Below are positions 1 to 64,000 of a stretch of 64,000 nt of DNA, in pieces (the stretch's first letter is position 1; each line of letters starts with the position of its first letter). Position numbers and translations under genes: made by a program. The notes under the pieces were generated by a model, which saw nothing but the letters and a program-made list of their open reading frames with translations, did not search any database and was not told the DNA's origin. Origin of the DNA: Fodinicola acaciae. GTDB lineage: Bacteria > Actinomycetota > Actinomycetes > Mycobacteriales > HKI-0501. The stretch covers positions 1,674,001 through 1,738,000 of the forward strand of contig NZ_WOTN01000002.1 in assembly GCF_010993745.1 (NCBI RefSeq), given 5' to 3'.

Positions 1-600
1 CTGCGTGCCGCCGCCGACGGCGAGTTTCCGCCTGTCGACGGCAAAATCGAAGTGGTGCCGCCATATCGCACCGGCCTCGAGGCGGTCGTCGCGTTCACCG
101 GTCACGCGGTTTTCGCGACGACGCTTGACGTCGAGGTCATCCGTGGCCTCGGCGCGGACGGTTATGGCGGCGCGTACGCGCCATCGGTGATGGCCGCTCT
201 CGGTGGCGCCGGCGCGCGGCTTGACTGCCTGGACGCGATGTTGGTCGCGCGGGGGACCGGCGGTGGTGGGTTGGCCGTACGCGCCGATCTCGACGACCAT
301 CCGCGCGTACGGTTGGCGCGGTCGCTGCGCGACGACGTCGCCGTCTATGGCTCGGGTGCCGGCTTTGTCACGCTCGGCCGCGGTGTCGGTGGTCTGCCTG
401 AGCTGAGCGTCGAGGTGTCGGCTCCCGGTCGCGGTTTCGGTCGTAGGCTCATCCGCTCGGCGCTCGGTCTGGTGCCGGCTGGCGAGGTCGTGGTCGCCTG
501 CGTGGCGCCTGGCAACGCCATCTCGACGCGTGCCTTCCTGGCCACCGGCTTCACGCCGATCGGCTCGGTGCAGCTGGTCCACCCTGGTGTCCGAATGTGA
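1..600 (+). CDS. GNAT-like acetyltransferase, 5' end outside window
   Basis: The reading frame is open from base 1 to the stop at 598-600, so the true start lies upstream of the window; the first internal ATG is at 52. About 199 residues are visible. The C-terminal half looks like an acetyl-CoA binding fold of the GNAT superfamily: an ELSVEVSAPGRGFGRRLI stretch, where the family has its R/Q-x-x-G-x-G/A loop, is followed by a strand and an NAISTRAFLATGFTPIGS segment matching the usual asparagine/F-x-x-x-GF ending. The substrate cannot be read from the sequence. It converges on the aldehyde dehydrogenase gene, with a 76-base gap that holds a hairpin. Family is moderately sure; function is not. 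Confidence 0.6.
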   Translation: MRAAADGEFPPVDGKIEVVPPYRTGLEAVVAFTGHAVFATTLDVEVIRGLGADGYGGAYAPSVMAALGGAGARLDCLDAMLVARGTGGGGLAVRADLDDHPRVRLARSLRDDVAVYGSGAGFVTLGRGVGGLPELSVEVSAPGRGFGRRLIRSALGLVPAGEVVVACVAPGNAISTRAFLATGFTPIGSVQLVHPGVRM

Positions 601-642
601 CCGCCGCCGGCATCCCCCAGCTCACCCACCCCCCGAGGTTCC

Positions 643-665
643 AATCGGCTTCCGATTGCGTCGTC
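643..665. terminator. Hairpin between convergent genes
   Basis: Read on the minus strand, CAATCGG and CCGATTG pair across a 3-base loop just after the aldehyde dehydrogenase stop codon. The 15 bases at 651-665 are identical to one arm of the perfect palindrome at 19333-19363. It may terminate both convergent genes. There is no T tract. Confidence 0.4.
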
Positions 666-676
666 TGATGCCGGGG

Positions 677-2164
677 TTAGCGGCGGCCGTAGAGCATGCG
701 GGCGAGCCGCAGCAGCTGGCGGTCGTCGGACGCGCGGCGGGTGAACGTCGTCGTACGCACCGGCGACGCGAAGCGCTGCCGCGTGATGGCCTTGGGCCGC
801 GCGAACTCGCGCAGGCCGTCCGGTCCGTGGATGCGGCCGAAGCCGGAGTCGCCGACGCCACCGAACGGCAGCGACGGTACGCCGGCAAAGGTGATGACGC
901 CGTTGACAGAGGTCATCCCGGACCGCATCCGCCGCGCCAGCTCCAGGCCGCGCGCGCGTGAGAAGACCGCGCCGCCGAGGCCGTACGAGGTGGTGTTGGC
1001 GCGCTTGAGCGCCTCGTCCATGTCCGGCACCTTGGCGATCGTCAGCGTCGGCCCGAAGGTCTCCTCGCGTACGGCCGCCGACTCCTCCGGCACGTCGACC
1101 AGCACGGTCGGCTGCACGTAGCGGTCGCCGACCGCGTCCAGGCCGCCGACCAGCGCGCGGCCGCCGTGCTCGATGGCGTCGGCGATGTGCCGGCGGATGA
1201 TGTTGAGCTGCGACGGCATGGTGATCGGACCGATCGGCTCGCCGTCGCCGGCCTTGAGGTCCTTGGCCAGTCCGACGACCTTGTCGACGAAGGTGTCGTA
1301 GACGCGCTCGTGTACGTACACCCGCTCGACCCCGACGCAGGTCTGGCCGGCGTTGCTCATGCCGCCCCAGACCGCCGCGTCGGCGGCCGCGTCCAGGTTG
1401 GCGTCCTCGTCGACCAACAGCGCGTCCTTGCCGCCGGCCTCGATGATGACCGGCGTCAGCGTCTCGGCGCAGGCCATCATCACCTTCTTGCCGGTCGCCG
1501 CGGAGCCGGTGAACGCGAGCTTGTCGACGCCGGAGCGGCAGAGTGCGGCACCGGTCGCGCCGAGGCCGGTGACCACCTGGAACAGCGGCAGGTCGCCGGC
1601 CACCTCGCGGAAGCTGTCGGCGAGCCACTGGCCGACGCCCGGCGTGTATTCGCTCGGCTTGAAGACCACCGCGTTGCCGGCGGCCAGCGCGTACACGATC
1701 GAGCCGGCCGGCGTGAACACCGGATAGTTCCACGGACCGATCACGCCGACCACGCCGAGCGGCTGGTATTCCAGCGTCGCGCTCTGGTTGATCATCAGCA
1801 TGCCGGACGACACGCGCCGCTGTCCGAGCGTCTTCTTCGCGTGCTTGCTGGCCCAGTCCAGGTGGTCGGCGGCCAGTACGATCTCGATCATCGCGTCGGC
1901 GTGCGGCTTGCCGTTTTCCTGGTGCATCAGCTCGGCCAGCTCGGCCGACCTGCGGATGAGTACGGACCGCCACGCGCGCAGCACGCGGCCGCGGTCGGCG
2001 AAGCCCAGCTCCGCCCACCACGCCGCCGCCTTGCGCGCGCGTTGGACGGCCTCGTTGACCTCGGCGTCGGTCCAGATCCGGTGCCGGCCGACAACGTCGC
2101 CGGTCGCCGGGTTGAGAGAGTCGAAGGTCTGCTCGGTGGCCGCGGCGGGCTCGGTGACAGTCAT
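677..2164 (-). CDS. Aldehyde dehydrogenase family protein
   Basis: A 495-residue NAD(P)-dependent aldehyde dehydrogenase that oxidises an aldehyde to the carboxylate in the cytoplasm. Family landmarks are present: the PWNYP oxyanion segment (about 144-148), FKPSEYTP (168-175), the FTGSAATGKK cofactor loop (218-227), general base Glu in IIEAGGKD (Glu242) and catalytic Cys in GQTCVGVERV (Cys276). The EAGGKD variant in place of ELGGK is typical of the branch annotated as succinic-semialdehyde or coniferyl-aldehyde type, but the substrate is undetermined. Translation could extend 40 codons upstream; ATG at 2164 was chosen because the family begins near MTVTEP and the extension looks non-coding. 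It is divergent from the small zinc-ribbon gene. Confidence 0.9.
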   Translation of the reverse strand: MTVTEPAAATEQTFDSLNPATGDVVGRHRIWTDAEVNEAVQRARKAAAWWAELGFADRGRVLRAWRSVLIRRSAELAELMHQENGKPHADAMIEIVLAADHLDWASKHAKKTLGQRRVSSGMLMINQSATLEYQPLGVVGVIGPWNYPVFTPAGSIVYALAAGNAVVFKPSEYTPGVGQWLADSFREVAGDLPLFQVVTGLGATGAALCRSGVDKLAFTGSAATGKKVMMACAETLTPVIIEAGGKDALLVDEDANLDAAADAAVWGGMSNAGQTCVGVERVYVHERVYDTFVDKVVGLAKDLKAGDGEPIGPITMPSQLNIIRRHIADAIEHGGRALVGGLDAVGDRYVQPTVLVDVPEESAAVREETFGPTLTIAKVPDMDEALKRANTTSYGLGGAVFSRARGLELARRMRSGMTSVNGVITFAGVPSLPFGGVGDSGFGRIHGPDGLREFARPKAITRQRFASPVRTTTFTRRASDDRQLLRLARMLYGRR

Positions 2165-2235
2165 GTGAGGCAGCTTATTACCGGTGAGTACGGTTTGCCG
2201 AGCGTCCAGGTTCGATTCAGCTTCATACTGGACGC

Positions 2236-2562
2236 ATGGGACGGCGTAACCGGCGATCGCAACCGGCGTCACGTCGGTCGGCACAGCCGGTGCGTACGGA
2301 CCCGGTCGAAGACGCCGACGACGGTGCGTGGGTCGTACGGCCGATCGCCGGTGGCATGTCGTCGAAGGCCTATCGCTGTCCCGGCTGCAACCAGGAGATC
2401 CGTCCCGGTCAGGCGCATCTGGTGACCTGGCCGGCCGACGGTGGCTTCACCGCCGTCGACGGTCCGGACGACCGCCGCCACTGGCACCGCGCGTGCTGGC
2501 AGGCCCGCGGCCGGCGCCAGCCGCCGGTCGACCGTACGCGCAACGCACCCCGCTACGGCTGA
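2236..2562 (+). CDS. Conserved actinobacterial zinc-ribbon-like protein
   Basis: A 108-residue basic protein. The central part carries CPGC near residue 48 and a downstream HWHRACW, giving Cys and His ligands (C-x2-C ... H-x-H-x3-C) that could hold one zinc ion. Similar short proteins are common in actinobacteria and are often labelled ATP/GTP-binding without a visible nucleotide motif; none is seen here. It is followed after 24 bases by an alpha/beta hydrolase, a gene pair I recall from other actinomycetes, so the two may be co-transcribed. The N-terminal 40 residues are Arg-rich and probably disordered. Function unknown. Confidence 0.75.
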   Translation: MGRRNRRSQPASRRSAQPVRTDPVEDADDGAWVVRPIAGGMSSKAYRCPGCNQEIRPGQAHLVTWPADGGFTAVDGPDDRRHWHRACWQARGRRQPPVDRTRNAPRYG

Positions 2563-2586
2563 TCTGCCACAACGGGGTGAGGCAGG

Positions 2587-3420
2587 ATGGAGGGTGTGGT
2601 GAGCATCCGAGCCAACACGATCCTGCCGGCGCAGCGTACGGACATCGAGCTGCAGACCGCCGACGGCCTCAAGCTGGTCGGCGAGATCGCCGTGCCGCTC
2701 GACCGCGAGCTGGTCGCCACCATGGTCTGCCTGCACCAACTGCCGACGCACGGCGGCATGATGGACAGCCATCTCTACCGCAAGGCCGCCTGGCGACTGC
2801 CGGCGCTTGCCGGCCTCGCCGTACTGCGGTTCAACACCCGCGGCACCTGGTCACTGCGGGGGACCAGCGAAGGCAGCTTCGACGGCGACCCGTCCGGCGA
2901 CGGCATGCTGGAACGCTTCGACGTGGCGGCGGCGCTGGAGTACGCGGAGTTCGAGGAGCTGCCGGCGCCCTGGCTGGTCGGCTGGTCGTTCGGCACCGAC
3001 CTCGCGCTGATGTACGGCTGCGATCCGGCGGTGGTCGGCGCGATCCTGATCTCGCCGCCGCTGCGCTGGGCCCAGGATGCCGACCTGCGGCGCTGGGCCG
3101 ACTCCGGTAAGCCGGTGACGGCCTTGGTGCCGGAGTTCGACGACTACCTGCGCCCGGCCGAGGCCAAGCAGCGGTTTGCCGCGATCCCGCAGGCCGACGT
3201 CGTGCCGATCGACAACGCGCGACATCTGATGGTCGGCCACGCCGAGCGGGTACTCGACGAGATCGTCAGGCGGCTCAACCCGTCCGCCGCGCCGGTGCCG
3301 CAGGAGTGGGACGGGCCGTACGAGATGGGCGACGCGCGCGCGTATGCCGACCGTACGGTGGCCGCTTTCGCGAAGGTTCCGGTTCCCGGTGTGAAGAGGT
3401 CCACTGAGGGCCAGTCCTAG
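2587..3420 (+). CDS. Alpha/beta hydrolase
   Basis: A 277-residue alpha/beta hydrolase. The nucleophile elbow is GWSFGTD (Ser about 134), preceded by a CLHQLPTHGG oxyanion segment near residues 48-57 and a FNTRGT turn, as in the small-chain dienelactone/esterase group. Candidates for the acid and histidine are Asp in the FDDYLRP region and the NARHLMVGH segment near residue 217. No signal peptide, so cytoplasmic. A GTG at 2599, just behind a GGAGG-like stretch, is a reasonable alternative start. It follows the zinc-ribbon gene in the same direction; the substrate is unknown. Confidence 0.8.
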   Translation: MEGVVSIRANTILPAQRTDIELQTADGLKLVGEIAVPLDRELVATMVCLHQLPTHGGMMDSHLYRKAAWRLPALAGLAVLRFNTRGTWSLRGTSEGSFDGDPSGDGMLERFDVAAALEYAEFEELPAPWLVGWSFGTDLALMYGCDPAVVGAILISPPLRWAQDADLRRWADSGKPVTALVPEFDDYLRPAEAKQRFAAIPQADVVPIDNARHLMVGHAERVLDEIVRRLNPSAAPVPQEWDGPYEMGDARAYADRTVAAFAKVPVPGVKRSTEGQS

Positions 3421-3458
3421 GCACACGGCCAAAGGGGCGGACCGGTAGATTCGCCGGC

Positions 3459-4238
3459 ATGACGGTCACGCTGCGTTTTCAGGACAGCGGCGAGGGAATC
3501 CCCCTCGTGCTGCTGCACGCCTTTCCGCTTTCCGCGCGGATGTGGGCAAACCAGCGCGCCGCGCTGTCGGACACCTGCCGGGTGATCACCCCTGACCTGC
3601 GCGGCTTCGGCGCCTCGCCGGCCGGTGACGGCGAGCCGTCGCTTGAGGCGATGGCCGACGACCTCTATCAGCTGCTCGACCGGCTCGACCTCGGCTCGGT
3701 GGTGCTCGGTGGCCTGTCGATGGGGGGTTACGTGGCGATGGCTTTCCTGCGCAAATATCCGCATCGAGTGGCCGCGCTCGTACTCGCCGACACCAAGGCG
3801 GCCGCGGATACGCCGCAGATCCGGGAAAACCGCCACAAGCTGGCGCATGAGGTGACCGAGACCGCGACGATCAACGCCGTCTACGACCGCGTGCTGCCGA
3901 CGCTGCTCGGCCGCTCGACGCGTGACCACCGGCCGGAGGTCGTCTCGGAGGTACGCGACATCGTCGGCGACGCGACGCCGGCGGGCGTGGCCTGGGCCGC
4001 GCAGGCGATGGCAGCACGGCCCGACTCGCGCGACGTACTCGCCAAGGCCAACGTCCCCGCGCTGGTGATCGTCGGCGACGAAGACCAGATCGTCACGGTC
4101 GCCGACACCGAGGCGATGGCCGACGCGCTGCCGAAGGTCACGATGGCGCGGCTGATGGCCGCCGGCCACCTGTCGGCGATGGAGGACCCGCGCGCGTTCA
4201 ACGCCGCCGTACGCGACTTCGTCGGCAGCCTCATCTAG
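3459..4238 (+). CDS. Alpha/beta fold hydrolase
   Basis: A 259-residue cytoplasmic alpha/beta hydrolase of the 3-oxoadipate enol-lactonase / haloperoxidase-like group. It has the LLHAFPLSARMW oxyanion segment, DLRGFG turn, GLSMGG nucleophile elbow (Ser about 87), the acid in VIVGDEDQIV and the catalytic His in AAGHLSAMEDP. It starts 38 bases after the previous hydrolase and is probably in the same transcription unit. No aromatic-degradation genes surround it, so enol-lactonase activity should not be assumed. It converges on the peptidase S51 gene. Confidence 0.85.
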   Translation: MTVTLRFQDSGEGIPLVLLHAFPLSARMWANQRAALSDTCRVITPDLRGFGASPAGDGEPSLEAMADDLYQLLDRLDLGSVVLGGLSMGGYVAMAFLRKYPHRVAALVLADTKAAADTPQIRENRHKLAHEVTETATINAVYDRVLPTLLGRSTRDHRPEVVSEVRDIVGDATPAGVAWAAQAMAARPDSRDVLAKANVPALVIVGDEDQIVTVADTEAMADALPKVTMARLMAAGHLSAMEDPRAFNAAVRDFVGSLI

Positions 4239-4261
4239 CGGCGTTCCGATAAGAACTCGGG

Positions 4262-4882
4262 TCAGGGGGAGTCGACGATCGTCCAGGTGTCGCCGGTGAT
4301 GACGACGGCTTGGTCATCGTTGATGGAGACGCGTTCTTGTCCGCCGCTCGCGGCGATCTCGCGGTCGTGGCGCGCGGCTCGGCCGCGGTTGCGGTGTGCC
4401 AACAGGAGGAACGGCGCCAACTCCAAGCCCCTGGTCGACTCCGGCCGGCCGGGATCGTCGGGGTCCACGACGGCGTCGGCCTTGCCGAAGTACGCGAGAT
4501 CCGGTGCGGCCAGCGCGGCGCCGGCCGAGATGCCGACATAGCCGAGGCGACCGGTGCGTACGGCCGGGGGGACCAAACGGCTGAACCCGCTGCGATTGGC
4601 GTGCTCCAACAGAAAAAGCGGATAGCCGCCGGAGACGAAGACGACCTCGGCCGCCTCGAGCGCGCGTCGCACATCGGCCTCGCCGGCGCGCTCAAGCTCG
4701 AGCCGGTCGACGGCGATGCCTTCACCGCGCAGCAACCGGTCGGCGGCATCGACCCACGGCGCCGACGGCAGCGGATTGGACGCGGTCGGGACGAGCACCG
4801 CGCGCCGCACCGGCTTGGAGCCGAGCCACTCCGGCAACGCGCCGAGGCCCGCGGAGCCGAGAAACAGCCGCTGGTCGGTCAT
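4262..4882 (-). CDS. Peptidase E-like (S51) protein
   Basis: A 206-residue type 1 glutamine-amidotransferase-fold protein of the peptidase S51 (PepE/cyanophycinase) group. The nucleophile elbow is GISAGAAL (Ser about 119). A VFVSGGYPLFLL stretch precedes it and a His near 163 could be the triad base. S51 enzymes cleave Asp-X dipeptides or related isoaspartyl bonds; whether this one does is not known. Its ATG overlaps the stop codon of the upstream MFS gene by four bases (ATGA), so the two are translationally coupled. Confidence 0.8.
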   Translation of the reverse strand: MTDQRLFLGSAGLGALPEWLGSKPVRRAVLVPTASNPLPSAPWVDAADRLLRGEGIAVDRLELERAGEADVRRALEAAEVVFVSGGYPLFLLEHANRSGFSRLVPPAVRTGRLGYVGISAGAALAAPDLAYFGKADAVVDPDDPGRPESTRGLELAPFLLLAHRNRGRAARHDREIAASGGQERVSINDDQAVVITGDTWTIVDSP

Positions 4883-6069
4883 CCGGCGACTCCTCCTGTC
4901 CTTGCCGCTTCATGCCGGCGTACGGCCAGCCACCCCAGGATCGCAACCAGGCAGAAGCCGGCCGACACCGCGTTCGCGCCAATCCAGCCGGCTCGGTCGT
5001 ACGCCATGACGCCGGCCGTCGTGCCGAGCGCACCGCCGGCGAAGTAGGTCGTCATGTAGACGGTGGTCAGCCGCGACCGCGCGGCGTCGACGAGGTCATA
5101 GATGACCGCCTGGTTGGTGACGTGCACGACCTGGCAGCACACGTCCATCAGCAGCGCACCGACGACCAGCCAGGCCAGGCCGTCGATGCCGGCGGCGAGC
5201 ATGCCGAAGGAGATCAGCAACAGGACGATCGCGGCGCCGGTGATCTGCCAGCGCAGCTCGCGCAGCCGATCGAGCAACCGGCCGCCTAGCAGCACCACCC
5301 CGGCACCGGCCGCGCCGACCAGCGCGAACAGGCCGATCTCGGCCTCGGTAAAGGCGAACGGCCGGCCGGCGAGCAGGAACGGCACGGTCGACCAGAAGCA
5401 GCTGAACATCGCAAACTGAGCGGCCCCGATCAGCGCGCGCCAGCGCAACACCGGCGAGCTGCGCGCCAGCCGCAGCACCGCTCGCATCTGTGCCAGATAG
5501 CCGATCTCGACCTCGCGTCCGGTCGGCGGCAGGACGCGGCTCATCGTCACGGCGAGGACGACCATCGCCGCGGCGGCCGCCGCGTACACACAACGCCAAC
5601 CGGCGAGGTCGGCGACAACGCCGGCGAACGTACGCGACAGCAGCACGCCGAGCAGCACCGCACCCATCAGCACGCCGATCGTGCGTGCTCGCTCGGCCGC
5701 CGGCGCCAGGGTCGCCGCGTATGGAATGAGCATCTGCACGACGACCGACGACGTACCGATCAGCACGGCCACCGAGCTCAACATCCACAGCGCCGGCGCC
5801 GCGGCGGCGGCTGCGAGCGCGATGGCGTCGACGGCCAGCAACGCGGTGATCAGCCGCCGGCGCGCGAGGATGTCGCCGAGCGGCACCACGAAGACCAGCC
5901 CGGCGGCGAAGCCGACCTGCGTCGCGGTGACCAGGGCTCCGACCGCCGGGCGGCCGACCCGCAGGTCGTGCGCGATCGTGTCGAGCAGCGGTTGTGCGTA
6001 GTAGACGTTGGCGATGGTGATGCCGCAGGTGAACGCGAGCATCCGCAGCAGACCACGGGAAAGCGACAC
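4879..6069 (-). CDS. MFS transporter
   Basis: A 396-residue inner-membrane protein with about twelve hydrophobic segments, split by a cytoplasmic loop near residues 195-215. Major facilitator features are visible: the motif-A-like GDILARRRLI after helix 2 and the ANVYYAQPLL start of helix 1 that is typical of the YgaY/proton-drug antiporter branch. It probably exports a small organic molecule. It is the first gene of a two-gene operon with peptidase S51. The ATG at 6069 follows a divergence from no visible gene; the promoter would lie in 6070-6218. Confidence 0.85.
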   Translation of the reverse strand: MSLSRGLLRMLAFTCGITIANVYYAQPLLDTIAHDLRVGRPAVGALVTATQVGFAAGLVFVVPLGDILARRRLITALLAVDAIALAAAAAAPALWMLSSVAVLIGTSSVVVQMLIPYAATLAPAAERARTIGVLMGAVLLGVLLSRTFAGVVADLAGWRCVYAAAAAAMVVLAVTMSRVLPPTGREVEIGYLAQMRAVLRLARSSPVLRWRALIGAAQFAMFSCFWSTVPFLLAGRPFAFTEAEIGLFALVGAAGAGVVLLGGRLLDRLRELRWQITGAAIVLLLISFGMLAAGIDGLAWLVVGALLMDVCCQVVHVTNQAVIYDLVDAARSRLTTVYMTTYFAGGALGTTAGVMAYDRAGWIGANAVSAGFCLVAILGWLAVRRHEAARTGGVAG

Positions 6070-6218
6070 GACGCACCAATCAGCTGGTCCAGGACGAGGG
6101 GACCGCTGGGATCAGCCAGCTCGGAAGCGAGCCGGCCATCGGCGGGTGGGCGGTCGGCCGGCGTCAAGCAAACGATATCGCGCGCCGTGCTTGGTCGACG
6201 CCGCGGTGCGTACGGCTA

Positions 6219-6393
6219 GGGCCTGTCTCCATATTCCGCGGGGCGATAGCCGAGCCGCTGTCACATCTGTCTCGGGCCGCCTGACGGCACGGCGAAACCG
6301 CCCACGTGGCGCTGCCGCGCCGGGCGGCTCCGCCGCACCGCCAGACGACATTTGGATCTCGACTCTCATCCCCCGGAATATGGGGACAGGCCC
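6219..6393. mobile_element. MITE-like element, copy 1
   Basis: A 175-base non-coding stretch bounded by inverted arms: GGGCCTGTCTCCATATTCCG on the left and its near-complement, ending CAGGCCC, on the right. Near the right arm it carries TTTGGATCTCGACTCTC (6351-6367), shared with the elements at 26695 and 44082. The arm sequence differs from those copies but still pairs with itself. No matching target duplication is seen (CTA on the left, TCG on the right), so the ends may be altered. It fills most of the gap between the MFS gene and the coiled-coil gene. Confidence 0.6.
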
Positions 6394-6424
6394 TCGTGTC
6401 CCGAGTCTGACTCGGGACACGAGG
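6392..6424 (-). terminator. Perfect 33-base palindrome after the coiled-coil gene
   Basis: Arms of 16 bases (CCTCGTGTCCCGAGTC and its complement) flank a single T, ending one base before the stop codon of the gene at 6426-7736. It is a plausible transcription terminator for the minus-strand coiled-coil genes. It abuts the MITE-like element. Confidence 0.65.
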
Positions 6425-6425
6425 C

Positions 6426-7736
6426 CTACGTCTTCTTGGCGTCGGTCGCCTTCGCGCCGGTCGCCTTCGCGCCGGTCGGCTTGCCGTCAGCCGGCTTGGC
6501 GCCGCTCGGCTGGGAATCAGCCGGCTTCGAGGCATCAGCCGGAGCGTCGGCCGCTTTCGGGTCGGCTGGTTTCGGGTCGGCTGGTTTCGGGTCGGCTGGT
6601 TTCGGGTCGGCTGGCTTGGCGTCGGCTGGCTTCGCAGCGGCGGCTGGAGCGTCGGCTGGCGGTGAGCCGGCAGGCGACCCAGCGGCCGGGGCTGCCGTGG
6701 CCGGTGCGGCAGGAACGGGGCTCGCGCCGCTCGCCGGTGGCGGGTCGAAGAGGTTGGTGGGGATGCTCGCACCGAGCTCGTTCAGCGACGCGGTCATCTG
6801 CGCCAGGTCGCGCGTCACGTCCTCGCGCTGCTTGGTCAGCCGCTCGACCTCGGCGCGCGCGTCGCCGGTGAGCTTCTCCGCGTCGCGGCGCGCCTTCTCC
6901 AGCAGGTCGTTGGCTTCCTTGCGCGCGATCGTGCGATATTGCTCGCCGTCGACGGCGGCGGCCGTACGCACCTTGTCGGCGGCGGCAGCGGCCTCGGCGG
7001 CGGCGCGTTCGCCGTCCTGCCGGCCGGCCGAGATGAGGGTCGCGGCATGCGCCTCGGCGTCGCGGCGCAGCCGGTTGGCGTAGACGTCCGCGTCGCGGCG
7101 GGTCTTCGCGGCGTACTCGTCCGCCTCGGTGCCCAGCTTGGTCGCCTCGGCCTCCGCCTCGGCGATCGTGGTCTTCGCGCGTGCCTCGGCGTCGGCGCTG
7201 GTCTTACGCGCGTGCTCCAGCGCCTCCTGGCACTGCTGGTGGGTGGTTTGCCGCAGCTCGGTCAGCTCGCGGTCGGCCTCGGCGCGCCGGGACGCCAGCG
7301 CGGCCTGATAGTCGCGCTCGACCGCGGCGGCGCGCTGGCGTGCCTCCTCGAGGATCTCCTCGCCGCGCGCCTTCGCGGCGTCCTCGATTCGCTGCGCGTT
7401 GGCGAGCTTCTCGTTGGCGTCGTCGTGCGCGAGCTGGAGGATCTGCTCCACGCGTACGCCGAGGCTCGCGTATGACACCTCGCCGCCGCCGGCAGCCGCC
7501 TTGCGCCGCCAGTTGACCGCCTCGATTTTCGCCTGTTGGGTCTCCGCCGCCAGCCTTTCCAGCTGTGCCAGCAAATTGTCACGCTCGGCGGTCAGGGTGG
7601 CGAGAATCCGGTCCTGGTCGGCAAGGTAGGCATTGACCTGCCGGGGATCGTATCCGCGCAGCACCCGCTCGAAATCGGCGGCCGCCGCGCCGGACAGCCG
7701 GAAAACATCGCCGGTGCCATGGCTGTCGGTGGACAT
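6426..7736 (-). CDS. DivIVA-type coiled-coil protein (FilP-like)
   Basis: A 436-residue protein. Residues 15-60 hold a DivIVA-like motif (FERVLRGYDPRQVNAYL). A long Ala/Glu/Arg/Lys coiled coil spans about 60-320, and an extended Lys-Pro-Ala-Asp tail follows, including four near-perfect KPADP units encoded by a 15-base tandem repeat at about 6558-6620. Proteins of this design form cytoplasmic filaments or scaffolds that organise polar growth and cell-wall synthesis in actinobacteria. It lies downstream of a second coiled-coil protein and near methylmalonyl-CoA epimerase and thiolase genes. As I recall, this matches the Streptomyces filP-scy neighbourhood, so it is probably the FilP counterpart. 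The tail is probably disordered and may vary in length between strains. Confidence 0.75.
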   Translation of the reverse strand: MSTDSHGTGDVFRLSGAAAADFERVLRGYDPRQVNAYLADQDRILATLTAERDNLLAQLERLAAETQQAKIEAVNWRRKAAAGGGEVSYASLGVRVEQILQLAHDDANEKLANAQRIEDAAKARGEEILEEARQRAAAVERDYQAALASRRAEADRELTELRQTTHQQCQEALEHARKTSADAEARAKTTIAEAEAEATKLGTEADEYAAKTRRDADVYANRLRRDAEAHAATLISAGRQDGERAAAEAAAAADKVRTAAAVDGEQYRTIARKEANDLLEKARRDAEKLTGDARAEVERLTKQREDVTRDLAQMTASLNELGASIPTNLFDPPPASGASPVPAAPATAAPAAGSPAGSPPADAPAAAAKPADAKPADPKPADPKPADPKPADPKAADAPADASKPADSQPSGAKPADGKPTGAKATGAKATDAKKT

Positions 7737-7823
7737 GACCCCATACTCACACGGACCACCGCCGAATGTCGCCTCCGTGCGGCGGCAAATTCCCGTGTCG
7801 CGACGATTTTCGTACGGTCAAAG

Positions 7824-7859
7824 AAAAAACCGGTGGAAACGAATTCGTGTCCACCGGTT
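7824..7859 (-). terminator. Rho-independent terminator of the Scy-like gene
   Basis: On the minus strand a 10-bp perfect stem (AACCGGTGGA with its complement) and a 12-base loop are followed by a run of six T. It lies 20 bases past the stop codon of the gene at 7879-9225, the classical form of an intrinsic terminator and one of the few in this window with a T tract. Confidence 0.85.
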
Positions 7860-7878
7860 CTCTCAGCCGATATTAATG

Positions 7879-9225
7879 TCAGCTCGGCGACGGGGACGGC
7901 CGGCCACCCTTGGCCTCGGAGATCGCCGAGTCGACCTCGGCGAGCCGCGGTGCCGCGCCGCCACCGACCAGGCCGGCGAGCATCTCGCGGAGCTGGCCGA
8001 GCTGGCTGGTGATCGCGTCGCGCTGCTTGATCAGGTCCTCGACCTGACGCTTGGTGTCGCTGGTGAGCTGCTCGGCCTGAGCGCGCGAGTCGGCCAGCAG
8101 CCGGTCGGCCTCGGAGCGGGCCTCGCTGGTGGTCTTGGCCGCGAACGCCTTGGCCTTCTCCACGGTGGCGCGAGCCTGTTGCTCGGAGTCCTTGCGGCGA
8201 GCCTCGGCGGCGACCTCGATCTCGCGAGCCCGCGCGTCGGCGGCCTGCGCGCGCTCCTCGGCCTCGCTGATCAGCTTCTGGTTGGCGGCCACCGCGGCGG
8301 CGTGCCGCTCGGACTGCTGCTGCTCGGCGCGCTCGCGCCGCTCGGCCAGGTCGAGCTCCAGGCTGCGCAGGTCGTTGTCGCGCTTCTGGGTGGCCTCGGC
8401 GAGCATCCGCTCGGCCATCGACCGCTTCTCCGCGGACTCGCGCTCGGCCTCGGCCCGCAGGTTGGCGGCGGCGGCCTGTGCGGCGGCGCGCAGCTGGTCG
8501 ATCTCCTTACGCGCGGCGGCGCGCAGTTGCTCGACCTCCTGGGTGGCCTTGCCGCGCAGCTGGGTCACCTCGCGCTCGACGGTGGCCCGCAGCTGGGACA
8601 CCTCGCGCTCGACGGTGGCGCGCTGCTCGGTGACCTGGTGCTCGGTGGTCTTGCGCAGCTGGGTCGTCTCGCGCTCGGCGTTGGCCCGCAGCAGGGCCGC
8701 CTCACGCTCGGCGCGGGCGGTCAGCTCGGCCGCCTCGCGCTCGGCCACCTCGCGGGTGCCGGACACCTCGCGCTCGGCGCCTTCCTTGACCGCCTTGGCC
8801 TCCTGGCGCGCCTTCTCGGTCATCTCCCGAGCGGAGGCACGCGCGTTGGAGAGGGTCTCGGCGGCGACCTTCTTCGCTTCCTCGGTGTGCTCGGTCGCCT
8901 GCTCCTCGGCCAGCCGCAGCATCTGCTCGACGCGAGTGCCGAGGCCGGACAGCGACGGCTTGGCGTTCTCCTTGAGTTGCTGCTCCTGGTCGGCGACCCG
9001 GCGCTGCAGGGTGGCGAGCTTGTCTTCCAGGCCGCGGATGCGGTTGCCGGCGTCGTTGAGCCGCGACTCGGCCTCGGCGCGAGCCGCCGAATGCTGGCCG
9101 AGCTCGACGGAGGCCCGCCGCATGTACTCGGTGACCTGCTGGCGGTCGTAACCGCGCAGCGTGATCGCGAATTCCGGCTCGTTCTGGATGTTGTCGAAGA
9201 ACTGCACGTCGGTGTCGGAGGCCAT
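7879..9225 (-). CDS. Polarised-growth coiled-coil protein (Scy-like)
   Basis: A 448-residue protein that is almost entirely coiled coil. Residues about 20-35 hold a DivIVA-like motif (ITLRGYDRQQVTEYM). From about 100 to 400 there is continuous heptad/hendecad sequence, with internally repeated blocks such as TVEREVSQLRATVEREVTQL. Scy in Streptomyces is a scaffold of the tip-organising complex with DivIVA and FilP; it is much longer (about 1300 residues), so this is either a short relative or an independent scaffold. Start: ATG at 9225 or GTG at 9234 put the conserved motif near the N terminus; an upstream GTG at 9321 has no spaced ribosome site. It has its own terminator at 7824-7859. Confidence 0.72.
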   Translation of the reverse strand: MASDTDVQFFDNIQNEPEFAITLRGYDRQQVTEYMRRASVELGQHSAARAEAESRLNDAGNRIRGLEDKLATLQRRVADQEQQLKENAKPSLSGLGTRVEQMLRLAEEQATEHTEEAKKVAAETLSNARASAREMTEKARQEAKAVKEGAEREVSGTREVAEREAAELTARAEREAALLRANAERETTQLRKTTEHQVTEQRATVEREVSQLRATVEREVTQLRGKATQEVEQLRAAARKEIDQLRAAAQAAAANLRAEAERESAEKRSMAERMLAEATQKRDNDLRSLELDLAERRERAEQQQSERHAAAVAANQKLISEAEERAQAADARAREIEVAAEARRKDSEQQARATVEKAKAFAAKTTSEARSEADRLLADSRAQAEQLTSDTKRQVEDLIKQRDAITSQLGQLREMLAGLVGGGAAPRLAEVDSAISEAKGGRPSPSPS

Positions 9226-9360
9226 GTCGCTCACTATCGCAGAGGCGGTGGACGGGTCCTGGACTGGTGTGCTGCCTGGTGCTGCTCCAGAGAAAGCACA
9301 CCTTAGACCCGTAGTATTCACCCCTCGCAGGCGGCCTGTGAGGTCACCCCCGGAAATCGG

Positions 9361-10692
9361 TCAAATATTCTGGAAGCGCATGATTTCCTGCAGGTGCCGC
9401 GCACGCTTCTCCTCGTCGCGTACGCCCAGGCCAGGGCTGGGCGCGAGGGTCAGGACGCCGACTTTGCCGTGATGTGCATTCTTATGCACGTCATACGTGG
9501 CTTGTCCGGTTTCTTCGAGCGCATATGTCCGAGAAAGCGTCGGATGGATGATTCCGCGCTGGATCAACCGGTTCGCCGCCCAGGCTTCGCGGTAGTTCGC
9601 GAAATGTGACCCAATTATCCTTTTCAGGTTCATCCACAGATAGCGGTTGTCGTATTCGTGCAGGAAGCCGGATGTGGACGCGCAGGTCACGATGGTGCCG
9701 CCGCGGCGAGCCACGAAGACGCTCGCGCCGAAGGTCTCGCGGCCCGGATGCTCGAACACGATGTCCGGGTCGTCGCCACCGGTCAGCTCGCGGATGGCGG
9801 CGCCGAACCGCTTCCACTCCTTGGGATTCTGCGTCGTCTCGTCGGACCAGAACTGAAACTTCTCCGCGCTGCGGTCGATGATCAGCTCGGCCCCCATGGC
9901 GCGGCAGATCTCCGCCTTCTCCGGACTGGAGACCACACACACCGGTGTCGCGCCGGCCTTCAGCGCCATCTGGGTCGCGTACGACCCGAGGCCGCCGGAG
10001 GCGCCCCAGATCAGCACGACGTCGCCAAGCCGCGCGTTGGCGCCGTTGGCGGAGATGAGCTGGCGGTAGGCGGTCGAGTTGACCAGCCCCGGACTGGCCG
10101 CCTCCTCCCAGCTGAGGTGGTCGGGCTTGGGCATCAGCTGGTTGGCCTTCACCAGCGCCAGTTGCGCCAGGCCGCCGAAGTTGGTCTCGAAGCCCCAGAT
10201 CCGCTGCTCAGGGTCGAGCATCGTGTCGTTGTGGCCGTCCGGGCGCTCCAGCTCCACCGAAAGGCAGTGCGCGACGACCTCGTCGCCCGGCTTCCACACG
10301 TGTACGCCGGGACCGGTGCGCAGGACGACGCCGGCCAGGTCGGAGCCGACCACCTGGTAGGGCAGGTCGTGCCGCGCGGCCAGCGGAGACAGCTTTCCGT
10401 AGCGCTTCAGGAACCCGAACGTCGACACCGGCTCGAAGATCGAGGTCCAGACGGTGTTGTAGTTGATCGCGCTGGCCATCACCGTCACCAGCGCCTCGCC
10501 TGGGCCGAGCTCCGGAGTCGGCACCTCCTGGACGTGCAGCGACTTGCGCGGGTCCTTGTCCTTCGTCGGCAGGCCGTCGAACATGTCCGCCTCGTCGGCG
10601 CGTACGACCACACCCTTGTAGGACTCCGGCACGGGCAGCTGGCCGAGCGCCTCGCGCTCGCCGGCCATGATCGCGTCGAGGATCTGCTTCAC
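9361..10692 (-). CDS. ccr: Crotonyl-CoA carboxylase/reductase
   Basis: A 443-residue medium-chain dehydrogenase/reductase enzyme that reductively carboxylates crotonyl-CoA with NADPH and CO2 to (2S)-ethylmalonyl-CoA, in the ethylmalonyl-CoA pathway and for polyketide extender supply. Landmarks are the long N-terminal extension, YNTVWTSIFEPVSTF, GSDLAGVV, the nucleotide loop WGASGGLGSYATQMA, FEHPGRETF and the C-terminal MRFQNI. This set is diagnostic of CCR rather than simple quinone reductases. GTG at 10692 was chosen because GGAGG lies seven bases upstream. The gene shares direction with methylmalonyl-CoA epimerase (81-base gap) and fits functionally with it, the thiolase and MeaB. Confidence 0.93.
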   Translation of the reverse strand: MKQILDAIMAGEREALGQLPVPESYKGVVVRADEADMFDGLPTKDKDPRKSLHVQEVPTPELGPGEALVTVMASAINYNTVWTSIFEPVSTFGFLKRYGKLSPLAARHDLPYQVVGSDLAGVVLRTGPGVHVWKPGDEVVAHCLSVELERPDGHNDTMLDPEQRIWGFETNFGGLAQLALVKANQLMPKPDHLSWEEAASPGLVNSTAYRQLISANGANARLGDVVLIWGASGGLGSYATQMALKAGATPVCVVSSPEKAEICRAMGAELIIDRSAEKFQFWSDETTQNPKEWKRFGAAIRELTGGDDPDIVFEHPGRETFGASVFVARRGGTIVTCASTSGFLHEYDNRYLWMNLKRIIGSHFANYREAWAANRLIQRGIIHPTLSRTYALEETGQATYDVHKNAHHGKVGVLTLAPSPGLGVRDEEKRARHLQEIMRFQNI

Positions 10693-10773
10693 CGCTTCGC
10701 CTCCCGAATCAGCAGGTGGCACCGCACGTTACCGATGAGTAACGATCCAGTGCATCCCCATGTGAGACATGGC

Positions 10774-11193
10774 TCAGTGGTCAGCCGGCTGGACGAGCTC
10801 CACGAGCACGCCGCCGGCGTCCTTCGGGTGCACGAAGTTGACCAGGCTCCCGGCGGTGCCGCGGCGGGGCTGGTCGTAGAGCAGCCGCAAGCCCTTCGCG
10901 CGCAGCTCAGCGGCCACTTGCTCAAGGTCGTCGACGCGATAGGCGATCTGCTGGACGCCGGGTCCGTTGCGGTCGAGGAACTTGGCGATCGTCGACTCCG
11001 GCGTCAGCGGAGCGAGCAGCTGGATCTGCGTGCCGGAGCGGTCCGCGGCGGGCACCAGCATCGCCTCGCGTACGCCCTGCTCCTCGTTGACCTCCTCGTG
11101 TGCGACGGTCATCCCGAAGGTGCCCGTGTAGAAGTCGAGGCCGGCCTGGTAGTCGGCGACCGCGATGCCGACGTGGTCGATGGCGGTGAACAT
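10774..11193 (-). CDS. mce: Methylmalonyl-CoA epimerase
   Basis: A 139-residue VOC-fold metalloenzyme interconverting (2R)- and (2S)-methylmalonyl-CoA. Metal ligands fit the family: His in AIDHVGIAV, Gln in TQIQLLAP, His in NFVHPKDAGG and Glu in VLVELVQP, with the characteristic GPGVQQIAYRVDD and length. ATG at 11193 places IDHVGIAV at the N terminus as in known enzymes; longer starts add unlike sequence. It is divergent from the thiolase, sharing a 103-base promoter region, and upstream of ccr. Confidence 0.93.
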   Translation of the reverse strand: MFTAIDHVGIAVADYQAGLDFYTGTFGMTVAHEEVNEEQGVREAMLVPAADRSGTQIQLLAPLTPESTIAKFLDRNGPGVQQIAYRVDDLEQVAAELRAKGLRLLYDQPRRGTAGSLVNFVHPKDAGGVLVELVQPADH

Positions 11194-11296
11194 CAACCCA
11201 CGGTAAGTGATGTGGATCGAGTCACCAGGACATGTTGTGAGCCATTGCATCTCATAAAGTGGGCCACCAAACCACCGTTAAGCCGAGGAGGACGCG

Positions 11297-12484
11297 ATGG
11301 CCGGGTCAGTGATCGTGGCGGGTGCGCGTACGCCGATGGGTCGGTTGCTCGGGTCGCTGAAGGACTTCTCCGGTGCGCAGCTGGGCGGCATCGCGATCAA
11401 GGCTGCGCTGGACCGCGCCGGCATCGCGCCGGAGGCCGTGCAGTATGTGATCATGGGCCAGGTGCTGCAGGCCGGCGCCGGCCAGATCCCGTCGCGGCAG
11501 GCCGCGGTCGCCGCCGGCATCCCGATGACCGTACCGTCGCTGACGATCAACAAGGTCTGCCTGTCCGGCCTCGACGCGATCGCGTTGGCCGACCAGCTGA
11601 TCCGGGCCGGCGAGTTCGACATCGTCGTCGCCGGCGGCATGGAGTCGATGACCAACGCGCCGCATCTGCTGCCGAAATCGCGTGCTGGCTTCAAATACGG
11701 CGCGATCGAGATGCTGGACGCGATGGCCTACGACGGCCTCACCGATCCCTTCGACCACATCGCGATGGGTGAGTCGACCGACCGCTACAACGCCAAGCTG
11801 AACATCGGTCGCGAGGAGCAGGACGCTTTCGCCGCGCGCTCGCACCAGCGCGCCGCGCGTGCGCAGAAAGACGGCGTCTTCGCCGACGAGATCACGCCGG
11901 TTTTGGTGCCACAGCGCAAAGGTGACCCGATCGAGGTGACCGACGACGAGGGAATTCGCGGCGACACGACGGTCGAGGGCCTGGCCAAACTGCGGCCGGC
12001 TTTCGGCAAGGACGGCACGATCACGGCTGGTACGGCGTCTCAGATCTCCGATGGCGCGTGCGCGGTTGTCGTTGTCAGCAAAGCGAAAGCCGAGGAACTC
12101 GGGCTGGAGTGGATCGCCGAGATCGGCGCGCACGGAAATGTCGCCGGTCCGGACAACTCCCTGCAGTCGCAGCCGTCGAACGCGATCAAGCACGCGCTGA
12201 GCAAGGACGGGCTCGGCGTCGGTGACCTGGACCTGGTCGAGATCAACGAGGCCTTCGCCGCGGTCGGCATCCAGTCGGTCAACGACCTGGAGATCGACGA
12301 GGAGAAGGTCAACGTCAACGGCGGCGCGATCGCGCTCGGCCATCCGATCGGGATGTCCGGCGCGCGGCTGGCGCTGCACCTGGCGCTGGAGCTGCGCCGG
12401 CGCGGCGGCGGTGTCGGCGCGGCCGCGCTGTGCGGCGGCGGCGGCCAGGGCGACGCTTTGATCTTGCGCGTACCAAAGAAGTGA
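11297..12484 (+). CDS. Acetyl-CoA C-acetyltransferase (thiolase)
   Basis: A 395-residue thiolase catalysing the reversible condensation of two acetyl-CoA to acetoacetyl-CoA. Catalytic residues are visible: Cys in [11 protein letters not shown] (about 89), His in [11 protein letters not shown] (about 350) and the second Cys in [11 protein letters not shown] (about 380). GGAGG sits eight bases before the ATG. It could feed the ethylmalonyl-CoA route (acetoacetyl-CoA to crotonyl-CoA) whose carboxylase is encoded just across the divergent promoter. Its stop codon overlaps the GTG start of meaB. Confidence 0.92.
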
Positions 12485-13461
12485 AACCACTCCGTCGGGA
12501 CGCGCCGCTCTCCGAAGTCCTGGAGCGCGCTCAGGCCGCTGATCCGCGCGCGGTGGCGCGGCTGGTCAGCCTGGTCGAGGACGACAGTCCGCATTTGCCG
12601 GAGATCGCGGCCGCGCTCGCGCCGCACACCGGACGCGCACAGATCCTCGGCCTGACCGGCTCGCCAGGCGTTGGAAAGTCGACGTCTACGTCGATGCTGG
12701 TGAAGGCGTTCCGTGAGCAGGGCAAGCGGGTCGGCGTGCTGGCCGTCGACCCGTCGTCGCCGTTTTCCGGTGGTGCGCTGCTCGGCGACCGCGTACGCAT
12801 GCAGGACCACGCGACCGACAGCGGCGTCTTCATCCGCTCGATGGCGTCGCGCGGCCATCTCGGCGGCCTGTCATGGGCCACTCCGCAGGCCGTACGCGTG
12901 CTGGACGCCGCCGGCTGCGACCTGGTCCTGGTGGAGACGGTCGGCGTCGGCCAGGCCGAGGTCGACGTGGCGTCGCTGGCCGACACGACCGTCGTACTGT
13001 TGGCGCCTGGGATGGGGGACGGCATCCAGGCCGCGAAGGCCGGCATCCTGGAGATCGCCGACATTTTCGTTGTGAACAAAGCCGATCGCGACGGCGCGGA
13101 CCAGGTCGTACGCGACCTGAACGGCATGCTGCGACTCGGCGGCCGGCACTCCGAGGCCGGTGCCTGGCGCCCGGAGATCGTGTCGACCGTCGCGTCCACC
13201 GGCAAGGGGATCCCCGACGTACTCGAGGCGATCGAGAAGCACCGCACGTGGATGGCTGGCGGCGAGCTGGCGCGGCGCCGGCAGCGGCGAGCGGCGGCCG
13301 AGATCGAGGCGATCGCCGTGAAGACACTGCGCGCACGAATGGGTGACCTCCACGGCTCGAAAGCCCTGGACACCCTCGCCGCCGAAGTCGTCGCCGGCGA
13401 ACAGGACCCGTACGCCGCCGCCGACAAGCTGATAGCCGGCATCGGTGCCTCCAGCCCCTGA
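12481..13461 (+). CDS. meaB: Methylmalonyl-CoA mutase-associated GTPase MeaB
   Basis: A 326-residue G3E-family P-loop GTPase that chaperones adenosylcobalamin loading and protection of methylmalonyl-CoA mutase. It has Walker A GSPGVGKS (about 60-67), [29 protein letters not shown], the Mg-binding ETVGVGQAE and the guanine motif NKAD. The start is GTG 12481, which overlaps the thiolase stop (GTGA) and implies coupling; an in-frame upstream start inside the thiolase gene would add Arg-rich sequence absent from the family. No mutase gene is in the window. An ethylmalonyl-CoA mutase partner elsewhere is equally possible. Confidence 0.93.
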
Positions 13462-13890
13462 CCTTTGTGGCCCGGATGGGTGAGCGGCTCAAGATATCTT
13501 GTTAGACACGTATTAAGCGGACAGGTCGCCTCATCTGCATTATCGGCCACGTGAGTCACGGTAGTAACACCCAGTCGTGTGCAGGCTATCAACACAAACC
13601 GACAAAGCGAACATTTAGCGCTATGAAGAGAGATTAACGCCCGCGCTGACGGGTTACCCCGGCCGAGACGGCCGCGGCGTCCCAGTAAGGGGCGCGAAGG
13701 TCCATTATGTGAGACTCAAGAGCGCGTGTAACGCTAAATGTCCAACTTATGTAACTCCGGGTTGGCGTGAAAGCCGATCTACTAGCGCTGGACGCAAGAA
13801 ACAAGGCTTTCACACCCGCAGTTTCGTCGGATGCTGTGACGCCTGTGACTATTGAGACCGACAATGCGTTTGTGACTAATGTGCCTTGGC
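13462..13890. other. AT-richer intergenic stretch, no gene recognised
   Basis: About 430 bases whose composition is visibly less GC-rich than the flanks. No reading frame shows actinobacterial third-position bias. It holds short inverted segments: GTGAAAGCC/GGCTTTCAC around 13766-13815, and AACGCTAAATGTCC near 13730 opposed to GAACATTTAGCGCT near 13610. Short recurring GTGACTA/GTGAGAC-type words also occur. No tRNA or known riboswitch was recognised. Confidence 0.5.
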
Positions 13891-13979
13891 AAGCCTAGAG
13901 AACCCAGCCCCGCACGCAACCGCCGGCCGCACCCCTATGCACACCGATTGGCATCCACGCGCCCCTCCCTTGAGGTCGC

Positions 13980-14350
13980 CCTCCGCGCAGGAGCGCCCGC
14001 AGCGCAGGCGAAAACCAACCACACACCCACGCAACAAAGCAGAAAACCCAACCACCCCCTGACGCAACAAAGCAGGAGACGCACCGCCTCTCCAACGCAA
14101 CAACGAGGAGCCGCAACCCTGTCGCCTCCGCGCCCCATGCGCCACCACCACCCCCCGACCGCGCCATGCGGCGCCGCCACCACCTCCCGACCGCGCCGTG
14201 CGCCACCACCCCCCGACCCGCGCCGTGCGGCGCCGCCACCACCGCGCGACCGCCCCGTGCGGCGCCACCACCATCCCCGACCGCGCCATGCGGCGCCACA
14301 CCGCCTCCCGCCGCACCACGCCGCGCCGTACCCCCTCCACCACCGTGACA
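13980..14350. repeat. C-rich degenerate tandem repeat region
   Basis: The plus strand is strongly C-rich and G-poor in parts. The first section (about 14020-14120) has three units sharing ACGCAACAA at about 33-base spacing. The second (about 14130-14320) has six to seven degenerate units of 26-33 bases built on GCGCCATGCGGCGCC followed by CACCACC and CCCGAC. Minus-strand frames through it give Gly/Arg/Trp-rich nonsense, so it is treated as non-coding. Confidence 0.6.
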
Positions 14351-14401
14351 CCACCACCCACCCCTGAAACCCAAGATCAACTTCAAATACTTACCTACAT
14401 T

Positions 14402-14477
14402 CCACGCGAACCCACCCCCCACCCGTTTTGGGTGGGGGCAATTTTTGCGGACAGGTACGACAATTTCGCGCCGTAGC
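14402..14477 (+). repeat. Inverted flanking repeat, left copy
   Basis: About 76 bases upstream of the FtsX-type operon. They match, in opposite orientation, 19177-19253 after the operon. Shared blocks are CCACGCGAACCCACCCCCC, a G-rich arm TGGGTGGGGGC and GGTACGACA. CCCACCC and GGGTGGG form a 7-bp stem here with a TTTT-containing loop. A T-rich CAATTTTT follows the stem. Confidence 0.6.
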
Positions 14478-14583
14478 AGGTAGTTGTCGCCTCCATTGGC
14501 CTGGATAACGATTTCCTTACGGGCTGAAAACGATCAGGTGACGATTCCGGTGGCGGGTTGGCCGGCGGGTGAGGCTTCGACGT

Positions 14584-17500
14584 ATGGGTCCGATATCGGT
14601 GGCAGTGCGGGGACTGTGGTACCGGCGGGGGAGGTCGGTGACCGTCCTCGTGGTGGCGGTGATCGCGATGACGGCGGCGGTGGTCGGACCGGCGTACGCG
14701 CGCGCGGCGGAGCAGTCGTTGTTGGTGACGGCACTGCGTGCGATCTCGCCGGCGGTGGTGGGGATGCGGGTTTCGCAGACGAGCTATGCCGATGACAGCG
14801 GGTTGGCTTCCGCGCTGCGCGATGCCAAGCTGGCCGATCCGCTGCTGGACCGGCCGGTCACCGGGGTGGAGTCGCCGGCGCGGTTCGACGGAGCGACACA
14901 CGAGACCTTCGCGACGTACGGCCTGTCGCGTACGGACGTCTGCGCGCACATCCGGATGGTCGCCGGCACCTGCAAGATCGACGGCAACTCTGCGCTGCTC
15001 TCCAAACGCACCGCCGATCGCGCCAAAGTGCGGCTCGGCGACACGATCACCCTGCAGGCCCGGCCGAGCTCGGTGCGGCAGTCGCAAGGGGTCGTCGCGG
15101 GCATTTACCAGCCGCTGGCCGCCAACGAGCGCTACTGGCTCGGCCAGCCGTACTTCCAGTTCCAGCCGGTCACCCTCGACCCGCAGAACGCGGCCGACTC
15201 CAACCTGGTGCAGGGCGTCGACCCGGTCATCGGCGGCACCGGCTTCGTCGCTCAGCTGCCGGGCCGGCCGAAGGCGTACGCCGACGTGGCGCTGCGCGCT
15301 GACGACGTACGCCTCGACGACGTCGACCGGCTCACCGCGCTCTACAGCCAGGCGGCGAGCGCGCTGACCGGCGAGGGGTTCGCGGTCGAGCAGCGGCTGA
15401 CGACCGCGATCGAGCCGGTGACGGCCGACCGCCAGCTGGTGGCGCTGTCGATCCCGCTGGTGGCCGCCGAGCTGGTGCTGATCGCCTGGTTCATCCTGAT
15501 CCTGGTCGTGTCCGACGCGACGGAGGCTCGCGGACCGGAGATCGCGTTGGCCAGGCTGCGCGGCTATCGCAGCCGCTCCACGACCGTCTTCGGACTCGGC
15601 GAGTCTCTGCTGTTGGTGGTCGTGGCGGCGCCGATCGGCCTCGGTCTCGGCCTGCTGGTGACAGAGCTGATCGGCCGGCTGCTGCTCGCGCCTGGCGTCC
15701 ACGTGGAGTTACGCCTGCCAGTCCTGTTGATCGCGCTGCTCGCCCTCGGCGGCGGCTTGGCGGCAGCGGCGGCCGCCGGCCGGCGCGTACTCGGCCTGAG
15801 CGTCGCCGAGCTGCTCCGGCGCGTGCCACCGCGCCAGCACAAGCTGCGCGCCGGCATCGTCGACGGCCTGGTGGCGGCGCTCGCGCTGGCCGCGCTCGTC
15901 CAGGTGCTCACCGACCGCGGCCGTTCCTCGTCGCCGTTGTCGCTGGTCGCGCCAGGAATGCTCGCCGTGGTGACCGGCATCGCGGTGTCTCGGTTGGTGC
16001 CGTTGCTCGCGTTGTGGCGCCAGCGATCGGCGCGGCGGCGCGGCCGGCTGGCCGAGATGGTCGGCTGGACACCGCTCGCTCGGCGTACGGGCGGCCGGCG
16101 GTCGGCGCTGGTGGTCACGGTCGCGGTCGCCCTGCTCTTTTTCTCGGCGATCGCCTGGGACACCGCGGCGGCCGATCGGAAGGCGCGCGCTGCGGCGGAC
16201 GTCGGTGCGGACCGGGCCGTGACCGTACGCGCGCCGACCGAGCAGGCGTTGCTGCAGGCCGTACGGTCCGCCGATCCGACCGGCCGCTATGCGATGGCCG
16301 CGGTCAAGTACGCCGGTGGTCCGGCCGACCCGATCCGCGGCGTACTCGCCGTCGACGCCAGCAGGCTCGCCGCCGTCGCACGGTGGGACCGCGGCGAGCT
16401 GACCGCGCCGATCGACGCGATCGCGCGCGACCTGAGCAAGCCGGCGCCGAGCCCGGTGCTGACCGTACGCGGACCGCGGCTCAGCCTGTCCGTCACCGTC
16501 ACGCAGGCCGACTCGGCGCGGCCGCTCAGCATCTCGCTCGACCTGCGCGACGGCCACAACCAGCCGGTCTCGCTGCCGCTCGGTACGGTCCGGCCGGGCG
16601 GACAGACGCTGACCGGCTCGGTGGCCGAGTGCGCCGGCGGCTGCCGGTTCGAGTCGATCCGGGTGACCCGCGACCCGCTGGACAGCGGCCGGATCCACGG
16701 CATGCTGGCCGTCACCGGACTGGCCGACAACGGAAAGCCGGTCGCCGGCTTCGCCGACTCGACCAGGTGGCAGGTGCCGGAGGAGGGCTTGAGTTATCCG
16801 CACGCCGGCCTGAGCCGCGCGTCCGGAGGACTCGGGATCTCCTTCGACAGCGAAGGCGCCGAGCAGATCGTCGCCCGCCGCGCGGACGTACCGTCGCCGT
16901 TGCCAGCCGTCCTCGCCGGCAGTGCGCCGCCGGCTCCTGCACCCGGAAGTGGCGGTGGGCAGGCGACGACCGACCCGGACGCCTCCGACGCCGGTCCGAG
17001 CCGGCCGGGCTCGCTGATCCAGGGGTCGGACCTGTCGACGCAGCCGCACACGTATGTCGTGGCCGCACGTGCCGCGTACATCCCGAGCGTCGGCGCGTCC
17101 GGCCTGCTGGTCAACCTGGAATACCTCGACCGGATCTCCAACACGTACGGCCGGACCGCGCTGGTCGACCAGGTCTGGCTGGCTCCGGACGCGCCGCCGT
17201 CGATCACGCGGAAGCTGGCGGCGGCTGGCATCCTGCCGGTCGATGAGCAGAGTTACGCGGGTCGGCTGGCGGAGCTGGATCAGCAAGGGCCGACGCTGGC
17301 GTTGCGGCTCTATCTCGTCGCTGCGGTGGCGGCGCTGCTGCTGGCGGCCGGCTCGCTGGCGGTCGCGGCCTATCTGGACGGTCGCGTGCGTGCGTACGAG
17401 TTCGGCGTGCTGCGGCTGACCGGCGTATCCAGACCGTCGTTGCGACGAGCGGCGCGGATCGAGCAGCTGGTGCCGGCGGTGATCGGCTGTGTCGCCGGAG

Positions 17501-17718
17501 TCGTGGCCGGCGCGCTCGGTGCGCTGCTGGCCCTGCCGGCGGTGCCGGTCTTCTCCGACTCGCCGGCATATCCACGACTGGACTACGTGCCGGGGCCGGT
17601 GTGGCCGGTCGCCGCGGCCGTCCTCGCACTGGTCGTCCTGGCGGTCGTGGCCGCGCTGGTGGCGGCGCGCTCGGAGCGCGGCGGCACGATCCGGCGGGTG
17701 CAGGAGGGACAGCAATGA
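14584..17718 (+). CDS. FtsX-like ABC transporter permease
   Basis: A roughly 1044-residue membrane protein with the FtsX/MacB-type layout. There is an N-terminal transmembrane helix (about 14-35), a large extracytoplasmic region, a first cluster of helices (about 285-480), a second soluble region (about 535-900) and a C-terminal helix cluster (about 905-1040). Such permeases act with paired ATPases in lipoprotein or peptide export or cell-wall signalling. ATG 14584 was preferred over GTG 14569 because GTGAGG sits nine bases before it. Its stop overlaps the first ATPase gene by four bases (ATGA), so the three genes form one operon. Substrate unknown. Confidence 0.85.
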   Translation: MGPISVAVRGLWYRRGRSVTVLVVAVIAMTAAVVGPAYARAAEQSLLVTALRAISPAVVGMRVSQTSYADDSGLASALRDAKLADPLLDRPVTGVESPARFDGATHETFATYGLSRTDVCAHIRMVAGTCKIDGNSALLSKRTADRAKVRLGDTITLQARPSSVRQSQGVVAGIYQPLAANERYWLGQPYFQFQPVTLDPQNAADSNLVQGVDPVIGGTGFVAQLPGRPKAYADVALRADDVRLDDVDRLTALYSQAASALTGEGFAVEQRLTTAIEPVTADRQLVALSIPLVAAELVLIAWFILILVVSDATEARGPEIALARLRGYRSRSTTVFGLGESLLLVVVAAPIGLGLGLLVTELIGRLLLAPGVHVELRLPVLLIALLALGGGLAAAAAAGRRVLGLSVAELLRRVPPRQHKLRAGIVDGLVAALALAALVQVLTDRGRSSSPLSLVAPGMLAVVTGIAVSRLVPLLALWRQRSARRRGRLAEMVGWTPLARRTGGRRSALVVTVAVALLFFSAIAWDTAAADRKARAAADVGADRAVTVRAPTEQALLQAVRSADPTGRYAMAAVKYAGGPADPIRGVLAVDASRLAAVARWDRGELTAPIDAIARDLSKPAPSPVLTVRGPRLSLSVTVTQADSARPLSISLDLRDGHNQPVSLPLGTVRPGGQTLTGSVAECAGGCRFESIRVTRDPLDSGRIHGMLAVTGLADNGKPVAGFADSTRWQVPEEGLSYPHAGLSRASGGLGISFDSEGAEQIVARRADVPSPLPAVLAGSAPPAPAPGSGGGQATTDPDASDAGPSRPGSLIQGSDLSTQPHTYVVAARAAYIPSVGASGLLVNLEYLDRISNTYGRTALVDQVWLAPDAPPSITRKLAAAGILPVDEQSYAGRLAELDQQGPTLALRLYLVAAVAALLLAAGSLAVAAYLDGRVRAYEFGVLRLTGVSRPSLRRAARIEQLVPAVIGCVAGVVAGALGALLALPAVPVFSDSPAYPRLDYVPGPVWPVAAAVLALVVLAVVAALVAARSERGGTIRRVQEGQQ

Positions 17719-18557
17719 CCGGCGTGGCCGTGAACTGCGAAGGCCTCGTGCACATCTACCGCGCTGTTGACATGGGGGTGGACACCGAGGTCGTCGCGCT
17801 CGCCGGCATCGACCTGCACGTGTCGGCCGGCGAGTCGGTCGCGCTCCTCGGGCCGTCCGGCGCGGGGAAGTCGACGCTGCTGTCGATCCTCGCCGGCGTA
17901 CTGCGACACAGCGCCGGTCGGCTGCGGATCGGCTCGCATGTCGTGGAGTCGATGACGGCCAAGCAGTTGCAGAGAATGCGCGCCAGCGAGGTTGGCGTTG
18001 TGCTGCAGGGCGCCTCACGCAATCTGCTGCCTTATCTGACCGCCTACGACAACGTACGGTTCGCGCAGCGTGCCGCGCCGCGCGGTGCCGAGGTCGACAA
18101 GCCTGACGACGTGCTCGACCTGCTCGGACTCGGGTCGCTGGCGAAGCGCAAGCTGGTCGAGCTGAGCCCGGGACAGCGGCAGCGGCTCGCGGTCGCGGTC
18201 GGTGTCGCGCACTCGCCAGGCCTGCTGCTGGCCGACGAGCCGACCAGCCAGCTCGACCACGACGCGCGTGGTGAGGTGCTGGAGGCGCTGGCCGAGGTCA
18301 ACCGGGCGCGCGGCACGACCGTCATCGTGGTGACGCATGATCCGGAGGTCAGCCAGCGGGTACGCCGGACGGTCACCATCCGGGACGGCCGGATCGGTGC
18401 CGAGGGCCATCGCGGCGAGGACTTCGCGGTCGTCGCGCGCGACGGCAGCCTGTCGCTGCCGCTGGACGTCGTGGAGAAGTTTCCGCCGGGGACGCTGGTG
18501 CGCGTCCAGCTGCTCGACGACGGATCGGTCCGGCTGTCCGCCGAGGAGGTGTCATGA
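17715..18557 (+). CDS. ABC transporter ATP-binding protein
   Basis: A 280-residue cytoplasmic ATPase with Walker A GPSGAGKS (about 46-53), Q-loop VVLQGASRNLLP, signature LSPGQRQRL, Walker B LLLADEPTSQLD and switch His in VVTHDPE. The signature has LSPGQ in place of LSGGQ, a tolerated variant. After the ATPase domain (about 230) there is a 45-residue C-terminal addition with EKFPPGTLVRVQLLDDGSV. The ATG is inside the permease stop region and GGAGGG precedes it. It pairs with the next ATPase, probably as a heterodimer driving the single large permease. Confidence 0.9.
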   Translation: MTGVAVNCEGLVHIYRAVDMGVDTEVVALAGIDLHVSAGESVALLGPSGAGKSTLLSILAGVLRHSAGRLRIGSHVVESMTAKQLQRMRASEVGVVLQGASRNLLPYLTAYDNVRFAQRAAPRGAEVDKPDDVLDLLGLGSLAKRKLVELSPGQRQRLAVAVGVAHSPGLLLADEPTSQLDHDARGEVLEALAEVNRARGTTVIVVTHDPEVSQRVRRTVTIRDGRIGAEGHRGEDFAVVARDGSLSLPLDVVEKFPPGTLVRVQLLDDGSVRLSAEEVS

Positions 18558-19159
18558 TCGCGTCCGGTGTGACCGTCCAGCGCGGCGGTCGGGACGTGCT
18601 GGTCGACGTGACCGTACGCGCGTCCGGCGGCCAGATGGTCGCGGTGACCGGTGCGTCCGGTGCCGGCAAGTCGACACTGCTGTGGACGCTGGCCGGCCTG
18701 CTGCCGGTCGCGGACGGCTCGGTGGACACGCCTGACGACGTGGCGCTGGTGCCGCAGGACAACGGCCTGGTACCGGTGCTGACCGCCGCCGAGAACGTCG
18801 AGGTGGCGCTGCTCGCGCGCGGTGTGCCGGCGGCTGCCACGCGGCAACGTGCGGCCGAGGCGTTGGCCGCGCTGGGGCTGGACAAGCACGGCGACCAGCT
18901 GGTCGAGGAACTGTCCGGCGGTCAGCAGCAGCGCGTCGCGGTCGCCCGCGGCCTGGCGGTGGCACCGGCCGCGCTGCTGGCCGACGAGGTGACCAGCGAG
19001 CTCGACGCCGCCAACCGCGAGCGCGTACTCGACCTGCTGGCCGCCCACGCCGCCGCCGGCAACACGGTCGTCTTCGCCACCAACGACGAGGAAGCCGCGC
19101 AGGTCTGCCCCATCGAACTCCACATCGCCGACGGCCGCGCCACCCTCGTACGCTCCTGA
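18554..19159 (+). CDS. ABC transporter ATP-binding protein, short
   Basis: A 201-residue ATPase with Walker A GASGAGKS (33-40), Q-loop LVPQDNGLVPVLTAAEN, signature LSGGQQQRVAVARGL and Walker B LLADEVTSELD. At the switch position it has FATNDEEAA where most ABC ATPases have VTHD, so the switch histidine appears replaced by Asn. This may make one ATPase site degenerate, as in asymmetric heterodimers. The ATG overlaps the previous stop by four bases, making it the last gene of the operon. Confidence 0.88.
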   Translation: MIASGVTVQRGGRDVLVDVTVRASGGQMVAVTGASGAGKSTLLWTLAGLLPVADGSVDTPDDVALVPQDNGLVPVLTAAENVEVALLARGVPAAATRQRAAEALAALGLDKHGDQLVEELSGGQQQRVAVARGLAVAPAALLADEVTSELDAANRERVLDLLAAHAAAGNTVVFATNDEEAAQVCPIELHIADGRATLVRS

Positions 19160-19176
19160 GCCGGCCACCGATACCC

Positions 19177-19253
19177 GCTACAGCCCGAAACTGTCGTACC
19201 CCCCTGCCAATCTGGGCCCCCACCCAGATCGGGCGGGGGGTGGGTTCGCGTGG
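19177..19253 (-). repeat. Inverted flanking repeat, right copy
   Basis: Reverse-complement partner of 14402-14477, beginning 17 bases after the operon's stop codon. On the minus strand it has CCACGCGAACCCACCCCCC, a CCCGCCC/GGGTGGG stem in which the changed base still pairs as G-U, and GGTACGACAGTTTCG. Interrupted identity is about three quarters over 76 bases. Confidence 0.6.
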
Positions 19254-19332
19254 CAACTTACATATGTATGAAAACCGTCCGGATTGACCTTTTGTCACCT
19301 CCGGCGGCAAAACCGCAGGTCAGGCCACCTCG

Positions 19333-19363
19333 GACGACGCAATCGGAATCCGATTGCGTCGTC
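19333..19363. terminator. Perfect palindrome GACGACGCAATCGGA / complement
   Basis: A 31-base dyad with 15-base arms around one A, inside wider CCACC/GGTGG flanks, lying between the ABC operon and the small minus-strand gene at 19445. One arm recurs exactly at 651-665. It probably acts as a bidirectional terminator or belongs to a dispersed palindrome family. There is no T tract. Confidence 0.5.
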
Positions 19364-19444
19364 GGTGGTAGGTAAGCTCAAGCTGCTGGACGCCGACGCG
19401 CTGATCATGGCCTTCTGACGCGGCGCACACGCGCCACGTTCGAG

Positions 19445-19654
19445 TTAGCAGTTGGTGAGGTGCAGCTGGCCGGTCGTACGGTCGAACTTCAGCCGCCGGT
19501 GCAGCTCCAGCAGCGGGATCTCGTCGGCGATCCGCAGTGTGCTGATCCGGTCACCTGGCCGGTGCGGCCGCTCGGTCGTCCGCGGCGTGTCGTCGGCGTC
19601 CGCGCAGACACCGACAACCTCGCCGTGCCGGTCTATCAACGCTCGCAACAACAT
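19445..19654 (-). CDS. Small conserved-looking protein, 69 residues
   Basis: A 69-residue acidic/basic protein beginning MLLRALIDRHGEVVGV with no membrane segment or known motif. The ATG at 19654 is preceded seven bases upstream by a strong GGAGGGG site, which argues that it is a real gene; an in-frame ATG at 19735 lacks one. The C-terminal part (EIPLLELHRRLKFDRTTGQ) looks like a short strand-helix unit. It lies immediately downstream of the sugar ABC operon in the same direction. Function unknown. Confidence 0.5.
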   Translation of the reverse strand: MLLRALIDRHGEVVGVCADADDTPRTTERPHRPGDRISTLRIADEIPLLELHRRLKFDRTTGQLHLTNC

Positions 19655-19767
19655 CGGCGTCCCCTCCGATCGCGCCGCCCGCACGTTCGAGAGTGCCTGT
19701 TCGTGCAGAGCGGCGCATGAGTAGGACGTACTCATTTTCGGCGGGGCGGTGACTGTCGGTGGCGAAA

Positions 19768-20595
19768 TCAGCCTTTCAGTGCACCGGCTGTGACGCCGCG
19801 GATGAAGTAGCGCTGGAAGACGAAGAACAGGATCGCCATCGGTACGAGGCTGATCACCGTCGTCGAGGTGAGTGAGGACAGGTCGTTGGAATACTGCGTG
19901 CTGGTGGTCGCCAGGCCGACGGTGAGCGTCTTGAGGCTGTCGCTCTGGATCACCAGCAGCGGCCAGATGAAGCTGTTCCAGTTGGCCACGAAGGTGAGGA
20001 TCGCCAGCACGGCCATCGGCTGCGCGGACAACGGCAGGATCATCGAGATGAAGATCCGTGCGTTGGACGCGCCATCGACACGCGCCGACTCCAACAGCTC
20101 GTCGGGGATCCCCTGGACGAACTGGCGGAGCAGGAAGGTGCCCAGCGGCGCGGACAGACCGGGCAGGATCAGCGCCGCGTAGTTGTCGGTCAGGCCGACG
20201 TTGTTGGCGATCAGGTACGTCGGCACCAGCGTCACCGAGAACGGCAGCATCATCGTGCTGATCAGGAAAAGGAAAAGCGAGTCGCGGCCGCGCCATTTCA
20301 GCTTGCTGAAAGCGAAAGCGGCCATCAGGTCGATGATGACCGCCAGCACCGTGCTGGCCAGCGACACCACGACCGTGTTGAACAGCCAGGTCTGGATGTT
20401 GCCGAGCGCGAACAGCTTCTGGTAGCCGGCAAGGCTCCACCCCGACCAGCTGAGGTTGAGGTCGGTGAAGGTGTGCACGTTGCGAAAGGACGCGAAGACG
20501 ATCAGTGCGATCGGTGCCACACAGGCGAAAGTCGCGACGATCGCGCAGACCTGCAGGCCGGTCTGGCGCAGCACTCGGTTCGTCGTGTCAGCCAC
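19768..20595 (-). CDS. Carbohydrate ABC transporter permease (MalG type)
   Basis: A 275-residue inner-membrane protein with six predicted helices and the ATPase-docking EAA loop ELLESARVDGASNARIF (about 170-186), typical of CUT1 sugar importers. It forms a heterodimer with the product of the overlapping upstream gene (8-base overlap at 20588-20595). The C terminus FIRGVTAGALKG is the usual MalG/AraQ ending. No ATPase gene is in the operon; actinomycetes often use one shared MsiK-type ATPase, which would have to be elsewhere. Confidence 0.93.
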   Translation of the reverse strand: MADTTNRVLRQTGLQVCAIVATFACVAPIALIVFASFRNVHTFTDLNLSWSGWSLAGYQKLFALGNIQTWLFNTVVVSLASTVLAVIIDLMAAFAFSKLKWRGRDSLFLFLISTMMLPFSVTLVPTYLIANNVGLTDNYAALILPGLSAPLGTFLLRQFVQGIPDELLESARVDGASNARIFISMILPLSAQPMAVLAILTFVANWNSFIWPLLVIQSDSLKTLTVGLATTSTQYSNDLSSLTSTTVISLVPMAILFFVFQRYFIRGVTAGALKG

Positions 20596-21532
20596 CGGAG
20601 CGCTCCGATCGGGTCGTACGCAGGTAGATCGCCGAGATCACCAGGGTGATCACCAGCAGGATGACGCTCATGGTCGCCGCATAGCCGACCGAGCCGCCGT
20701 TGAAGACGTTCTGGTAGATGTACCACATCGCGGTGTACGTCGCGGTGCCCGGACCGCCTTGTGTCATCACGAAAATCACGTCGAAGACCTGCACGGAGGC
20801 GATCGTCGTGAGGATCATGACAAACTGCATGACCGGCCGGATCAGCGGCAGCTTGATGCTCCAGAACGTACGCCACGCGCTGGCGCCGTCGATCCGCGCG
20901 GCCTCGATCAGCTCGTTGGGGATGTCATTGAGGCCGGCCATGAAGATGATCGAGTTGAAGCCGAGCGACGACCACATCGTGATGACCGCTATGAAGAAGA
21001 TGGCGAACGTGCCGTTGGACAGCCAGGGCACCTCGATGCCCAGCATGTCACGGAAAAACAGGTTCAACGGACCCGACTGCGGATCGGCCATCACCCGCCA
21101 GATCAGGCCGGTGGCCACGATCGAGAGCAGCGACGGCAGATAGATCAGTGAGCGATAGAACCGCAGACCGGCGAGCTTGCTGGACAGCAGTACGCCGACG
21201 GCCAGCGGCACGGTCATCGTCAACGGCACCAGGATGACCAGGAACAGCAGCGTGTTTTTGAGCGTGGTCAGGAAAAGCGTGTCAGAGAAGATGGTGGTGA
21301 AGTTGTCCAGGCCGACCCACTCGAACTCGCCGAGCAGCGAACCGTTCTGGAACACCAGGACGAAGGTGTAGACGAACGGCACCAGGATGAAGACCGCGAA
21401 CAGCAACGCCTTGGGCAGCAGGAAAAGCGCGGCATCGCGATAGGTGGCCAGCCAGCCGACCGGCCGGCGCCGGCGTACGGCCGGCGCCGCCTTCTTCCGC
21501 GGTGCCGCGGTGCTCCGTTCTACGGTGACCAC
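20588..21532 (-). CDS. Carbohydrate ABC transporter permease (MalF type)
   Basis: A 314-residue inner-membrane permease with a basic cytoplasmic N terminus, six helices and the EAA loop ELIEAARIDGASAWRTFW (about 215-232). It carries VFDVIFVMTQGGPGTAT, the conserved segment before the last helix in MalF/UgpA-type subunits. GTG start at 21532 sits directly next to the stop codon of the binding-protein gene. It overlaps the MalG-type gene downstream. Sugar specificity cannot be told. Confidence 0.93.
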   Translation of the reverse strand: MVTVERSTAAPRKKAAPAVRRRRPVGWLATYRDAALFLLPKALLFAVFILVPFVYTFVLVFQNGSLLGEFEWVGLDNFTTIFSDTLFLTTLKNTLLFLVILVPLTMTVPLAVGVLLSSKLAGLRFYRSLIYLPSLLSIVATGLIWRVMADPQSGPLNLFFRDMLGIEVPWLSNGTFAIFFIAVITMWSSLGFNSIIFMAGLNDIPNELIEAARIDGASAWRTFWSIKLPLIRPVMQFVMILTTIASVQVFDVIFVMTQGGPGTATYTAMWYIYQNVFNGGSVGYAATMSVILLVITLVISAIYLRTTRSERSGG

Positions 21533-22876
21533 CTAACGTACCGTCGAGGCCAGCTGCTTCACGTGCGCCGACGTGTCCTTGAGCATGTCGTCCAGGCTCG
21601 TACGGCCGAGGAAGTAGTCGTTGAACTTGCCGAGGATGTAGTCCTGCGGGTCGAACGGCAGCACCGGGGTGAGCCGCACGTACTTGGTCTGCGCGGCGAC
21701 CGTCGTCAGGTAGGCCTCGACGCGCTTGTCGCCGACACCGGCGTAGTAGTCGGCCGGCGGGTCGCCGAACGGATAGACGCGGATGCTGCGGATGTAGTCC
21801 TTGCGCCGCGCGTCGTCGAACATGAACTCCAGCAGCGAGTACGCCGCCTTCTTGTTCTTGCTCTTGCTGGCGATCGAGTAATAGCCGCAGCCGCCGACGA
21901 CGAACGTACCGGCCGGTCCCTTCGGCAGGTCGATCGCCCGGAACCGGGTCTTGTACTTCTGTTCCTGGATCGGCGAGATGTTCGGCATCCACTGCAGGCC
22001 GGCCTTGCCCTGCAGCATGAGGTCGCCCCAGGCGTCCTGGTCGGAGTACAGGCCCATCGGGGTGGCGCCGCCGGAGTCGACCAGTTTCTTCATGTTCTGC
22101 AGGGCGGCGCGGCCTTCGTCGCCGGCGAAGCCGATGTCCTTGCCGTCCTTCGACACGATGTCCGCGCCGTAGGCCCAGAGATAGTTCCAGACGTAGTTGG
22201 TCTCCGCGCCGGGCGTGCCGGCCCAGGTCATGCCCCAGTGCGCGATGTTCTTCGGGTTGAAGCCGGCCTCGCCGAGCCGTTTGCCGGCCTTGTCAAAGGT
22301 CAGCTTCTGCGCGAACGGGATGATGTCGTCGTAGGTCACCGGCAGTGGCGGCTTTCCGGCCTTCTCCCAGATCTCCTCGTTGAGGGTGAGGCCGAAGTGA
22401 CCAGCCGAGAACGGTACGGCGTACCGCTCGCCGTTCTTGCCGGTCGCTCCGTCGATCGCGCCCTGCGGCACGTTCTGAAAGTACTTGTCGACCGCGGAAC
22501 CGCCCAGCTTGCGCAGGTCGGCGAGTGCGCCGGTGCCTCGGAACTTGTTCATCCACGGCAGGATCTCGTACGCCAGGTCCGGCGGGTTGCTGCCGGCATA
22601 GCCGGCGGTGTACTTCGGCAGCGCGCTGTCCCACGGGATGACCAGGAAGTTGACCTTGGTGTCCTTCTGTTTCGCGGTAAAGTCCGCGATCAGCTTCTTG
22701 TTGTAGGACTGCTCGAAGGCCAGGTCACCGACCGGTGTCTTCCAGAACGAGATCGTGCCGGAGCCACTGCCACCGCCGCCGCCGCAGGCCGACAACCCGG
22801 CTGCCGCACCCAGCCCGAGTGCGGTGGCGGACAGGAACGTACGCCGGCTCAACGGTCGGGACTGAATGTCACGCAT
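21533..22876 (-). CDS. Extracellular sugar-binding lipoprotein
   Basis: A 447-residue solute-binding protein of the SBP_bac_1 class. The N terminus combines a twin-arginine motif (SRRTFLS, about 10-16) with a lipobox LSAC (Cys about 31), so it is probably exported folded and lipid-anchored. A Gly/Ser linker then leads to TISFWKTPVGD at the mature start. It is the first gene of the three-gene importer operon. A good AAGGAG site precedes the ATG. The palindrome at 22912-22925 lies in its leader and could be an operator. Confidence 0.92.
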   Translation of the reverse strand: MRDIQSRPLSRRTFLSATALGLGAAAGLSACGGGGGSGSGTISFWKTPVGDLAFEQSYNKKLIADFTAKQKDTKVNFLVIPWDSALPKYTAGYAGSNPPDLAYEILPWMNKFRGTGALADLRKLGGSAVDKYFQNVPQGAIDGATGKNGERYAVPFSAGHFGLTLNEEIWEKAGKPPLPVTYDDIIPFAQKLTFDKAGKRLGEAGFNPKNIAHWGMTWAGTPGAETNYVWNYLWAYGADIVSKDGKDIGFAGDEGRAALQNMKKLVDSGGATPMGLYSDQDAWGDLMLQGKAGLQWMPNISPIQEQKYKTRFRAIDLPKGPAGTFVVGGCGYYSIASKSKNKKAAYSLLEFMFDDARRKDYIRSIRVYPFGDPPADYYAGVGDKRVEAYLTTVAAQTKYVRLTPVLPFDPQDYILGKFNDYFLGRTSLDDMLKDTSAHVKQLASTVR

Positions 22877-22911
22877 CTGTTACTCCTTGACCCGACGAAC
22901 TTTCGAAATAG

Positions 22912-22925
22912 CGGAAACATTTCCG
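22912..22925. promoter_or_regulatory. Candidate operator before the sugar importer operon
   Basis: CGGAAACATTTCCG: arms CGGAAA/TTTCCG around a 2-base centre, 36 bases upstream of the binding-protein ATG. The size suits a LacI- or GntR-type repressor. No regulator gene is adjacent, so the assignment is only by position and symmetry. Confidence 0.4.
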
Positions 22926-23080
22926 GTAATGCGAGATAGTAGGGCCGCCGACAGGCCGGTGGCAAGCGAAACCCCGACAGTCGGCGGACGCATCCGGCCA
23001 TGTCGGGAGGATTCCCGGAAAAAGACGGTTTGCTGTTTACTCTCGTGTTACGCCGTACGCACCGCACCTGGAGGTAGCCG

Positions 23081-24406
23081 ATGACAACACCTGCTCCGGG
23101 CCGCACTCGATCGGTCGCGGCGAACGTCGTCAGAGGGTCGATCGGCAACCTGATCGAGTGGTACGACTGGTATGCGTACACGGCGTTCGCCATCTACTTC
23201 GCGCAGGTCTTCTTCCCCAAGGGCGACGCGACCGCTCAGCTGCTCAACACCGCCGGCATCTTCGCGGTCGGCTTCCTGATGCGGCCGCTCGGCGGCTGGC
23301 TGCTTGGCCGCTATGCCGACCGGTTCGGCCGCCGCGCCGCGCTGACCCTGTCGGTGCTGATGATGGCGGCCGGCTCGCTGATCATCACGTTCACGCCCGG
23401 CTACGCGACGATCGGCATCGCCGCGCCGCTGTTGTTGCTGCTCGCCCGGCTCGGCCAGGGCCTGTCGCTGGGTGGCGAGTACGCGACCTCCGCGACCTAT
23501 CTGTCCGAGGTCGCGACTCCCGGCAAACGTGGCTATTACTCCAGTTACCAGTACGTCACGCTGACCTCCGGCCAGCTGCTGGCGCTCGGCGTACAGATCG
23601 TGCTGCAGCAGTTTCTCACCGCGGCCGAGATGAAGTCGTGGGGCTGGCGGGTCGCCTTCGGCCTCGGCGCGGTCTTCGCGCTGGTCGTCATGTATCTGCG
23701 GGCCACCATGGACGAGTCGGAGAGCTATCGAAAGGCGGCCGGCACCGACGACGGCCGCGGTGCGCGCGGCACTATCCGCGCGCTGCTCAACCATCCGCGC
23801 GAGGTGCTGCTGGTCTTCGGCCTGACGATGGGTGGCACGGTCGCGTTCTACACGTACACGACATATCTGCAGAAGTTCATGGTCAACACCGGCGGCATCT
23901 CGGTCGAGGCGGCCGCCTGGATCAACTTCCTGGCTCTGCTGGTCTTCGTGATCCTGCAACCGGTCGTCGGGGCGCTGTCCGACCGGATTGGCCGGCGGCC
24001 GATCCTGATCACCTTCGGCATCGCCGGCACGCTGGCCACGGTGCCGCTGCTGACCCTGCTCGCACACACGAAGAACGTTTTCGGCGCGTTCGCGCTGATG
24101 ATGTTCGCGCTGCTCATCGTCACCTGCTACACGTCGATCAACGCGATCGTGAAGGCGGAGCTGTTTCCGACGCGCGTACGCGCACTCGGGGTCGGCCTGC
24201 CGTACGCGCTGGCGGTGGCGATCTTCGGTGGCACCGCCGAGTACATCGCGCTGTGGCTGAAAAAGGCCGGCGTCGAGTCCCTGTTCTTCTGGTATGTCGC
24301 CGGCTGCATCCTGGTGTCGCTGATCGTCTACGCGACCATGCGCGAAACCTCCAGGGAGTCCCCGATCGACGAGCACGAGTCGTCGTCGAGCCCGGTCTCG
24401 AGCTGA
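23081..24406 (+). CDS. MHS-family MFS transporter (dicarboxylate/alpha-ketoglutarate type)
   Basis: A 441-residue metabolite:H+ symporter with twelve predicted helices. It carries the hallmark GSIGNLIEWYDWYAYTAFA start (about 20-38), motif A GRYADRFGRRAAL after helix 2, and RLGQGLSLGGEYATSATYL. These are features of the KgtP/ShiA/ProP-type branch, which takes up organic acids, shikimate or betaines. GGAGG lies eight bases before the ATG. It is divergent from the sugar operon and ends three bases before the palindrome at 24409-24461. Confidence 0.88.
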   Translation: MTTPAPGRTRSVAANVVRGSIGNLIEWYDWYAYTAFAIYFAQVFFPKGDATAQLLNTAGIFAVGFLMRPLGGWLLGRYADRFGRRAALTLSVLMMAAGSLIITFTPGYATIGIAAPLLLLLARLGQGLSLGGEYATSATYLSEVATPGKRGYYSSYQYVTLTSGQLLALGVQIVLQQFLTAAEMKSWGWRVAFGLGAVFALVVMYLRATMDESESYRKAAGTDDGRGARGTIRALLNHPREVLLVFGLTMGGTVAFYTYTTYLQKFMVNTGGISVEAAAWINFLALLVFVILQPVVGALSDRIGRRPILITFGIAGTLATVPLLTLLAHTKNVFGAFALMMFALLIVTCYTSINAIVKAELFPTRVRALGVGLPYALAVAIFGGTAEYIALWLKKAGVESLFFWYVAGCILVSLIVYATMRETSRESPIDEHESSSSPVSS

Positions 24407-24408
24407 CC

Positions 24409-24461
24409 GGTCGCATGGCCACCATGCGTGCGCTCGATGCACGCATGGTGGCCATGCGACC
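24409..24461. repeat. 24-5-24 hairpin repeat, copy 1
   Basis: Arms of 24 bases beginning GGTCGCATGGCCACCATG pair with one mismatch across a 5-base loop. It sits between the convergent stops of the MHS transporter (24406) and the DUF2127 gene (24468). Related copies are at 25837 and 45614. A transcription-terminating role fits all three positions. Confidence 0.75.
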
Positions 24462-24467
24462 TAACGG

Positions 24468-25274
24468 TCAGGCGGGGGTGGCGCGCTGGAGGGCGGCCTG
24501 CTCGACCTCCAGCACCGACTCGCTGTGCAGGTGCGCCTCGTGCGCGGCGCGGCCGCCGCGCGCGCCGAACAGCCGCTTGGTCCACACCAGGTAGATCACC
24601 GCCGCGATGTTGATCAGCAGCGCGCCGATCCGGATGACCGTGACCTTCTCGACCAGCTCGTAGACCTCCAGCGGGATGAACAGCGACGTGCCGACCACCG
24701 CCACGTACTCACCCCACCGCTTCAACAGCCACAGGCCGACCGCCTCGGTGAGCTGCAGCGCACCGTAGAGCACGATGCCGCCGGCGATCAGCAGCAGAGC
24801 GTTGGCGCTGACCGAGAACGCCTCGTCGATCAGCCGCACCGGGCCGGCGTTGGTGAGGTCATAGCCGATCTCGTCGGCCAGCGGTTTCACCAGCGGCAGA
24901 TAGTGCTCGAAGGCCTGCTGCAGCGAGCCCTTGACCGTACGGAACTCGAAAACGCCATAGGCGGCGAGCAGCAGGAGCACGCCACGGATGGCGCGCTCGG
25001 CGGACAGCAGCCGCAGGATGACCGCGTCGCGCAGCGCGGCGCCGCGCAGGACGATCGGCGCGTCCTCGGCCGGCCCGGTCAGTTTCGGCTCGCCGACGGT
25101 GAAGTCGCCGCAGCGCAGGCAGCGCCACACCTGGCCGACCGCGGTCTGCGCGGTCAGCCGGTCGGCGAGGTCGGTCTCGGTCGGCCGGTAGGTGAGGTGT
25201 CCGCGGCGGCCGCACGCGCGCAAGCTCCAGTCCACGTCGGTCAGCGTAGAGACTCGCCACCAGTCTCCAGTCAC
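24468..25274 (-). CDS. DUF2127 membrane protein with N-terminal Cys motif
   Basis: A protein of up to 268 residues. The N-terminal 60 residues contain a C-x2-C (RCLRCG) with an upstream Cys and His, suggesting a small zinc-binding unit. The remainder has about four transmembrane helices (near 92-108, 155-180, 190-208 and 215-235) with the RLLSAERAIRGVLLL entry of DUF2127 proteins. Function unknown. GTG at 25274 and GTG at 25235 are both possible starts, and neither has a clear ribosome site. It is divergent from the MarR gene (23-base gap), so the promoters must overlap. Confidence 0.72.
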   Translation of the reverse strand: MTGDWWRVSTLTDVDWSLRACGRRGHLTYRPTETDLADRLTAQTAVGQVWRCLRCGDFTVGEPKLTGPAEDAPIVLRGAALRDAVILRLLSAERAIRGVLLLLAAYGVFEFRTVKGSLQQAFEHYLPLVKPLADEIGYDLTNAGPVRLIDEAFSVSANALLLIAGGIVLYGALQLTEAVGLWLLKRWGEYVAVVGTSLFIPLEVYELVEKVTVIRIGALLINIAAVIYLVWTKRLFGARGGRAAHEAHLHSESVLEVEQAALQRATPA

Positions 25275-25297
25275 CTGGAGCCCGGTAACCTGCGGTC

Positions 25298-25810
25298 ATG
25301 TCCGAACCCGCGGCCGGCCTGCCGTTCGACCCGATCGAGCGCGCCGGCGACATCTGGACGCGCCGGTACGGTCCGGCCGACGCGATGCGGGTCGCCACCT
25401 CGGTGATGCGGGTGCAGCAGATCCTGTTGGCGCGCTATGACGCGGTGCTGAAGCCTTACAAGATCACGTTCTCGCGCTACGAAGCGTTGGTGCTGCTGGA
25501 CTTCTCGCGCGCCGGCGCGCTGCCGCTCAAGGTCATCGGCGAACGGTTGCAGGTGCATCCGACCAGCGTCACCAACATCATCGACCGGCTGGTCGCGGCC
25601 GGTCTGGTCGACCGGCGGCGGAACCCGGACGACGGCCGTGGCGTGCTGGCCGTGCTCACCGACGCCGGCCGCGAGGTCGTACGGGAGGCGACCCGTGACC
25701 TGATGGCGATCGACTTCGGCCTGTCGGCGCTGGCGGCCGCGGATCGTGAGTTGCTGTTCGACCGGCTCCGGTCCGTACGCTCGGCGGCCGGCGACTTCAT
25801 CGCCGACTAG
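25298..25810 (+). CDS. MarR-family transcriptional regulator
   Basis: A 170-residue winged-helix regulator. The recognition helix region is LKVIGERLQVHPTSVTNIIDRLVAAGLV (about 69-96), followed by the wing DRRRNPDDGRGVLAVLTDAGR, the standard MarR pattern. It probably binds DNA as a dimer and responds to a small phenolic or similar ligand. It is divergent from the DUF2127 gene, its likely target along with itself. The hairpin repeat at 25837 follows the stop codon. Confidence 0.88.
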   Translation: MSEPAAGLPFDPIERAGDIWTRRYGPADAMRVATSVMRVQQILLARYDAVLKPYKITFSRYEALVLLDFSRAGALPLKVIGERLQVHPTSVTNIIDRLVAAGLVDRRRNPDDGRGVLAVLTDAGREVVREATRDLMAIDFGLSALAAADRELLFDRLRSVRSAAGDFIAD

Positions 25811-25836
25811 CGCGATTCGGGCGTTCCCAGCCTGAC

Positions 25837-25886
25837 GGTCGCATGGCCACCATGCGTGCGCTGGACGCACGCATGGTGGCCATGCG
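25837..25886 (+). repeat. 24-5-24 hairpin repeat, copy 2
   Basis: The same left arm and 5-base loop position as the copy at 24409; the right arm matches for 21 bases, then diverges into CATAAAA. It lies between two co-directional genes, 26 bases after the MarR stop codon and before the phosphoesterase promoter. Confidence 0.7.
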
Positions 25887-25956
25887 CATAAAACGGCCCC
25901 ATAGCGGGTAAAGAAAGAGCGACAATGGCGTCAGCTGGTCGACGAAGGAGTCCTCT

Positions 25957-26694
25957 ATGCGGGTCGCGGTGCTGGCGGACATTCACGGAAACCTGCCGGC
26001 GCTGGACGCCGTACTGGCCGACGTCCAGGCGGTGGGGGTCGACCGCATCGTGCTCAACGGCGACCTGCTCACTGGCCCGATGCCAATGCAGACGCTCGAG
26101 CGGCTGCGTGGCCTTGGCGACCAGGCGGTGTGGATCCGCGGCAATGCCGACCGCGAGCTGGTCGCCGCGTACGACGGCGAGCCAAACGACCTGCCCGAGG
26201 TCGCCGTGGCGCCAACCGAATACTGCGCGGCGCACCTGAGCCGCAAGCATCGCGACTTCCTCGACGGCCTGCCGCAGTCGGCCACGCTGGAGGTGACCGG
26301 CCTCGGCAAGGTGCTGTTCTGCCACGCGACCGGCCGCAGCGACACCGAGATCGTGCTCGTCGACTCGCCGCTGGAACGCTTCCGCGAAGCCTTCGCCGGC
26401 TCCGACGAGCCGACCGTGGTGCTCGGCCACACGCACATGCCGTTCGACCGGCTGGCCGACCGCCGGCGGTTCGTCAACCCCGGCAGCGTCGGCATGCCGT
26501 ACGCGGCGACGCCGGCCGCCTACTGGGGTCTGCTCGGCCCTGACGTGGTGCTGCGCCGCACCGCGTACGACCCGAAGGCGGCCGCCGACACGATCCTGGC
26601 CGCCGCGCCGGACTATCCGGACGTGCACGCCTTCATCGCCGACAACGTCCTCAACATCCCGTCCGACGCAGAAGCCCTGGCCGCCTTTTCTTAA
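25957..26694 (+). CDS. Metallophosphoesterase (YfcE/MPP-like)
   Basis: A 245-residue cytoplasmic calcineurin-like phosphoesterase. The dinuclear metal site motifs appear in order: DIHGN (about 8-12), NGDLLTG, RGNADRE, a His in LFCHATGRSD and GHTHMPF near 150. It probably hydrolyses a phosphodiester or phosphomonoester; the substrate is unknown. A GGAG site precedes the ATG. The stop TAA (26692-26694) is also the left target duplication of the MITE-like element that follows. Confidence 0.9.
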   Translation: MRVAVLADIHGNLPALDAVLADVQAVGVDRIVLNGDLLTGPMPMQTLERLRGLGDQAVWIRGNADRELVAAYDGEPNDLPEVAVAPTEYCAAHLSRKHRDFLDGLPQSATLEVTGLGKVLFCHATGRSDTEIVLVDSPLERFREAFAGSDEPTVVLGHTHMPFDRLADRRRFVNPGSVGMPYAATPAAYWGLLGPDVVLRRTAYDPKAAADTILAAAPDYPDVHAFIADNVLNIPSDAEALAAFS

Positions 26695-26838
26695 GAGCCT
26701 GTTGGTCAAAGCCCAAACGCCGCCAGCCGGCACCGGACGAAAACCCACCATAGCGCGCTATTTGGGCTTCCGTCGGGCATCGGCTGGACGACGTTTGGAC
26801 CTCGACTCTCTCGCGCACCATCGTTGACCAACAGTCTC
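26695..26838. mobile_element. MITE-like element, copy 2 (TAA target duplication)
   Basis: A 144-base non-coding element with ends GAGCCTGTTGGTCAA and TTGACCAACAGTCTC, flanked by TAA on both sides (26692-26694 and 26839-26841). Near the right end it has TTTGGACCTCGACTCTC, shared with the other copies. TNA duplications and GAGCCTG ends are characteristic of the IS1031 group of the IS5 family. There is no transposase, so it would move only in trans. Confidence 0.75.
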
Positions 26839-27668
26839 TAAGAGTCTTTCTTGGGCCCGAAAAGTCGGTCGATGTTGTCCAGCGCGGCCTGCAGGGCCGG
26901 CGACGGCAGGAAGTGGATGTAGATGGTCTTGGAGTCGACGATCCGCTCCGGATCGGCGTCGAACGGACCGTCGTGGCCGACCGTGCTGATCTCCACACCG
27001 GACTCGTTGGGCCGCAGCTGGTCCCACTCCTGCTGGCAGACATACCCGAGCGCATAGCGGATCGAGTCAGGCGGCAGGTTGGTCGACTTGGCCAGCTTGT
27101 TGATGCTGGTGCGCCAGTGTTCGGGACTGCGCCGGCGATCCCACTGCATCCAGAACGCCTCAATGGCCTCGGCCAGCGCGCTGCCCCAGCGCAGCCGGCT
27201 GTCCTCGGCCAGCCACGACTCGTCGATCGTCAGCACCTCGTCGGGCCGCGGCAGGAACCGGTGCGTACGCCACCGCTCGTCCGGACCGCCGCGACCCTCC
27301 ACAGTGAGCAGGCCGAGCCGCACCATCACCTCGGCGAGCTCACGTACGGTCGACGGCACCGGGATGCCCGCGTCGGTCAGCGCCGCGACGCAGACCCCGC
27401 GCCGCCACGCCGTGCGCTCCTCCGGAGAATTGGTCCGCTCGTCGATGCCCCACTCCCACCGCGGCGCGGTGTCCAGGCCGCCGTACGCGTTGCGTTCGAA
27501 CCAGCTCTGGCCAACCCGCAGGACGAGCGCGTCCAGGCCGCCGTCGTAGTCGTGGATCTCCGCCTTGATCGCCAGCAGCCGCAGCGACTCGGCCGGCGGA
27601 GGCAGCAGCCGGGACCAACCCGAGTCGTACCACTCGGTGTCGGCCGGCATCGCCTCGAAGCCGCTCAC
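26838..27668 (-). CDS. Uncharacterised protein, 276 residues
   Basis: A soluble protein of about 276 residues with no motif that I recognise. It begins VSGFEAMPADTEWYDSGW and contains Trp-rich segments, an Arg/Glu-rich centre and a region near 80-170 (REIAE-like helices, LTDAGIPVPSTVRELAEVMVRLGLL) that could be a winged-helix-like fold. GTG 27668 was chosen because AGGAGG lies eight bases upstream; ATG 27701 has none. The stop codon TAG is assembled from the last base of the MITE-like element and its target duplication. It is divergent from the iron-dehydrogenase gene. Confidence 0.6.
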   Translation of the reverse strand: MSGFEAMPADTEWYDSGWSRLLPPPAESLRLLAIKAEIHDYDGGLDALVLRVGQSWFERNAYGGLDTAPRWEWGIDERTNSPEERTAWRRGVCVAALTDAGIPVPSTVRELAEVMVRLGLLTVEGRGGPDERWRTHRFLPRPDEVLTIDESWLAEDSRLRWGSALAEAIEAFWMQWDRRRSPEHWRTSINKLAKSTNLPPDSIRYALGYVCQQEWDQLRPNESGVEISTVGHDGPFDADPERIVDSKTIYIHFLPSPALQAALDNIDRLFGPKKDS

Positions 27669-27768
27669 TGCCACCTCCTCCTGCTCGCGCGTCACCGACA
27701 TTCTTCCAGCACTCGGTGACATTCGAGTGTCCGGCGCGAGCGCGGCGCGGCGGCGTTACGGTGGCCCG

Positions 27769-29052
27769 ATGACGGAGATCACCGAGGAGACCATCTTCAC
27801 CTGGGGTGCGCCGCCGCTGAAGTTCGGCGCGGGTGCCTCCGACGAGATCGGCTTCGAGATGTCGCAGTACGGCGTGCGGCGCGTGCTCATCCTGACCGAC
27901 GCCGGCCTGGTGGCCGCCGGCATCCCGGAGCGGATCGCGGACAACCTGCGCCGCTACGAGATCGCCGCCGAGGTGTTCGACGGCGTACACATCGAGCCGA
28001 CCGACGACAGCTTCACCAAGGCCGTCGGCTATGCGCGCGAGCAGGGACCGTGGGACGGGTTCGTCGCGGTCGGCGGTGGTTCCTCGATCGACACCGCCAA
28101 AGCGGTCAACCTGCTCACCTCGTATCCAGGTGAGCTGATGGACTATGTCAACAAGCCGATCGGGGCCGCCAAGCCGCCGCCGGGCCCGCTGAAGCCGCTG
28201 ATCGCCGTACCGACCACCGCCGGCACCGGGTCGGAGAGTACGGCGATGTGCATCATGGACATCCTGTCGATGAAGGTGAAGACCGGGATCAGCCACTGGC
28301 GGCTGCGTCCGACGCTGGCCGTCGTCGATCCGCTGCTCACGATGACGCTGCCGGCCGGCGTCACCGCGGCCGCCGGCATGGACATCGTCTGCCACGCTCT
28401 CGAGTCATACACGGCGCGCTGGTTCACGACTTTTGACCGTAAGAAGCCGGAGGAGCGGGTCACCTACTGCGGCTCCAACCCGATTTCCGATCTGTGGTGC
28501 GAAAAGTCGATGGCTCTGCTGGCCTCCTCGTTTCGCCGCGCCTACACGCACGGATCGTCCGATGTGGACGCTCGTACGGACACGATGATGGCGGCCACTT
28601 TTGCCGGGATGGGGTTCGGAAACTCCGGCGTGCACATCCCGCACGCCAACGGCTATCCGATCGCCGGCCGGGTCCGGTCGTACGTGCCGGACGGCTATCC
28701 GCCGGACGAACCGATGGTGCCGCACGGCCAGGCGGTGTCGCTGACCGCGCCGGAGGCCTTCCGGTTTTCCTTCGACAGCGCGCCGGAACGACACCTGAGG
28801 GCGGCGTCACTGCTCGGGCCGGACGACCAGAAGCAGAACGATCCGCGCGAGCAGCTGCCGAGCGTACTGGTCAGCCTGATGCGCGACATCGGCATTCCGA
28901 ACGGGATCAGCGCGGTCGGCTATACCGAGAACGACATCCCCGATCTGGTGCCGGGGACGATGAAACAGCAGCGGCTGCTGGCGACCTGCGCCAAGGTGCC
29001 GACCGAGGACGACATCGCGGCCATCTTCGCCGGCTCCCTCACCAACTGGTGA
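27769..29052 (+). CDS. Iron-containing alcohol dehydrogenase, hydroxyacid-oxoacid transhydrogenase type
   Basis: A 427-residue Fe-ADH family protein. The NAD-binding GGGSSIDTAK (about 103-112) and PTTAGTGSE (about 149-157) are intact, and metal ligands fit DPLLT, GMDIVCHALESYTA and the later HGQAVSLTAPEAF. The long insert around YCGSNPISDLWCEKSM, the HIPHANGYPIAG segment and the overall length match the ADHFE1/HOT branch, which oxidises 4-hydroxybutyrate coupled to 2-oxoglutarate reduction. The ATG at 27769 matches the family N terminus. It is followed closely by a convergent membrane-protein gene. Confidence 0.85.
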   Translation: MTEITEETIFTWGAPPLKFGAGASDEIGFEMSQYGVRRVLILTDAGLVAAGIPERIADNLRRYEIAAEVFDGVHIEPTDDSFTKAVGYAREQGPWDGFVAVGGGSSIDTAKAVNLLTSYPGELMDYVNKPIGAAKPPPGPLKPLIAVPTTAGTGSESTAMCIMDILSMKVKTGISHWRLRPTLAVVDPLLTMTLPAGVTAAAGMDIVCHALESYTARWFTTFDRKKPEERVTYCGSNPISDLWCEKSMALLASSFRRAYTHGSSDVDARTDTMMAATFAGMGFGNSGVHIPHANGYPIAGRVRSYVPDGYPPDEPMVPHGQAVSLTAPEAFRFSFDSAPERHLRAASLLGPDDQKQNDPREQLPSVLVSLMRDIGIPNGISAVGYTENDIPDLVPGTMKQQRLLATCAKVPTEDDIAAIFAGSLTNW

Positions 29053-29071
29053 TTTTTTCGGAAACTAGGCC

Positions 29072-29548
29072 CTAGGCGGCGGAGGTGGTGCGGCGGGCCA
29101 CGTCGGCGGCGACGCCGGAGAAAGTGGTGATGCCGCGGCCGCGTTCGGCGATGGGGAAGCGGGAGATCCGCTCGCGGGCGAACCGGTCCCGCAGCGAGCT
29201 CCAGCCTTCCCGCTCGGCCAGGTGCGGATGCAGCTCACGCAGTACGGTGATGATCTCGATCATGGCGCGCTCGTCGCGCAGCACCCGCGCGCCGAGCGGA
29301 CGTACGAGCAGCAGATGCGCGGCCAAAAACGCGAGCAGGGCCGCCAGGCCGGTCAGGACCGCGTACGTCAGCGACACCGGCGTCAGCGACACCACGGCGA
29401 GGATGCCGATCAGCAGCACCAGCGTCTGCAGCACGCGCGCGACGCCGACGCGGTGCCGGCCGTGGTCGACGCCGGCCAGCAGCCGCTCGGCAACCTGCAG
29501 TGCCTCGTCGAAGTCGGCGCCGCTGGCCGGCCGCGCGTCCGATGTCAC
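29072..29548 (-). CDS. Two-helix membrane protein coupled to NTPase
   Basis: A 158-residue protein. An N-terminal soluble helix region (about 1-35) leads to two adjacent transmembrane helices (about 40-85), then a cytoplasmic C-terminal helical domain with ERAMIEIITVLRELHPHLAEREGW. No known motif was recognised. GTG start at 29548 has a GGGGAGG site and overlaps the stop of the upstream NTPase gene (GTGA), so the pair is translationally coupled and probably works together, perhaps anchoring the NTPase to the membrane. This is inference from arrangement only. Confidence 0.65.
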   Translation of the reverse strand: MTSDARPASGADFDEALQVAERLLAGVDHGRHRVGVARVLQTLVLLIGILAVVSLTPVSLTYAVLTGLAALLAFLAAHLLLVRPLGARVLRDERAMIEIITVLRELHPHLAEREGWSSLRDRFARERISRFPIAERGRGITTFSGVAADVARRTTSAA

Positions 29549-30411
29549 AGATACCTCCCCAAAACCGTGAAAAACTGCCGGCGTACGGCGGTCGTCTGCG
29601 CGTCGTCGAACTGGCGCGGCTGTTTCGGCAGGCCGACGCCGAAGTCGTGGCCGGCGGCGTACGAGCTGATCGGCAGCACGGCGAGCTGGACGTCGTTCTT
29701 GCCGTCGGCGGTCAGGCCGCGCAGCACCTCGCCAAACGGCGAGTCGGCGGTCGGATGGCCGGGCACCGGGATGTAGTACTCGCGCGCGGCCGCGATGTCC
29801 GACCAGAACAGGTCGCATTTGGCCACCGCCACCACCAGCCAACGCAGCCGGTCGAGCGCGCCCGAGGTGGCGAGTTTGTCCGCCAGTACGCGGAAATCGG
29901 CCAGCTCGCCGGCGCGGTGCCAGGCGCGTACGGTGTCCGCGTTGACCGGCTGGCCGGCGGCGCGGATCTCGTCGAGCATGGTGGCGCGGTTGCCGGCGTT
30001 CCAGGCGGTGTTGTAACCCCAGCACACCACGTGGATGATGCCGGCCGGACCGGCGCCGGCGGCCAGCAGCTCGTCGAACGCGGCGGCCTGGTTGTTGGAC
30101 CGCTGGCCGGGCACCACGATGACCGACGAGCGCCGCCGCTGGTCGCCGCGCGCCACCGCCAGCCGGTGTTTTTCCCGGTCGTGGCTTTGTCCCGGCGGTT
30201 GGTAGGCCGGTCCGGTCCGGTCCACCAACGCGTCGAACAGCACCGACTTGCCGGCTCCTGGCTGGCCGGTGATCGCGATCCGTGCGCCCGTCCGGCCGAG
30301 CCGCGCCCTCCGCAGCCGCAGGTCCGGCGGGTCGGCCGCGGCCGGCTCGGTGCCGGCCTGCTCGGCCTCGGCCCAGGTGGTGCTCACGTCTTCCCAGAAG
30401 TCAGCGGACAC
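29545..30411 (-). CDS. P-loop GTPase-like protein
   Basis: A 288-residue protein with Walker A GQPGAGKS (about 49-56) and a later VAVAKCDLFW, which resembles the GTPase G4 motif (N/T-K-x-D) with Ala in place of Asn. The middle contains VIVVPGQ, a possible G3-like segment (DxxG replaced by VPGQ). So it is a P-loop protein of the TRAFAC/GTPase type with atypical motifs. It is upstream of and overlaps the two-helix membrane gene. Biological role unknown. Confidence 0.65.
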   Translation of the reverse strand: MSADFWEDVSTTWAEAEQAGTEPAAADPPDLRLRRARLGRTGARIAITGQPGAGKSVLFDALVDRTGPAYQPPGQSHDREKHRLAVARGDQRRRSSVIVVPGQRSNNQAAAFDELLAAGAGPAGIIHVVCWGYNTAWNAGNRATMLDEIRAAGQPVNADTVRAWHRAGELADFRVLADKLATSGALDRLRWLVVAVAKCDLFWSDIAAAREYYIPVPGHPTADSPFGEVLRGLTADGKNDVQLAVLPISSYAAGHDFGVGLPKQPRQFDDAQTTAVRRQFFTVLGRYL

Positions 30412-30501
30412 TCACACCTCCGTCGCCGGAGTTTTCGTTGGATTCTCGGCTCAGACAGTACGGCACGAGGTGAAGCAGCCGTCATCGGATCCGGGGGTCG
30501 C

Positions 30502-31167
30502 CTACGGCGGCGTGACCAGGCCGGTCCGGTATGCCATCGCGACCAGTTGCGCGCGGTCGCGTGCGCCGGTCTTGGTCAGCGCGCGGCTCACGTGCGTTTT
30601 CGCCGTGGTGGGGCTGATGAACAGCCGCTCGGCGATCTCGTCGTTGGCCAGCCCCTCGGCGACGAGCGTGACCACCTCGCGTTCGCGCTCGGTCAGCGCC
30701 GACAGCGAGCCGAGGTCCACAGTGGACGGTTCCGGTGTGCTGGCGATCCTGGCGATCATCCGCCTGGTCACGCCGGGCGACAGCAGGCCGTCGCCGCTCG
30801 CGATCACCCGGATCGCGCGCAGCAACTCGGCCGGATCGGTGTCTTTCACCAGAAATCCGCTGGCACCGGCACGCAACGCGCCGAGCACGTGCTCGTCGTG
30901 ATCGAAGGTCGTCAGCACGAGTACGCGCACGCCGGCCAGGTCCTCGTCGGCGGCGATGGCGCTGGTCGCCTCGATGCCGTCCATGCCGGGCATCCGGATG
31001 TCCATCAACACCACGTCCGCGCGTGACTGGCGTACCCGGTCGAGCACCTCCTGGCCGGTGCTCGCCTCGCCGACCAGCTCCATGTCGTCCTCTGTTTCCA
31101 CCAGCGTACGAAAACCCGCGCGCACCAACGCGTGGTCGTCGGCGATCAGCACCCGGATGCGGCTCAT
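30502..31167 (-). CDS. LuxR-family response regulator
   Basis: A 221-residue NarL/FixJ-type regulator. Receiver domain 1-120 has the acidic pair DD near residue 10, phosphoacceptor Asp in LMDIRMPGMDG (about 56), a conserved Thr and the Lys in FLVKD. The C-terminal HTH has LTEREREVVTLVAEGLANDEIAERLFISPTTAKTHV-type sequence. Its ATG overlaps the sensor kinase stop by four bases (ATGA), making a two-gene two-component operon. Targets are unknown. Confidence 0.93.
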   Translation of the reverse strand: MSRIRVLIADDHALVRAGFRTLVETEDDMELVGEASTGQEVLDRVRQSRADVVLMDIRMPGMDGIEATSAIAADEDLAGVRVLVLTTFDHDEHVLGALRAGASGFLVKDTDPAELLRAIRVIASGDGLLSPGVTRRMIARIASTPEPSTVDLGSLSALTEREREVVTLVAEGLANDEIAERLFISPTTAKTHVSRALTKTGARDRAQLVAMAYRTGLVTPP

Positions 31168-32306
31168 CGCGGCAGCTCGCAGGCGACCCGGAAGCCGGTG
31201 GTGACCCGGCCGGCGTCGAACCGGCCACCGAGCGTACGCGCGCGTTCGCGCATGCCGGCTAGGCCGTTTCCGTTTCCTGACGGCGATTCGGCGGCCGTGC
31301 CGTCGTCTTCCACAGTGATACGCAGGAAATCCGGCCGGTAGGAGAGCTCGATGGTGACCTCACTGGCTTTCGCGTGCCGTACGACGTTGGTCAGCGCCTC
31401 CTGCACGATCCGGTAGGCGGCCAGCTCGACCGCCGCCGGCAGCGCGGACACCTCGCCGGTCACCGACAGCCGAGCGCGTACGCCGGCGGCCTCGACCATG
31501 CCGGTCAGCTCCGGCAGCCGGCCGAGGCTCGGCGAGTGCTCCTCGGCGCCGTCGGAGCGCAGCGCGCCGACCACGCCGCGCAACTCCCGCAGGGCCTCGG
31601 TGCTCGTCTTTTTGATGGCTTCCAACGCTTCTCTCGCCTTCTCCGGCCGCCGGTCCAGCACGTGCGCGGCCACGCCGGCCTGCACGCTGATCGAGGCGAT
31701 GGTGTGCGCGACCACGTCGTGCACCTCGTACGCGATCCGCAGCCGCTCCTCGTTGACCAGCCGCGCCGCCTCGGCGTCCCGGTCGCGCTCGGCACGCGCC
31801 ACCCGGTCCAGCATTTCCTTGCGCCAGGCCAGGTAATAGCGGATCGCCTCGCCGACGGCGACCGAGGTGGTGAGGATCAGCACCGCGTTGATGCTGTAGT
31901 CGTACGCGTGAGGGCTGTCGAAGACGGCCTGGATGACGGCGATGCCGCTGGCGGTGGTCAACGCGCCGGCCGCGACTCCCCACCACCGGCCGAGCACGAC
32001 GGTCAGCGTCACGCAGACGATCATCGGCACCGCGATCACGGCTCGGCCGTAATAGCCGGCGCCAAACCATGCGAACGTCGTTCCGATCGCGACGACGGCC
32101 GCCGGCACCGGATATCGCCGGCGGACCAACAGCGAAGCGCTCATCAGCAGGAGGAGCGCGCCGGCCAGCAGGTCGAACGGCCGCCGGTCGACGCCGGCCG
32201 GTCCCATGCCGGTGATCCCGGACCAGCCGACCGCTGCACCGACCAGCACGGCCAGCGCCAGGTCGGGCCAGCCGGGCCGTCGATCGCGAAACCACAGCCT
32301 GCGCAC
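31164..32306 (-). CDS. Sensor histidine kinase (HisKA_3 type)
   Basis: A 380-residue membrane kinase with about five to six N-terminal helices (residues 15-150), a short coiled linker and the dimerisation/phosphoacceptor segment RLRIAYEVHDVVAHTIASI (His about 200). The HATPase_c domain follows, with the N box QEALTNVVRHA, DDG, and GNGLAGMRERA. It autophosphorylates and passes phosphate to the adjacent LuxR-type regulator. Lacking a periplasmic sensor domain, it probably senses a membrane state. It is divergent from the amidohydrolase gene. Confidence 0.92.
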   Translation of the reverse strand: MRRLWFRDRRPGWPDLALAVLVGAAVGWSGITGMGPAGVDRRPFDLLAGALLLLMSASLLVRRRYPVPAAVVAIGTTFAWFGAGYYGRAVIAVPMIVCVTLTVVLGRWWGVAAGALTTASGIAVIQAVFDSPHAYDYSINAVLILTTSVAVGEAIRYYLAWRKEMLDRVARAERDRDAEAARLVNEERLRIAYEVHDVVAHTIASISVQAGVAAHVLDRRPEKAREALEAIKKTSTEALRELRGVVGALRSDGAEEHSPSLGRLPELTGMVEAAGVRARLSVTGEVSALPAAVELAAYRIVQEALTNVVRHAKASEVTIELSYRPDFLRITVEDDGTAAESPSGNGNGLAGMRERARTLGGRFDAGRVTTGFRVACELPR

Positions 32307-32410
32307 GACTCCACGCTAGCCGGTGACCAGCGCGGACGCGTCGCCGTCCGGCAGTACGCGCGCGTACATCCGGTGGCGTAGGTTGAGAGGCCGACGATGC
32401 GGAGGACCTG

Positions 32411-33475
32411 ATGGACGTCACGGCGATCACGAACGCTCGGGTTTTCGACGGCGACAAGCTGTCCGGCCCGCGGACGGTCGTCATCGACGGCGCGGTGATC
32501 GGCGACGATGCCGCGACGCCGACGCGCGTGGTCGACGCCGGCGGCGCTGTTTTGTTGCCGGGCCTCATCGACGCGCACGTACACCTGCACGATCGTGTTG
32601 TTCTGGAGAAACTGGCGCGACACGGCGTGACTTCCGCGCTGGACATGGCAACCTGGCCGCCGGATCGGCTGGCGTCGCTGCGTGAGGTGCCGGGCCTGAC
32701 CGACATTCGCAGCGCCGGCCTGCCGGCGATCGGCCCCGGCGGCATTCACGCGCAGATGCTCGGCCTGCCGCCGGAGGCGATCGTCACCGAGCCGGAGCAG
32801 GCCGAGCCGTTCGTCGCCGAGCGGGTCGCGGAAGGCTCCGACTACCTGAAAATCGTGCTGGAAGCGCCAGGTGGCGGCGGCCCGGAGCTGTCGGCCGCGA
32901 CGGCTCTGGTCGAGGCCGCGCACCAGGCCGGCAAGCGGGTCGTCGCACATGCCACCTCGGTCGCCGCATACGAGATGGCGATGACCGCCGGAGCCGACGT
33001 CATCACGCACTCGCCGATCGGTGGGCCGCTGACCGGCGACCATGCCGAGCGTCTGGTGGCGGCCGGCCGGGTCGTCATCCCGACGCTGATCATGATGCGT
33101 AAGGTCACGGAGCAGTTCGGCAGAGCCGAAGGATTTGCCGGAGCTCTGCGATCGGTCGCCGAGATGCATCGTGCGGGCGTCCCGGTGTTGGCCGGCACCG
33201 ACTCCGCCAATGCCGTGCCGGGGATGGCGTTTCAGGTCAACCACGGCGAAAGCATCCACGAGGAGCTGGCGCTGCTGGTCGAGGCGGGACTGACCACGGT
33301 CGCGGCGTTGCGTGCCGCGACCGAGCTGCCGGCGCGATATTTCGGCCTGGCCGACCGCGGCCGCGTCGCCGCCGGTCTGCGCGCCGACCTGCTGCTCGTC
33401 GACGGAGATCCGCTGGCCGACATCACCGCGACCCGCAACGTCGTACGCGTCTGGTGCGGTGGTGTCGAGGTCTGA
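32411..33475 (+). CDS. Amidohydrolase family protein
   Basis: A 354-residue metal-dependent hydrolase of the imidazolonepropionase/prolidase-like branch. Metal ligands are visible: HVHLH (about 56-60), a probable carbamylated Lys in DYLKIV, His in VVAHATS, His in VITHSP and Asp in LAGTDS. The C-terminal ADLLLVDGDPLADI strand block is typical. A GGAGG site precedes the ATG. The substrate is unknown. It stands alone, upstream of a small membrane-protein gene. Confidence 0.88.
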   Translation: MDVTAITNARVFDGDKLSGPRTVVIDGAVIGDDAATPTRVVDAGGAVLLPGLIDAHVHLHDRVVLEKLARHGVTSALDMATWPPDRLASLREVPGLTDIRSAGLPAIGPGGIHAQMLGLPPEAIVTEPEQAEPFVAERVAEGSDYLKIVLEAPGGGGPELSAATALVEAAHQAGKRVVAHATSVAAYEMAMTAGADVITHSPIGGPLTGDHAERLVAAGRVVIPTLIMMRKVTEQFGRAEGFAGALRSVAEMHRAGVPVLAGTDSANAVPGMAFQVNHGESIHEELALLVEAGLTTVAALRAATELPARYFGLADRGRVAAGLRADLLLVDGDPLADITATRNVVRVWCGGVEV

Positions 33476-33523
33476 GTAGTTTTGCCGATGGCCGCGGGGC
33501 GTACGCGGCGTAGCGTCGGCCGT

Positions 33524-33658
33524 ATGAAGCCGATGCAGAGGATTTTCCTCGTCGCGGCCGTCGTCCTGCTGGCGGTGCTCGTGCTGGTCGGTCTCGCCTT
33601 CGTCGGTTGGATGGTGCTGGTGATGATCGCGTTGAGCAACTACGGAAGCAACAAATGA
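33524..33658 (+). CDS. 44-residue single-pass membrane protein
   Basis: A short gene beginning MKPMQRIFLVAAVV, with one hydrophobic helix over about residues 7-37 and a polar NYGSNK tail. Its stop codon overlaps the ATG of the UbiA-type gene (ATGA at 33655-33658), so the two are coupled in translation; this is the main evidence that it is real. It could assist or regulate the prenyltransferase in the membrane. No homologue is recognised. Confidence 0.55.
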   Translation: MKPMQRIFLVAAVVLLAVLVLVGLAFVGWMVLVMIALSNYGSNK

Positions 33659-34746
33659 TCCGGCGGCTGCGGTTGGTCGTAGTCGTCGCGCGTCCAGCGG
33701 TCTGCGTGTTGTTGGCCATGTACGCCGGAATCGGCTTTTTCCAGTCCGGCCACCGCGAGGACTTCTGGTTGCTTTTCCGCGTGCTGCTGGCGGTGGCCGG
33801 TTTCCTCGCGTTTTCGGTCGCCTGCAACGACATCGCCGACGAGCGGATCGACAGGGTGAACCTCGGCGGCGATCGCCGAAGGCCGCTGGTCACCGGTTTC
33901 GGCCGTCGTACGGAAATCCGCGTCATCGGAGCCACCGCGGCGATCGTCGCGCTCGCCGCGAGTGCGTCGCTGGGCTGGCTGGCGTTGCTCGTCCTTTCCT
34001 GCGGTCTGGTGCTGAGCGCCGGATATTCCATCCGGCCCGTACGAATCGCCGACCGCGGCGCCGTCGCGTCGCTGATGCTGCCGGCCTGTTACGTCGCGGT
34101 GCCCTACCTGCTCGGCCATATCGCCGGCGGATCGACGTCGAGCGTCTGGCTGCTGGCCGGCCTTTACGTCGGTTTCATCGGCCGGATCCTGCTGAAGGAC
34201 TTCCGTGACGTACGCGGCGACGCGCTGTTTGGCAAGCGTACGTTCCTGGTGCGGCACGGACGCCGCTGGACCTGCGTCTTCAGCGCGTGCTGCCTCGCCA
34301 TCGGTGGGGCGCTGTTGGTGGCGACTGTGTCCGCGCCATCGGCGATCCTGGTGACCGGTTACCTCGGTGGCACAGCCGCCAGCATCGCACTTCTGTTTGC
34401 CTTGGCGAAAGATCGTGGTCCGCGGCGTGACGAGGCCGTTATTTCCGCGATCGCGATCGTCGGCCGTGGCGTTTTGTTGGTGCTGCTCATGCATCTCGGT
34501 GCGCTGACCGTGCATTTGGCGGCATTGCCGTACAACCTGCTGCAGGCGACTCTGATCGCGATCACCGCCACGCAGGCCGTCATGATGTTTCGATCGGGGC
34601 CGCCGTTTCCGGTGGTCGCGCGCTTTCGCCAGGACATGGCACCATGGACCACCAGTGCCACGTCGAGCGTGAAAGGACCGGATGGAGCACGAACAGCGGT
34701 CACGGGTCGAGATCCTGGGCCCCTTCCGCTGCTGGTTGAACGGTAG
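33655..34746 (+). CDS. UbiA-family prenyltransferase
   Basis: A 363-residue integral membrane enzyme with about nine helices. Both Asp-rich, Mg-diphosphate binding motifs are present: NDIADERID (about 58-66) and KDFRDVRGD (about 182-190), followed by GKRTFLVRHG. UbiA enzymes attach a prenyl chain to an aromatic or related acceptor. The acceptor here is unknown. The last 65 bases overlap the next gene's start in another frame, so the C-terminal tail (PDGARTAVTG...) is probably not structurally important. Neighbouring regulator and FAD monooxygenase genes would fit a small specialised-metabolism locus, which is inference. Confidence 0.87.
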   Translation: MIRRLRLVVVVARPAVCVLLAMYAGIGFFQSGHREDFWLLFRVLLAVAGFLAFSVACNDIADERIDRVNLGGDRRRPLVTGFGRRTEIRVIGATAAIVALAASASLGWLALLVLSCGLVLSAGYSIRPVRIADRGAVASLMLPACYVAVPYLLGHIAGGSTSSVWLLAGLYVGFIGRILLKDFRDVRGDALFGKRTFLVRHGRRWTCVFSACCLAIGGALLVATVSAPSAILVTGYLGGTAASIALLFALAKDRGPRRDEAVISAIAIVGRGVLLVLLMHLGALTVHLAALPYNLLQATLIAITATQAVMMFRSGPPFPVVARFRQDMAPWTTSATSSVKGPDGARTAVTGRDPGPLPLLVER

Positions 34747-37411
34747 CCAAACCGTCATTGTCGGACGGCAGCGCACAATGGTGGCGGCGCTCGCCCTCGC
34801 CGCCGGACGTACGGTCTCCAGTGACCTGATGCTGGAACACCTGTGGGGTGACCGGCTTCCCGCGCAGCCGCGCCGCGCGTTGCACACCGTGGTGGCACGC
34901 CTGCGTGCCATTCTCGGTGACGGCAGCATCGACACCGTCGGAGACGGGTACGCGCTGCGTACGGATGCGGTCGAGGTCGACCTGCTGAGGTTTCGCGCGT
35001 TGCTGAGAGACGCGCGTACCAACGAAAACGAACGCGACCTGTTGGACCAGGCGTTGCGGTTGTGGCGCGGCGATCCGTTGGTCGACGTCGACTCGGATTC
35101 CTTACGTGACACGGCGATCGCGCCGTTGCGTGAGGAATGGCTGGCCGCCACGCTGCGCCGGATCGACCTCGACCTGGCCGACGGCCGGCACCACGAGGTG
35201 GTCGGTGAGCTGCGCGAGCTCGCCGCCGCTCAGCCGCTGACCGAGACGGTCTGGTCGCGGCTGGTGACCGCGTTGTACGGCTCGGACCGCCGAGCCGAGG
35301 CTTTCCAGGCATATCACGACATTCGGACCGCATTGCGCGACGAGCTCGGCATCGATCCTGGCGACGAGCTGGTCACCTTGTATCGGACGATGTTGCGCGG
35401 CACCCCGCAGCCACAGCCCGAGCTGGTGGCGATCCCCAGGCAACTTCCGGCCGACCTGGCCGATTTCGTCGGTCGAGAACAACTGCTGGCCGATCTCCAC
35501 GCGACCACGCAACGCGTCTGTGTGCTGCGCGGTCCGGCCGGCATCGGCAAGACCGCCACCGCCGTCCACTTTGGACACCGGATCGCCGGACGGTTTCCGG
35601 ACGGCCAGCTTTACCTTGATCTGCGCGGATTTTCCGGTGCCGCGTCGATGGAGGTGGCCGAGGCGCTCGGTCAGCTGACGCGCGCACTCGGCCTGCGCGC
35701 CGACCGGGTGCCGGCCGACGAGCAGGAGCTGGCCGCCACGTACCGGTCGCTGACGGCCGGCAAGCGGCTGCTCGTCGTGCTCGACAACGCTCGCGGCGCC
35801 GAGCAGGTGCGGCCGCTGATCCCGGCCGGAGCGCAGTCACGCGTGCTGGTCACCAGCCGTACGATGCTCACCGCGCTGGATGGCGCGGCCGACTTTTCGT
35901 TGCGGTTGCTGGTGGAAACCGAGGCCGTCGAGCTGCTGGCGCGCGCGGCGGGCCGGCAGACCGAGGCACCGGAGGCGGCCAGGTTGGTACGCCAGTGCGC
36001 GCACCTGCCGCTGGCCGTACGGATCGCCGGCGCTCGGCTGGCCGCGCGGCCGGGCTGGTCGGCCGGCACGCTCGCCGAGCTGCTCGACGACGAACGTGGC
36101 CGGCTGGACGAGCTGACGGTCGGCGACCGGGGCGTACGCGCCAGTTTCGCGGCGAGCTATCGCGCGCTGGCGGCCAGCGACGATCCGGTCGACCGGACGG
36201 CGGCCAGCCTGTTCGCGCGGCTCGGCCTGCTGCACTGGGCCGAGCTGACCGTGCCGGTCGCGGCGGCGCTGGCCGACATCGAGCAGCCGCGGGCGCGGCG
36301 CGGCCTGGAGCGGCTGGTCGACGACCACCTCCTCACCTCGCCGGCGCCTGGCCGCTATCGCACGCACGACCTGCTGCGTGTGTATGCGCGCGAGCTCGGC
36401 GCGGCGGCCACCGAACCGGTTGAGCGCGCGCTGACCTGCTATCTCGCGGCGGCCGAGCAGGCGACCCGGCTGTTGCTGCCGGACGCACGCCGGCGCGTGC
36501 CGGCCGAGCCGACGGTGAGCCCAGGTGGCGGTTTCGCGCTGGCGACCGTCGCCGACGCGCACGACTGGATCGAGGCCGAGCAGGCCAATCTGATGGCCGC
36601 CGTACGGCAGGCCTCGGTCATCGCTCCTGAGCTGGCCGTACGGTTGACCGTCGCGCTTTACGCGCCGCTGGACAACCACGGCCGCTGGGTCGACCTGCTC
36701 GCCGTGCGGCAGCTTGCCGCGTCCATCGCCGATCCGAGCGGCAGAGCCTACGCGCTGCGCGACGCCGGTTTCGCCGCGATGCGTCTGGGTCGGTTTGCCG
36801 ACGCGACTGGCTTGCTGGAGCGAGGTTTGGCCGCGTACGACGATCTGGGCGACCGCTATGGCCGGTTCAGTTGCATGCTGCAGCTCGGCCAGGCCTTTCT
36901 GGCGCAGGGCAGGTTTGTCGAGGCGACCGGCATTCTGGAGAAGTCGTACGCGCTCTGCCAGGAGATGGGACACCGGGTCGGAGAGTGCAACTCGCTCGAC
37001 GTGCTCGGCATGGTGCACCGGAAGATGGGCCGGCTGGCCGAGGCGATCGACTTTCACCGCCGTGCCGTCGCGATCGGCCAGGAGATCGGCAACCGCCGCG
37101 CGGAGGCCAGTGCGGTCGCCAACCTCGGCTGGGCCTGCCTGCGCGCGCACCGTGTCGAGGAGGCGATCGCCTGTCACAGGCGCAGCCTGATCGCGTATCA
37201 GGAGCTCGGCCAGCGCTATGGCGAGGCCGAGTCGCTGTGGGGCCTCGGCGAGGCTTATCGACTCCTTCGCGACATGGAGGAGGCGGAGATGTTCCTGTCC
37301 GCCGCGGTCGCGCTGCTGCGGCAGATCGACGCGCTCACCGAGGAGGAGGCCGAGACGCTGCCACGGCAGGCCGTTCCCGACATGCCCGCCGTCATCCGGC
37401 GGAATCTTTAG
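34682..37411 (+). CDS. AfsR/SARP-type regulator (BTAD, NB-ARC, TPR)
   Basis: A 909-residue regulator. An OmpR-type winged helix spans about 8-90 (VEILGPFRCWL to HTVVARLRAIL) and the bacterial transcriptional activation domain about 95-245. The NB-ARC STAND ATPase starts at FVGREQLL (about 260), with Walker A GPAGIGKT (about 284-291) and LLVVLDNARG as Walker B. TPR repeats run from about 675 to 880. Such proteins activate specialised-metabolite clusters after ATP-dependent assembly. The start overlaps 65 bases of the UbiA gene, with a GAAAGGA site before the ATG. The 3' end overlaps the convergent FAD monooxygenase gene by 20 bases. Confidence 0.92.
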   Translation: MEHEQRSRVEILGPFRCWLNGSQTVIVGRQRTMVAALALAAGRTVSSDLMLEHLWGDRLPAQPRRALHTVVARLRAILGDGSIDTVGDGYALRTDAVEVDLLRFRALLRDARTNENERDLLDQALRLWRGDPLVDVDSDSLRDTAIAPLREEWLAATLRRIDLDLADGRHHEVVGELRELAAAQPLTETVWSRLVTALYGSDRRAEAFQAYHDIRTALRDELGIDPGDELVTLYRTMLRGTPQPQPELVAIPRQLPADLADFVGREQLLADLHATTQRVCVLRGPAGIGKTATAVHFGHRIAGRFPDGQLYLDLRGFSGAASMEVAEALGQLTRALGLRADRVPADEQELAATYRSLTAGKRLLVVLDNARGAEQVRPLIPAGAQSRVLVTSRTMLTALDGAADFSLRLLVETEAVELLARAAGRQTEAPEAARLVRQCAHLPLAVRIAGARLAARPGWSAGTLAELLDDERGRLDELTVGDRGVRASFAASYRALAASDDPVDRTAASLFARLGLLHWAELTVPVAAALADIEQPRARRGLERLVDDHLLTSPAPGRYRTHDLLRVYARELGAAATEPVERALTCYLAAAEQATRLLLPDARRRVPAEPTVSPGGGFALATVADAHDWIEAEQANLMAAVRQASVIAPELAVRLTVALYAPLDNHGRWVDLLAVRQLAASIADPSGRAYALRDAGFAAMRLGRFADATGLLERGLAAYDDLGDRYGRFSCMLQLGQAFLAQGRFVEATGILEKSYALCQEMGHRVGECNSLDVLGMVHRKMGRLAEAIDFHRRAVAIGQEIGNRRAEASAVANLGWACLRAHRVEEAIACHRRSLIAYQELGQRYGEAESLWGLGEAYRLLRDMEEAEMFLSAAVALLRQIDALTEEEAETLPRQAVPDMPAVIRRNL

Positions 37412-38489
37412 CGCCGGTGAAGAACGCGAGCAGCTTGCGCGCGGAGCCGGGGGAGTTGAGCATGTCGTGGATTCGCGAGGCCTCCTTGCCGACCTTGCTC
37501 GTACGCTGCCACATCTCCTGCTCGTATTTCTTGACCGCGGTGGAGACGTCGTCGACGATCGCGCGGCCGAGCACGGCGCCGTCGTACATGGCCATGTTGG
37601 CGCCGTCGCCGGACGGTGGCATCAGGTGTGCCGCGTCGCCGATCAGCGTCACGCCGGGATTGGTCGGCCAGGTGAGGCCGATCGGCAGCGAGTAGATCGG
37701 ACGTACGACGGCGTTGTCGTCGCAGGCCTCGATCAGCTCGAGGAACCGCGGATGCCAGCCGGCGAACGACTCGATCAGCGCCGCCTTGCCGATGTCGCGG
37801 CCGTCGAACCAGCCTTCCGGTGTCTGGAAGGTGAGATAGACGCGTACGGAGCCGTCGCCGTTGCGCTGGGCCCCCAGCGAGAGGTCGTCACCGCGGACCC
37901 AGTAAGTGCCGCGGCCGACCATGGCGGCGAGGTCGGGATGCGTGCGGTCGATGTCCGGGATCCGCAGCTCGACGATGTTGACGCCGAGGTGGTGCGGACG
38001 AGCGTCGGTGAGCAGCGGCCGTATGCGCGAGTTGGCGCCGTCGGCGCCGACGATGAGGTCGGCCGTCGCGGTCGTGCCGTCGGTGAAGTGCAGGACACCG
38101 TCGCGTACGTGGTCGAGTCCGTGTCCCCACCGCACGGTGCCAGCCGGCAGGGAGTCGAGCAGGATGTCGCGCAGGTCGGCCCGGTCGATCTCCGGGCGGG
38201 CCATCGGCGCGTCGTCCGGTGTGTCCTCCTGGAGCAGCAGCGTGCCGTCCGGCTCCAGCAGCCGCATGTCCTGGCCCTCGCGGCGGGCCTTGGCCAGGAA
38301 CTGGTCGGTCAGGCCGGCCGCCTCCAGCGCGTACTGGCCGCCTTCCACATACAGGTCGAGCATGCCGCCCTGGCCGCGCGCGGTGCGCGACGCTTCGCGT
38401 TCGTACACGGCCGACTCGATGCCGTTGACGTGCAGGACGCGCGCCAGGGTCAGGCCGCCGGGACCGGCGCCGATGATCGCTATCGTCAT
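37392..38489 (-). CDS. FAD-dependent monooxygenase (TetX/PHBH-like)
   Basis: A 365-residue class A flavin monooxygenase. The N-terminal FAD motif is IIGAGPGGLTLARVL (about 5-19), the DG motif is LIVGADGANSRIR and the GD motif is TLIGDAAHLMPPSGDGANMAM near 285-305. It has the compact length of TetX-like enzymes, which hydroxylate tetracyclines or other aromatic substrates. ATG 38489 has a GAGAGG site. The gene is divergent from a TetR regulator, with repeated operator-like boxes between them, indicating inducible repression. Substrate not known; antibiotic inactivation is only a possibility. Confidence 0.88.
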   Translation of the reverse strand: MTIAIIGAGPGGLTLARVLHVNGIESAVYEREASRTARGQGGMLDLYVEGGQYALEAAGLTDQFLAKARREGQDMRLLEPDGTLLLQEDTPDDAPMARPEIDRADLRDILLDSLPAGTVRWGHGLDHVRDGVLHFTDGTTATADLIVGADGANSRIRPLLTDARPHHLGVNIVELRIPDIDRTHPDLAAMVGRGTYWVRGDDLSLGAQRNGDGSVRVYLTFQTPEGWFDGRDIGKAALIESFAGWHPRFLELIEACDDNAVVRPIYSLPIGLTWPTNPGVTLIGDAAHLMPPSGDGANMAMYDGAVLGRAIVDDVSTAVKKYEQEMWQRTSKVGKEASRIHDMLNSPGSARKLLAFFTGAKDSAG

Positions 38490-38500
38490 GATCCACCTCT

Positions 38501-38549
38501 CAATACGTTGTATCGTCCAATACACTGTATCGCGAGAGGCAATGTATCG
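38501..38549. promoter_or_regulatory. Repeated TetR-type operator boxes
   Basis: Two 15-base imperfect palindromes, CAATACGTTGTATCG (38501) and CAATACACTGTATCG (38518), share an ATAC-N3-GTAT core. A third shortened box, CAATGTATCG, lies at 38540. They fill the divergent promoter between the FAD monooxygenase and the TetR gene, the expected autoregulated arrangement. Confidence 0.72.
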
Positions 38550-38558
38550 TTTTGAGTT

Positions 38559-39248
38559 GTGTCCGACCTCATCTGGGACCGGCCGGAGCCGCCGAGCCGG
38601 CCGGCGCTCGCGCCGCTGAGCCGCGAGCGGATCGTACGAGCCGCGATCGCGTTGGCCGACGAGCACGGCTTGGAGGCTGTCTCGCTGCGCAAGGTCGCGG
38701 CCGCGCTCGATGCCGGCCCGATGCGGCTTTATGGCTATCTGGCGACGAAACAGGAGCTGTTGGATCTGCTGGTCGACGCGGTGTACGCGGAGATCCGGCC
38801 GGTCGGCGACGACTGGCAGTCGCTGCTGCGGTCGCATGCGCGGCAGCTCCGCGCCGCTGCCCGCCGGCACGAGTGGCTGGCGGATCTGCTCGGTGGTCGG
38901 CCGCAACTCGGACCGAACGCGATGGCGAGCGGAGAGGCCGTGCTGGCCGGACTGGCTGAGCTCGACCTCGACGCGGTGATGCCGGTGATGGCGGCGGTGA
39001 CCGCGTACGTGACCGGGGCGGTGCGACGCGAGATCGCCGAACTTCGGGCCGAGCGGTCGACCGGGATGGACGAGCGGCAGTGGCAGGCCGCGACCGGGCC
39101 GTACCTGAGGCGGATCTTCGCGAGCGGCCGGTTTCCGGCGCTGGAGAAGGTGGTCAGGGACGCCGTACACCTGACCGCTGACGAGACTTTCGAGCTCGGC
39201 CTGGACTATGTCATCGACGGCATCGCGGCACGGAACGTGCGCCGATAG
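38559..39248 (+). CDS. TetR/AcrR-family regulator
   Basis: A 229-residue repressor. The N-terminal helix-turn-helix is LSRERIVRAAIALADEHGLE followed by AVSLRKVAAALDAGPMRLYGYLATKQELLDL (about 21-75). The C-terminal ligand domain (about 100-225) is of the TetR_C_1-like type found with tetracycline-related repressors. The start is GTG 38559; no good ATG exists. It is divergent from the FAD monooxygenase it probably controls through boxes at 38501-38549. Its last 43 bases overlap the convergent GlxA-type gene. Confidence 0.88.
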   Translation: MSDLIWDRPEPPSRPALAPLSRERIVRAAIALADEHGLEAVSLRKVAAALDAGPMRLYGYLATKQELLDLLVDAVYAEIRPVGDDWQSLLRSHARQLRAAARRHEWLADLLGGRPQLGPNAMASGEAVLAGLAELDLDAVMPVMAAVTAYVTGAVRREIAELRAERSTGMDERQWQAATGPYLRRIFASGRFPALEKVVRDAVHLTADETFELGLDYVIDGIAARNVRR

Positions 39249-40150
39249 GCGGCTGGGGTCGTACGCACCGCCCGGTGGAAACGCCGGCGCAGGTTGGTGG
39301 CCGATGCAAGGCCGACCCTGCCGGCGATCGTCTCGACCGGCAGGTCGGTCTCTTCCAACATCGCGCGCGCCGCGTCGATCCGTTGGGTGAGCAGCCATTG
39401 GCCTGGACTGACGCCGAGCTGGGTGGCGAACCGCCGTGCCAACGTGCGCGGGGACATGCTCAGTCGCGCCGCCATGTCGTCGATCGTGATCGGCTCGGCA
39501 AGCCGCTCGGTGACCCAGTCCAACAGCGGCGCCAGCGACTCGCGCGGTGTCGTTTCGGTGGTTTTGGCGGCATACTGCGCTTGGCCGCCTTCGCGGTGCG
39601 GTGGCATCACCATCTCGCGGGCCACCTGCGCCGCGTACGCGACCCCGTGGTCGCTCCGCGCGAGATGCAGGCACAGGTCGATGCCGGCGCCGGCGCCGCC
39701 GCTGGTGGCGATGTCGCCGTGGTCGACGTAGAGCACGTCTGGATCGACGCGTACGCGTGGAAAACGCTCGGCGAGGTCTGCTGCCGCCGACCAGTGTGTG
39801 GTGGCGCGCCGGCCGTCCAGCAATCCCGTCTGCGCCAACGCGAACGCTCCCGTACAAATGCTGACCAGTCGCGCGCCGCGCTCGTGTGCCGCGATCAGTT
39901 TTGCCTTTACAGCCGGTGAAAGTGGCTGGTCGTGCGTTGTCCAGCCGGGGACCACGATGGTGTCGGCGCTGTCGAGCAATGGCAGGCCATGGCGTACGAC
40001 CATCGGATAGCCGTCGGTGGTCGGGACCTCGCCGGTTTTCTCAGCACACACCCGGAAGTCGTAATGCGGCCGGCGAAGAATCCTTGCCGCGCAACTGATC
40101 TCGAACGGCGACTGGGGCGGACGTACGAATGCCACCACGCGATGGGTCAT
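39206..40150 (-). CDS. GlxA-family AraC-type regulator
   Basis: A 314-residue regulator with an N-terminal DJ-1/PfpI-like domain (about 1-185) that includes the SICTGAFAL elbow with Cys (about 99). A C-terminal pair of AraC helix-turn-helices follows (about 210-305): DDMAARLSMSPRTLARRF, then VETIAGRVGLASATNLRRRF. The DJ-1 part is usually a ligand sensor rather than an enzyme. The gene ends inside the TetR gene (43-base convergent overlap) and is divergent from a cupin gene, a plausible target. Confidence 0.9.
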   Translation of the reverse strand: MTHRVVAFVRPPQSPFEISCAARILRRPHYDFRVCAEKTGEVPTTDGYPMVVRHGLPLLDSADTIVVPGWTTHDQPLSPAVKAKLIAAHERGARLVSICTGAFALAQTGLLDGRRATTHWSAAADLAERFPRVRVDPDVLYVDHGDIATSGGAGAGIDLCLHLARSDHGVAYAAQVAREMVMPPHREGGQAQYAAKTTETTPRESLAPLLDWVTERLAEPITIDDMAARLSMSPRTLARRFATQLGVSPGQWLLTQRIDAARAMLEETDLPVETIAGRVGLASATNLRRRFHRAVRTTPAAYRRTFRAAMPSMT

Positions 40151-40221
40151 GACAAGAAAATACCCGACAATGTCGTTTCTGACACTGGCTGACCGGCGTG
40201 ATGTTGGCCAGATTGGTGGTC

Positions 40222-40539
40222 ATGGCAGATGGTTACGTGTGGTCGGCGGTCGAGGACGCGCCGATCCGTGAGTTGTTTCCCGGCATCCGGCTGCGTTCCC
40301 TGTGGCGCGGCGACAACGGTGCGACGGCGCACGTGCTGGAGATGGATGCCGGTGCGGCATGGCGCGGCATCGACGTACACGAGCCCGGCCCGGAGGAGGT
40401 TTTCGTGGTGTCCGGCACGTTCAACGACGGCGACCGGGACTATCCGGCCGGCTCGTTCATCCACGCACCGGCCGGCTCGTCGCACGTCCCGCAGAGCGCG
40501 ACCGGCTGCACGCTGTTCCTGTTCTATCCGGGAGGCTGA
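40222..40539 (+). CDS. Cupin-domain protein (ChrR-like)
   Basis: A 105-residue single-domain cupin. A WRGIDVHEPGPEEVFVVSGTFNDG stretch gives the first cupin motif with one His and two Glu ligands, and AGSFIHAPAGSSHVP gives the second with His. It most resembles the cupin half of anti-sigma ChrR-type proteins. ATG 40222 was chosen; an upstream start at 40198 is possible. It is divergent from the GlxA-type regulator and 38 bases before another cupin gene. Confidence 0.75.
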   Translation: MADGYVWSAVEDAPIRELFPGIRLRSLWRGDNGATAHVLEMDAGAAWRGIDVHEPGPEEVFVVSGTFNDGDRDYPAGSFIHAPAGSSHVPQSATGCTLFLFYPGG

Positions 40540-40548
40540 TCTGCTACT

Positions 40549-40566
40549 GTACCTACTAGTAGGTAC
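40549..40566. promoter_or_regulatory. Perfect 18-base palindrome, candidate operator
   Basis: GTACCTACTAGTAGGTAC lies 11 bases before the ATG of the second cupin gene, close to its ribosome site. The TACTAGTA core with symmetrical flanks is of the type bound by TetR-family dimers. No regulator gene is adjacent apart from the GlxA-type one. Confidence 0.65.
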
Positions 40567-40577
40567 GAGGAGCTGAC

Positions 40578-40904
40578 ATGCGGATTGAACGGAAACACCT
40601 GTCGACCGGCGAGGTCGGCCGCGAGGTGGAGCGAGTCGAGACGTATCGGGTCGAGCTGCCACCTGGCGCCGGCACCGGCCTGCATGTCCATCCGGGTGGC
40701 GTGAGCGGCTACATCGTGAGCGGCCGCGCGGCGTACCAACTGGAGGGTCAGGACGTCGAGGAACTGTCGGCCGGCAGCGGATTTTTCGAGCCGGCCGGCG
40801 CCCGGGTCGCGCGTTTCGACAACCTGTCCGCGACCGAGCCGGTCGTTTTTGTCGCGCACTATCTGCTAAGTGGCGATCAGGAGTTGTTGGTGCCGGTCGA
40901 ATAG
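40578..40904 (+). CDS. Cupin-domain protein
   Basis: A 108-residue cupin. The first motif GTGLHVHPGGVSGYIVSGRAAY supplies two His; the expected Glu is replaced within GGVSGYIV. The second motif lies in GSGFFEPAGARVARF, where the usual His appears to be lost. Metal binding may therefore be weak or absent. GAGGAG precedes the ATG, and the promoter carries the palindrome at 40549-40566, so it seems to be separately regulated. Its 3' end overlaps the end of the HNH gene by 28 bases. Confidence 0.75.
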   Translation: MRIERKHLSTGEVGREVERVETYRVELPPGAGTGLHVHPGGVSGYIVSGRAAYQLEGQDVEELSAGSGFFEPAGARVARFDNLSATEPVVFVAHYLLSGDQELLVPVE

Positions 40905-41512
40905 GTGACGTAGGTGCGGCCGAGCGGCGAGGTCCAGGCGTACGTCACTTGCGTGACGTCCCAGCCGTGGTGCGTTTTGGCTTCATGGTGATACTTACAG
41001 AGGGGCTTGAGATTGTCGGCCGAGGTCGGGCCGTCCGGGAAGGGCACGGTGTGGTCGAGCTCGCAGCTCCTGGCTGGCCGGTTGCAGCACGGGAAGATGC
41101 AGGTGGGAGCGTTGGCTCGGACGTAGTCGGCGAGCGCGGTCTTTTCTGCCGGCAGCAACGCGCTGAGCCAGGCCATGCCGTCGTCGGCGTCGATGATCTC
41201 GGTTTGCTCGATCATTGTCCGCGCCTTGGCGATGTCGATGATGCCGGCGCACAGCGCCGCGAGCGTGCGGGGGAGAGTGCTGGTCAGATGCTCACCCCAC
41301 TCCAACCGGCTGGCCGCGGCCCTGGTGGTCCATTTCAACGCTGAGGCGACCTCGGCGGCCGCGTACCGCCGCGCCAACGGATCGTACTGGGTGATGAACC
41401 GTCCCATCGACGCCAACTGCATCCCCTGAATCGCCGCGATCAACCGATTGGTCACCTCCATCACGGCAAGACATTCATACCGATCCGCGGCCGAAAGATC
41501 CAACCCCTGCAA
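40877..41512 (-). pseudogene. DUF222/13E12-type HNH endonuclease gene with internal deletions
   Basis: The frame encodes 211 residues, while intact relatives have about 400-500. The N-terminal DUF222 part (ARRYAAAEVASALKWTTRAA, LCAGIIDIAKARTMIEQTE) jumps to DGMAWLSALLPAEK and then directly to ALADYVRANAPTCIFPCC. Two blocks normally lying between these landmarks are missing, both in frame. The HNH core CELDHTVPF, ADNLKPLC, HHEAKTHHGW is intact. Upstream, the end of a conserved-looking N terminus (FALDFVDAAPDAETVRV) continues in a different frame at about 41513-41570, so a frameshift is also likely. A shortened active nuclease cannot be excluded. Confidence 0.7.
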
Positions 41513-41670
41513 ACCCGAACCGTCTCCGCATCCGGCGCCGCATCGACAAAATCCAACGCGAACAACGGATCCCCGATAACCCCTATGCCACCATCATTCC
41601 GCACCACCACACATTTCAGAACCCCATTTCCCAGCAACCGCAACGAAAGACGGGTGCTTTTCACCATGAC

Positions 41671-41819
41671 GGCTTTGTTTGTTCTCCCCTCGGCGTGCGC
41701 AGCAACCACACTCCCGATCCAGGCGGCGGCAAACCGAACCCAGCCACGTACGAAAGCTCCACCGCCTGGATCGGAAGTGTGGTTCCCTCCAGGGCGCCGA
41801 GGGGAGAACAAACAAAGCC
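41671..41819. mobile_element. 149-base palindromic element with 25-base terminal inverted repeats
   Basis: The ends GGCTTTGTTTGTTCTCCCCT (continuing CGGCG) are perfect inverted repeats. Complementarity continues imperfectly inwards through AACCACACT-CCGATCCAGGCGG, so almost the whole element folds back on itself. There is no coding capacity. It lies between an HNH pseudogene and a carboxylesterase remnant. No clear target duplication was found. Confidence 0.65.
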
Positions 41820-41970
41820 ACCCCGCACCAAACCCGCACCTCGACGGTCCTTCCCCCATCTCCCTGAGGTAAAGGTCTTAATCCCTAAACGCAACCACAA
41901 ACGCACCGCAACAACCGACGCCCCAACCACTTCCAAACGTAACCTGACGTCTTTCGGCGCCGGCAAACAA

Positions 41971-42196
41971 GAAGTCTCCGCACGCTATCCGGTGCGGCGG
42001 TCATACAGCCAAAACTGGGCCACGATCATGACCGACGCCGGCTTGGCGTGTCCGACACTGGAGCGCAACGGCATGCTCGGGGCGGCACGTGCCGACCTTC
42101 GGGTACGAGTTCGCCGACCGCACGGCCCCGCCGGTGCTGCCGCGCGTCGGCTATCCGTACGACGCCTACCATTCGGCGGACGCCACTCGCACCTGA
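41971..42196 (+). pseudogene. Carboxylesterase (type B) C-terminal remnant
   Basis: Pieces of a para-nitrobenzyl-esterase-like protein are readable in two frames: ARYPVRRSYSQNWATIMTDA with LACPTLERNG, then, after a frameshift near 42070-42085, HVPTFGYEFADRTAPPVLPR followed by YPYDAYHSAD and a stop at 42194. These match the usual order near the end of type B carboxylesterases, including the His segment region. No upstream catalytic domain with the GESAGG motif is present. It is a decayed fragment. Confidence 0.65.
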
Positions 42197-42246
42197 CGCC
42201 ATCAGGCCAGTCAATTTCGGCCGCGAACACCAGTGCGCCTTCTGGC

Positions 42247-43116
42247 TCAGCCGCTGACGACCGATTTCTCGCGCACCTGTGGCTGGTCCGCGCGTGCTCC
42301 GCTCCTCTCGGCACCGACACCGGCGATCACCACCAACGCGATCCCCAGCATCGCCAACACACTCGGCACCTGGAGCAACACGACCAAACCAACCACCAAC
42401 GCGATCGCCGGTTCCAAGCTCATCAAGGTGCCGAAGGCAGCCGTGTTGAGCCGTCGCAAAGCGAGAAATTCCAGTGTAAACGGCACAACCGGCAACAAGA
42501 TCGCCAATCCGAAGCCAATCAACAAAACCTGCCAACTGACCTGACCGAGAGCCCACGGTCCGACCGCGATGGTCGACACGATCCCGGCGACCGGCATGGA
42601 GACACCGAGCGCGGTCACGCCGGAGACCTCGTCGCCGGCGAGCTGCGTGAGCAGGATGTACGCGGCCCAGCACGCCGCGGACGCCAGTGCGAACGCCACA
42701 CCGATCAGGTCGATCGTGCCGCGCCAGGGCTCGGTGAGCAGCACCACACCGGCGGCGGCGAAAACCGGCCACGGCCGCCATTTGTTGGGGCTGCGGACGA
42801 TCGCGACGGTGAGCGGACCGAGAAATTCCAGCGCGCTGGCCGTTCCGAGCGGCAGCCGGGTGATCGCGGCCATGAAAAACATCGTCACCGCACCGGTCAC
42901 CACGCCGAGTGCGACACAGATCAGGAAGGTGCGGCGGGTGAACGCCGACCGGCGCGGTCGTACGACCAACAGCACGATCGCGCCGGCCCAGGCCAGTCGC
43001 AGCCAGGCGGTCGCCTCCGCGCCGATTTGGTGCGACAGCTGGACAGATGCGGCCAGTCCGATTTGTACGGACGACATCGAGGCAAGCGCCATCGGTGCGC
43101 CGACACGAGAATTCAC
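42247..43116 (-). CDS. EamA-family (DMT) transporter
   Basis: A 289-residue inner-membrane protein with about ten helices in two repeated EamA halves; the second EamA signature is FTLEFLALRRLNTAAFGTLMSLEPAIALVVG (about 225-255). It resembles RhtA-type exporters of amino acids or metabolites. It is divergent from a LysR-type regulator gene (83-base gap), the usual sign that the regulator controls the exporter. The C-terminal tail is short and polar. Confidence 0.88.
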   Translation of the reverse strand: MNSRVGAPMALASMSSVQIGLAASVQLSHQIGAEATAWLRLAWAGAIVLLVVRPRRSAFTRRTFLICVALGVVTGAVTMFFMAAITRLPLGTASALEFLGPLTVAIVRSPNKWRPWPVFAAAGVVLLTEPWRGTIDLIGVAFALASAACWAAYILLTQLAGDEVSGVTALGVSMPVAGIVSTIAVGPWALGQVSWQVLLIGFGLAILLPVVPFTLEFLALRRLNTAAFGTLMSLEPAIALVVGLVVLLQVPSVLAMLGIALVVIAGVGAERSGARADQPQVREKSVVSG

Positions 43117-43199
43117 GTCGTCCAGTAAACGTCCCGCGACCGTTCATGTCCACGTGTTGGTGATTGACAAACCGTTCGAAATTACTGAACAGTGGAGCG

Positions 43200-44081
43200 A
43201 TGGAGACGCGTCGTCTGCGGTTGTTGTTGGAGCTGTCCCGGCTCGGTTCGATGCACGCGGTCGCGGAGTTCCTGCAGACCACGACCTCCACGGTCTCGCA
43301 GCAGATTGCCGCTCTCTCCAAGGAATTCGGCGTGCCTCTCATCGAGCCGGACGGCCGCCGCGTACGGCTCACGCCGGCCGGCCGCCGCCTTGCCGACCAC
43401 GCCGTCCGCATCCTGGCCGCCGTGGAGGCGGCGAAGGTCGACTTCGATCCGCGGGCCGAGCCGGCCGGCACGCTCCGCGTTTCTGGATTCGCGACCGCCA
43501 TCCGCCGCGGAATCCTGCCGATCATGGCAAAACTGGCACAGACGCATCCGCGCGCCGAGCTGATCGTCTACGAGCACGAGCCAGCCGAAGCCGTGCAACT
43601 GCTGACCTCCGACGACATCGATCTCGCTTTGACTTACGACTACAACCTCGCGCCAGCGCCGCTGGATCCGGCGCATGAGGCCACCCGGCTCTGGTCGACC
43701 GACTGGGGTCTCGGCGTGCCGGCCGACGCGGCGACAGCAGGCGACACGCTGGCGATTTTTCGTGAGTTTGCCAGCCATCCGTGGATCGGCAACTCACGCA
43801 ACCGGGCCGACGAGGACGTGGTACGGACAATCGGCTCGATGGCGGGTCGGCAACCGCGGCTGACCCATCAGGCGGACAGCCTGGACCTGGTCGAGGACAT
43901 GATCATCGCCAACCTCGGTGTCGGCCTGCTGCCGGGCGACCGGCCGACCCAACCAGGCGTGCGCGTTCTTCCGTTGCGCAGCCCCGAAGTGCAGATGCGA
44001 GCGTATGCGCTGACCCGCCGCGGCAGGGAAATCTGGCCGCTGCTGGCGCTGGTCCTGCGGATGCTCCGCGATCTCAGCTGA
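43200..44081 (+). CDS. LysR-family transcriptional regulator
   Basis: A 293-residue regulator. The N-terminal winged helix is METRRLRLLLELSRLGSMHAVAEFLQTTTSTVSQQIAALSKEFG-like (about 1-60), with PDGRRVRLTPAGRRLADHA in the wing; a substrate-binding effector domain follows (about 85-290). ATG 43200 has a GGAG site and matches the family start. It probably regulates the divergent EamA exporter. Its stop TGA is also the left target duplication of the MITE-like element at 44082. Confidence 0.9.
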   Translation: METRRLRLLLELSRLGSMHAVAEFLQTTTSTVSQQIAALSKEFGVPLIEPDGRRVRLTPAGRRLADHAVRILAAVEAAKVDFDPRAEPAGTLRVSGFATAIRRGILPIMAKLAQTHPRAELIVYEHEPAEAVQLLTSDDIDLALTYDYNLAPAPLDPAHEATRLWSTDWGLGVPADAATAGDTLAIFREFASHPWIGNSRNRADEDVVRTIGSMAGRQPRLTHQADSLDLVEDMIIANLGVGLLPGDRPTQPGVRVLPLRSPEVQMRAYALTRRGREIWPLLALVLRMLRDLS

Positions 44082-44158
44082 GAGCCTGTTGGTAACCGGT
44101 GGCACGCGATAGCCGTTTGGATCTCGACTCTCACGCACCACCGTTTACCAACGGGCTC
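44082..44158. mobile_element. MITE-like element, copy 3 (TGA target duplication)
   Basis: A 77-base element with ends GAGCCTGTTGGTAACCGGTGG and the near-complement ending CGGGCTC, flanked by TGA on both sides (44079-44081 and 44159-44161). It keeps TTTGGATCTCGACTCTC near the right arm. It looks like a shortened relative of the element at 26695. It provides the stop codon of the amylase gene. Confidence 0.75.
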
Positions 44159-45605
44159 TGAGCTTGGAACCGGTGTAGATCGCGGCGGCGGTCATGCCGG
44201 TCAAGGTGAGGTGCGCGGTGCCGTCGGCGGCGACGGAGATCGTACGACCGCCGCACGCGCGGCTGGCCAGGTCGAAGTCGCCGGACAGGACGTCACAGTA
44301 GGTGCCGGCGGCCAGGCCTGTCTGCAGTGTCTGGTCCATCCCGAAGGATTCCCGGTTGATGGCGACGAAACCGAGGTTGCCGCGGCTGAAGGCGATCTGC
44401 TGATAGCCGTTGTCCCATTTGTTGTCGACCGACCAGGCGCCGGTGGTGGCGGCGCGGAAACCGAACATGTTGGCGATGTTTCCCCACCGGTGGTCACACA
44501 CCCACGGACGGATGTTGGTGCAACCGCTCGGATAGGTCGTGTCGCCGGCGGCGTACGGTCCGATCGTCATGCCGTTGGCCGCCGTCGGTGGCGCGTCATC
44601 CTTGCCCGACCAGTTGAAGTCCGAGGTGACCAGCGGATTTCCGTACGGCCAGGCCAAAGTGAAGACCTGCGCGAGGTTGTAGAGCGAGCCGTCCTTGTAG
44701 TTGAGCGCGCTGCCGTCGCGCTCGGTGTCGTGGTCGTCGACGAACGGCACCGCGTCGGAGCTGCCGAGCAGGCCCCAGTTGTTCCAGCTCTGCTCCGGAT
44801 GCATCAGGCTGGCCAGCGTGCCGGACCGGAACACCGAGGTGATGTTCTTGCCATACTTGAACTCCGTCACGTTGCCGATGCCGGTGTACTCGTCGCGCGA
44901 CACCGCCTCGCCGCCGTAGTCGATGACTTCGCTGTAGACGTACGGTTTGGTGACACGGCTCAGAATGGCCGCCAGGTCACCGGCCGCCATGTGTTTGGCC
45001 GCGTCGATCCGGAATCCGCCGACTCCCAACGACAACAGGTCGTTGAGATAGCCGGCCTCGGTCTGGCGGACGTAGTCGGCGCCGGTGTTCAGGTCGGCGA
45101 GCTCCACCAGCTCACAGTTCTGTACGTTGGCGCGGTCCTGGTAGTTGCTGACCTGGCAGGTCGGCTGGTGGAAATCCTGCGGTCCGTAGCTCGGATAGTG
45201 ATATTTCGTGTACGCCGTGCCGACAATGCTGGTGCCGTCGGTGCCGGTCATGTGGTTGAGCACCACGTCGGCGATGACGACCACGCCAGCGGCCTTGCAG
45301 GTGTTGACCATCGCGGCGAACTGCGCGCGGCTGCCGCTGCGGCTGTCCAGCCGATAGCTGACCGGCTGGTAGACCTCCCACCACGGATCGCCGGAAACCC
45401 TGGCGTGCTCCTGCGGAGGAGTCACCTGGACGGCCCAGACGCCTTTGGGGCCAAGGAAGTTCGTACACTCGCGGCCGACATCGGTCCACGGCCACTGAAA
45501 GAGCTGGACGATGCCGGCTCGCGGTCCGCCGTACGCCGGAGCCGCGGCGGCCGCGGGTGCTGGCGCCAGCAGAAGGGCGGCAAGCAGGAGCGCGGGCAGC
45601 TTCAT
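44145..45605 (-). CDS. Secreted alpha-amylase (GH13)
   Basis: A 486-residue protein with a Sec signal peptide (MKLPALLLAALLLAPAPAAA, cleavage about residue 21-23). The GH13 conserved regions are DVVLNH (113-118), GFRIDAAKH with nucleophile Asp201, acid Glu226 in YSEVIDY and FVDDHD (Asp293). It resembles the Streptomyces/animal-type amylases, with a C-terminal beta domain from about 390. It hydrolyses internal alpha-1,4 bonds in starch outside the cell. It ends in RARW plus TAA, encoded by the MITE-like element; the unoccupied site would have ended K-L-S-stop. It lies downstream of a sugar importer operon. Confidence 0.93.
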   Translation of the reverse strand: MKLPALLLAALLLAPAPAAAAAPAYGGPRAGIVQLFQWPWTDVGRECTNFLGPKGVWAVQVTPPQEHARVSGDPWWEVYQPVSYRLDSRSGSRAQFAAMVNTCKAAGVVVIADVVLNHMTGTDGTSIVGTAYTKYHYPSYGPQDFHQPTCQVSNYQDRANVQNCELVELADLNTGADYVRQTEAGYLNDLLSLGVGGFRIDAAKHMAAGDLAAILSRVTKPYVYSEVIDYGGEAVSRDEYTGIGNVTEFKYGKNITSVFRSGTLASLMHPEQSWNNWGLLGSSDAVPFVDDHDTERDGSALNYKDGSLYNLAQVFTLAWPYGNPLVTSDFNWSGKDDAPPTAANGMTIGPYAAGDTTYPSGCTNIRPWVCDHRWGNIANMFGFRAATTGAWSVDNKWDNGYQQIAFSRGNLGFVAINRESFGMDQTLQTGLAAGTYCDVLSGDFDLASRACGGRTISVAADGTAHLTLTGMTAAAIYTGSKLRARW

Positions 45606-45613
45606 GGCTAGAT

Positions 45614-45666
45614 GGTCGCATGGCCACCATGCCTGCGTCAGATGCAAGCATGGTGGCCATGCGACC
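45614..45666. repeat. 24-5-24 hairpin repeat, copy 3
   Basis: Arms of 24 bases starting GGTCGCATGGCCACCATGCC pair with one mismatch across a 5-base loop, the same design as 24409-24461. It lies between the sugar-binding protein stop (45675) and the amylase start (45605), probably ending the importer transcript so that the amylase has its own promoter nearby. Confidence 0.75.
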
Positions 45667-45674
45667 AGAGGCGG

Positions 45675-47159
45675 CTAGCCGGAGACGGACTGGTTGTACT
45701 GGCTGATCGTGTTCTTCAGCGTCCCCTCGGTGGCGTCGAGGGTCGCTTTCGGGTCCTTGCCCTGCAAGACGATCGCCTGCATCGCGTTTTCCACCGCTTT
45801 ACGGGTCTGCGGCATCGTGCCGAGGTTGCAGCCCTGCGTGGCGGTGGTCAGCTTGGTCTGCTGCAGCTGCGTGATGGCGGTCTTGAACTGCGGCCGCTGC
45901 GCCACCCACTGCTGGTCGACGCTGGTGTTCAGCGCCGACTTGCTGATCGGGAAATAGCCGGTGGAGGTGTGCCAGGTGGCCTGCGAGTTGGCGCTGGCCA
46001 GATATTTCACGAACTCCCACGACGCCCGCTCGGTCTCCGGCTTCTTTTCCTTGCCGACGACCCACAGCGAGGCGCCACCGATGATCGGTCCGCCGGTGTC
46101 GGTCGGGTTGACCTTCGGATAGAAACCGGTGCCGATGTCAAACTTTCCCTTGGTGGCCTTGAGGAATCCACCGAGCGAGCCGGTCGACTCCAGCGTCATC
46201 GCCACCTTGCCGGCGGTGAAGGCGTTGTCGCCGTTCTCGGTGTTGCTGTCCAGCTTGAGCGCCAGGCCCTGGTTGACCATCTGCGTCCACCACTGCATGA
46301 GCTTGACGTGCGTCGGCGTGTCCAGCTTCACGCTGTCCGCGCGGCCGGTGCGGCCGTTGGCCGGCGCGCACATCTCCTCGTTCGCGGCGGCCGTCCACTG
46401 CTCGAAGAACCAGCCGTAGAGCGAGGCGCCGAAACCGTACTGGACGACGTTGCCAGCGGCGTCCTTGACGGTCAGCTTCTTGGCCGCCGCCATGATCTCG
46501 TCGAGGTTTTTCGGCGGGTTGTTGGGATCGAGGCCGGCCTTGGTGAAGGCGTTCTTGTTGACGTACATCAACGGCATGGAGGTGTTGAACGGCATCGAGT
46601 AGAGCTTCTTGTCGACGGTGTAGTAGCCGGCGATGTTGGGCTGGATGTCGGAGGTGTCGAACTTGTCCTTGTCCACGAACGACTGCACCGGCAGGATCGA
46701 CTTGGAGTCGATCATGAAACGCGTGCCGATGTCGTAGACCTGCAGGATGTCCGGCGTCTGTCCGTTGCCCAGCGCGCTCTTGTACGCCGTCAGAGTGTCG
46801 TCGTAGGTGTTCTTGAACTGCAGGTTGACCTTGATCTTCCCGGCGTGCGCGGCGTTGAAGGCGTCGGTGAGCTTCTTCAGCGCCTCGCCGTTGGCGCCGG
46901 ACATGGCGTGCCAGAAGGTGACGTTCACCAGGCCCTTGCCGTTCAACGCCTCCGCGCCTGGCGCCTCGGCGGTGCTGGAGTCGCCGCTGGACGCGGCCGA
47001 GCTGCACGCGCCCAACAGCGCCACCGCGGCGGCCATTGCCACGGCAAACTTGAATTTCCCGCGGGGGTGCAGGGGGCGCAGCCCCCTGACCGGGGTCTGG
47101 GGGTCGGACCCCCAGGGCAGTTGTCGCACTTTCCCCTCCGGTTTCGTGGGACTGATCAT
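45675..47159 (-). CDS. Sugar-binding lipoprotein of an ABC importer
   Basis: A 494-residue solute-binding protein of the UgpB-like SBP_bac_1 class. Its N terminus is unusual: about 36 residues (LPWGSDPQTPVRGLRPLHPR) are encoded by the double hairpin at 47070-47115 and precede the hydrophobic FKFAVAMAAAVALLGACSS with lipobox LGAC (Cys about 53). The ATG at 47159 overlaps the permease stop (ATGA). An alternative GTG at 47129 has a GGAGGGG site and gives a shorter n-region. The mature domain begins NVTFWHAMSGANGEALKKL. It delivers a sugar, possibly the products of the adjacent amylase. Confidence 0.88.
   Translation of the reverse strand: MISPTKPEGKVRQLPWGSDPQTPVRGLRPLHPRGKFKFAVAMAAAVALLGACSSAASSGDSSTAEAPGAEALNGKGLVNVTFWHAMSGANGEALKKLTDAFNAAHAGKIKVNLQFKNTYDDTLTAYKSALGNGQTPDILQVYDIGTRFMIDSKSILPVQSFVDKDKFDTSDIQPNIAGYYTVDKKLYSMPFNTSMPLMYVNKNAFTKAGLDPNNPPKNLDEIMAAAKKLTVKDAAGNVVQYGFGASLYGWFFEQWTAAANEEMCAPANGRTGRADSVKLDTPTHVKLMQWWTQMVNQGLALKLDSNTENGDNAFTAGKVAMTLESTGSLGGFLKATKGKFDIGTGFYPKVNPTDTGGPIIGGASLWVVGKEKKPETERASWEFVKYLASANSQATWHTSTGYFPISKSALNTSVDQQWVAQRPQFKTAITQLQQTKLTTATQGCNLGTMPQTRKAVENAMQAIVLQGKDPKATLDATEGTLKNTISQYNQSVSG
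47070..47115. repeat. Double GC hairpin (REP-like) inside a signal-peptide region
   Basis: Two adjacent stems: CAGGGGGCGCAGCCCCCTG (47070-47088) and CTGGGGGTCGGACCCCCAG (47097-47115). I recognise the pair as the type of extragenic palindrome widespread in high-GC actinobacterial genomes. Here it is in frame in the N-terminal coding sequence of the binding protein. Confidence 0.7.
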
Positions 47160-47995
47160 TTCACCGCGCCCGCGGTGAACCCCCGGATCAACCACCGCTG
47201 GCCCAGGATGACCAGCAGCAATGTCGGCACCAGGGTAATGGTGATCCCGGCCAGCAGAATGGCGGGGTCACCGAACTCGTTGCTCTTCAAGGCGAAAACC
47301 GCGGTCTGCAGAGTGTTCAGCGAATTGTCACCGGACGCGATGATCAGCGGCCAGAAATACATGTTCCAGCCCTGCAGGAAAGACCACACCGCGAGCGCGG
47401 TGAGCGACGGGCGTACGGCCGGCAACAGGATGGTGAAAAGAAACCGCAGGTGGCCGCAGCCGTCGATCTCGGCGGCCTGGCGCAGCTCGGTCGGAAACTG
47501 CCGGAACGCCTGCCGCATCAGGAAAACACCGAAGCCGACGGCCAGGAACGGCAGCACCAGCGCCAGCCGGTTGTCGCCGATGCCGAGGCTGCGGACGAAA
47601 AGCGCGTTGGGCACCACGATCGCCTCGTACGGCACCATGATCGTGGCCATGAAGATCCAGAACAGCAGCTTGCCGATCGGGTTGCGCATGAACACCAGCG
47701 AGTACGCGGCCAGGCACGAGGTGACCACCTGCGACACCATCATCACCACACCGACGAAAAGCGAGTTCACGAAGGCCGGCAGCAGCGGTACGGTCGTCTG
47801 CCGCATCGCGCTGAGATAGCTGTCCAGGGTGAAATGGCCGAACAGGTTCGGCGGTTGCTGCAACAGATCCGACGACGGCAGGAAACCGCCGACCACGGTC
47901 AGCAAAACCGGAAACAGCAGGACGATCGCGGCGACCACCAGCCAGACGTAGATGATCGTCGTGGACGTCTTGCTGGGCTGCGTTGCGCGGCTCAC
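47156..47995 (-). CDS. Carbohydrate ABC transporter permease (MalG/UgpE type)
   Basis: A 279-residue permease with six helices and the EAA loop ELRQAAEIDGCGHLRFLF (about 170-187). The C terminus WLIRGFTAGAVK is typical. It overlaps the upstream permease gene by four bases and the downstream binding-protein gene by four bases, so the operon is tightly coupled. Operon order is permease, permease, binding protein. No ATPase gene is present; a shared MsiK-like ATPase is the likely partner. Confidence 0.93.
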   Translation of the reverse strand: MSRATQPSKTSTTIIYVWLVVAAIVLLFPVLLTVVGGFLPSSDLLQQPPNLFGHFTLDSYLSAMRQTTVPLLPAFVNSLFVGVVMMVSQVVTSCLAAYSLVFMRNPIGKLLFWIFMATIMVPYEAIVVPNALFVRSLGIGDNRLALVLPFLAVGFGVFLMRQAFRQFPTELRQAAEIDGCGHLRFLFTILLPAVRPSLTALAVWSFLQGWNMYFWPLIIASGDNSLNTLQTAVFALKSNEFGDPAILLAGITITLVPTLLLVILGQRWLIRGFTAGAVK

Positions 47996-49038
47996 CGGTA
48001 GTGCACCCGCCTTTCGATGACACCGAACTGGACGACGGCGATCAGCACACCGACCACCAGCAGCACCAGGCCCTGTGCGCTGGCGAGGCCGAAATTGCTG
48101 TTGTTGTTATGGAAAGCGTTGTCGAAGATGGCGTAGACGAGCGTCGAGGTGGCGCCGTTGGGGCCGCCGTCGGTCATCACCTGCACTTGGCCGAGGCTTT
48201 GCAGCGCGGTCAGCGTCGTCGTGACGATCGCGAAAAACAGGCTGGGCGAGATCATCGGCAGCGTGACGCTGAAAAACTGCCGAAAGCCGGACGCCCCGTC
48301 GATGGTGGACGCCTCCAACACGTCCTCGTCGACACCGGCCAGGCCCGCGCTGAGCACCAGCAGGTTGAAGCCGGACACCATCCACACCGTCACACCGGCG
48401 ACGGTGACCATCGCCCAGTTGGAGTCGGTGGTCCAGCCGGGAGCGGAGATGCCGACCAGCCGCAGGACCCAGTTGATCGGCGACATCGCCGGGTTGAGCA
48501 TCAGCAGCCAGACCACGCTGGCGGTGGACGCGGAATAGGCGAACGGCAGGCTGAACAGCGTACGGAAAACCCGCATTCCTTTCAGCGGCTGCGAAATCGG
48601 CGCCGCGAGCGCCAGCGGCAGTACGACTCCGGCGACCACCACGATCGCGGTGAATTCGGCGGTTTGCAGCAGAATATGGCCGAATTGCGGCGTCAGCAGC
48701 TGCTGGAAATGTTGCAGGCCGACGAACCTGGTTGGGTTGCCGAGAATGTCGCTGCCACGGGTGGACAGGAAAATCGCCTGAAACAGCGGAAAGACGACGA
48801 ACGTCCCCACGCCGGCGAGCGCCGGCACCACGAACAGCACCGCGAGCGCGATTTCGCGCGGGCTTCGGCGGCGTCGGTTTCGGCTGGTCAGCGCGGTTTT
48901 CTCGGTCGCTGGTGGGGTCAGTGCGATGGACACGGCTGGCGAGTCTGCGTCACGCAGCGTACCGGTTGGCGAAGCCGCGCTGTCCGTGTCGTGACGGCTG
49001 TCCGAACGGATCGCGTCGGGGGAGTCCCCAGAATTCAC
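47992..49038 (-). CDS. Carbohydrate ABC transporter permease (MalF/UgpA type)
   Basis: A permease of about 348 residues with a long polar N terminus (about 1-60, rich in Ser, Asp, Arg), six helices and the EAA loop DVLEASTIDGASGFRQFF. QVMTDGGPNGATSTLVYAI is the segment before the last helix. The start is uncertain: GTG 49038 has an AAAAGAG stretch just before it, while GTG 48933 would give a conventional short N terminus. It is the first gene of the importer operon, 77 bases after the response-regulator gene in the same direction. Confidence 0.85.
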   Translation of the reverse strand: MNSGDSPDAIRSDSRHDTDSAASPTGTLRDADSPAVSIALTPPATEKTALTSRNRRRRSPREIALAVLFVVPALAGVGTFVVFPLFQAIFLSTRGSDILGNPTRFVGLQHFQQLLTPQFGHILLQTAEFTAIVVVAGVVLPLALAAPISQPLKGMRVFRTLFSLPFAYSASTASVVWLLMLNPAMSPINWVLRLVGISAPGWTTDSNWAMVTVAGVTVWMVSGFNLLVLSAGLAGVDEDVLEASTIDGASGFRQFFSVTLPMISPSLFFAIVTTTLTALQSLGQVQVMTDGGPNGATSTLVYAIFDNAFHNNNSNFGLASAQGLVLLVVGVLIAVVQFGVIERRVHYR

Positions 49039-49114
49039 TCTTTTCGCCTTTTGTGTCGATGTGAATGCTCGTACAGAACGCGGAGTGTAGCCGCTCCGAC
49101 CAGGGAGGACCGCC

Positions 49115-49771
49115 CTAGTCCGGAATAGGCAGGCCGGCGCGTACGGCGAAGACCACGAGCTGTGCGCGGTCGCGCGCGTTGAGCTTGACCATCGCGCGGC
49201 TGACATGGGTGCGTACGGTGTCCGGGCTGACCACGAGCGCGGCGGCGATCTCGGCGTTGGACCGGCCGGTCGCGACCCAGGCCATCATCTCGCGTTCGCG
49301 CGCGGTGAGGCTGTCCAGCGCCGGCGCCTCGCCGCGCTGCGGCACCTGGTGCGCGAACAGGCCGACCACGCGCCGCGTCACCGACGGCGACAGCAGCGCC
49401 TCACCGGCCGCCACCACGCGTATCGCGTGCACCAACTCGCCGGGGACGCTGTCCTTGAGCAGGAATCCGCTCGCTCCCGCCTGCAGTGCCTCGACCACAT
49501 AGCCGTCGGTCTCGAAGGTCGTCACCATCACGACCCGCGTCGCGAGGCCGTCGTCGGCGGTGATCTGCCGCAACAGCTCCAGGCCGTCCATGCCCGGCAT
49601 CCGGATGTCGGCGAGCAGCACGTCCGGCCGTTCGCGGCGCACCAGCTCGACCGCCGCGCGTCCGTTGTCGGCCTCGCCGACGAGGCGCAGGTCGGCCTCG
49701 CGTTCGATGAGTACGCGCAGGCCCATCCGGACGACCGGCTCGTCGTCGGCGATCGCCACGGTGATCGTCAT
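49115..49771 (-). CDS. LuxR-family response regulator
   Basis: A 218-residue NarL-type regulator with a receiver domain (DDEP near 9-12, phosphoacceptor Asp in LLADIRMPGMDG about 54, FLLKD) and a C-terminal HTH (LTAREREMMAWVATGRSNAEIAAAL then VSPDTVRTHV). It overlaps the sensor kinase gene by four bases (ATGA). It lies just upstream of the sugar importer operon, which could be a target, although the operon's own promoter region is only 76 bases. Confidence 0.92.
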   Translation of the reverse strand: MTITVAIADDEPVVRMGLRVLIEREADLRLVGEADNGRAAVELVRRERPDVLLADIRMPGMDGLELLRQITADDGLATRVVMVTTFETDGYVVEALQAGASGFLLKDSVPGELVHAIRVVAAGEALLSPSVTRRVVGLFAHQVPQRGEAPALDSLTAREREMMAWVATGRSNAEIAAALVVSPDTVRTHVSRAMVKLNARDRAQLVVFAVRAGLPIPD

Positions 49772-50820
49772 CCGAGTGGCAGCCTTGCGCGTACGCGAAA
49801 ACCGCCGGTGGCGACCGGACCGGCGGTGAACTCGCCGCCGGCCGACTCCACCCTGCTGCGCATGCCGGTCAGCCCTTGACCGGCTACCGGCTCTGTCGCC
49901 GGGGGACCCGTGTCGGTGATCTCCACGAGCAGATCTTCGTCCACCGCCGTCAGCCGCACCGACGCCGGTGCCGCGTCGGCGTGTCGAAGGACGTTGGTCA
50001 GCGACTCCTGGACGACGCGGTATGCGACGGTCGCCACCGCGGGCGGCAGCTCCGACACGTCGATGGCCAGGTCGACCGGCAGGCCGCCGGCGCGTACGCG
50101 CTCGACCAGGCCGCGTACGTCCGGCAGCGACTCGCCGCGCAAAGCCGCCAGACTCGCGCGCAGCTCGTCCAACGCGCGCGTGCTCGTCTCGCGGATCGCC
50201 GCCAGCGACTCGCGCACCTGGTCAGGCTGCTCGTCGAAGACGACCTCGGCGACGCCGGCCTGCATGGCGACCACCGCGAAGCCGTGACCAGCCACGTCGT
50301 GCACCTCGGCGGCCAGCCGCATCCGCTCCTCGAGCGCACCGCGCAGCAGCAGCTCCTTGCGGCTGCGCGCGTTGGCGGCGACGAGCGCGCCGAGCGACCA
50401 CGGGATGATCAGCCAAGCCGGCCACAGCACCGCGAGCAAGGCCGGGGTGTGCACCGCCTCGACCAGAAACCGGGGCACCGCGGCGCCAACGGACAGCACC
50501 GCCATCACCGCCGTGACCAGCGCGGACAGCCGGACCGGCCGGAGCCGCGCCAGCTCGAAGACGGCCAGCATCATCGGCAGCTGGACCGGACCGTACGGCT
50601 GGTCGAGCAGCTGGTAGACGCCGTTGAGCGCGACGGTCGCGACGACCGTGACCACCGGAGCGGTCCGGTGCCAGGCCAGGGCCAAACCGGAGAGCGCGGC
50701 CAGCGTGAAGCCGGCGGCGTCGATCCGATGGCCCTGTCCCCACGCCGCCGGGACCGACGCGAGCACCAGCGCGACGGCGGCAGCGACCGCCACCGCCGCG
50801 TCGAGTGCTCGGATCCTCAC
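49768..50820 (-). CDS. Sensor histidine kinase (HisKA_3 type)
   Basis: A kinase of about 350 residues with four to five N-terminal helices (about 5-150), the phosphoacceptor segment RMRLAAEVHDVAGHGFAVV (His about 187) and a HATPase_c domain with VVQESLTNVLRHADAAP and GLTGMRSRVESAGG. The start is uncertain: GTG 50820 or 50823, or TTG 50838 overlapping the monooxygenase stop. It is the third gene of a tight TetR, FAD monooxygenase, kinase, regulator operon, an unusual combination suggesting a response to a compound also modified by the enzyme. Confidence 0.88.
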   Translation of the reverse strand: MRIRALDAAVAVAAAVALVLASVPAAWGQGHRIDAAGFTLAALSGLALAWHRTAPVVTVVATVALNGVYQLLDQPYGPVQLPMMLAVFELARLRPVRLSALVTAVMAVLSVGAAVPRFLVEAVHTPALLAVLWPAWLIIPWSLGALVAANARSRKELLLRGALEERMRLAAEVHDVAGHGFAVVAMQAGVAEVVFDEQPDQVRESLAAIRETSTRALDELRASLAALRGESLPDVRGLVERVRAGGLPVDLAIDVSELPPAVATVAYRVVQESLTNVLRHADAAPASVRLTAVDEDLLVEITDTGPPATEPVAGQGLTGMRSRVESAGGEFTAGPVATGGFRVRARLPLG

Positions 50821-50824
50821 CACC

Positions 50825-52243
50825 TCATGGTGCCGCAACCCGCTTCAGATAGCCGTGGATCGCCTCGGCCGAGCCGCTGATCGCGCCGACGTAGCCGTCC
50901 GGTCGTACGAGCACCAGCGCCGGCGCGGCGATGTCGTACGCGTCTGACGGCTCCATCGGCTGGACGCGTACGCCGGGCAGGTCGGGCGTGGCCATGCCGA
51001 AGGCCAGCAAGGTGAAGTGCGGTCCGCGGAGCACGTCGAACAGCCGCCGGCCGTCCGGCAGCGGCACGTCCGGCGCGCGGTCGCCGGCGCGCAGTCGTCC
51101 AGGCTCCGCGCGGTCGTCGAGCGCCAGCGGTCCGTGGCGATAGGTGATGTCGAGCTGGTGGATCGCCGGTGCCGGTTCGAGCGTCGGCCGGAAGTCGGCT
51201 TTGTGCAGCGTCGTACTCACGCCGAGCACCTGCGCCGCGACCGGCATCCGCTCGGCCTCGTACGTGTCGAGCAGCTCCTCCGGCGCGCCGGCCAGCACCG
51301 CGGCGAGCTTCCAGCCCAGGTTGTGCGCGTCCTGGACGCTGGTGTTCAGGCCCTGGCCGCCGGCCGAGGAGTGAACGTGCGCCGCGTCGCCGGCCAGCAG
51401 GACGCGGCCGAGGCGGAAGCGGTCGACCATGCGTACGTTCACCTTGTAGAGCGAAATCCACCGCAGGTCGGACAACTCGATGTCGTGCCGGCCGGACCGG
51501 TCCACCAGCAGCTGGCGCACCGACTCGATGGTGAGCGGCGGCACCTGGTCGGCCGGCATGTTCGTGACGAACTGGTAGTAGTGGCTGTCCGGCAGGTTCC
51601 ACAGCGCGAATCGTTCCGTCACGTCGCCGGTTTTGCTGAGAATATGGCAGAAAACACCGTCGAGACCGGTCACGCGTACGTCCCCGATCAGCGTCCGCTC
51701 GGACGGAAACGTCTCGCCGGCGAAGCCGACGCCGGACGCCTTGCGGATCGTGCTGCGGCCGCCGTCGGCGCCGACCAGATAGTCGGCGCGCGCGGTCTCG
51801 GTGCTGCCGTCGCGCGTCACCGTGGCCGTGACACTTTCGTTGTCCTGATGGAAGTCTGTGACCTCCGCGCCGAAAACGACCTCGCCTCCCAGGCTCAGCA
51901 GGCGGTCGTACAGAATTTTGTCCGTGCGCCACTGGGGAATCAGCCGGTGCTGAGGTCCGTCCGGCACGGGTGTGCCGAACATCTCGGCGAGCGTACGCTC
52001 GGCGACGACCTCTTTGCCGCTATAGATCCGAAACGACGGGAACGGCATGCTGCCGTCGCGGATCTGCTCGCCGACACCGAGCAGATCGAAGACTTCCTGT
52101 GTCCGCGGGGTGAGGCCTTTTCCGCGCGATCCGACGAAAAGTCCGTCGGCCTTGTCGTACACGCGGCACGGCACGCCGCGGCTGACCAGCTCGCAGGCCA
52201 ACGTGAGGCCGGTGGGTCCCGCCCCTGCGATAATGACTGTCAT
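50825..52243 (-). CDS. FAD-dependent aromatic monooxygenase (rifampicin/PgaE-like)
   Basis: A 472-residue class A flavin monooxygenase: FAD motif IIAGAGPTGLTLACELV (about 4-20), DG motif YLVGADGGRSTIRKASG, GD motif GRVLLAGDAAHVHSSAGGQGLNTSVQDAHNLGWKL, and a C-terminal thioredoxin-like domain from about 370. This architecture is shared by polyketide hydroxylases and rifampicin monooxygenase. The ATG overlaps the TetR stop by four bases (ATGA) with an AAGGAAA site. The substrate is not known; detoxification or tailoring are both possible. Confidence 0.9.
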   Translation of the reverse strand: MTVIIAGAGPTGLTLACELVSRGVPCRVYDKADGLFVGSRGKGLTPRTQEVFDLLGVGEQIRDGSMPFPSFRIYSGKEVVAERTLAEMFGTPVPDGPQHRLIPQWRTDKILYDRLLSLGGEVVFGAEVTDFHQDNESVTATVTRDGSTETARADYLVGADGGRSTIRKASGVGFAGETFPSERTLIGDVRVTGLDGVFCHILSKTGDVTERFALWNLPDSHYYQFVTNMPADQVPPLTIESVRQLLVDRSGRHDIELSDLRWISLYKVNVRMVDRFRLGRVLLAGDAAHVHSSAGGQGLNTSVQDAHNLGWKLAAVLAGAPEELLDTYEAERMPVAAQVLGVSTTLHKADFRPTLEPAPAIHQLDITYRHGPLALDDRAEPGRLRAGDRAPDVPLPDGRRLFDVLRGPHFTLLAFGMATPDLPGVRVQPMEPSDAYDIAAPALVLVRPDGYVGAISGSAEAIHGYLKRVAAP

Positions 52244-52809
52244 GATTTTCCTTTCCGTAAAAGGACAAGCAGCACGTCGTCGACCAGCCGCGCGATGAAC
52301 GCGTCGTCCAGCTCCGCGCGTTGCAGGCGGTGCACGACCATCGCCTCGGCCACGTCGTGGACCAGCTCGGCGTCGACTCCGGGCGGCAGCTCGCCACGCT
52401 TCACGGCCCTGACGAGCGGGTCGTGGAACGGCGAGATCTCCTCGTTTTCCAGATGTTTCTTGAGAGCGCTGGCCAGCTGCGAGTCGGTGCGCATCAGCTG
52501 CGCCAGCTCCGCGTACACGGCGAGCGGAAACTCCGTCGCCTTGCGCCGTACCGTTTCCAGTGCGGCGATGAGGTCCGTACGCAGCGCGCCGGTGTCCGGC
52601 GCCGACGCGTTGAACGCCGCGTCGTGCGCGTCCAGTGCGGCTTTGACCAGCTCCGCTTTGTTGCTCCAGCGCCGATAAATCGTCGTCTTGCTGGCGCGCG
52701 CCTCGGCCGCCACCGCGTCGATCGTCAACGCCTCGTAGCCGCCGCTGGCGAGCAGCCGCATCGTCGCGTCGAGGATCGCGTCCTCGCGCGGCTTTCCTCG
52801 GACCATCAT
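52240..52809 (-). CDS. TetR/AcrR-family regulator
   Basis: A 189-residue repressor with the HTH AILDATMRLLASGGYEALTIDAVAAEARASKTTIYRRW-type segment (about 11-48) and a TetR_C_11/16-like ligand domain. It is the first gene of the operon with the FAD monooxygenase, kinase and response regulator. A nearly perfect 30-base palindrome six bases upstream of the ATG (52815-52844) is the likely autoregulatory operator, so ligand binding would derepress the whole operon. Confidence 0.9.
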   Translation of the reverse strand: MMVRGKPREDAILDATMRLLASGGYEALTIDAVAAEARASKTTIYRRWSNKAELVKAALDAHDAAFNASAPDTGALRTDLIAALETVRRKATEFPLAVYAELAQLMRTDSQLASALKKHLENEEISPFHDPLVRAVKRGELPPGVDAELVHDVAEAMVVHRLQRAELDDAFIARLVDDVLLVLLRKGKS

Positions 52810-52814
52810 GAGTG

Positions 52815-52844
52815 GAAGTGTACGGTACGCGTATCGTACACTTC
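52815..52844. promoter_or_regulatory. 30-base TetR operator
   Basis: GAAGTGTACGGTAC and GTATCGTACACTTC are 14-base arms with one mismatch around GC, immediately upstream of the TetR start codon. The GTGTACG half-sites are typical of TetR-family operators. It overlaps the expected promoter of the operon. Confidence 0.78.
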
Positions 52845-52902
52845 AAGAGGCGGACCCGCTGCGCGGCGAGAATGCCCGCTCGTGTAGTGTTCTCTGAGCT
52901 GA

Positions 52903-52974
52903 GCCCCCGTAGCTCAGGGGATAGAGCACCGCCCTCCGGAGGCGGGTGCGCAGGTTCGAATCCTGCCGGGGGCA
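52903..52974 (+). tRNA. tRNA-Arg (anticodon CCG)
   Basis: A 72-base cloverleaf. Acceptor GCCCCCG pairs with CGGGGGC, D stem GCTC/GAGC, anticodon stem CCGCC/GGCGG with loop CTCCGGA giving anticodon CCG, T stem GCAGG/CCTGC with loop TTCGAAT, discriminator A. CCA is not fully encoded (A then CCC). It reads the CGG codon. Its 3' part is the start of the 95-base tandem array that follows. Confidence 0.95.
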
Positions 52975-53442
52975 CCCAGACCAGGGAAATGGTCTCCCGC
53001 CGAGGTAACCCGTGAGCACCGCGCCGCGCCAGATGGGCGGGTGCGCAGGTTCGAATCCTGCCGGGGGCACCCAGACCAGGGAAATGGTCTCCCGCCGAGG
53101 TAACCCGTGAGCACCGCGCCGCGCCAGATGGGCGGGTGCGCAGGTTCGAATCCTGCCGGGGGCACCCAGACCAGGGAAATGGTCTCCCGCCGAGGTAACC
53201 CGTGAGCACCGCGCCGCGCCAGATGGGCGGGTGCGCAGGTTCGAATCCTGCCGGGGGCACCCAGACCAGGGAAATGGTCTCCCGCCGAGGTAACCCGTGA
53301 GCACCGCGCCGCGCCAGATGGGCGGGTGCGCAGGTTCGAATCCTGCCGGGGGCACCCAGACCAGGGAAATGGTCTCCCGCCGAGGTAACCCGTGAGCACC
53401 GCGCCGCGCCAGATGGGCGGGTGCGAATCCTGCCGGGGGCAC
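52941..53442 (+). repeat. 95-base tandem array derived from the tRNA-Arg 3' half
   Basis: Five units of exactly 95 bases start at 52941, 53036, 53131, 53226 and 53321, and a sixth partial unit starts at 53416. The first unit is the 3' half of the real tRNA plus 61 downstream bases. Each unit has the tRNA anticodon-stem 3' strand, variable loop, T arm and acceptor 3' strand, then a spacer with the hairpin AGACCA-GGGAAA-TGGTCT and GAGCACCGC. The full units look identical. The last unit lacks eight bases of the T arm. There are no variable spacers. Confidence 0.9.
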
Positions 53443-53570
53443 CACACCAAAAGACCCTCACCAGCCGATACGCTGATGCCGCCCACCAACCTGGCGTGTT
53501 CGTCGTCCAGGCAGCTGACGTAGGTCTTCATGATCTTGTCCGCGTGGCCGACAATTGTCGCCGTCGGCGG
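53443..53570 (-). pseudogene. Tyrosine recombinase (integrase) C-terminal remnant
   Basis: On the minus strand the frame reads TATIVGHADKIMKTYVSC followed by LDDEHARLVGGISVSAGEG. This matches the end of phage-type integrases: the GHA/D box with its His, then the Tyr nucleophile in TYV and a short acidic helix. No stop codon follows and the frame runs straight into the tRNA-derived repeats. The rest of the integrase is missing. It is a scar of an element once integrated at the tRNA. Confidence 0.6.
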
Positions 53571-53646
53571 GATAGCCCCTTGACGGAGCGGGCAGCCGAG
53601 CGTACGACATCGGTGGCTTCTGAAATCGATCCCCAAGGGAGCGCTG

Positions 53647-55713
53647 ATGCGGCGTCGGACCTTTCTGCTGTCAGTGGTCGCGGCCAGCGCCGCGTTACCG
53701 GCACTTGGGACATCCGCCGCCTCCGCGACCACGACGTGCGCCGGTCTGCAGTTGCTGAGCGGACCGGAATTTCCCATCGGCGCCTTCTGGCCGCCGTCGA
53801 TGCAGCCGCGGTTCAACTCCCTCGATCGCTTTCAGGAAATGAAAGACGCCGGGTTCACGTTCTCGTTTGTCGGTGCGGGTGACTCCGACGACCCCGCGTA
53901 CGTTGGGTCGAGCCTCGATTTCGCCGCCAGGGTGGGCCTGAAGGCGCTGGTGGTGAACGGGCCGGACCGCGCACTGCAGGTGGCCGACACCTACCAGAGT
54001 TACCAATCCTTCGCAGGGTTCCGGCTGTCCGACGAACCAGGTCCGGATCAGTTCGGTTCGCTGGCCAACGGGCTGGCGGCCGTGCGCTCGAAGGTGCCGG
54101 GTTTGTTGCCGTACATCAATCTCTATCCACAAGACGGTGACGGGTTCCGCGCGTACGTGCAGGGTTTCATCAACACCGTGCGACCAGTGATGCTTTCCTA
54201 CGACAGCTATCCGCTGTTTGCAGACGGATCCGACGACCCGAACTACTTCTCCCGATGGCAGATCTTCCGCGCGATCGGCCTGGGCAGCGGATTGCCGACC
54301 TGGCACTACATCCAGAGCATCTCCTACAATGGCCACCGGTTGCCGACCGCGCCGGAGTTGGCTTGGCAGATCAACGTCAACCTCGCGTACGGCTGCAAGG
54401 GCATCCAGTATTTCTGCTACTGGCAGCCACCGAACACCAATGAAACCTTCGGTCCGGCGCTTATCGACTACGACGGTGACCGCACCGCGTTGTACGACGC
54501 GGCCAAGGCGTTCAACCTCGGTTGGCTCGCACCCGTCGGTGCCGAACTGAAGCCGTTGGTCTCCGAAAAGGTGACACATGCCAACGAATCCCCGCTGCCG
54601 GCTGGGACGCTCGGATTCACCGCGGATCCCTATGTGACCGGCACCTCCGGCAGCGCGGTGATTGTGTCGCGATTCCGTGCTGTCGCGCGAGGGCAGCGGA
54701 CCCGCTGGCTGTTGTTGGCCAACCGATCCCACAATGCCGTCGCGCGCACGAATGTCGCGATCAACACGGCAACCGTGTCCAGCGTGTCACGGTTCGATCC
54801 GGCCACGCGTACGTACAACCCGGACAGCACGACGGTCTCCGTATCGCTGGATCCTGGCGCGGCGGCTCTCTATCGCCTCGACGCCTCAGGTGAATGGCTG
54901 GATCCGCAACTCCATCTCGTTCTGGTCGGCAATGGCGCTGTTTACCACGCACTCCAGGAAACGGCCGGCGGTTGGGACGGGCCAAACGAGCTCGGCGATG
55001 CCAGCCGGTTGGTTGCCACCGCGGAGGTCAATGCCGAGCTGCACGTCGTCGAAATCGACGGCAACACGATGTATCACCGCATACGATTCATCGACGGCAG
55101 CTGGGCTCCACACAACGCGTTCGTCACGATGAGCGGAATCAGCTCGGTTGCGGCGGCATCGGTGGCCGGCGAGCTGCACGTCGCGCTCGTGACCAATCGC
55201 GTTGTCTATCACGCGATCCGGCACGCCGACGGCACCTGGGACGGATTCAACCGTCTCGGTGACGCCGCCGATCTCATCGCGATCGCCGAGGTGGACGGAG
55301 AGCTGCAGGTCGCCGAAATCGACGGAAACTCGATCTATCACCGCGTACGATCGGCGGATCGCAATTGGAGCAGCCGAAACCTGCTGGCCAGTCTCGGATC
55401 GGTCACCTCCGTCGCGGCGACCGGAGCCGGCCGCGAACTGATCCTCGGCATCGTGGCGGCCGGAAACCTCTGCTATTCGGTCAAGCATGCGGACGGCAGC
55501 TGGATTTTTCCCACCGCGACCGGAGACGTGGCGGCTCAGGTTTCGGTGGCGATGGTCGGCGGCGAAGTCGCCTTCATCTTCACCGCGAATGATGGCCTCC
55601 AGCAACGAATCCGTCACTCTGACGGCGGTTTCGGTGCCGTGAGTGCCATCGCGACACCGGTGCGTCCGACCGCACTTGCCGCGACCGGTCGTTCACCCGA
55701 TCCCTGCGCATAA
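53647..55713 (+). CDS. Secreted TIM-barrel enzyme with C-terminal beta-propeller-like repeats
   Basis: A 688-residue protein with a twin-arginine-like signal (MRRRTFLLSVVAASAALPAL, mature from about 28). Residues about 35-320 look like a glycoside-hydrolase TIM barrel: an N-terminal FPIGAFWPP strand, GFRLSDEPGPDQFG with a possible acid Glu (about 130), and GCKGIQYFCYWQPPNTNETFG near 255-275. Residues about 325-410 form a small beta domain. From 420 to 680 there are repeated units of about 45-50 residues of the form ELHVVEIDGNTMYHRIR / DGSWAPHN, resembling the blades of PLL-type bacterial lectins. Family number not recognised. A GGGAG site precedes the ATG. Confidence 0.65.
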   Translation: MRRRTFLLSVVAASAALPALGTSAASATTTCAGLQLLSGPEFPIGAFWPPSMQPRFNSLDRFQEMKDAGFTFSFVGAGDSDDPAYVGSSLDFAARVGLKALVVNGPDRALQVADTYQSYQSFAGFRLSDEPGPDQFGSLANGLAAVRSKVPGLLPYINLYPQDGDGFRAYVQGFINTVRPVMLSYDSYPLFADGSDDPNYFSRWQIFRAIGLGSGLPTWHYIQSISYNGHRLPTAPELAWQINVNLAYGCKGIQYFCYWQPPNTNETFGPALIDYDGDRTALYDAAKAFNLGWLAPVGAELKPLVSEKVTHANESPLPAGTLGFTADPYVTGTSGSAVIVSRFRAVARGQRTRWLLLANRSHNAVARTNVAINTATVSSVSRFDPATRTYNPDSTTVSVSLDPGAAALYRLDASGEWLDPQLHLVLVGNGAVYHALQETAGGWDGPNELGDASRLVATAEVNAELHVVEIDGNTMYHRIRFIDGSWAPHNAFVTMSGISSVAAASVAGELHVALVTNRVVYHAIRHADGTWDGFNRLGDAADLIAIAEVDGELQVAEIDGNSIYHRVRSADRNWSSRNLLASLGSVTSVAATGAGRELILGIVAAGNLCYSVKHADGSWIFPTATGDVAAQVSVAMVGGEVAFIFTANDGLQQRIRHSDGGFGAVSAIATPVRPTALAATGRSPDPCA

Positions 55714-55731
55714 TTCCTTTTCCGCGCCGCA

Positions 55732-56172
55732 TCACACCGTCGTCGACCGCGCGGATCGACCGAAGACGACGCCGAGAATGATCATCGCTACGCCGAGGCC
55801 GAAGTGCAGCCAGTTGTCGGCGGTGTTGATCGGAACGAAGTTCGCCATGCTCGCTTGGTCGATCACCAGACCGTAGATCCACAGGATCAGGTAGACGATG
55901 CCTCCGCCGATCAGGAACCAGTATGCGCCGGTCATGGTGCGGGCCAGGACCAAGCCGACGACGCCGAAAGCCAGGTGCACGATGTTGTGCAGCACCGAAA
56001 CGGTGAACAGGCCGAGCAACATGGCGCCGGAGTGATGGCCGGCGAACATCAACATCCCGTAATTGCTCGTCACACCGGGAATGAACCCCAGCACACCGAC
56101 CAGCAGAAACGCCGCCGACACGATGGTGGCGACCAACCGGATCGGGGCGAGCCGGCTTGTCGTGGTGGCCAT
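55732..56172 (-). CDS. DUF4383 membrane protein
   Basis: A 146-residue protein with four transmembrane helices (about 12-32, 50-70, 75-95 and 118-140). It carries the family's HNIVHLAFGVVGLVLAR segment in the middle and a DNWLHFGLGVAMIILG ending. Function unknown. The second of two nearby ATGs (56172) is favoured because GAGGAG lies nine bases before it; the ATG at 56181 touches that site. It converges on the secreted-enzyme gene and stands apart from the glycosidase genes. Confidence 0.85.
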   Translation of the reverse strand: MATTTSRLAPIRLVATIVSAAFLLVGVLGFIPGVTSNYGMLMFAGHHSGAMLLGLFTVSVLHNIVHLAFGVVGLVLARTMTGAYWFLIGGGIVYLILWIYGLVIDQASMANFVPINTADNWLHFGLGVAMIILGVVFGRSARSTTV

Positions 56173-56521
56173 GGCAATCATCTCCTCAACACTGGATGGA
56201 AGAACCGGAACAACCCGGCTGCGCGATGTCACCCGCTGAGCCGTTCTGTCATTCGCCTCACATACGCGTTCGTAGCAGCGGCACATTTGGATGGGACCGA
56301 GGCTGTAGGCCGGGGCACCCAGAACGAGGGACCTCCCGCCGAATCGCTCCGCTTTATCGCTCCCACGCGTGACTGGCTCTTGTCGTCGTGCCGCGCATCG
56401 CATACCCTCATCTTCCAAATCACAAGGCTATCTTCGATATACAAGAGAAAGGTTTCACCTCGCCGGCATGGCTGTAGCCGGAAATGTCCGGATCTCGAGG
56501 TTTTGGCTGTGTGGAGGTGCG

Positions 56522-58015
56522 ATGCGACGCGTACGAATGCTGGTGGCGGCGCTGATCGCGGTGATGGTGTGTGTCGCCTCGGTCGGCCCGGCCGGTGCCA
56601 GTCCGGCAGGTGGGACGTTCCGTAACCCGATCAAGTTGAACGCGCCCGATCCGCAGATCGTCTACACCGGCGGCTACTACTACTTGACGTACACGCAGGG
56701 CGATGTCATCACGTTGACGCGGGCGAGGTCGGTCAAGGGGCTCGCTACGGCGACGCCGACCAAGGTCTGGGACGGTGCCAGTGGCGCGGCGATGGGTGCC
56801 TGTTGTGACATCTGGGCGCCGGAGCTGCACCAGATCGGGAATCGTTGGTATATCTACTACACGGCCGACGCGAGCAGTGGTGATTTCGGCAGCCACAACA
56901 TGTACGTGCTGCAGTCCGCCGGCAGCGACCCGCTCGGACCGTACACGAACCACCAGTTGACCAGCGACGGTGCGTTTTCCATCGACGGTACGGTGCTGCA
57001 GCAGCCCAACGGTTCGCTTTATCTGATCTGGTCCCGGATTCCACCCGGCGACCCGAACAACGAGCAGGACATCGTCATCGCGCCGATGAGCGACCCGGTG
57101 ACCGTCAGCGGCCCCTTCGCCACCCTGTCCCGGCCGACCAACACCTGGGAGCAGAGCCGCGGCTGGGTCAACGAGGGCCCGACCGTGCTGCAACACGGCG
57201 GAAAGACCTACATCGTGTTCTCGGTCAGTGGCTGCGCCTCGCCTGATTACGGCCTGGCGATGCTGACCCTGACCGGCGGCGATGTCCTGGATCCAGCGGC
57301 GTGGACCAAGTCGTCATCGAAGGTTTTCGCGCGCGCGGACGACAACTGGGTGTACGGACCCGGCCACAACAGCTTCTTCACCTCTCCGGACGGCACCGAG
57401 GTGTGGAACGTCTACCACGCGGTCGGCAACTCCGCCGGAAGCTGCGACGACGACCGATCCGCCCGCATACAGCGGGTCAACTTCCGTGCCGACGGCACAC
57501 CCGACTTTGGCATACCAGCGGCCACCTGGCAGACACTCGCCCTGCCCTCCGGTGACCCCGATCTAGCGACGGTGCCTACGGGCACGTACCGGCTGACGCC
57601 GCAACACGACACCGGGAGGGCACTGGATGTCGGCGGCTGCGTGACGACACCCAACGCCACAGTGGACACCTACAACTACTGGGGTGGCGCCTGCCAGAAA
57701 TGGAACATCACCCCGGCAACCGGCGGCGCGTACAAGATCACCGCGGTGAACAGCGGTCTGGCGCTGGAGGTGCTGGGCTGCAACCCGGCCCGCGCATCAC
57801 AGGTCGATGTGTATCCCTACCGCTCCGGCGACGCCTGCCAGCAGTGGTATCTCGACCCGGTCGGCGACGGGTCGTACCGTATCAGTCAACAGTCCACCGG
57901 ACAGGCCCTGGACGTGGGCGGATGCACCAAGAACGAGGTGAACCCCGTCGACATCTGGCCATACTGGGCCACCGGCTATGGCACCTGCCAGCAGTGGCGG
58001 CTCGACCCCGTCTGA
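56522..58015 (+). CDS. Secreted GH43 glycosidase with ricin-type lectin domain
   Basis: A 497-residue protein with a Sec signal peptide (cleavage after PAGA, about residue 26). The five-bladed GH43 catalytic domain covers about 30-345, with the three acids visible: Asp43 in APDPQIVY (base), Asp155 in SIDGTVL and Glu218 in VNEGPTVL (acid). Residues about 352-497 are a ricin B-type trefoil with repeated QxW-type ends (CQKWNI, CQQWYL, CQQWRL), a carbohydrate-binding module. It probably trims arabinose or xylose from plant polysaccharide side chains. GGAGG precedes the ATG. Confidence 0.92.
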   Translation: MRRVRMLVAALIAVMVCVASVGPAGASPAGGTFRNPIKLNAPDPQIVYTGGYYYLTYTQGDVITLTRARSVKGLATATPTKVWDGASGAAMGACCDIWAPELHQIGNRWYIYYTADASSGDFGSHNMYVLQSAGSDPLGPYTNHQLTSDGAFSIDGTVLQQPNGSLYLIWSRIPPGDPNNEQDIVIAPMSDPVTVSGPFATLSRPTNTWEQSRGWVNEGPTVLQHGGKTYIVFSVSGCASPDYGLAMLTLTGGDVLDPAAWTKSSSKVFARADDNWVYGPGHNSFFTSPDGTEVWNVYHAVGNSAGSCDDDRSARIQRVNFRADGTPDFGIPAATWQTLALPSGDPDLATVPTGTYRLTPQHDTGRALDVGGCVTTPNATVDTYNYWGGACQKWNITPATGGAYKITAVNSGLALEVLGCNPARASQVDVYPYRSGDACQQWYLDPVGDGSYRISQQSTGQALDVGGCTKNEVNPVDIWPYWATGYGTCQQWRLDPV

Positions 58016-58034
58016 CCGCTGTCGACGGCAGCGG
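58016..58034 (+). terminator. Hairpin after the GH43 gene
   Basis: CCGCTG and CAGCGG form a 6-bp stem with a 7-base loop, starting immediately after the stop codon. There is no T tract. It lies between this gene and the convergent NB-ARC gene. Confidence 0.45.
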
Positions 58035-58189
58035 CCGAGGGCCGGGGGAGTGCAGCCAGATGATTTGATCAGTTGCGGCGCGCTCGTCAGGTTGGCGACG
58101 AAGCTGTTCTGGAAACGCAGCGAGATATCGCAGTCCGCGGCTTTGGCCGACATCCTCGGTCGCGGCGGATCCGCATTTCTCGCGCCGCA

Positions 58190-59560
58190 TCACGCAGTCA
58201 GGCCGACGCCGGCGGACATTTCCTTGGGCGGCGGCGCTGGCGCCCGATCAGTGGTGGCGGCTCTCAGAGCGTCTCGCATCAGCCGGTGAAACGTGTAGCG
58301 ATCTGGTCCCTGTTCGATCACCACGTTGTCCTCGACCAGTACGTCCAGCCATCGCCTCGCGCGCGAAAGGTCATAGCCACCAAGCGTGGCCAACACGCGG
58401 GCGTCGAAGGCCTCGGTGCGGCGGAGGCTGAGTTCTTGGAGAATCCCGCGCTGAGCGGCGGAGAACTTACCGAAAGACTGGCCGAGGGTTTCGCTGACAC
58501 TGCGATCGCCGAGCACCAACTCGGCCAGGCGAGAAGAGTCACGTGCCAAACGCGCCGCCTGGTGCGTGACCGTCCACGACGGCCTACTGCGCAATCGAGC
58601 GCCGGCAATGCGGATTGCCAATGGCAGATAGCCACACATTTCGGTGACGATGTCGATATCGCGATCGGTGGTAGCGCCAGGTGCGATGCGGGCCACGCGC
58701 ATGAACAGGCAAGCCGCCTCCGCAGGTGTGAGTACGTCCAGGGAAATGGTCGTGTCCGCGTCGAGGTCCGCGAGCTTTTTCCTGCTTGTCACCAACACCA
58801 TGGACGCGCCGGCGCCGGGCAGCAGGGAGCGGATCTGATGCGAGTGTGTCGCGTCGTCGAAGATCACCAACATGTGCCGGGTGGCCATGACGGCGCGCCA
58901 CAGAAGCATGCGGTCCGCGATGCTGTCGGGGACACGGTCATCGGCGACTCCCACTCGGCGCAACAATGACGCGAGGACCGCCGCCGTCGACGGTGGTCGC
59001 GCGTCCGACGCGTGTGCGCGCAGCTCGGTATAGAGAATTCCGTCCCGGAAATGGTCACCGACGCGATGGGCCGCATGGACGACCATGGCGGTTTTTCCGA
59101 TGCCTGCCATCCCGTCGACGCAGAGGAGACCAACGGTGTCCGCCGCGGCCTTCTGGCTGGCGACGGTTGCCTGCGTGAGTTGAGCCAATGGTGATTCTCT
59201 GCCGACGAAATCGGTGATCCCCGCCGGCAGTTCGTTGGTCCGCGCCCTGGTCGCCGCCGACCGATCGTCCTGCCCACAGGCATTGTCCTGCGTACCGGCC
59301 GACTGGGAATAGGTCGGATAGGCGGCTCGCATGAGCTCGGTGAACCGTGGACGCGAAAGGTCAAGTGCGTCCGCCAGCGCCCGCATCGACTGCCGGTATG
59401 GCACAAGGGTGCGGCCACGCTCTATGTCCCCCAGAGCGCGAAGGCTGAGTCCAGCCTTTGTCGCGAGTTCGTCCTGGGTCATGCCGGCGGCCAGTCGCAA
59501 CCTGCGCAACAGTTCGCCCAACGCCGCGGGTGGTTGTGCGGTAACGTCCACAGTAACCAT
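58190..59560 (-). CDS. XRE/NB-ARC (STAND) regulator, second of a tandem pair
   Basis: A 456-residue protein. Residues 12-75 are an XRE-type helix-turn-helix (LGELLRRLRLAAGMTQDELATKAGLSLRALGDIERG). NB-ARC follows from FVGRESPL (about 118), with Walker A GMAGIGKT (150-157), Walker B MLVIFDDA and the GxP-like LPLAIRIAG. The last ~80 residues form a winged-helix-like arm ending in HRLMRDALRAA. No TPR, WD40 or LRR sensor repeats follow, so it is shorter than most STAND regulators. The upstream paralog lies 99 bases away in the same direction; together they may control the surrounding glycosidase genes. Confidence 0.85.
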   Translation of the reverse strand: MVTVDVTAQPPAALGELLRRLRLAAGMTQDELATKAGLSLRALGDIERGRTLVPYRQSMRALADALDLSRPRFTELMRAAYPTYSQSAGTQDNACGQDDRSAATRARTNELPAGITDFVGRESPLAQLTQATVASQKAAADTVGLLCVDGMAGIGKTAMVVHAAHRVGDHFRDGILYTELRAHASDARPPSTAAVLASLLRRVGVADDRVPDSIADRMLLWRAVMATRHMLVIFDDATHSHQIRSLLPGAGASMVLVTSRKKLADLDADTTISLDVLTPAEAACLFMRVARIAPGATTDRDIDIVTEMCGYLPLAIRIAGARLRSRPSWTVTHQAARLARDSSRLAELVLGDRSVSETLGQSFGKFSAAQRGILQELSLRRTEAFDARVLATLGGYDLSRARRWLDVLVEDNVVIEQGPDRYTFHRLMRDALRAATTDRAPAPPPKEMSAGVGLTA

Positions 59561-59659
59561 GGTCTTTATGCCATTTCTGGGAAATGCCGCCGGTCGGTGA
59601 CCAGACGGTGCTTGACGCGCCTCGGTGCTCCGAAGCCCGTTGATGGCGACTTGGGAAGA

Positions 59660-60988
59660 TCAGACATGAATGTCTCCGCCGCTCGCCGCACTCCGAGCGA
59701 ATTGGCGCGTGAGGCGGTGAAACGCGTATCGTCCTGATGGTTCGGCGGTCAGGAAGTTGCCGTCCACCAGTGCATCGAGGATGTCCTCGATTCTGCCGTG
59801 TTCAACGCCAGCAAGGATCGCCGCCGAACCGGCATCGAAGGTCGGCTCCGGGTGGAGGCTGAGGCGATGAACCAATCCGCGGTAGGCCACCGGAAGCGTC
59901 CGGAATGACGAGGCGAGACTCGCGCGTACGCTCAGACCGTCCGCGGCGAGCTCTCCGAGTGCGCCGACAGGGTCCGCGAGTCGCGCGGCGAGATCGGCGG
60001 GGTCGAGCCGCTCTCGCAACAGGGAGGCGCAAATCCTCAGTGCCAGCGGCAGGTTTCCACATGCGTGGACGATCGAGAAAACGGTCGCGTCCGCGTCCAG
60101 GCCGGCGATCCCGGCGGCTTCGGTGAATGTCATGAACAGCTGAATGGCCTCTGCGCTCGACGGTACGTCCAGATGGAACGCCGTCGCGGTGTCCAGAGCC
60201 GACAGCTTTCGCCGGCTGGTGACCAGGACGAGGCAACGGCCGGCACCGGGCAGCAGCGGCCGCACTTGGGCCGGATCGAGTGCGTCGTCCAGAATCACGA
60301 TCATCCGGCGATCCGCCATTTCGGCGCGCCAGCGCAACACGCGGTCATCGAGCCGGTCCGGGATGTCCGCCCGATCGACTCCCACGCGGCGGAGCAGGGA
60401 TGTCAGGGCGTTCGTCGTGGGCAACGGCGGATGGTCAGGTGTGTGGCCGCAGAGGTCGATGTACGCGATTCCGTCGGGGAAACAGTCGCGGAGAAGCCGC
60501 GCGAGGTGAGTGACGACCGCTGTCTTTCCGACCCCGGCCATTCCCTCGACGACATATATCGCGACCGTGTTGCCAGGTCTCCCAGATGCCTCAATTATCG
60601 TACGAAGAAGCCCCGCGAACTCGCCTTCGCGCCCGATGAATTCAGGTGCGCCGGACAGCAGGTTGCGCTCGGGCCGGCAAAGCTGTTCGTTGTCCCGGCC
60701 GAGTGCCTGAAGGTCGTCGTTGAGGGAAATGGGAGGGCGAGCCGCGGTCATCAACGCGCTGGCAGGCGCCGCCGGCAACGAAAGTGCGCTCGCGAGCGAA
60801 CGCACGGACGTGGGATGCGGCCGTCTGGTGCGACCGGTCTCCATGTCGCTGACGGCCCGCGGTGACAGGCTTGCGTGCAGAGCGAGCGCCTCCTGGGACA
60901 TCCCGGCCGCCTGCCGCAGCCTTTTCAGCAACTCCGCAAATGCCGGATGGGAGGGCAATGATGGTTCAGGGGTCGTGGCGTCGGTCAA
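59660..60988 (-). CDS. XRE/NB-ARC (STAND) regulator, first of a tandem pair
   Basis: A 442-residue paralog of the next gene. XRE HTH occupies 16-75 (LLKRLRQAAGMSQEALALHASLSPRAVSDMETG) and NB-ARC starts at FIGREGEF (about 117), with Walker A GMAGVGKT (149-156), MIVILDDALD and LPLALRICASLL. The C-terminal arm ends FHRLTRQFARSAA. It also lacks sensor repeats. Overall similarity to the downstream protein suggests an old duplication. It lies between GH9 and GH43 genes, so a role in carbohydrate-responsive transcription is plausible but not shown. Confidence 0.85.
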   Translation of the reverse strand: MTDATTPEPSLPSHPAFAELLKRLRQAAGMSQEALALHASLSPRAVSDMETGRTRRPHPTSVRSLASALSLPAAPASALMTAARPPISLNDDLQALGRDNEQLCRPERNLLSGAPEFIGREGEFAGLLRTIIEASGRPGNTVAIYVVEGMAGVGKTAVVTHLARLLRDCFPDGIAYIDLCGHTPDHPPLPTTNALTSLLRRVGVDRADIPDRLDDRVLRWRAEMADRRMIVILDDALDPAQVRPLLPGAGRCLVLVTSRRKLSALDTATAFHLDVPSSAEAIQLFMTFTEAAGIAGLDADATVFSIVHACGNLPLALRICASLLRERLDPADLAARLADPVGALGELAADGLSVRASLASSFRTLPVAYRGLVHRLSLHPEPTFDAGSAAILAGVEHGRIEDILDALVDGNFLTAEPSGRYAFHRLTRQFARSAASGGDIHV

Positions 60989-61048
60989 CGGAACAGTCTT
61001 TCTGATGGGCGCACATCATGTCGGCGGTCTGGGTACGCATTATGAGAC

Positions 61049-62902
61049 CTACGGTTCCTGCGCCGCGGTGGAAAGGAACGCCGCCATCCAGACGAGCGCG
61101 GAGTTCCAGTTGATGGCTATTTCGTTGGTCGAGTACGACTGAATGTCGTCGACATAGCAGAGCTGCGGAGCGCATCCGGCCAGGTGGGCGGCGGCGTATG
61201 GGTCCTGCAGGCCAGGATTCGCGCCGCCGGCGAGCGATCCGACTGGAGGTGCCGGCAGCGCTGGATTGAGCTCGTGCGCATAGATACGGGTGTGCTGATT
61301 GTGCGAGCTGTTCTCGCCCCATCCCGTGACATAGGACTGGTTGAGTGCGTTGCGGCCTAAGACATAGTCCATGGCCTGGACGGCTCCGGCGCGATACCGT
61401 CGGTCCTTGGTCAGGTCGTACGCGGTGGCGATGACGATCGCGTTGTTGATGACCGCGCTGTTGCTTCCCCATACATAGCCGGTGGCGGGCAACGGCAATC
61501 CGTACGCCTGGCCGTTCAGGGTGCCGAGGAGCCTCGTCGCCGCGGCAGCCACCGATGCCCGCGCGAGGTGTCTTTCCGAGATCGGCAACAGACTCGGAAC
61601 GGTCGCCAGGTCCAGCCGCCCGAGTGCGGCGGTGCGCCCCCAGGAGAATTCCCGCGTGAACACGTCGTCATCGTGATGGGACGAGGAGACGACGTCAGCG
61701 AGATATGCCGGTTCGGCCGTCGTGATGGCCAACTCCGCCGCGGCCCAGTAGAACTCGTCGCTGACGTCAGCGTCGTCGTACGCGCCGCCGCCGATGTTGT
61801 CGTCGCCGGCGGCGATCATGTTCGCGTGCGTTTTTGCCGCCGTGTAGGCGATACGCGCGGCGTGCAGGCAGGTGTTCGCGAACGTGTCGTCGTATGGCCG
61901 GAACAGCCTGGCGGCCTGTGCCGCGACCGCGGCGAGGTTGAGTGTGGCCGCGGTCGAGACCTGATGCAGTTCGCGCGGCATCGGGTCGTCCTGGGGCTGT
62001 GTGGGCAACGCGGTCCACTGGTTGTCGTGGACCTTGTGGTGGGCCATGCCCGCGTACGGCCTGCCGGCCGGCACCTGCATCCGCAGCAGGAATTCGACCT
62101 CCCAGCGCGCTTCGTTCAGGATGTCCGGGACACCGTCGTGGTGTTCGGGAACGCTCAGCGCACCGTCGCCGAAAATCCCACCCGGATCACGGACATGTGT
62201 GCCACGCTCAAAAGCGCTGAGTAGCTGATAACCGGAGATGCCGCCGTTGACCACATATTTGCCGTGGTCGCCGGCGTCGTACCAGCCCCCACGTACGTCC
62301 TGCCGGTAGTCGCAGACACCTGGCTGGCAGGGCACCTCGGTGTCGCCGCGATTGGGAGCCAGGCCGAGGTGCCCGGCCGGCCGGGCATACGCGGCGCCGG
62401 CCAGCGACGCGTCGATCGCGATCCCGCTTCGCTGGAGATAGAAAAACCGCATGGAGTCGGCAAAAAGGCGGTCATAAATCGTTCTGCCGATGCTGAACGG
62501 ATAGCTGGCCTTGTCGGCGACTGCCAGCGAATATCCCCGACCGGGTCGCCGGAATGTGTCGAACGCGATCGTCTGGACGTTGTGCCCCGACGCCCGATCG
62601 ATGCCACGTTCTGTTGTCAGGCCGGTGGTGACCGTCCGACCGGCCGCGTCCCGCAGCCGCCACATCAGGGGAGTGGTCGCCGCGGTGACCACGGTGGCGC
62701 GCTTGGGGCCGGCCGGCAGATAGCCGACCTGGTTGACCATGACGCTGTCCACCCTGGCGCTCGCCGGTCGACCCTCCGGCGCTGGACCTGGTCGGGTGGC
62801 CGCCGAGGTGGCGTCCTGAATCGAGCTCCCGACCAGCACAGCGATGCCGGCGGCGGACGCGACGACCGTGGTCCATCGGCGCCTGGTTCTCCTCATGGGC
62901 AT
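61049..62902 (-). CDS. Secreted GH9 cellulase
   Basis: A 617-residue enzyme with a basic, long signal peptide (about 1-34). An N-terminal immunoglobulin-like CelD_N domain (about 50-140) is followed by the (alpha/alpha)6 GH9 barrel. Key residues: the Asp pair in GGWYDAGDHGKYV (about 209 and 212), a His/Arg segment in NSSHNQHTRIYAHE and catalytic acid Glu (about 594) in YSTNEIAINWNSALVW. It cleaves beta-1,4-glucans outside the cell. ATG 62902 has a GAGAGGG site. Two LacI-type operator boxes, one perfect, precede the gene, indicating control by a CebR-like cello-oligosaccharide-responsive repressor. Confidence 0.93.
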   Translation of the reverse strand: MPMRRTRRRWTTVVASAAGIAVLVGSSIQDATSAATRPGPAPEGRPASARVDSVMVNQVGYLPAGPKRATVVTAATTPLMWRLRDAAGRTVTTGLTTERGIDRASGHNVQTIAFDTFRRPGRGYSLAVADKASYPFSIGRTIYDRLFADSMRFFYLQRSGIAIDASLAGAAYARPAGHLGLAPNRGDTEVPCQPGVCDYRQDVRGGWYDAGDHGKYVVNGGISGYQLLSAFERGTHVRDPGGIFGDGALSVPEHHDGVPDILNEARWEVEFLLRMQVPAGRPYAGMAHHKVHDNQWTALPTQPQDDPMPRELHQVSTAATLNLAAVAAQAARLFRPYDDTFANTCLHAARIAYTAAKTHANMIAAGDDNIGGGAYDDADVSDEFYWAAAELAITTAEPAYLADVVSSSHHDDDVFTREFSWGRTAALGRLDLATVPSLLPISERHLARASVAAAATRLLGTLNGQAYGLPLPATGYVWGSNSAVINNAIVIATAYDLTKDRRYRAGAVQAMDYVLGRNALNQSYVTGWGENSSHNQHTRIYAHELNPALPAPPVGSLAGGANPGLQDPYAAAHLAGCAPQLCYVDDIQSYSTNEIAINWNSALVWMAAFLSTAAQEP

Positions 62903-62918
62903 CTGAAACCCTCTCGAT

Positions 62919-62932
62919 GTGGAGCGCTCCCA
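62919..62932. promoter_or_regulatory. Imperfect CebR-type box, proximal
   Basis: GTGGAGCGCTCCCA keeps the GGAGCGCTCC core of the CebR consensus, with two mismatches in the outer bases. It lies 17 bases before the GH9 start codon. Confidence 0.6.
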
Positions 62933-62985
62933 TGTCGTCGCCGCCTCGTCGGCCTCAACAGTTACGAATCTTTACAACGTCGTAA

Positions 62986-62999
62986 TGGGAGCGCTCCCA
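62986..62999. promoter_or_regulatory. Perfect CebR-type operator, distal
   Basis: TGGGAGCGCTCCCA is identical to the known CebR consensus of Streptomyces, a LacI-family repressor relieved by cellobiose/cellotriose. It lies 84 bases before the GH9 start codon, in the promoter region. No cebR gene is in the window. Confidence 0.8.
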
Positions 63000-63222
63000 A
63001 CAGCATGTCGCAAACTGCCCAACGAGGCAACTATCCGTTTCGAATCGCCTCCGGAAACGAAACTGTCCGTAAGCTCATGAGAGCCAAGGTTGCCTGTCGC
63101 GTCGGCTGCTCGCGTCCTCCACCGACAGACAAATGCGCGTACTCCCGAGGAAGTAGGACGCTACTCCCGGTGGAGTTCCCGGACGCGGACGACTCCCGTC
63201 TCGGAGCTTGCGTGCGTCGTTG

Positions 63223-64000
63223 TCAGACGGGGTCGCCGGCGATCTCAGCGGCGATCCGGCTGGCGACCGCGTACGGGTCGCCGGATGGCTGAGTCGGGTG
63301 CGCCTCGGTCTGCTGGCTCCACGCGTCGCCGCGTGCTCCCCAGTCGGAATAGGTCGGCGGGTGGCCGCTGGCGATCGTCGCCGGCAGATCGTCGAAGAAG
63401 CGTTTCCACCGCGGCCGGTAATAGCCGCTGAGTAGTCCGAGCCAGTCGCGGTTGGCATAGTCGCGCAGGACAGGTTGGGCCTTCGACGTCCAGATAGTGA
63501 GGATCGATCGCGCGTTCCATTCCAGGATTTTGCGTTCATCGTCGTCGGTGGCCCAGCTCTTTGCCTGTTCCAGCCAGGTTCCCAGGAGCCAGTCCTTGTT
63601 GGTTGCCAGGATCTGTTCGGTCAGGTCGAGCGCGCGCAGGAAACGGTCGGTGTGCCGGCGTACGTCCGCCTCGTTCTTTGCCTGGTACGCAGCCCTTACC
63701 TTGTCGACCAGCAACCGCGCGCGGTTGGCCAGTTGCTGACGGGTCACGTCCACGAGGTCGTACTGGTAGGTGGCAAGTGCACGCACCTTGTCGTCGATCG
63801 CGAGCATCTCCGTGAGGCATGGCGCGAAAACAGCCGGGTCGTATCGCCACTGGTCGGGGCCGAACACGCAGGCCGAGCCCGGTGTGAGCGTGGGTTCGAC
63901 TGCGAACGGTGTTTCGAACGGCCCTTCGCCGGTCGTATGCCCGGTGGCGGCGTACGAATACGCGGTCTTCAACAGAATGCGCCACGCGGCGGCGGCATGT
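63223..64000 (-). CDS. GH89 alpha-N-acetylglucosaminidase, C-terminal part
   Basis: The C-terminal ~258 residues of a gene whose start lies beyond the right edge. The sequence matches the NAGLU C-terminal helical domain: YQYDLVDVTRQQLANRAR, LGTWLEQAKSW, EWNARSILTIWTS, DYANRDWLGLLSGYYRPRWKRFF. GH89 enzymes release terminal alpha-linked N-acetylglucosamine. The catalytic Glu residues are upstream and not visible. The visible end GDPYAVASRIAAEIAGDPV closes the protein. It fits the polysaccharide-degradation region and is probably secreted like its neighbours, but no signal peptide can be seen. Confidence 0.85.
   Translation of the reverse strand, partial: HAAAAWRILLKTAYSYAATGHTTGEGPFETPFAVEPTLTPGSACVFGPDQWRYDPAVFAPCLTEMLAIDDKVRALATYQYDLVDVTRQQLANRARLLVDKVRAAYQAKNEADVRRHTDRFLRALDLTEQILATNKDWLLGTWLEQAKSWATDDDERKILEWNARSILTIWTSKAQPVLRDYANRDWLGLLSGYYRPRWKRFFDDLPATIASGHPPTYSDWGARGDAWSQQTEAHPTQPSGDPYAVASRIAAEIAGDPV

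Follow-up and report, generated by a model that had tools for sequence, protein, structure and literature searches.

Tandem units resembling broken tRNA-Arg(CCG) copies directly behind the intact tRNA gene in Fodinicola acaciae

tRNA genes are favoured landing sites of phages and mobile islands, and their duplication and breakage leave a readable record. Among bacteria, one close arrangement to the one reported here is the set of repeats at the tyrosine tRNA gene tyrT of Escherichia coli, for which the original work was reportedly that of Bosl and Kersten. The transcript of that locus, rtT RNA, is treated in PMC2965389. Repeated tRNA 3' ends may also mark the boundaries of mobile elements: according to PMC3218068, three direct repeats beyond the 3' end of a tRNA-Arg gene in Frankia Fean6303 act as attL, attL2 and attR, bounding excisable elements of 15.3 and 32.3 kb. 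In addition, tandem amplification at a tRNA gene has been linked to an endonuclease. According to PMC13096335, the phage T6 protein SegB, of the GIY-YIG family, cuts inside tRNA genes at a reported motif RAWTSGAAC and is needed for tandem amplification of tRNA-Tyr. In the open-licence literature searched, no description was found of a pattern of broken tRNA repeats that crosses phyla, and among the papers listed the E. coli rtT transcript alone was recognised as a bacterial array of this kind.

The window analysed here is the whole 64-kb stretch (64,000 nucleotides) of the F. acaciae genome, an assembly of 8.86 Mb in 4 contigs with 100% completeness. ARAGORN calls a single tRNA in the window, a tRNA-Arg(CCG) gene, and a tandem array stands directly behind it (Table 1). 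Tandem Repeats Finder reported a period of 95 with 5.1 copies, 100% matches and 0% indels at 52941-53425, and its score of 970 was the top among the 26 rows for the window. Compared copy by copy, five 95-base blocks are identical at 95/95 positions. Both results bear out the first-pass annotation of this DNA, which had proposed a tandem array with a 95-base period. Block 1 starts inside the tRNA gene, whose own last 36 bases share the 95-bp period; behind the gene come four perfect extra tRNA 3' parts and one with an 8-base deletion, with five identical 59-base spacers between the 3' parts. The earlier count of five identical units and a truncated sixth fits this anatomy if the tRNA itself is counted as a unit. 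The spacer had likewise been described as constant, and all five are indeed identical, but their length is 59 and not 61 bases, and the block identical to the tRNA is 36 bases long. Chance is excluded because 475 bases are perfectly periodic, and the tandem array at tRNA-Arg(CCG) is confirmed as real. With the whole array as query against its own genome, the array itself and five weaker matches were returned, all five of them other tRNAs.

Table 1. Positions of the tRNA gene, the repeat units and the flanking genes in the window
Feature	Positions	Strand	Basis
TetR-family regulator, upstream, outside the array	52240..52809	-	Pfam TetR_N + TetR_C_11
Intact tRNA-Arg(CCG), parent gene, no CCA encoded	52903..52976	+	ARAGORN; Rfam tRNA 67.9 bits
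Identical 95-base blocks	52941-53035, 53036-53130, 53131-53225, 53226-53320, 53321-53415	+	Copy-by-copy comparison
tRNA 3' 36 bases recurring in the units (anticodon 3' stem, variable loop, T arm, acceptor 3' strand)	52941..52976	+	Exact match in copies 0-4
First of the five identical spacers, 59 bases	52977..53035	+	Copy comparison
Hairpin AGACCA-GGGAAA-TGGTCT, opening each spacer (first copy given)	52978..52995	+	Sequence; folds as 6-pair hairpin
tRNA-like spacer end, apparent D-stem/anticodon 5' strand remnant GAGCACCGC and replaced anticodon loop GCCGCGCCAGATG, first copy	53014..53035	+	Sequence; aligns with F. feengrottensis and Kribbella units
Extra tRNA 3' part, copy 1, perfect	53036..53071	+	
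Extra tRNA 3' part, copy 2, perfect	53131..53166	+	
Extra tRNA 3' part, copy 3, perfect	53226..53261	+	
Extra tRNA 3' part, copy 4, perfect	53321..53356	+	
Final tRNA 3' part, array end; reaches tRNA 3' end, 8-base T-arm deletion	53416..53443	+	
Next gene downstream, 688 aa, no Pfam match	53647..55713	+	

The units had first been taken for tRNA 3' halves. The tRNA 3' part does recur, but the unit corresponds to approximately the 3' two thirds of the gene, in which another sequence stands in place of the anticodon loop. Over its final 22 bases (GAGCACCGCGCCGCGCCAGATG), the spacer resembles the D-stem and anticodon 5' strand of the tRNA: where the tRNA reads GAGCACCGC-CCTCCGGA-GGCGGGTGCGCAGG, the unit reads GAGCACCGC-GCCGCGCCAGATG-GGCGGGTGCGCAGG and continues. 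Each unit looks like a 5'-truncated, core-broken copy of the tRNA whose anticodon loop has been replaced, and the tRNA and four of the units have the same T loop. Taken as a whole, the spacer bears little likeness to the tRNA 5' part (z 0.54), and the tRNA-like reading rests on the correctly placed GAGCACCGC, which is common to the units of three taxa, namely F. acaciae, F. feengrottensis and Kribbella, bar its first base in F. feengrottensis. The hairpin AGACCA/TGGTCT noticed at first pass is present at the start of each spacer and folds with 6 pairs, but it is not called a terminator: no T run follows it, and no terminator-like site was found on the + strand in 52600-53700. The replaced anticodon loop of the window unit is not unusually structured (z -1.29 versus shuffles), and the replaced loops of the three actinobacterial units gave z values of -1.18 to -1.42 with no marked hairpin. 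Since these loops fold no better than shuffles, we do not claim a conserved hairpin in actinobacteria. No promoter-like site was returned by a sigma-70 scan, which does not cover all actinobacterial promoters.

Several familiar identities were considered and set aside. A CRISPR array is ruled out by the identity of all five spacers, and ordinary tandem tRNA genes are ruled out by the single ARAGORN call. A known RNA family was not returned by the Rfam scan, in which only the tRNA scored above its family cut-off; 'Plastid-ycf2' matches fell below the cut-off and lie antisense to the tRNA and the units. Around the array, from approximately 45.7 to 61.0 kb, 12 ORFs tested by Pfam included no nuclease and no integrase. 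Antisense ORFs cross the array in three frames, and one of them, at 50825-53461 on the - strand, fuses array sequence to the TetR-region and monooxygenase frame and could be mis-annotated. Elsewhere in the window, two neighbouring genes at 58190-60988 have an equal domain make-up of HTH and NB-ARC, and degenerate GC-rich tandem repeats with periods of 27-59 bases lie at 14010-14328.

Related units were found in two other taxa. The array of F. feengrottensis has an 80-bp period and lies on a different contig from the tRNA-Arg(CCG) gene of that species. It is preceded by an apparent decayed tRNA 3' end and stands approximately 300 bp from an ORF of DUF2637, a family known from plasmids and ICEs. 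Its units end in a similar tRNA-like stretch. At the base where the window unit and its tRNA both have G (CCGG..), these units have A, as does their own tRNA (CCAG..), from which they differ at one other base. In Kribbella, one 82-bp unit occurs once, at the tRNA 3' end, in a single genome of the 38 in the genus, and the locus itself is found in 38/38. In 15/38, the sequence that flanks the unit downstream gives a second match immediately after the tRNA, overlapping the tRNA 3' part, and the unit is absent at 27/27 loci displayed out of 29 others fetched, two of which were not caught by the pattern. Judged from these alignments, the Kribbella event is an 82-bp insertion exactly at the tRNA 3' end in one lineage. 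The first-pass annotation had suggested comparing the locus in relatives for changes in copy number, and the 80- and 82-bp units in other copy numbers are what that comparison gives.

Spacer likeness, measured against shuffles, is highest between the window and F. feengrottensis (z 4.85), followed by the window and Kribbella (z 3.55) and the third pair (z 1.53), and between taxa the spacer aligns best at its tRNA-like end. The array is rare. An exact double T-arm pattern, which would miss F. feengrottensis, matched one of 394 genomes of the class, that of the window only. An exact replaced-loop pattern also matched one of 394, the Kribbella genome only, in a sample that leaves the window's genome outside and may overlap with the other. 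The window showed no nucleotide-level synteny except the tRNA with the stretches fetched from F. feengrottensis and from a further relative (G002). A Nonomuraea match with five places was an ordinary tRNA-Arg(CCT) without an array at the one place examined.

The comparison with E. coli is one of layout. In strain MG1655, six places around tyrT and tyrV carry the 19-base tRNA-Tyr tail: the two tRNAs themselves, one place between them and three behind tyrV at 178-bp spacing. The tyrT-tyrV locus holds four extra tRNA-Tyr tails, inspection by eye shows the tRNA copy of every unit interrupted in its T loop, and the rttR RNA is annotated directly behind tyrV. Both loci have tandem units directly behind an intact tRNA, each unit ending in the tRNA 3' tail, and in both the tRNA copy appears broken internally. 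However, in E. coli the T loop is interrupted by approximately 100 bases, the identical tail is shorter and the units are longer, whereas in F. acaciae it is the anticodon loop that is replaced, and the T arm is intact. The 7 Rfam matches at E up to 10 in 51000-55000 did not include rtT. On sequence grounds, the Fodinicola array shares the plan of E. coli tyrT/rttR and not its sequence.

We favour, at a probability of about 0.52, the reading that part of tRNA-Arg(CCG) was duplicated in a broken form, through break repair or in some unspecified way, and was then amplified locally into an array on the same plan as the E. coli tyrT (rttR) repeats. It would have begun with a single insertion directly after the tRNA, which placed filler and a 5'-truncated, replaced-loop tRNA copy before the old trailer. 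The anatomy of this step is seen in the units; its most likely cause would be repair of a break in the tRNA gene, with site-specific insertion as the main alternative. The tRNA stayed intact, so the insertion would have been tolerated. The duplicated 36-bp tRNA 3' sequence then served as a direct repeat, across which unequal recombination or replication slippage multiplied the 95-bp unit, as the identity of the copies shows; the outcome is four perfect copies and a further one that carries a deletion. The units are perfectly identical and their period takes in the tRNA itself, both of which point to unequal exchange across the 36-bp direct repeat, and this amplification is the firm part of the explanation. 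A recent amplification by unequal crossover was among the origins offered at first pass, and it agrees with the identical units, with the period shared by the tRNA 3' part and with the other copy numbers of the relatives' units. The same exchange would presumably hold the 3' parts of the units near the sequence of their own tRNA as the spacers drift between species. Break repair as the origin is suggested by broken copies elsewhere and by the SegB demonstration. A nuclease-triggered start is plausible here too, by analogy, because GIY-YIG genes lie in units elsewhere and SegB both cuts and drives amplification. No selected function is proposed for the array in the window.

A different beginning would be an integrative element, a phage or actinomycete ICE with a tyrosine integrase, that entered at the tRNA 3' end and was later deleted nearly completely, leaving a scar of tRNA, filler and attR core that was then amplified. 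A single scar amplified later is possible, given the match to attachment cores and the integrase-type genes beside the tRNA in relatives, and we regard it as a serious rival, although a somewhat unlikely one. A 34-base core matches the Streptomyces phages VWB, RP3, SF3 and OnionKnight at 97% and carries an attP annotation in VWB and RP3, and the annotated 54-bp attP core of RP3, whose anticodon loop reads as that of a tRNA-Arg with a CCT anticodon, starts at AGAGCACCGC, within one base of the start of tRNA-likeness in the unit. Beside tRNA-Arg(CCG), G002 has a Phage_integrase ORF (8.5e-18) and F. feengrottensis (G001) has an ORF with a Recombinase domain of the serine recombinase type (6.5e-16), the F. 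feengrottensis array adjoins the DUF2637 ORF, and the Kribbella join at the tRNA 3' end is seamless, as site-specific integration gives. The Frankia report offers the further likeness of direct repeats of a tRNA-Arg 3' end beyond the gene, although the Fodinicola repeats are 95 bp apart with 59 bp between them. Against such an origin, the anticodon loop is intact in the phage cores but replaced in the units of the window, F. feengrottensis and Kribbella. Searched as an exact pattern, the unit-type core matched 0 viral contigs, the known Kribbella unit was its only match in 394 genomes of the class, and none of the 12 ORFs tested by Pfam near the window array is an integrase. A search of phage and plasmid records for a parent element matched the tRNA core alone. 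The first-pass suggestion of successive attachment-site scars fails for the array taken as a whole, in that serial integrations are expected to leave different spacers; we reject serial integration of different elements because the five spacers are identical. As a separate observation, the G002 ORF beside tRNA-Arg(CCG), at L144:10970-12412, joins in one reading frame a phage integrase domain and, behind it, a GntR DNA-binding domain, an unusual fusion.

The remaining readings concern what the array does and whether it was assembled correctly. It is improbable that this is a functional RNA array, in which the tRNA transcript would run through the units and be cut into tRNA-like 3' RNAs that act as small RNAs or sponges, as proposed for the E. 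coli rtT RNA. The shared plan with tyrT/rttR and the alignment of the tRNA-like spacer end between taxa would fit such a role, but the occurrence is sporadic, at 1/394 and 1/394 class genomes by exact patterns and 1/38 in Kribbella, the replaced loop is not unusually structured, and the units of another locus (L114) contain by eye a terminator-like hairpin with a T run, which would hinder read-through. An artefact, in which the assembler multiplied a single unit, is very improbable. The 475 periodic bases do exceed short reads, and the copy number could be wrong, but the genome stands in 4 contigs at full completeness, the last copy has its own deletion and a related array is present in the independent assembly of the sister species F. 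feengrottensis.

Broken tRNA repeats are found in other bacteria as well. Public genomes were scanned for pairs of T arms with a spacing of 69-99 bases, which gave at least 118 stretches. Among the 118 stretches listed, 21 had a T-arm copy outside an intact tRNA, and by record title these belong to Bacteroidetes, Ignavibacteriae, various actinobacterial groups, a single 'Euryarchaeota' contig and other bacteria; the intact parent lay upstream on the same strand in 18/21 and downstream in 1/21, and no intact parent was in the stretch in 2/21. Within the same 118, 22 of the 24 copies with a parent match that parent for at least 8 bases past the T arm. How much of the rest is kept differs between loci, by scores that were taken without a null: 10-12/12 bases on the D-arm side and 9-12/17 of the anticodon arm in L022, L067, L077, L083 and L114, more of the anticodon arm (13-15/17) in Marmoricola/Nocardioides units, and no clear D-arm remnant (5-7/12 bases) in L013, L021, L059, L090 and L102. 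The Marmoricola-type unit was found in 4/245 genomes of Nocardioidaceae, all already known cases. The 'Euryarchaeota archaeon' contig (L128:1-180) has two tRNA-like tails at a distance of 81 bp, accompanied by what look by eye like GGGAT..ATCCC hairpins, with no intact parent tRNA found in the stretch, and is a possible archaeal case. Streptomyces viridochromogenes (L075:4260-4560) has a series of tRNA-like segments whose T arms are spaced by 40 and 95 bp; ARAGORN calls one of the segments as a tRNA of unknown type. In Nocardioides marmorisolisilvae, a DUF222 ORF (L108:7347-7982; Pfam 2.1e-8) lies directly downstream of tRNA-Arg(CCG) and one unit; it was the single nuclease-like family that Pfam returned among 20 ORFs, 18 beside actinobacterial arrays and two in the window.

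In the Ignavibacteriae class, a unit-derived pattern matched 4/294 genomes, the seed genome included, and in three of these four the units stand behind tRNA-Pro. The replacement there is a hairpin of the TCCCGA..TCGGGA type, partly by construction of the pattern. This hairpin recurs elsewhere in most of the ten genomes tested, when its copies are set against reversed-pattern controls (copies/controls: G396 33/0, G533 37/1, G500 9/0, G397 13/1, G398 19/0, G400 11/0 and G589 7/4; three comparison genomes without the unit, 9/4, 11/2 and 3/2). Long arrays with TCCCGA..TCGGGA hairpins and no ORF in the unit are present in G533, with eleven 67-68-bp units at tRNA-Asn (L191, G533:C1:328900-330700) and five 90-bp units at tRNA-Asp (L193, G533:C1:3287700-3289200).

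Some of these loci also encode a small GIY-YIG protein. In G589, one is encoded in the interval that separates a broken copy from a tRNA-Pro-like copy not called by ARAGORN. A search of 16 unit-bearing genomes gave 49 GIY-YIG matches in frames shorter than 200 aa; 39 were examined and ten were not fetched, and the 39 represent 32 places in nine non-actinobacterial genomes. Of these, 25/39 matches (18/32 places) have an ARAGORN tRNA within 700 bp, in every case on the same strand, in stretches some of which extend only approximately 500 bp past the match; the genomes were picked for having arrays, and therefore these counts are not frequencies. All 13 long-frame GIY-YIG matches fetched had no tRNA in approximately 3 kb, a loose contrast because 11/13 come from actinobacterial genomes. 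Seven ORFs in six loci (L184, L192, L194, L022, L174 and L177) were confirmed as GIY-YIG by Pfam. These ORFs are found inside or adjacent to units built from 5' or 3' portions of a tRNA next to the intact tRNA, in which a hairpin has been swapped into the D, anticodon or T arm. In the ORF-bearing units of G533, a tRNA 5' part whose hairpin occupies the D or anticodon region comes first and the ORF comes behind it; tRNA-Pro(CGG) and tRNA-Ser have three such units each. G396 has the ORF followed by a tRNA 3' part with a T-arm hairpin, in two units at tRNA-Asn, and the 1-Mb genome G400 has two 5' parts with ORFs before tRNA-Tyr and a 3' part after it that shares the hairpin of one of them.

The actinobacterial arrays have no such partner in the genomes searched. 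No small GIY-YIG was found in the genome of the window (G000) or in F. feengrottensis (G001), where matches occurred only in frames of 345-770 aa, and in all seven actinobacterial genomes (G000, G001, G401, G402, G407, G409 and G410) matches were confined to frames of at least 345 aa. DUF559 was tried as an actinobacterial counterpart and rejected, with a tRNA at 0/11 loci. By our reading, the SegB motif is the reverse complement of the T loop GTTCSAWTY; it has 9 matches in the window, 5 of which are the five intact T arms of the array, as would hold for many tRNAs. The T6 system resembles the Fodinicola locus in tandem amplification at a tRNA gene, but there the whole tRNA and segB are amplified in a phage under selection, and here a broken partial tRNA only. 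The GIY-YIG-linked units of the Ignavibacteriae class and of the 1-Mb genome share with the Fodinicola units the tandem, replaced-arm partial tRNA copies beside an intact tRNA; they differ in their TCCCGA..TCGGGA-type hairpin, in being 5' or 3' parts and, for some, in carrying an endonuclease gene. The replaced loop of the window is unstructured, unlike those hairpins, and kinship of mechanism may therefore be drawn by analogy only. A broader and more speculative idea, which we think unlikely as a whole, is that broken, swapped-arm tRNA repeats form one recurring class of tiny genetic elements across phyla, spread or amplified by small free-standing GIY-YIG endonucleases that cut tRNA genes. 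The swapped arm would then protect the copies from the enzyme, and arrays that have no enzyme, such as those of Fodinicola and E. coli tyrT, would be nuclease-less or fossil forms.

If the broken-tRNA arrays across phyla do share one cause, the E. coli tyrT repeats would be one case of a general process, and small GIY-YIG genes next to tRNA genes would gain a role, in cutting tRNA genes and driving local amplification. The F. acaciae array itself illustrates cleanly, in nature, how a 36-bp direct repeat can expand at a tRNA gene and leave that gene unbroken, and it offers a copy-number marker for related strains.
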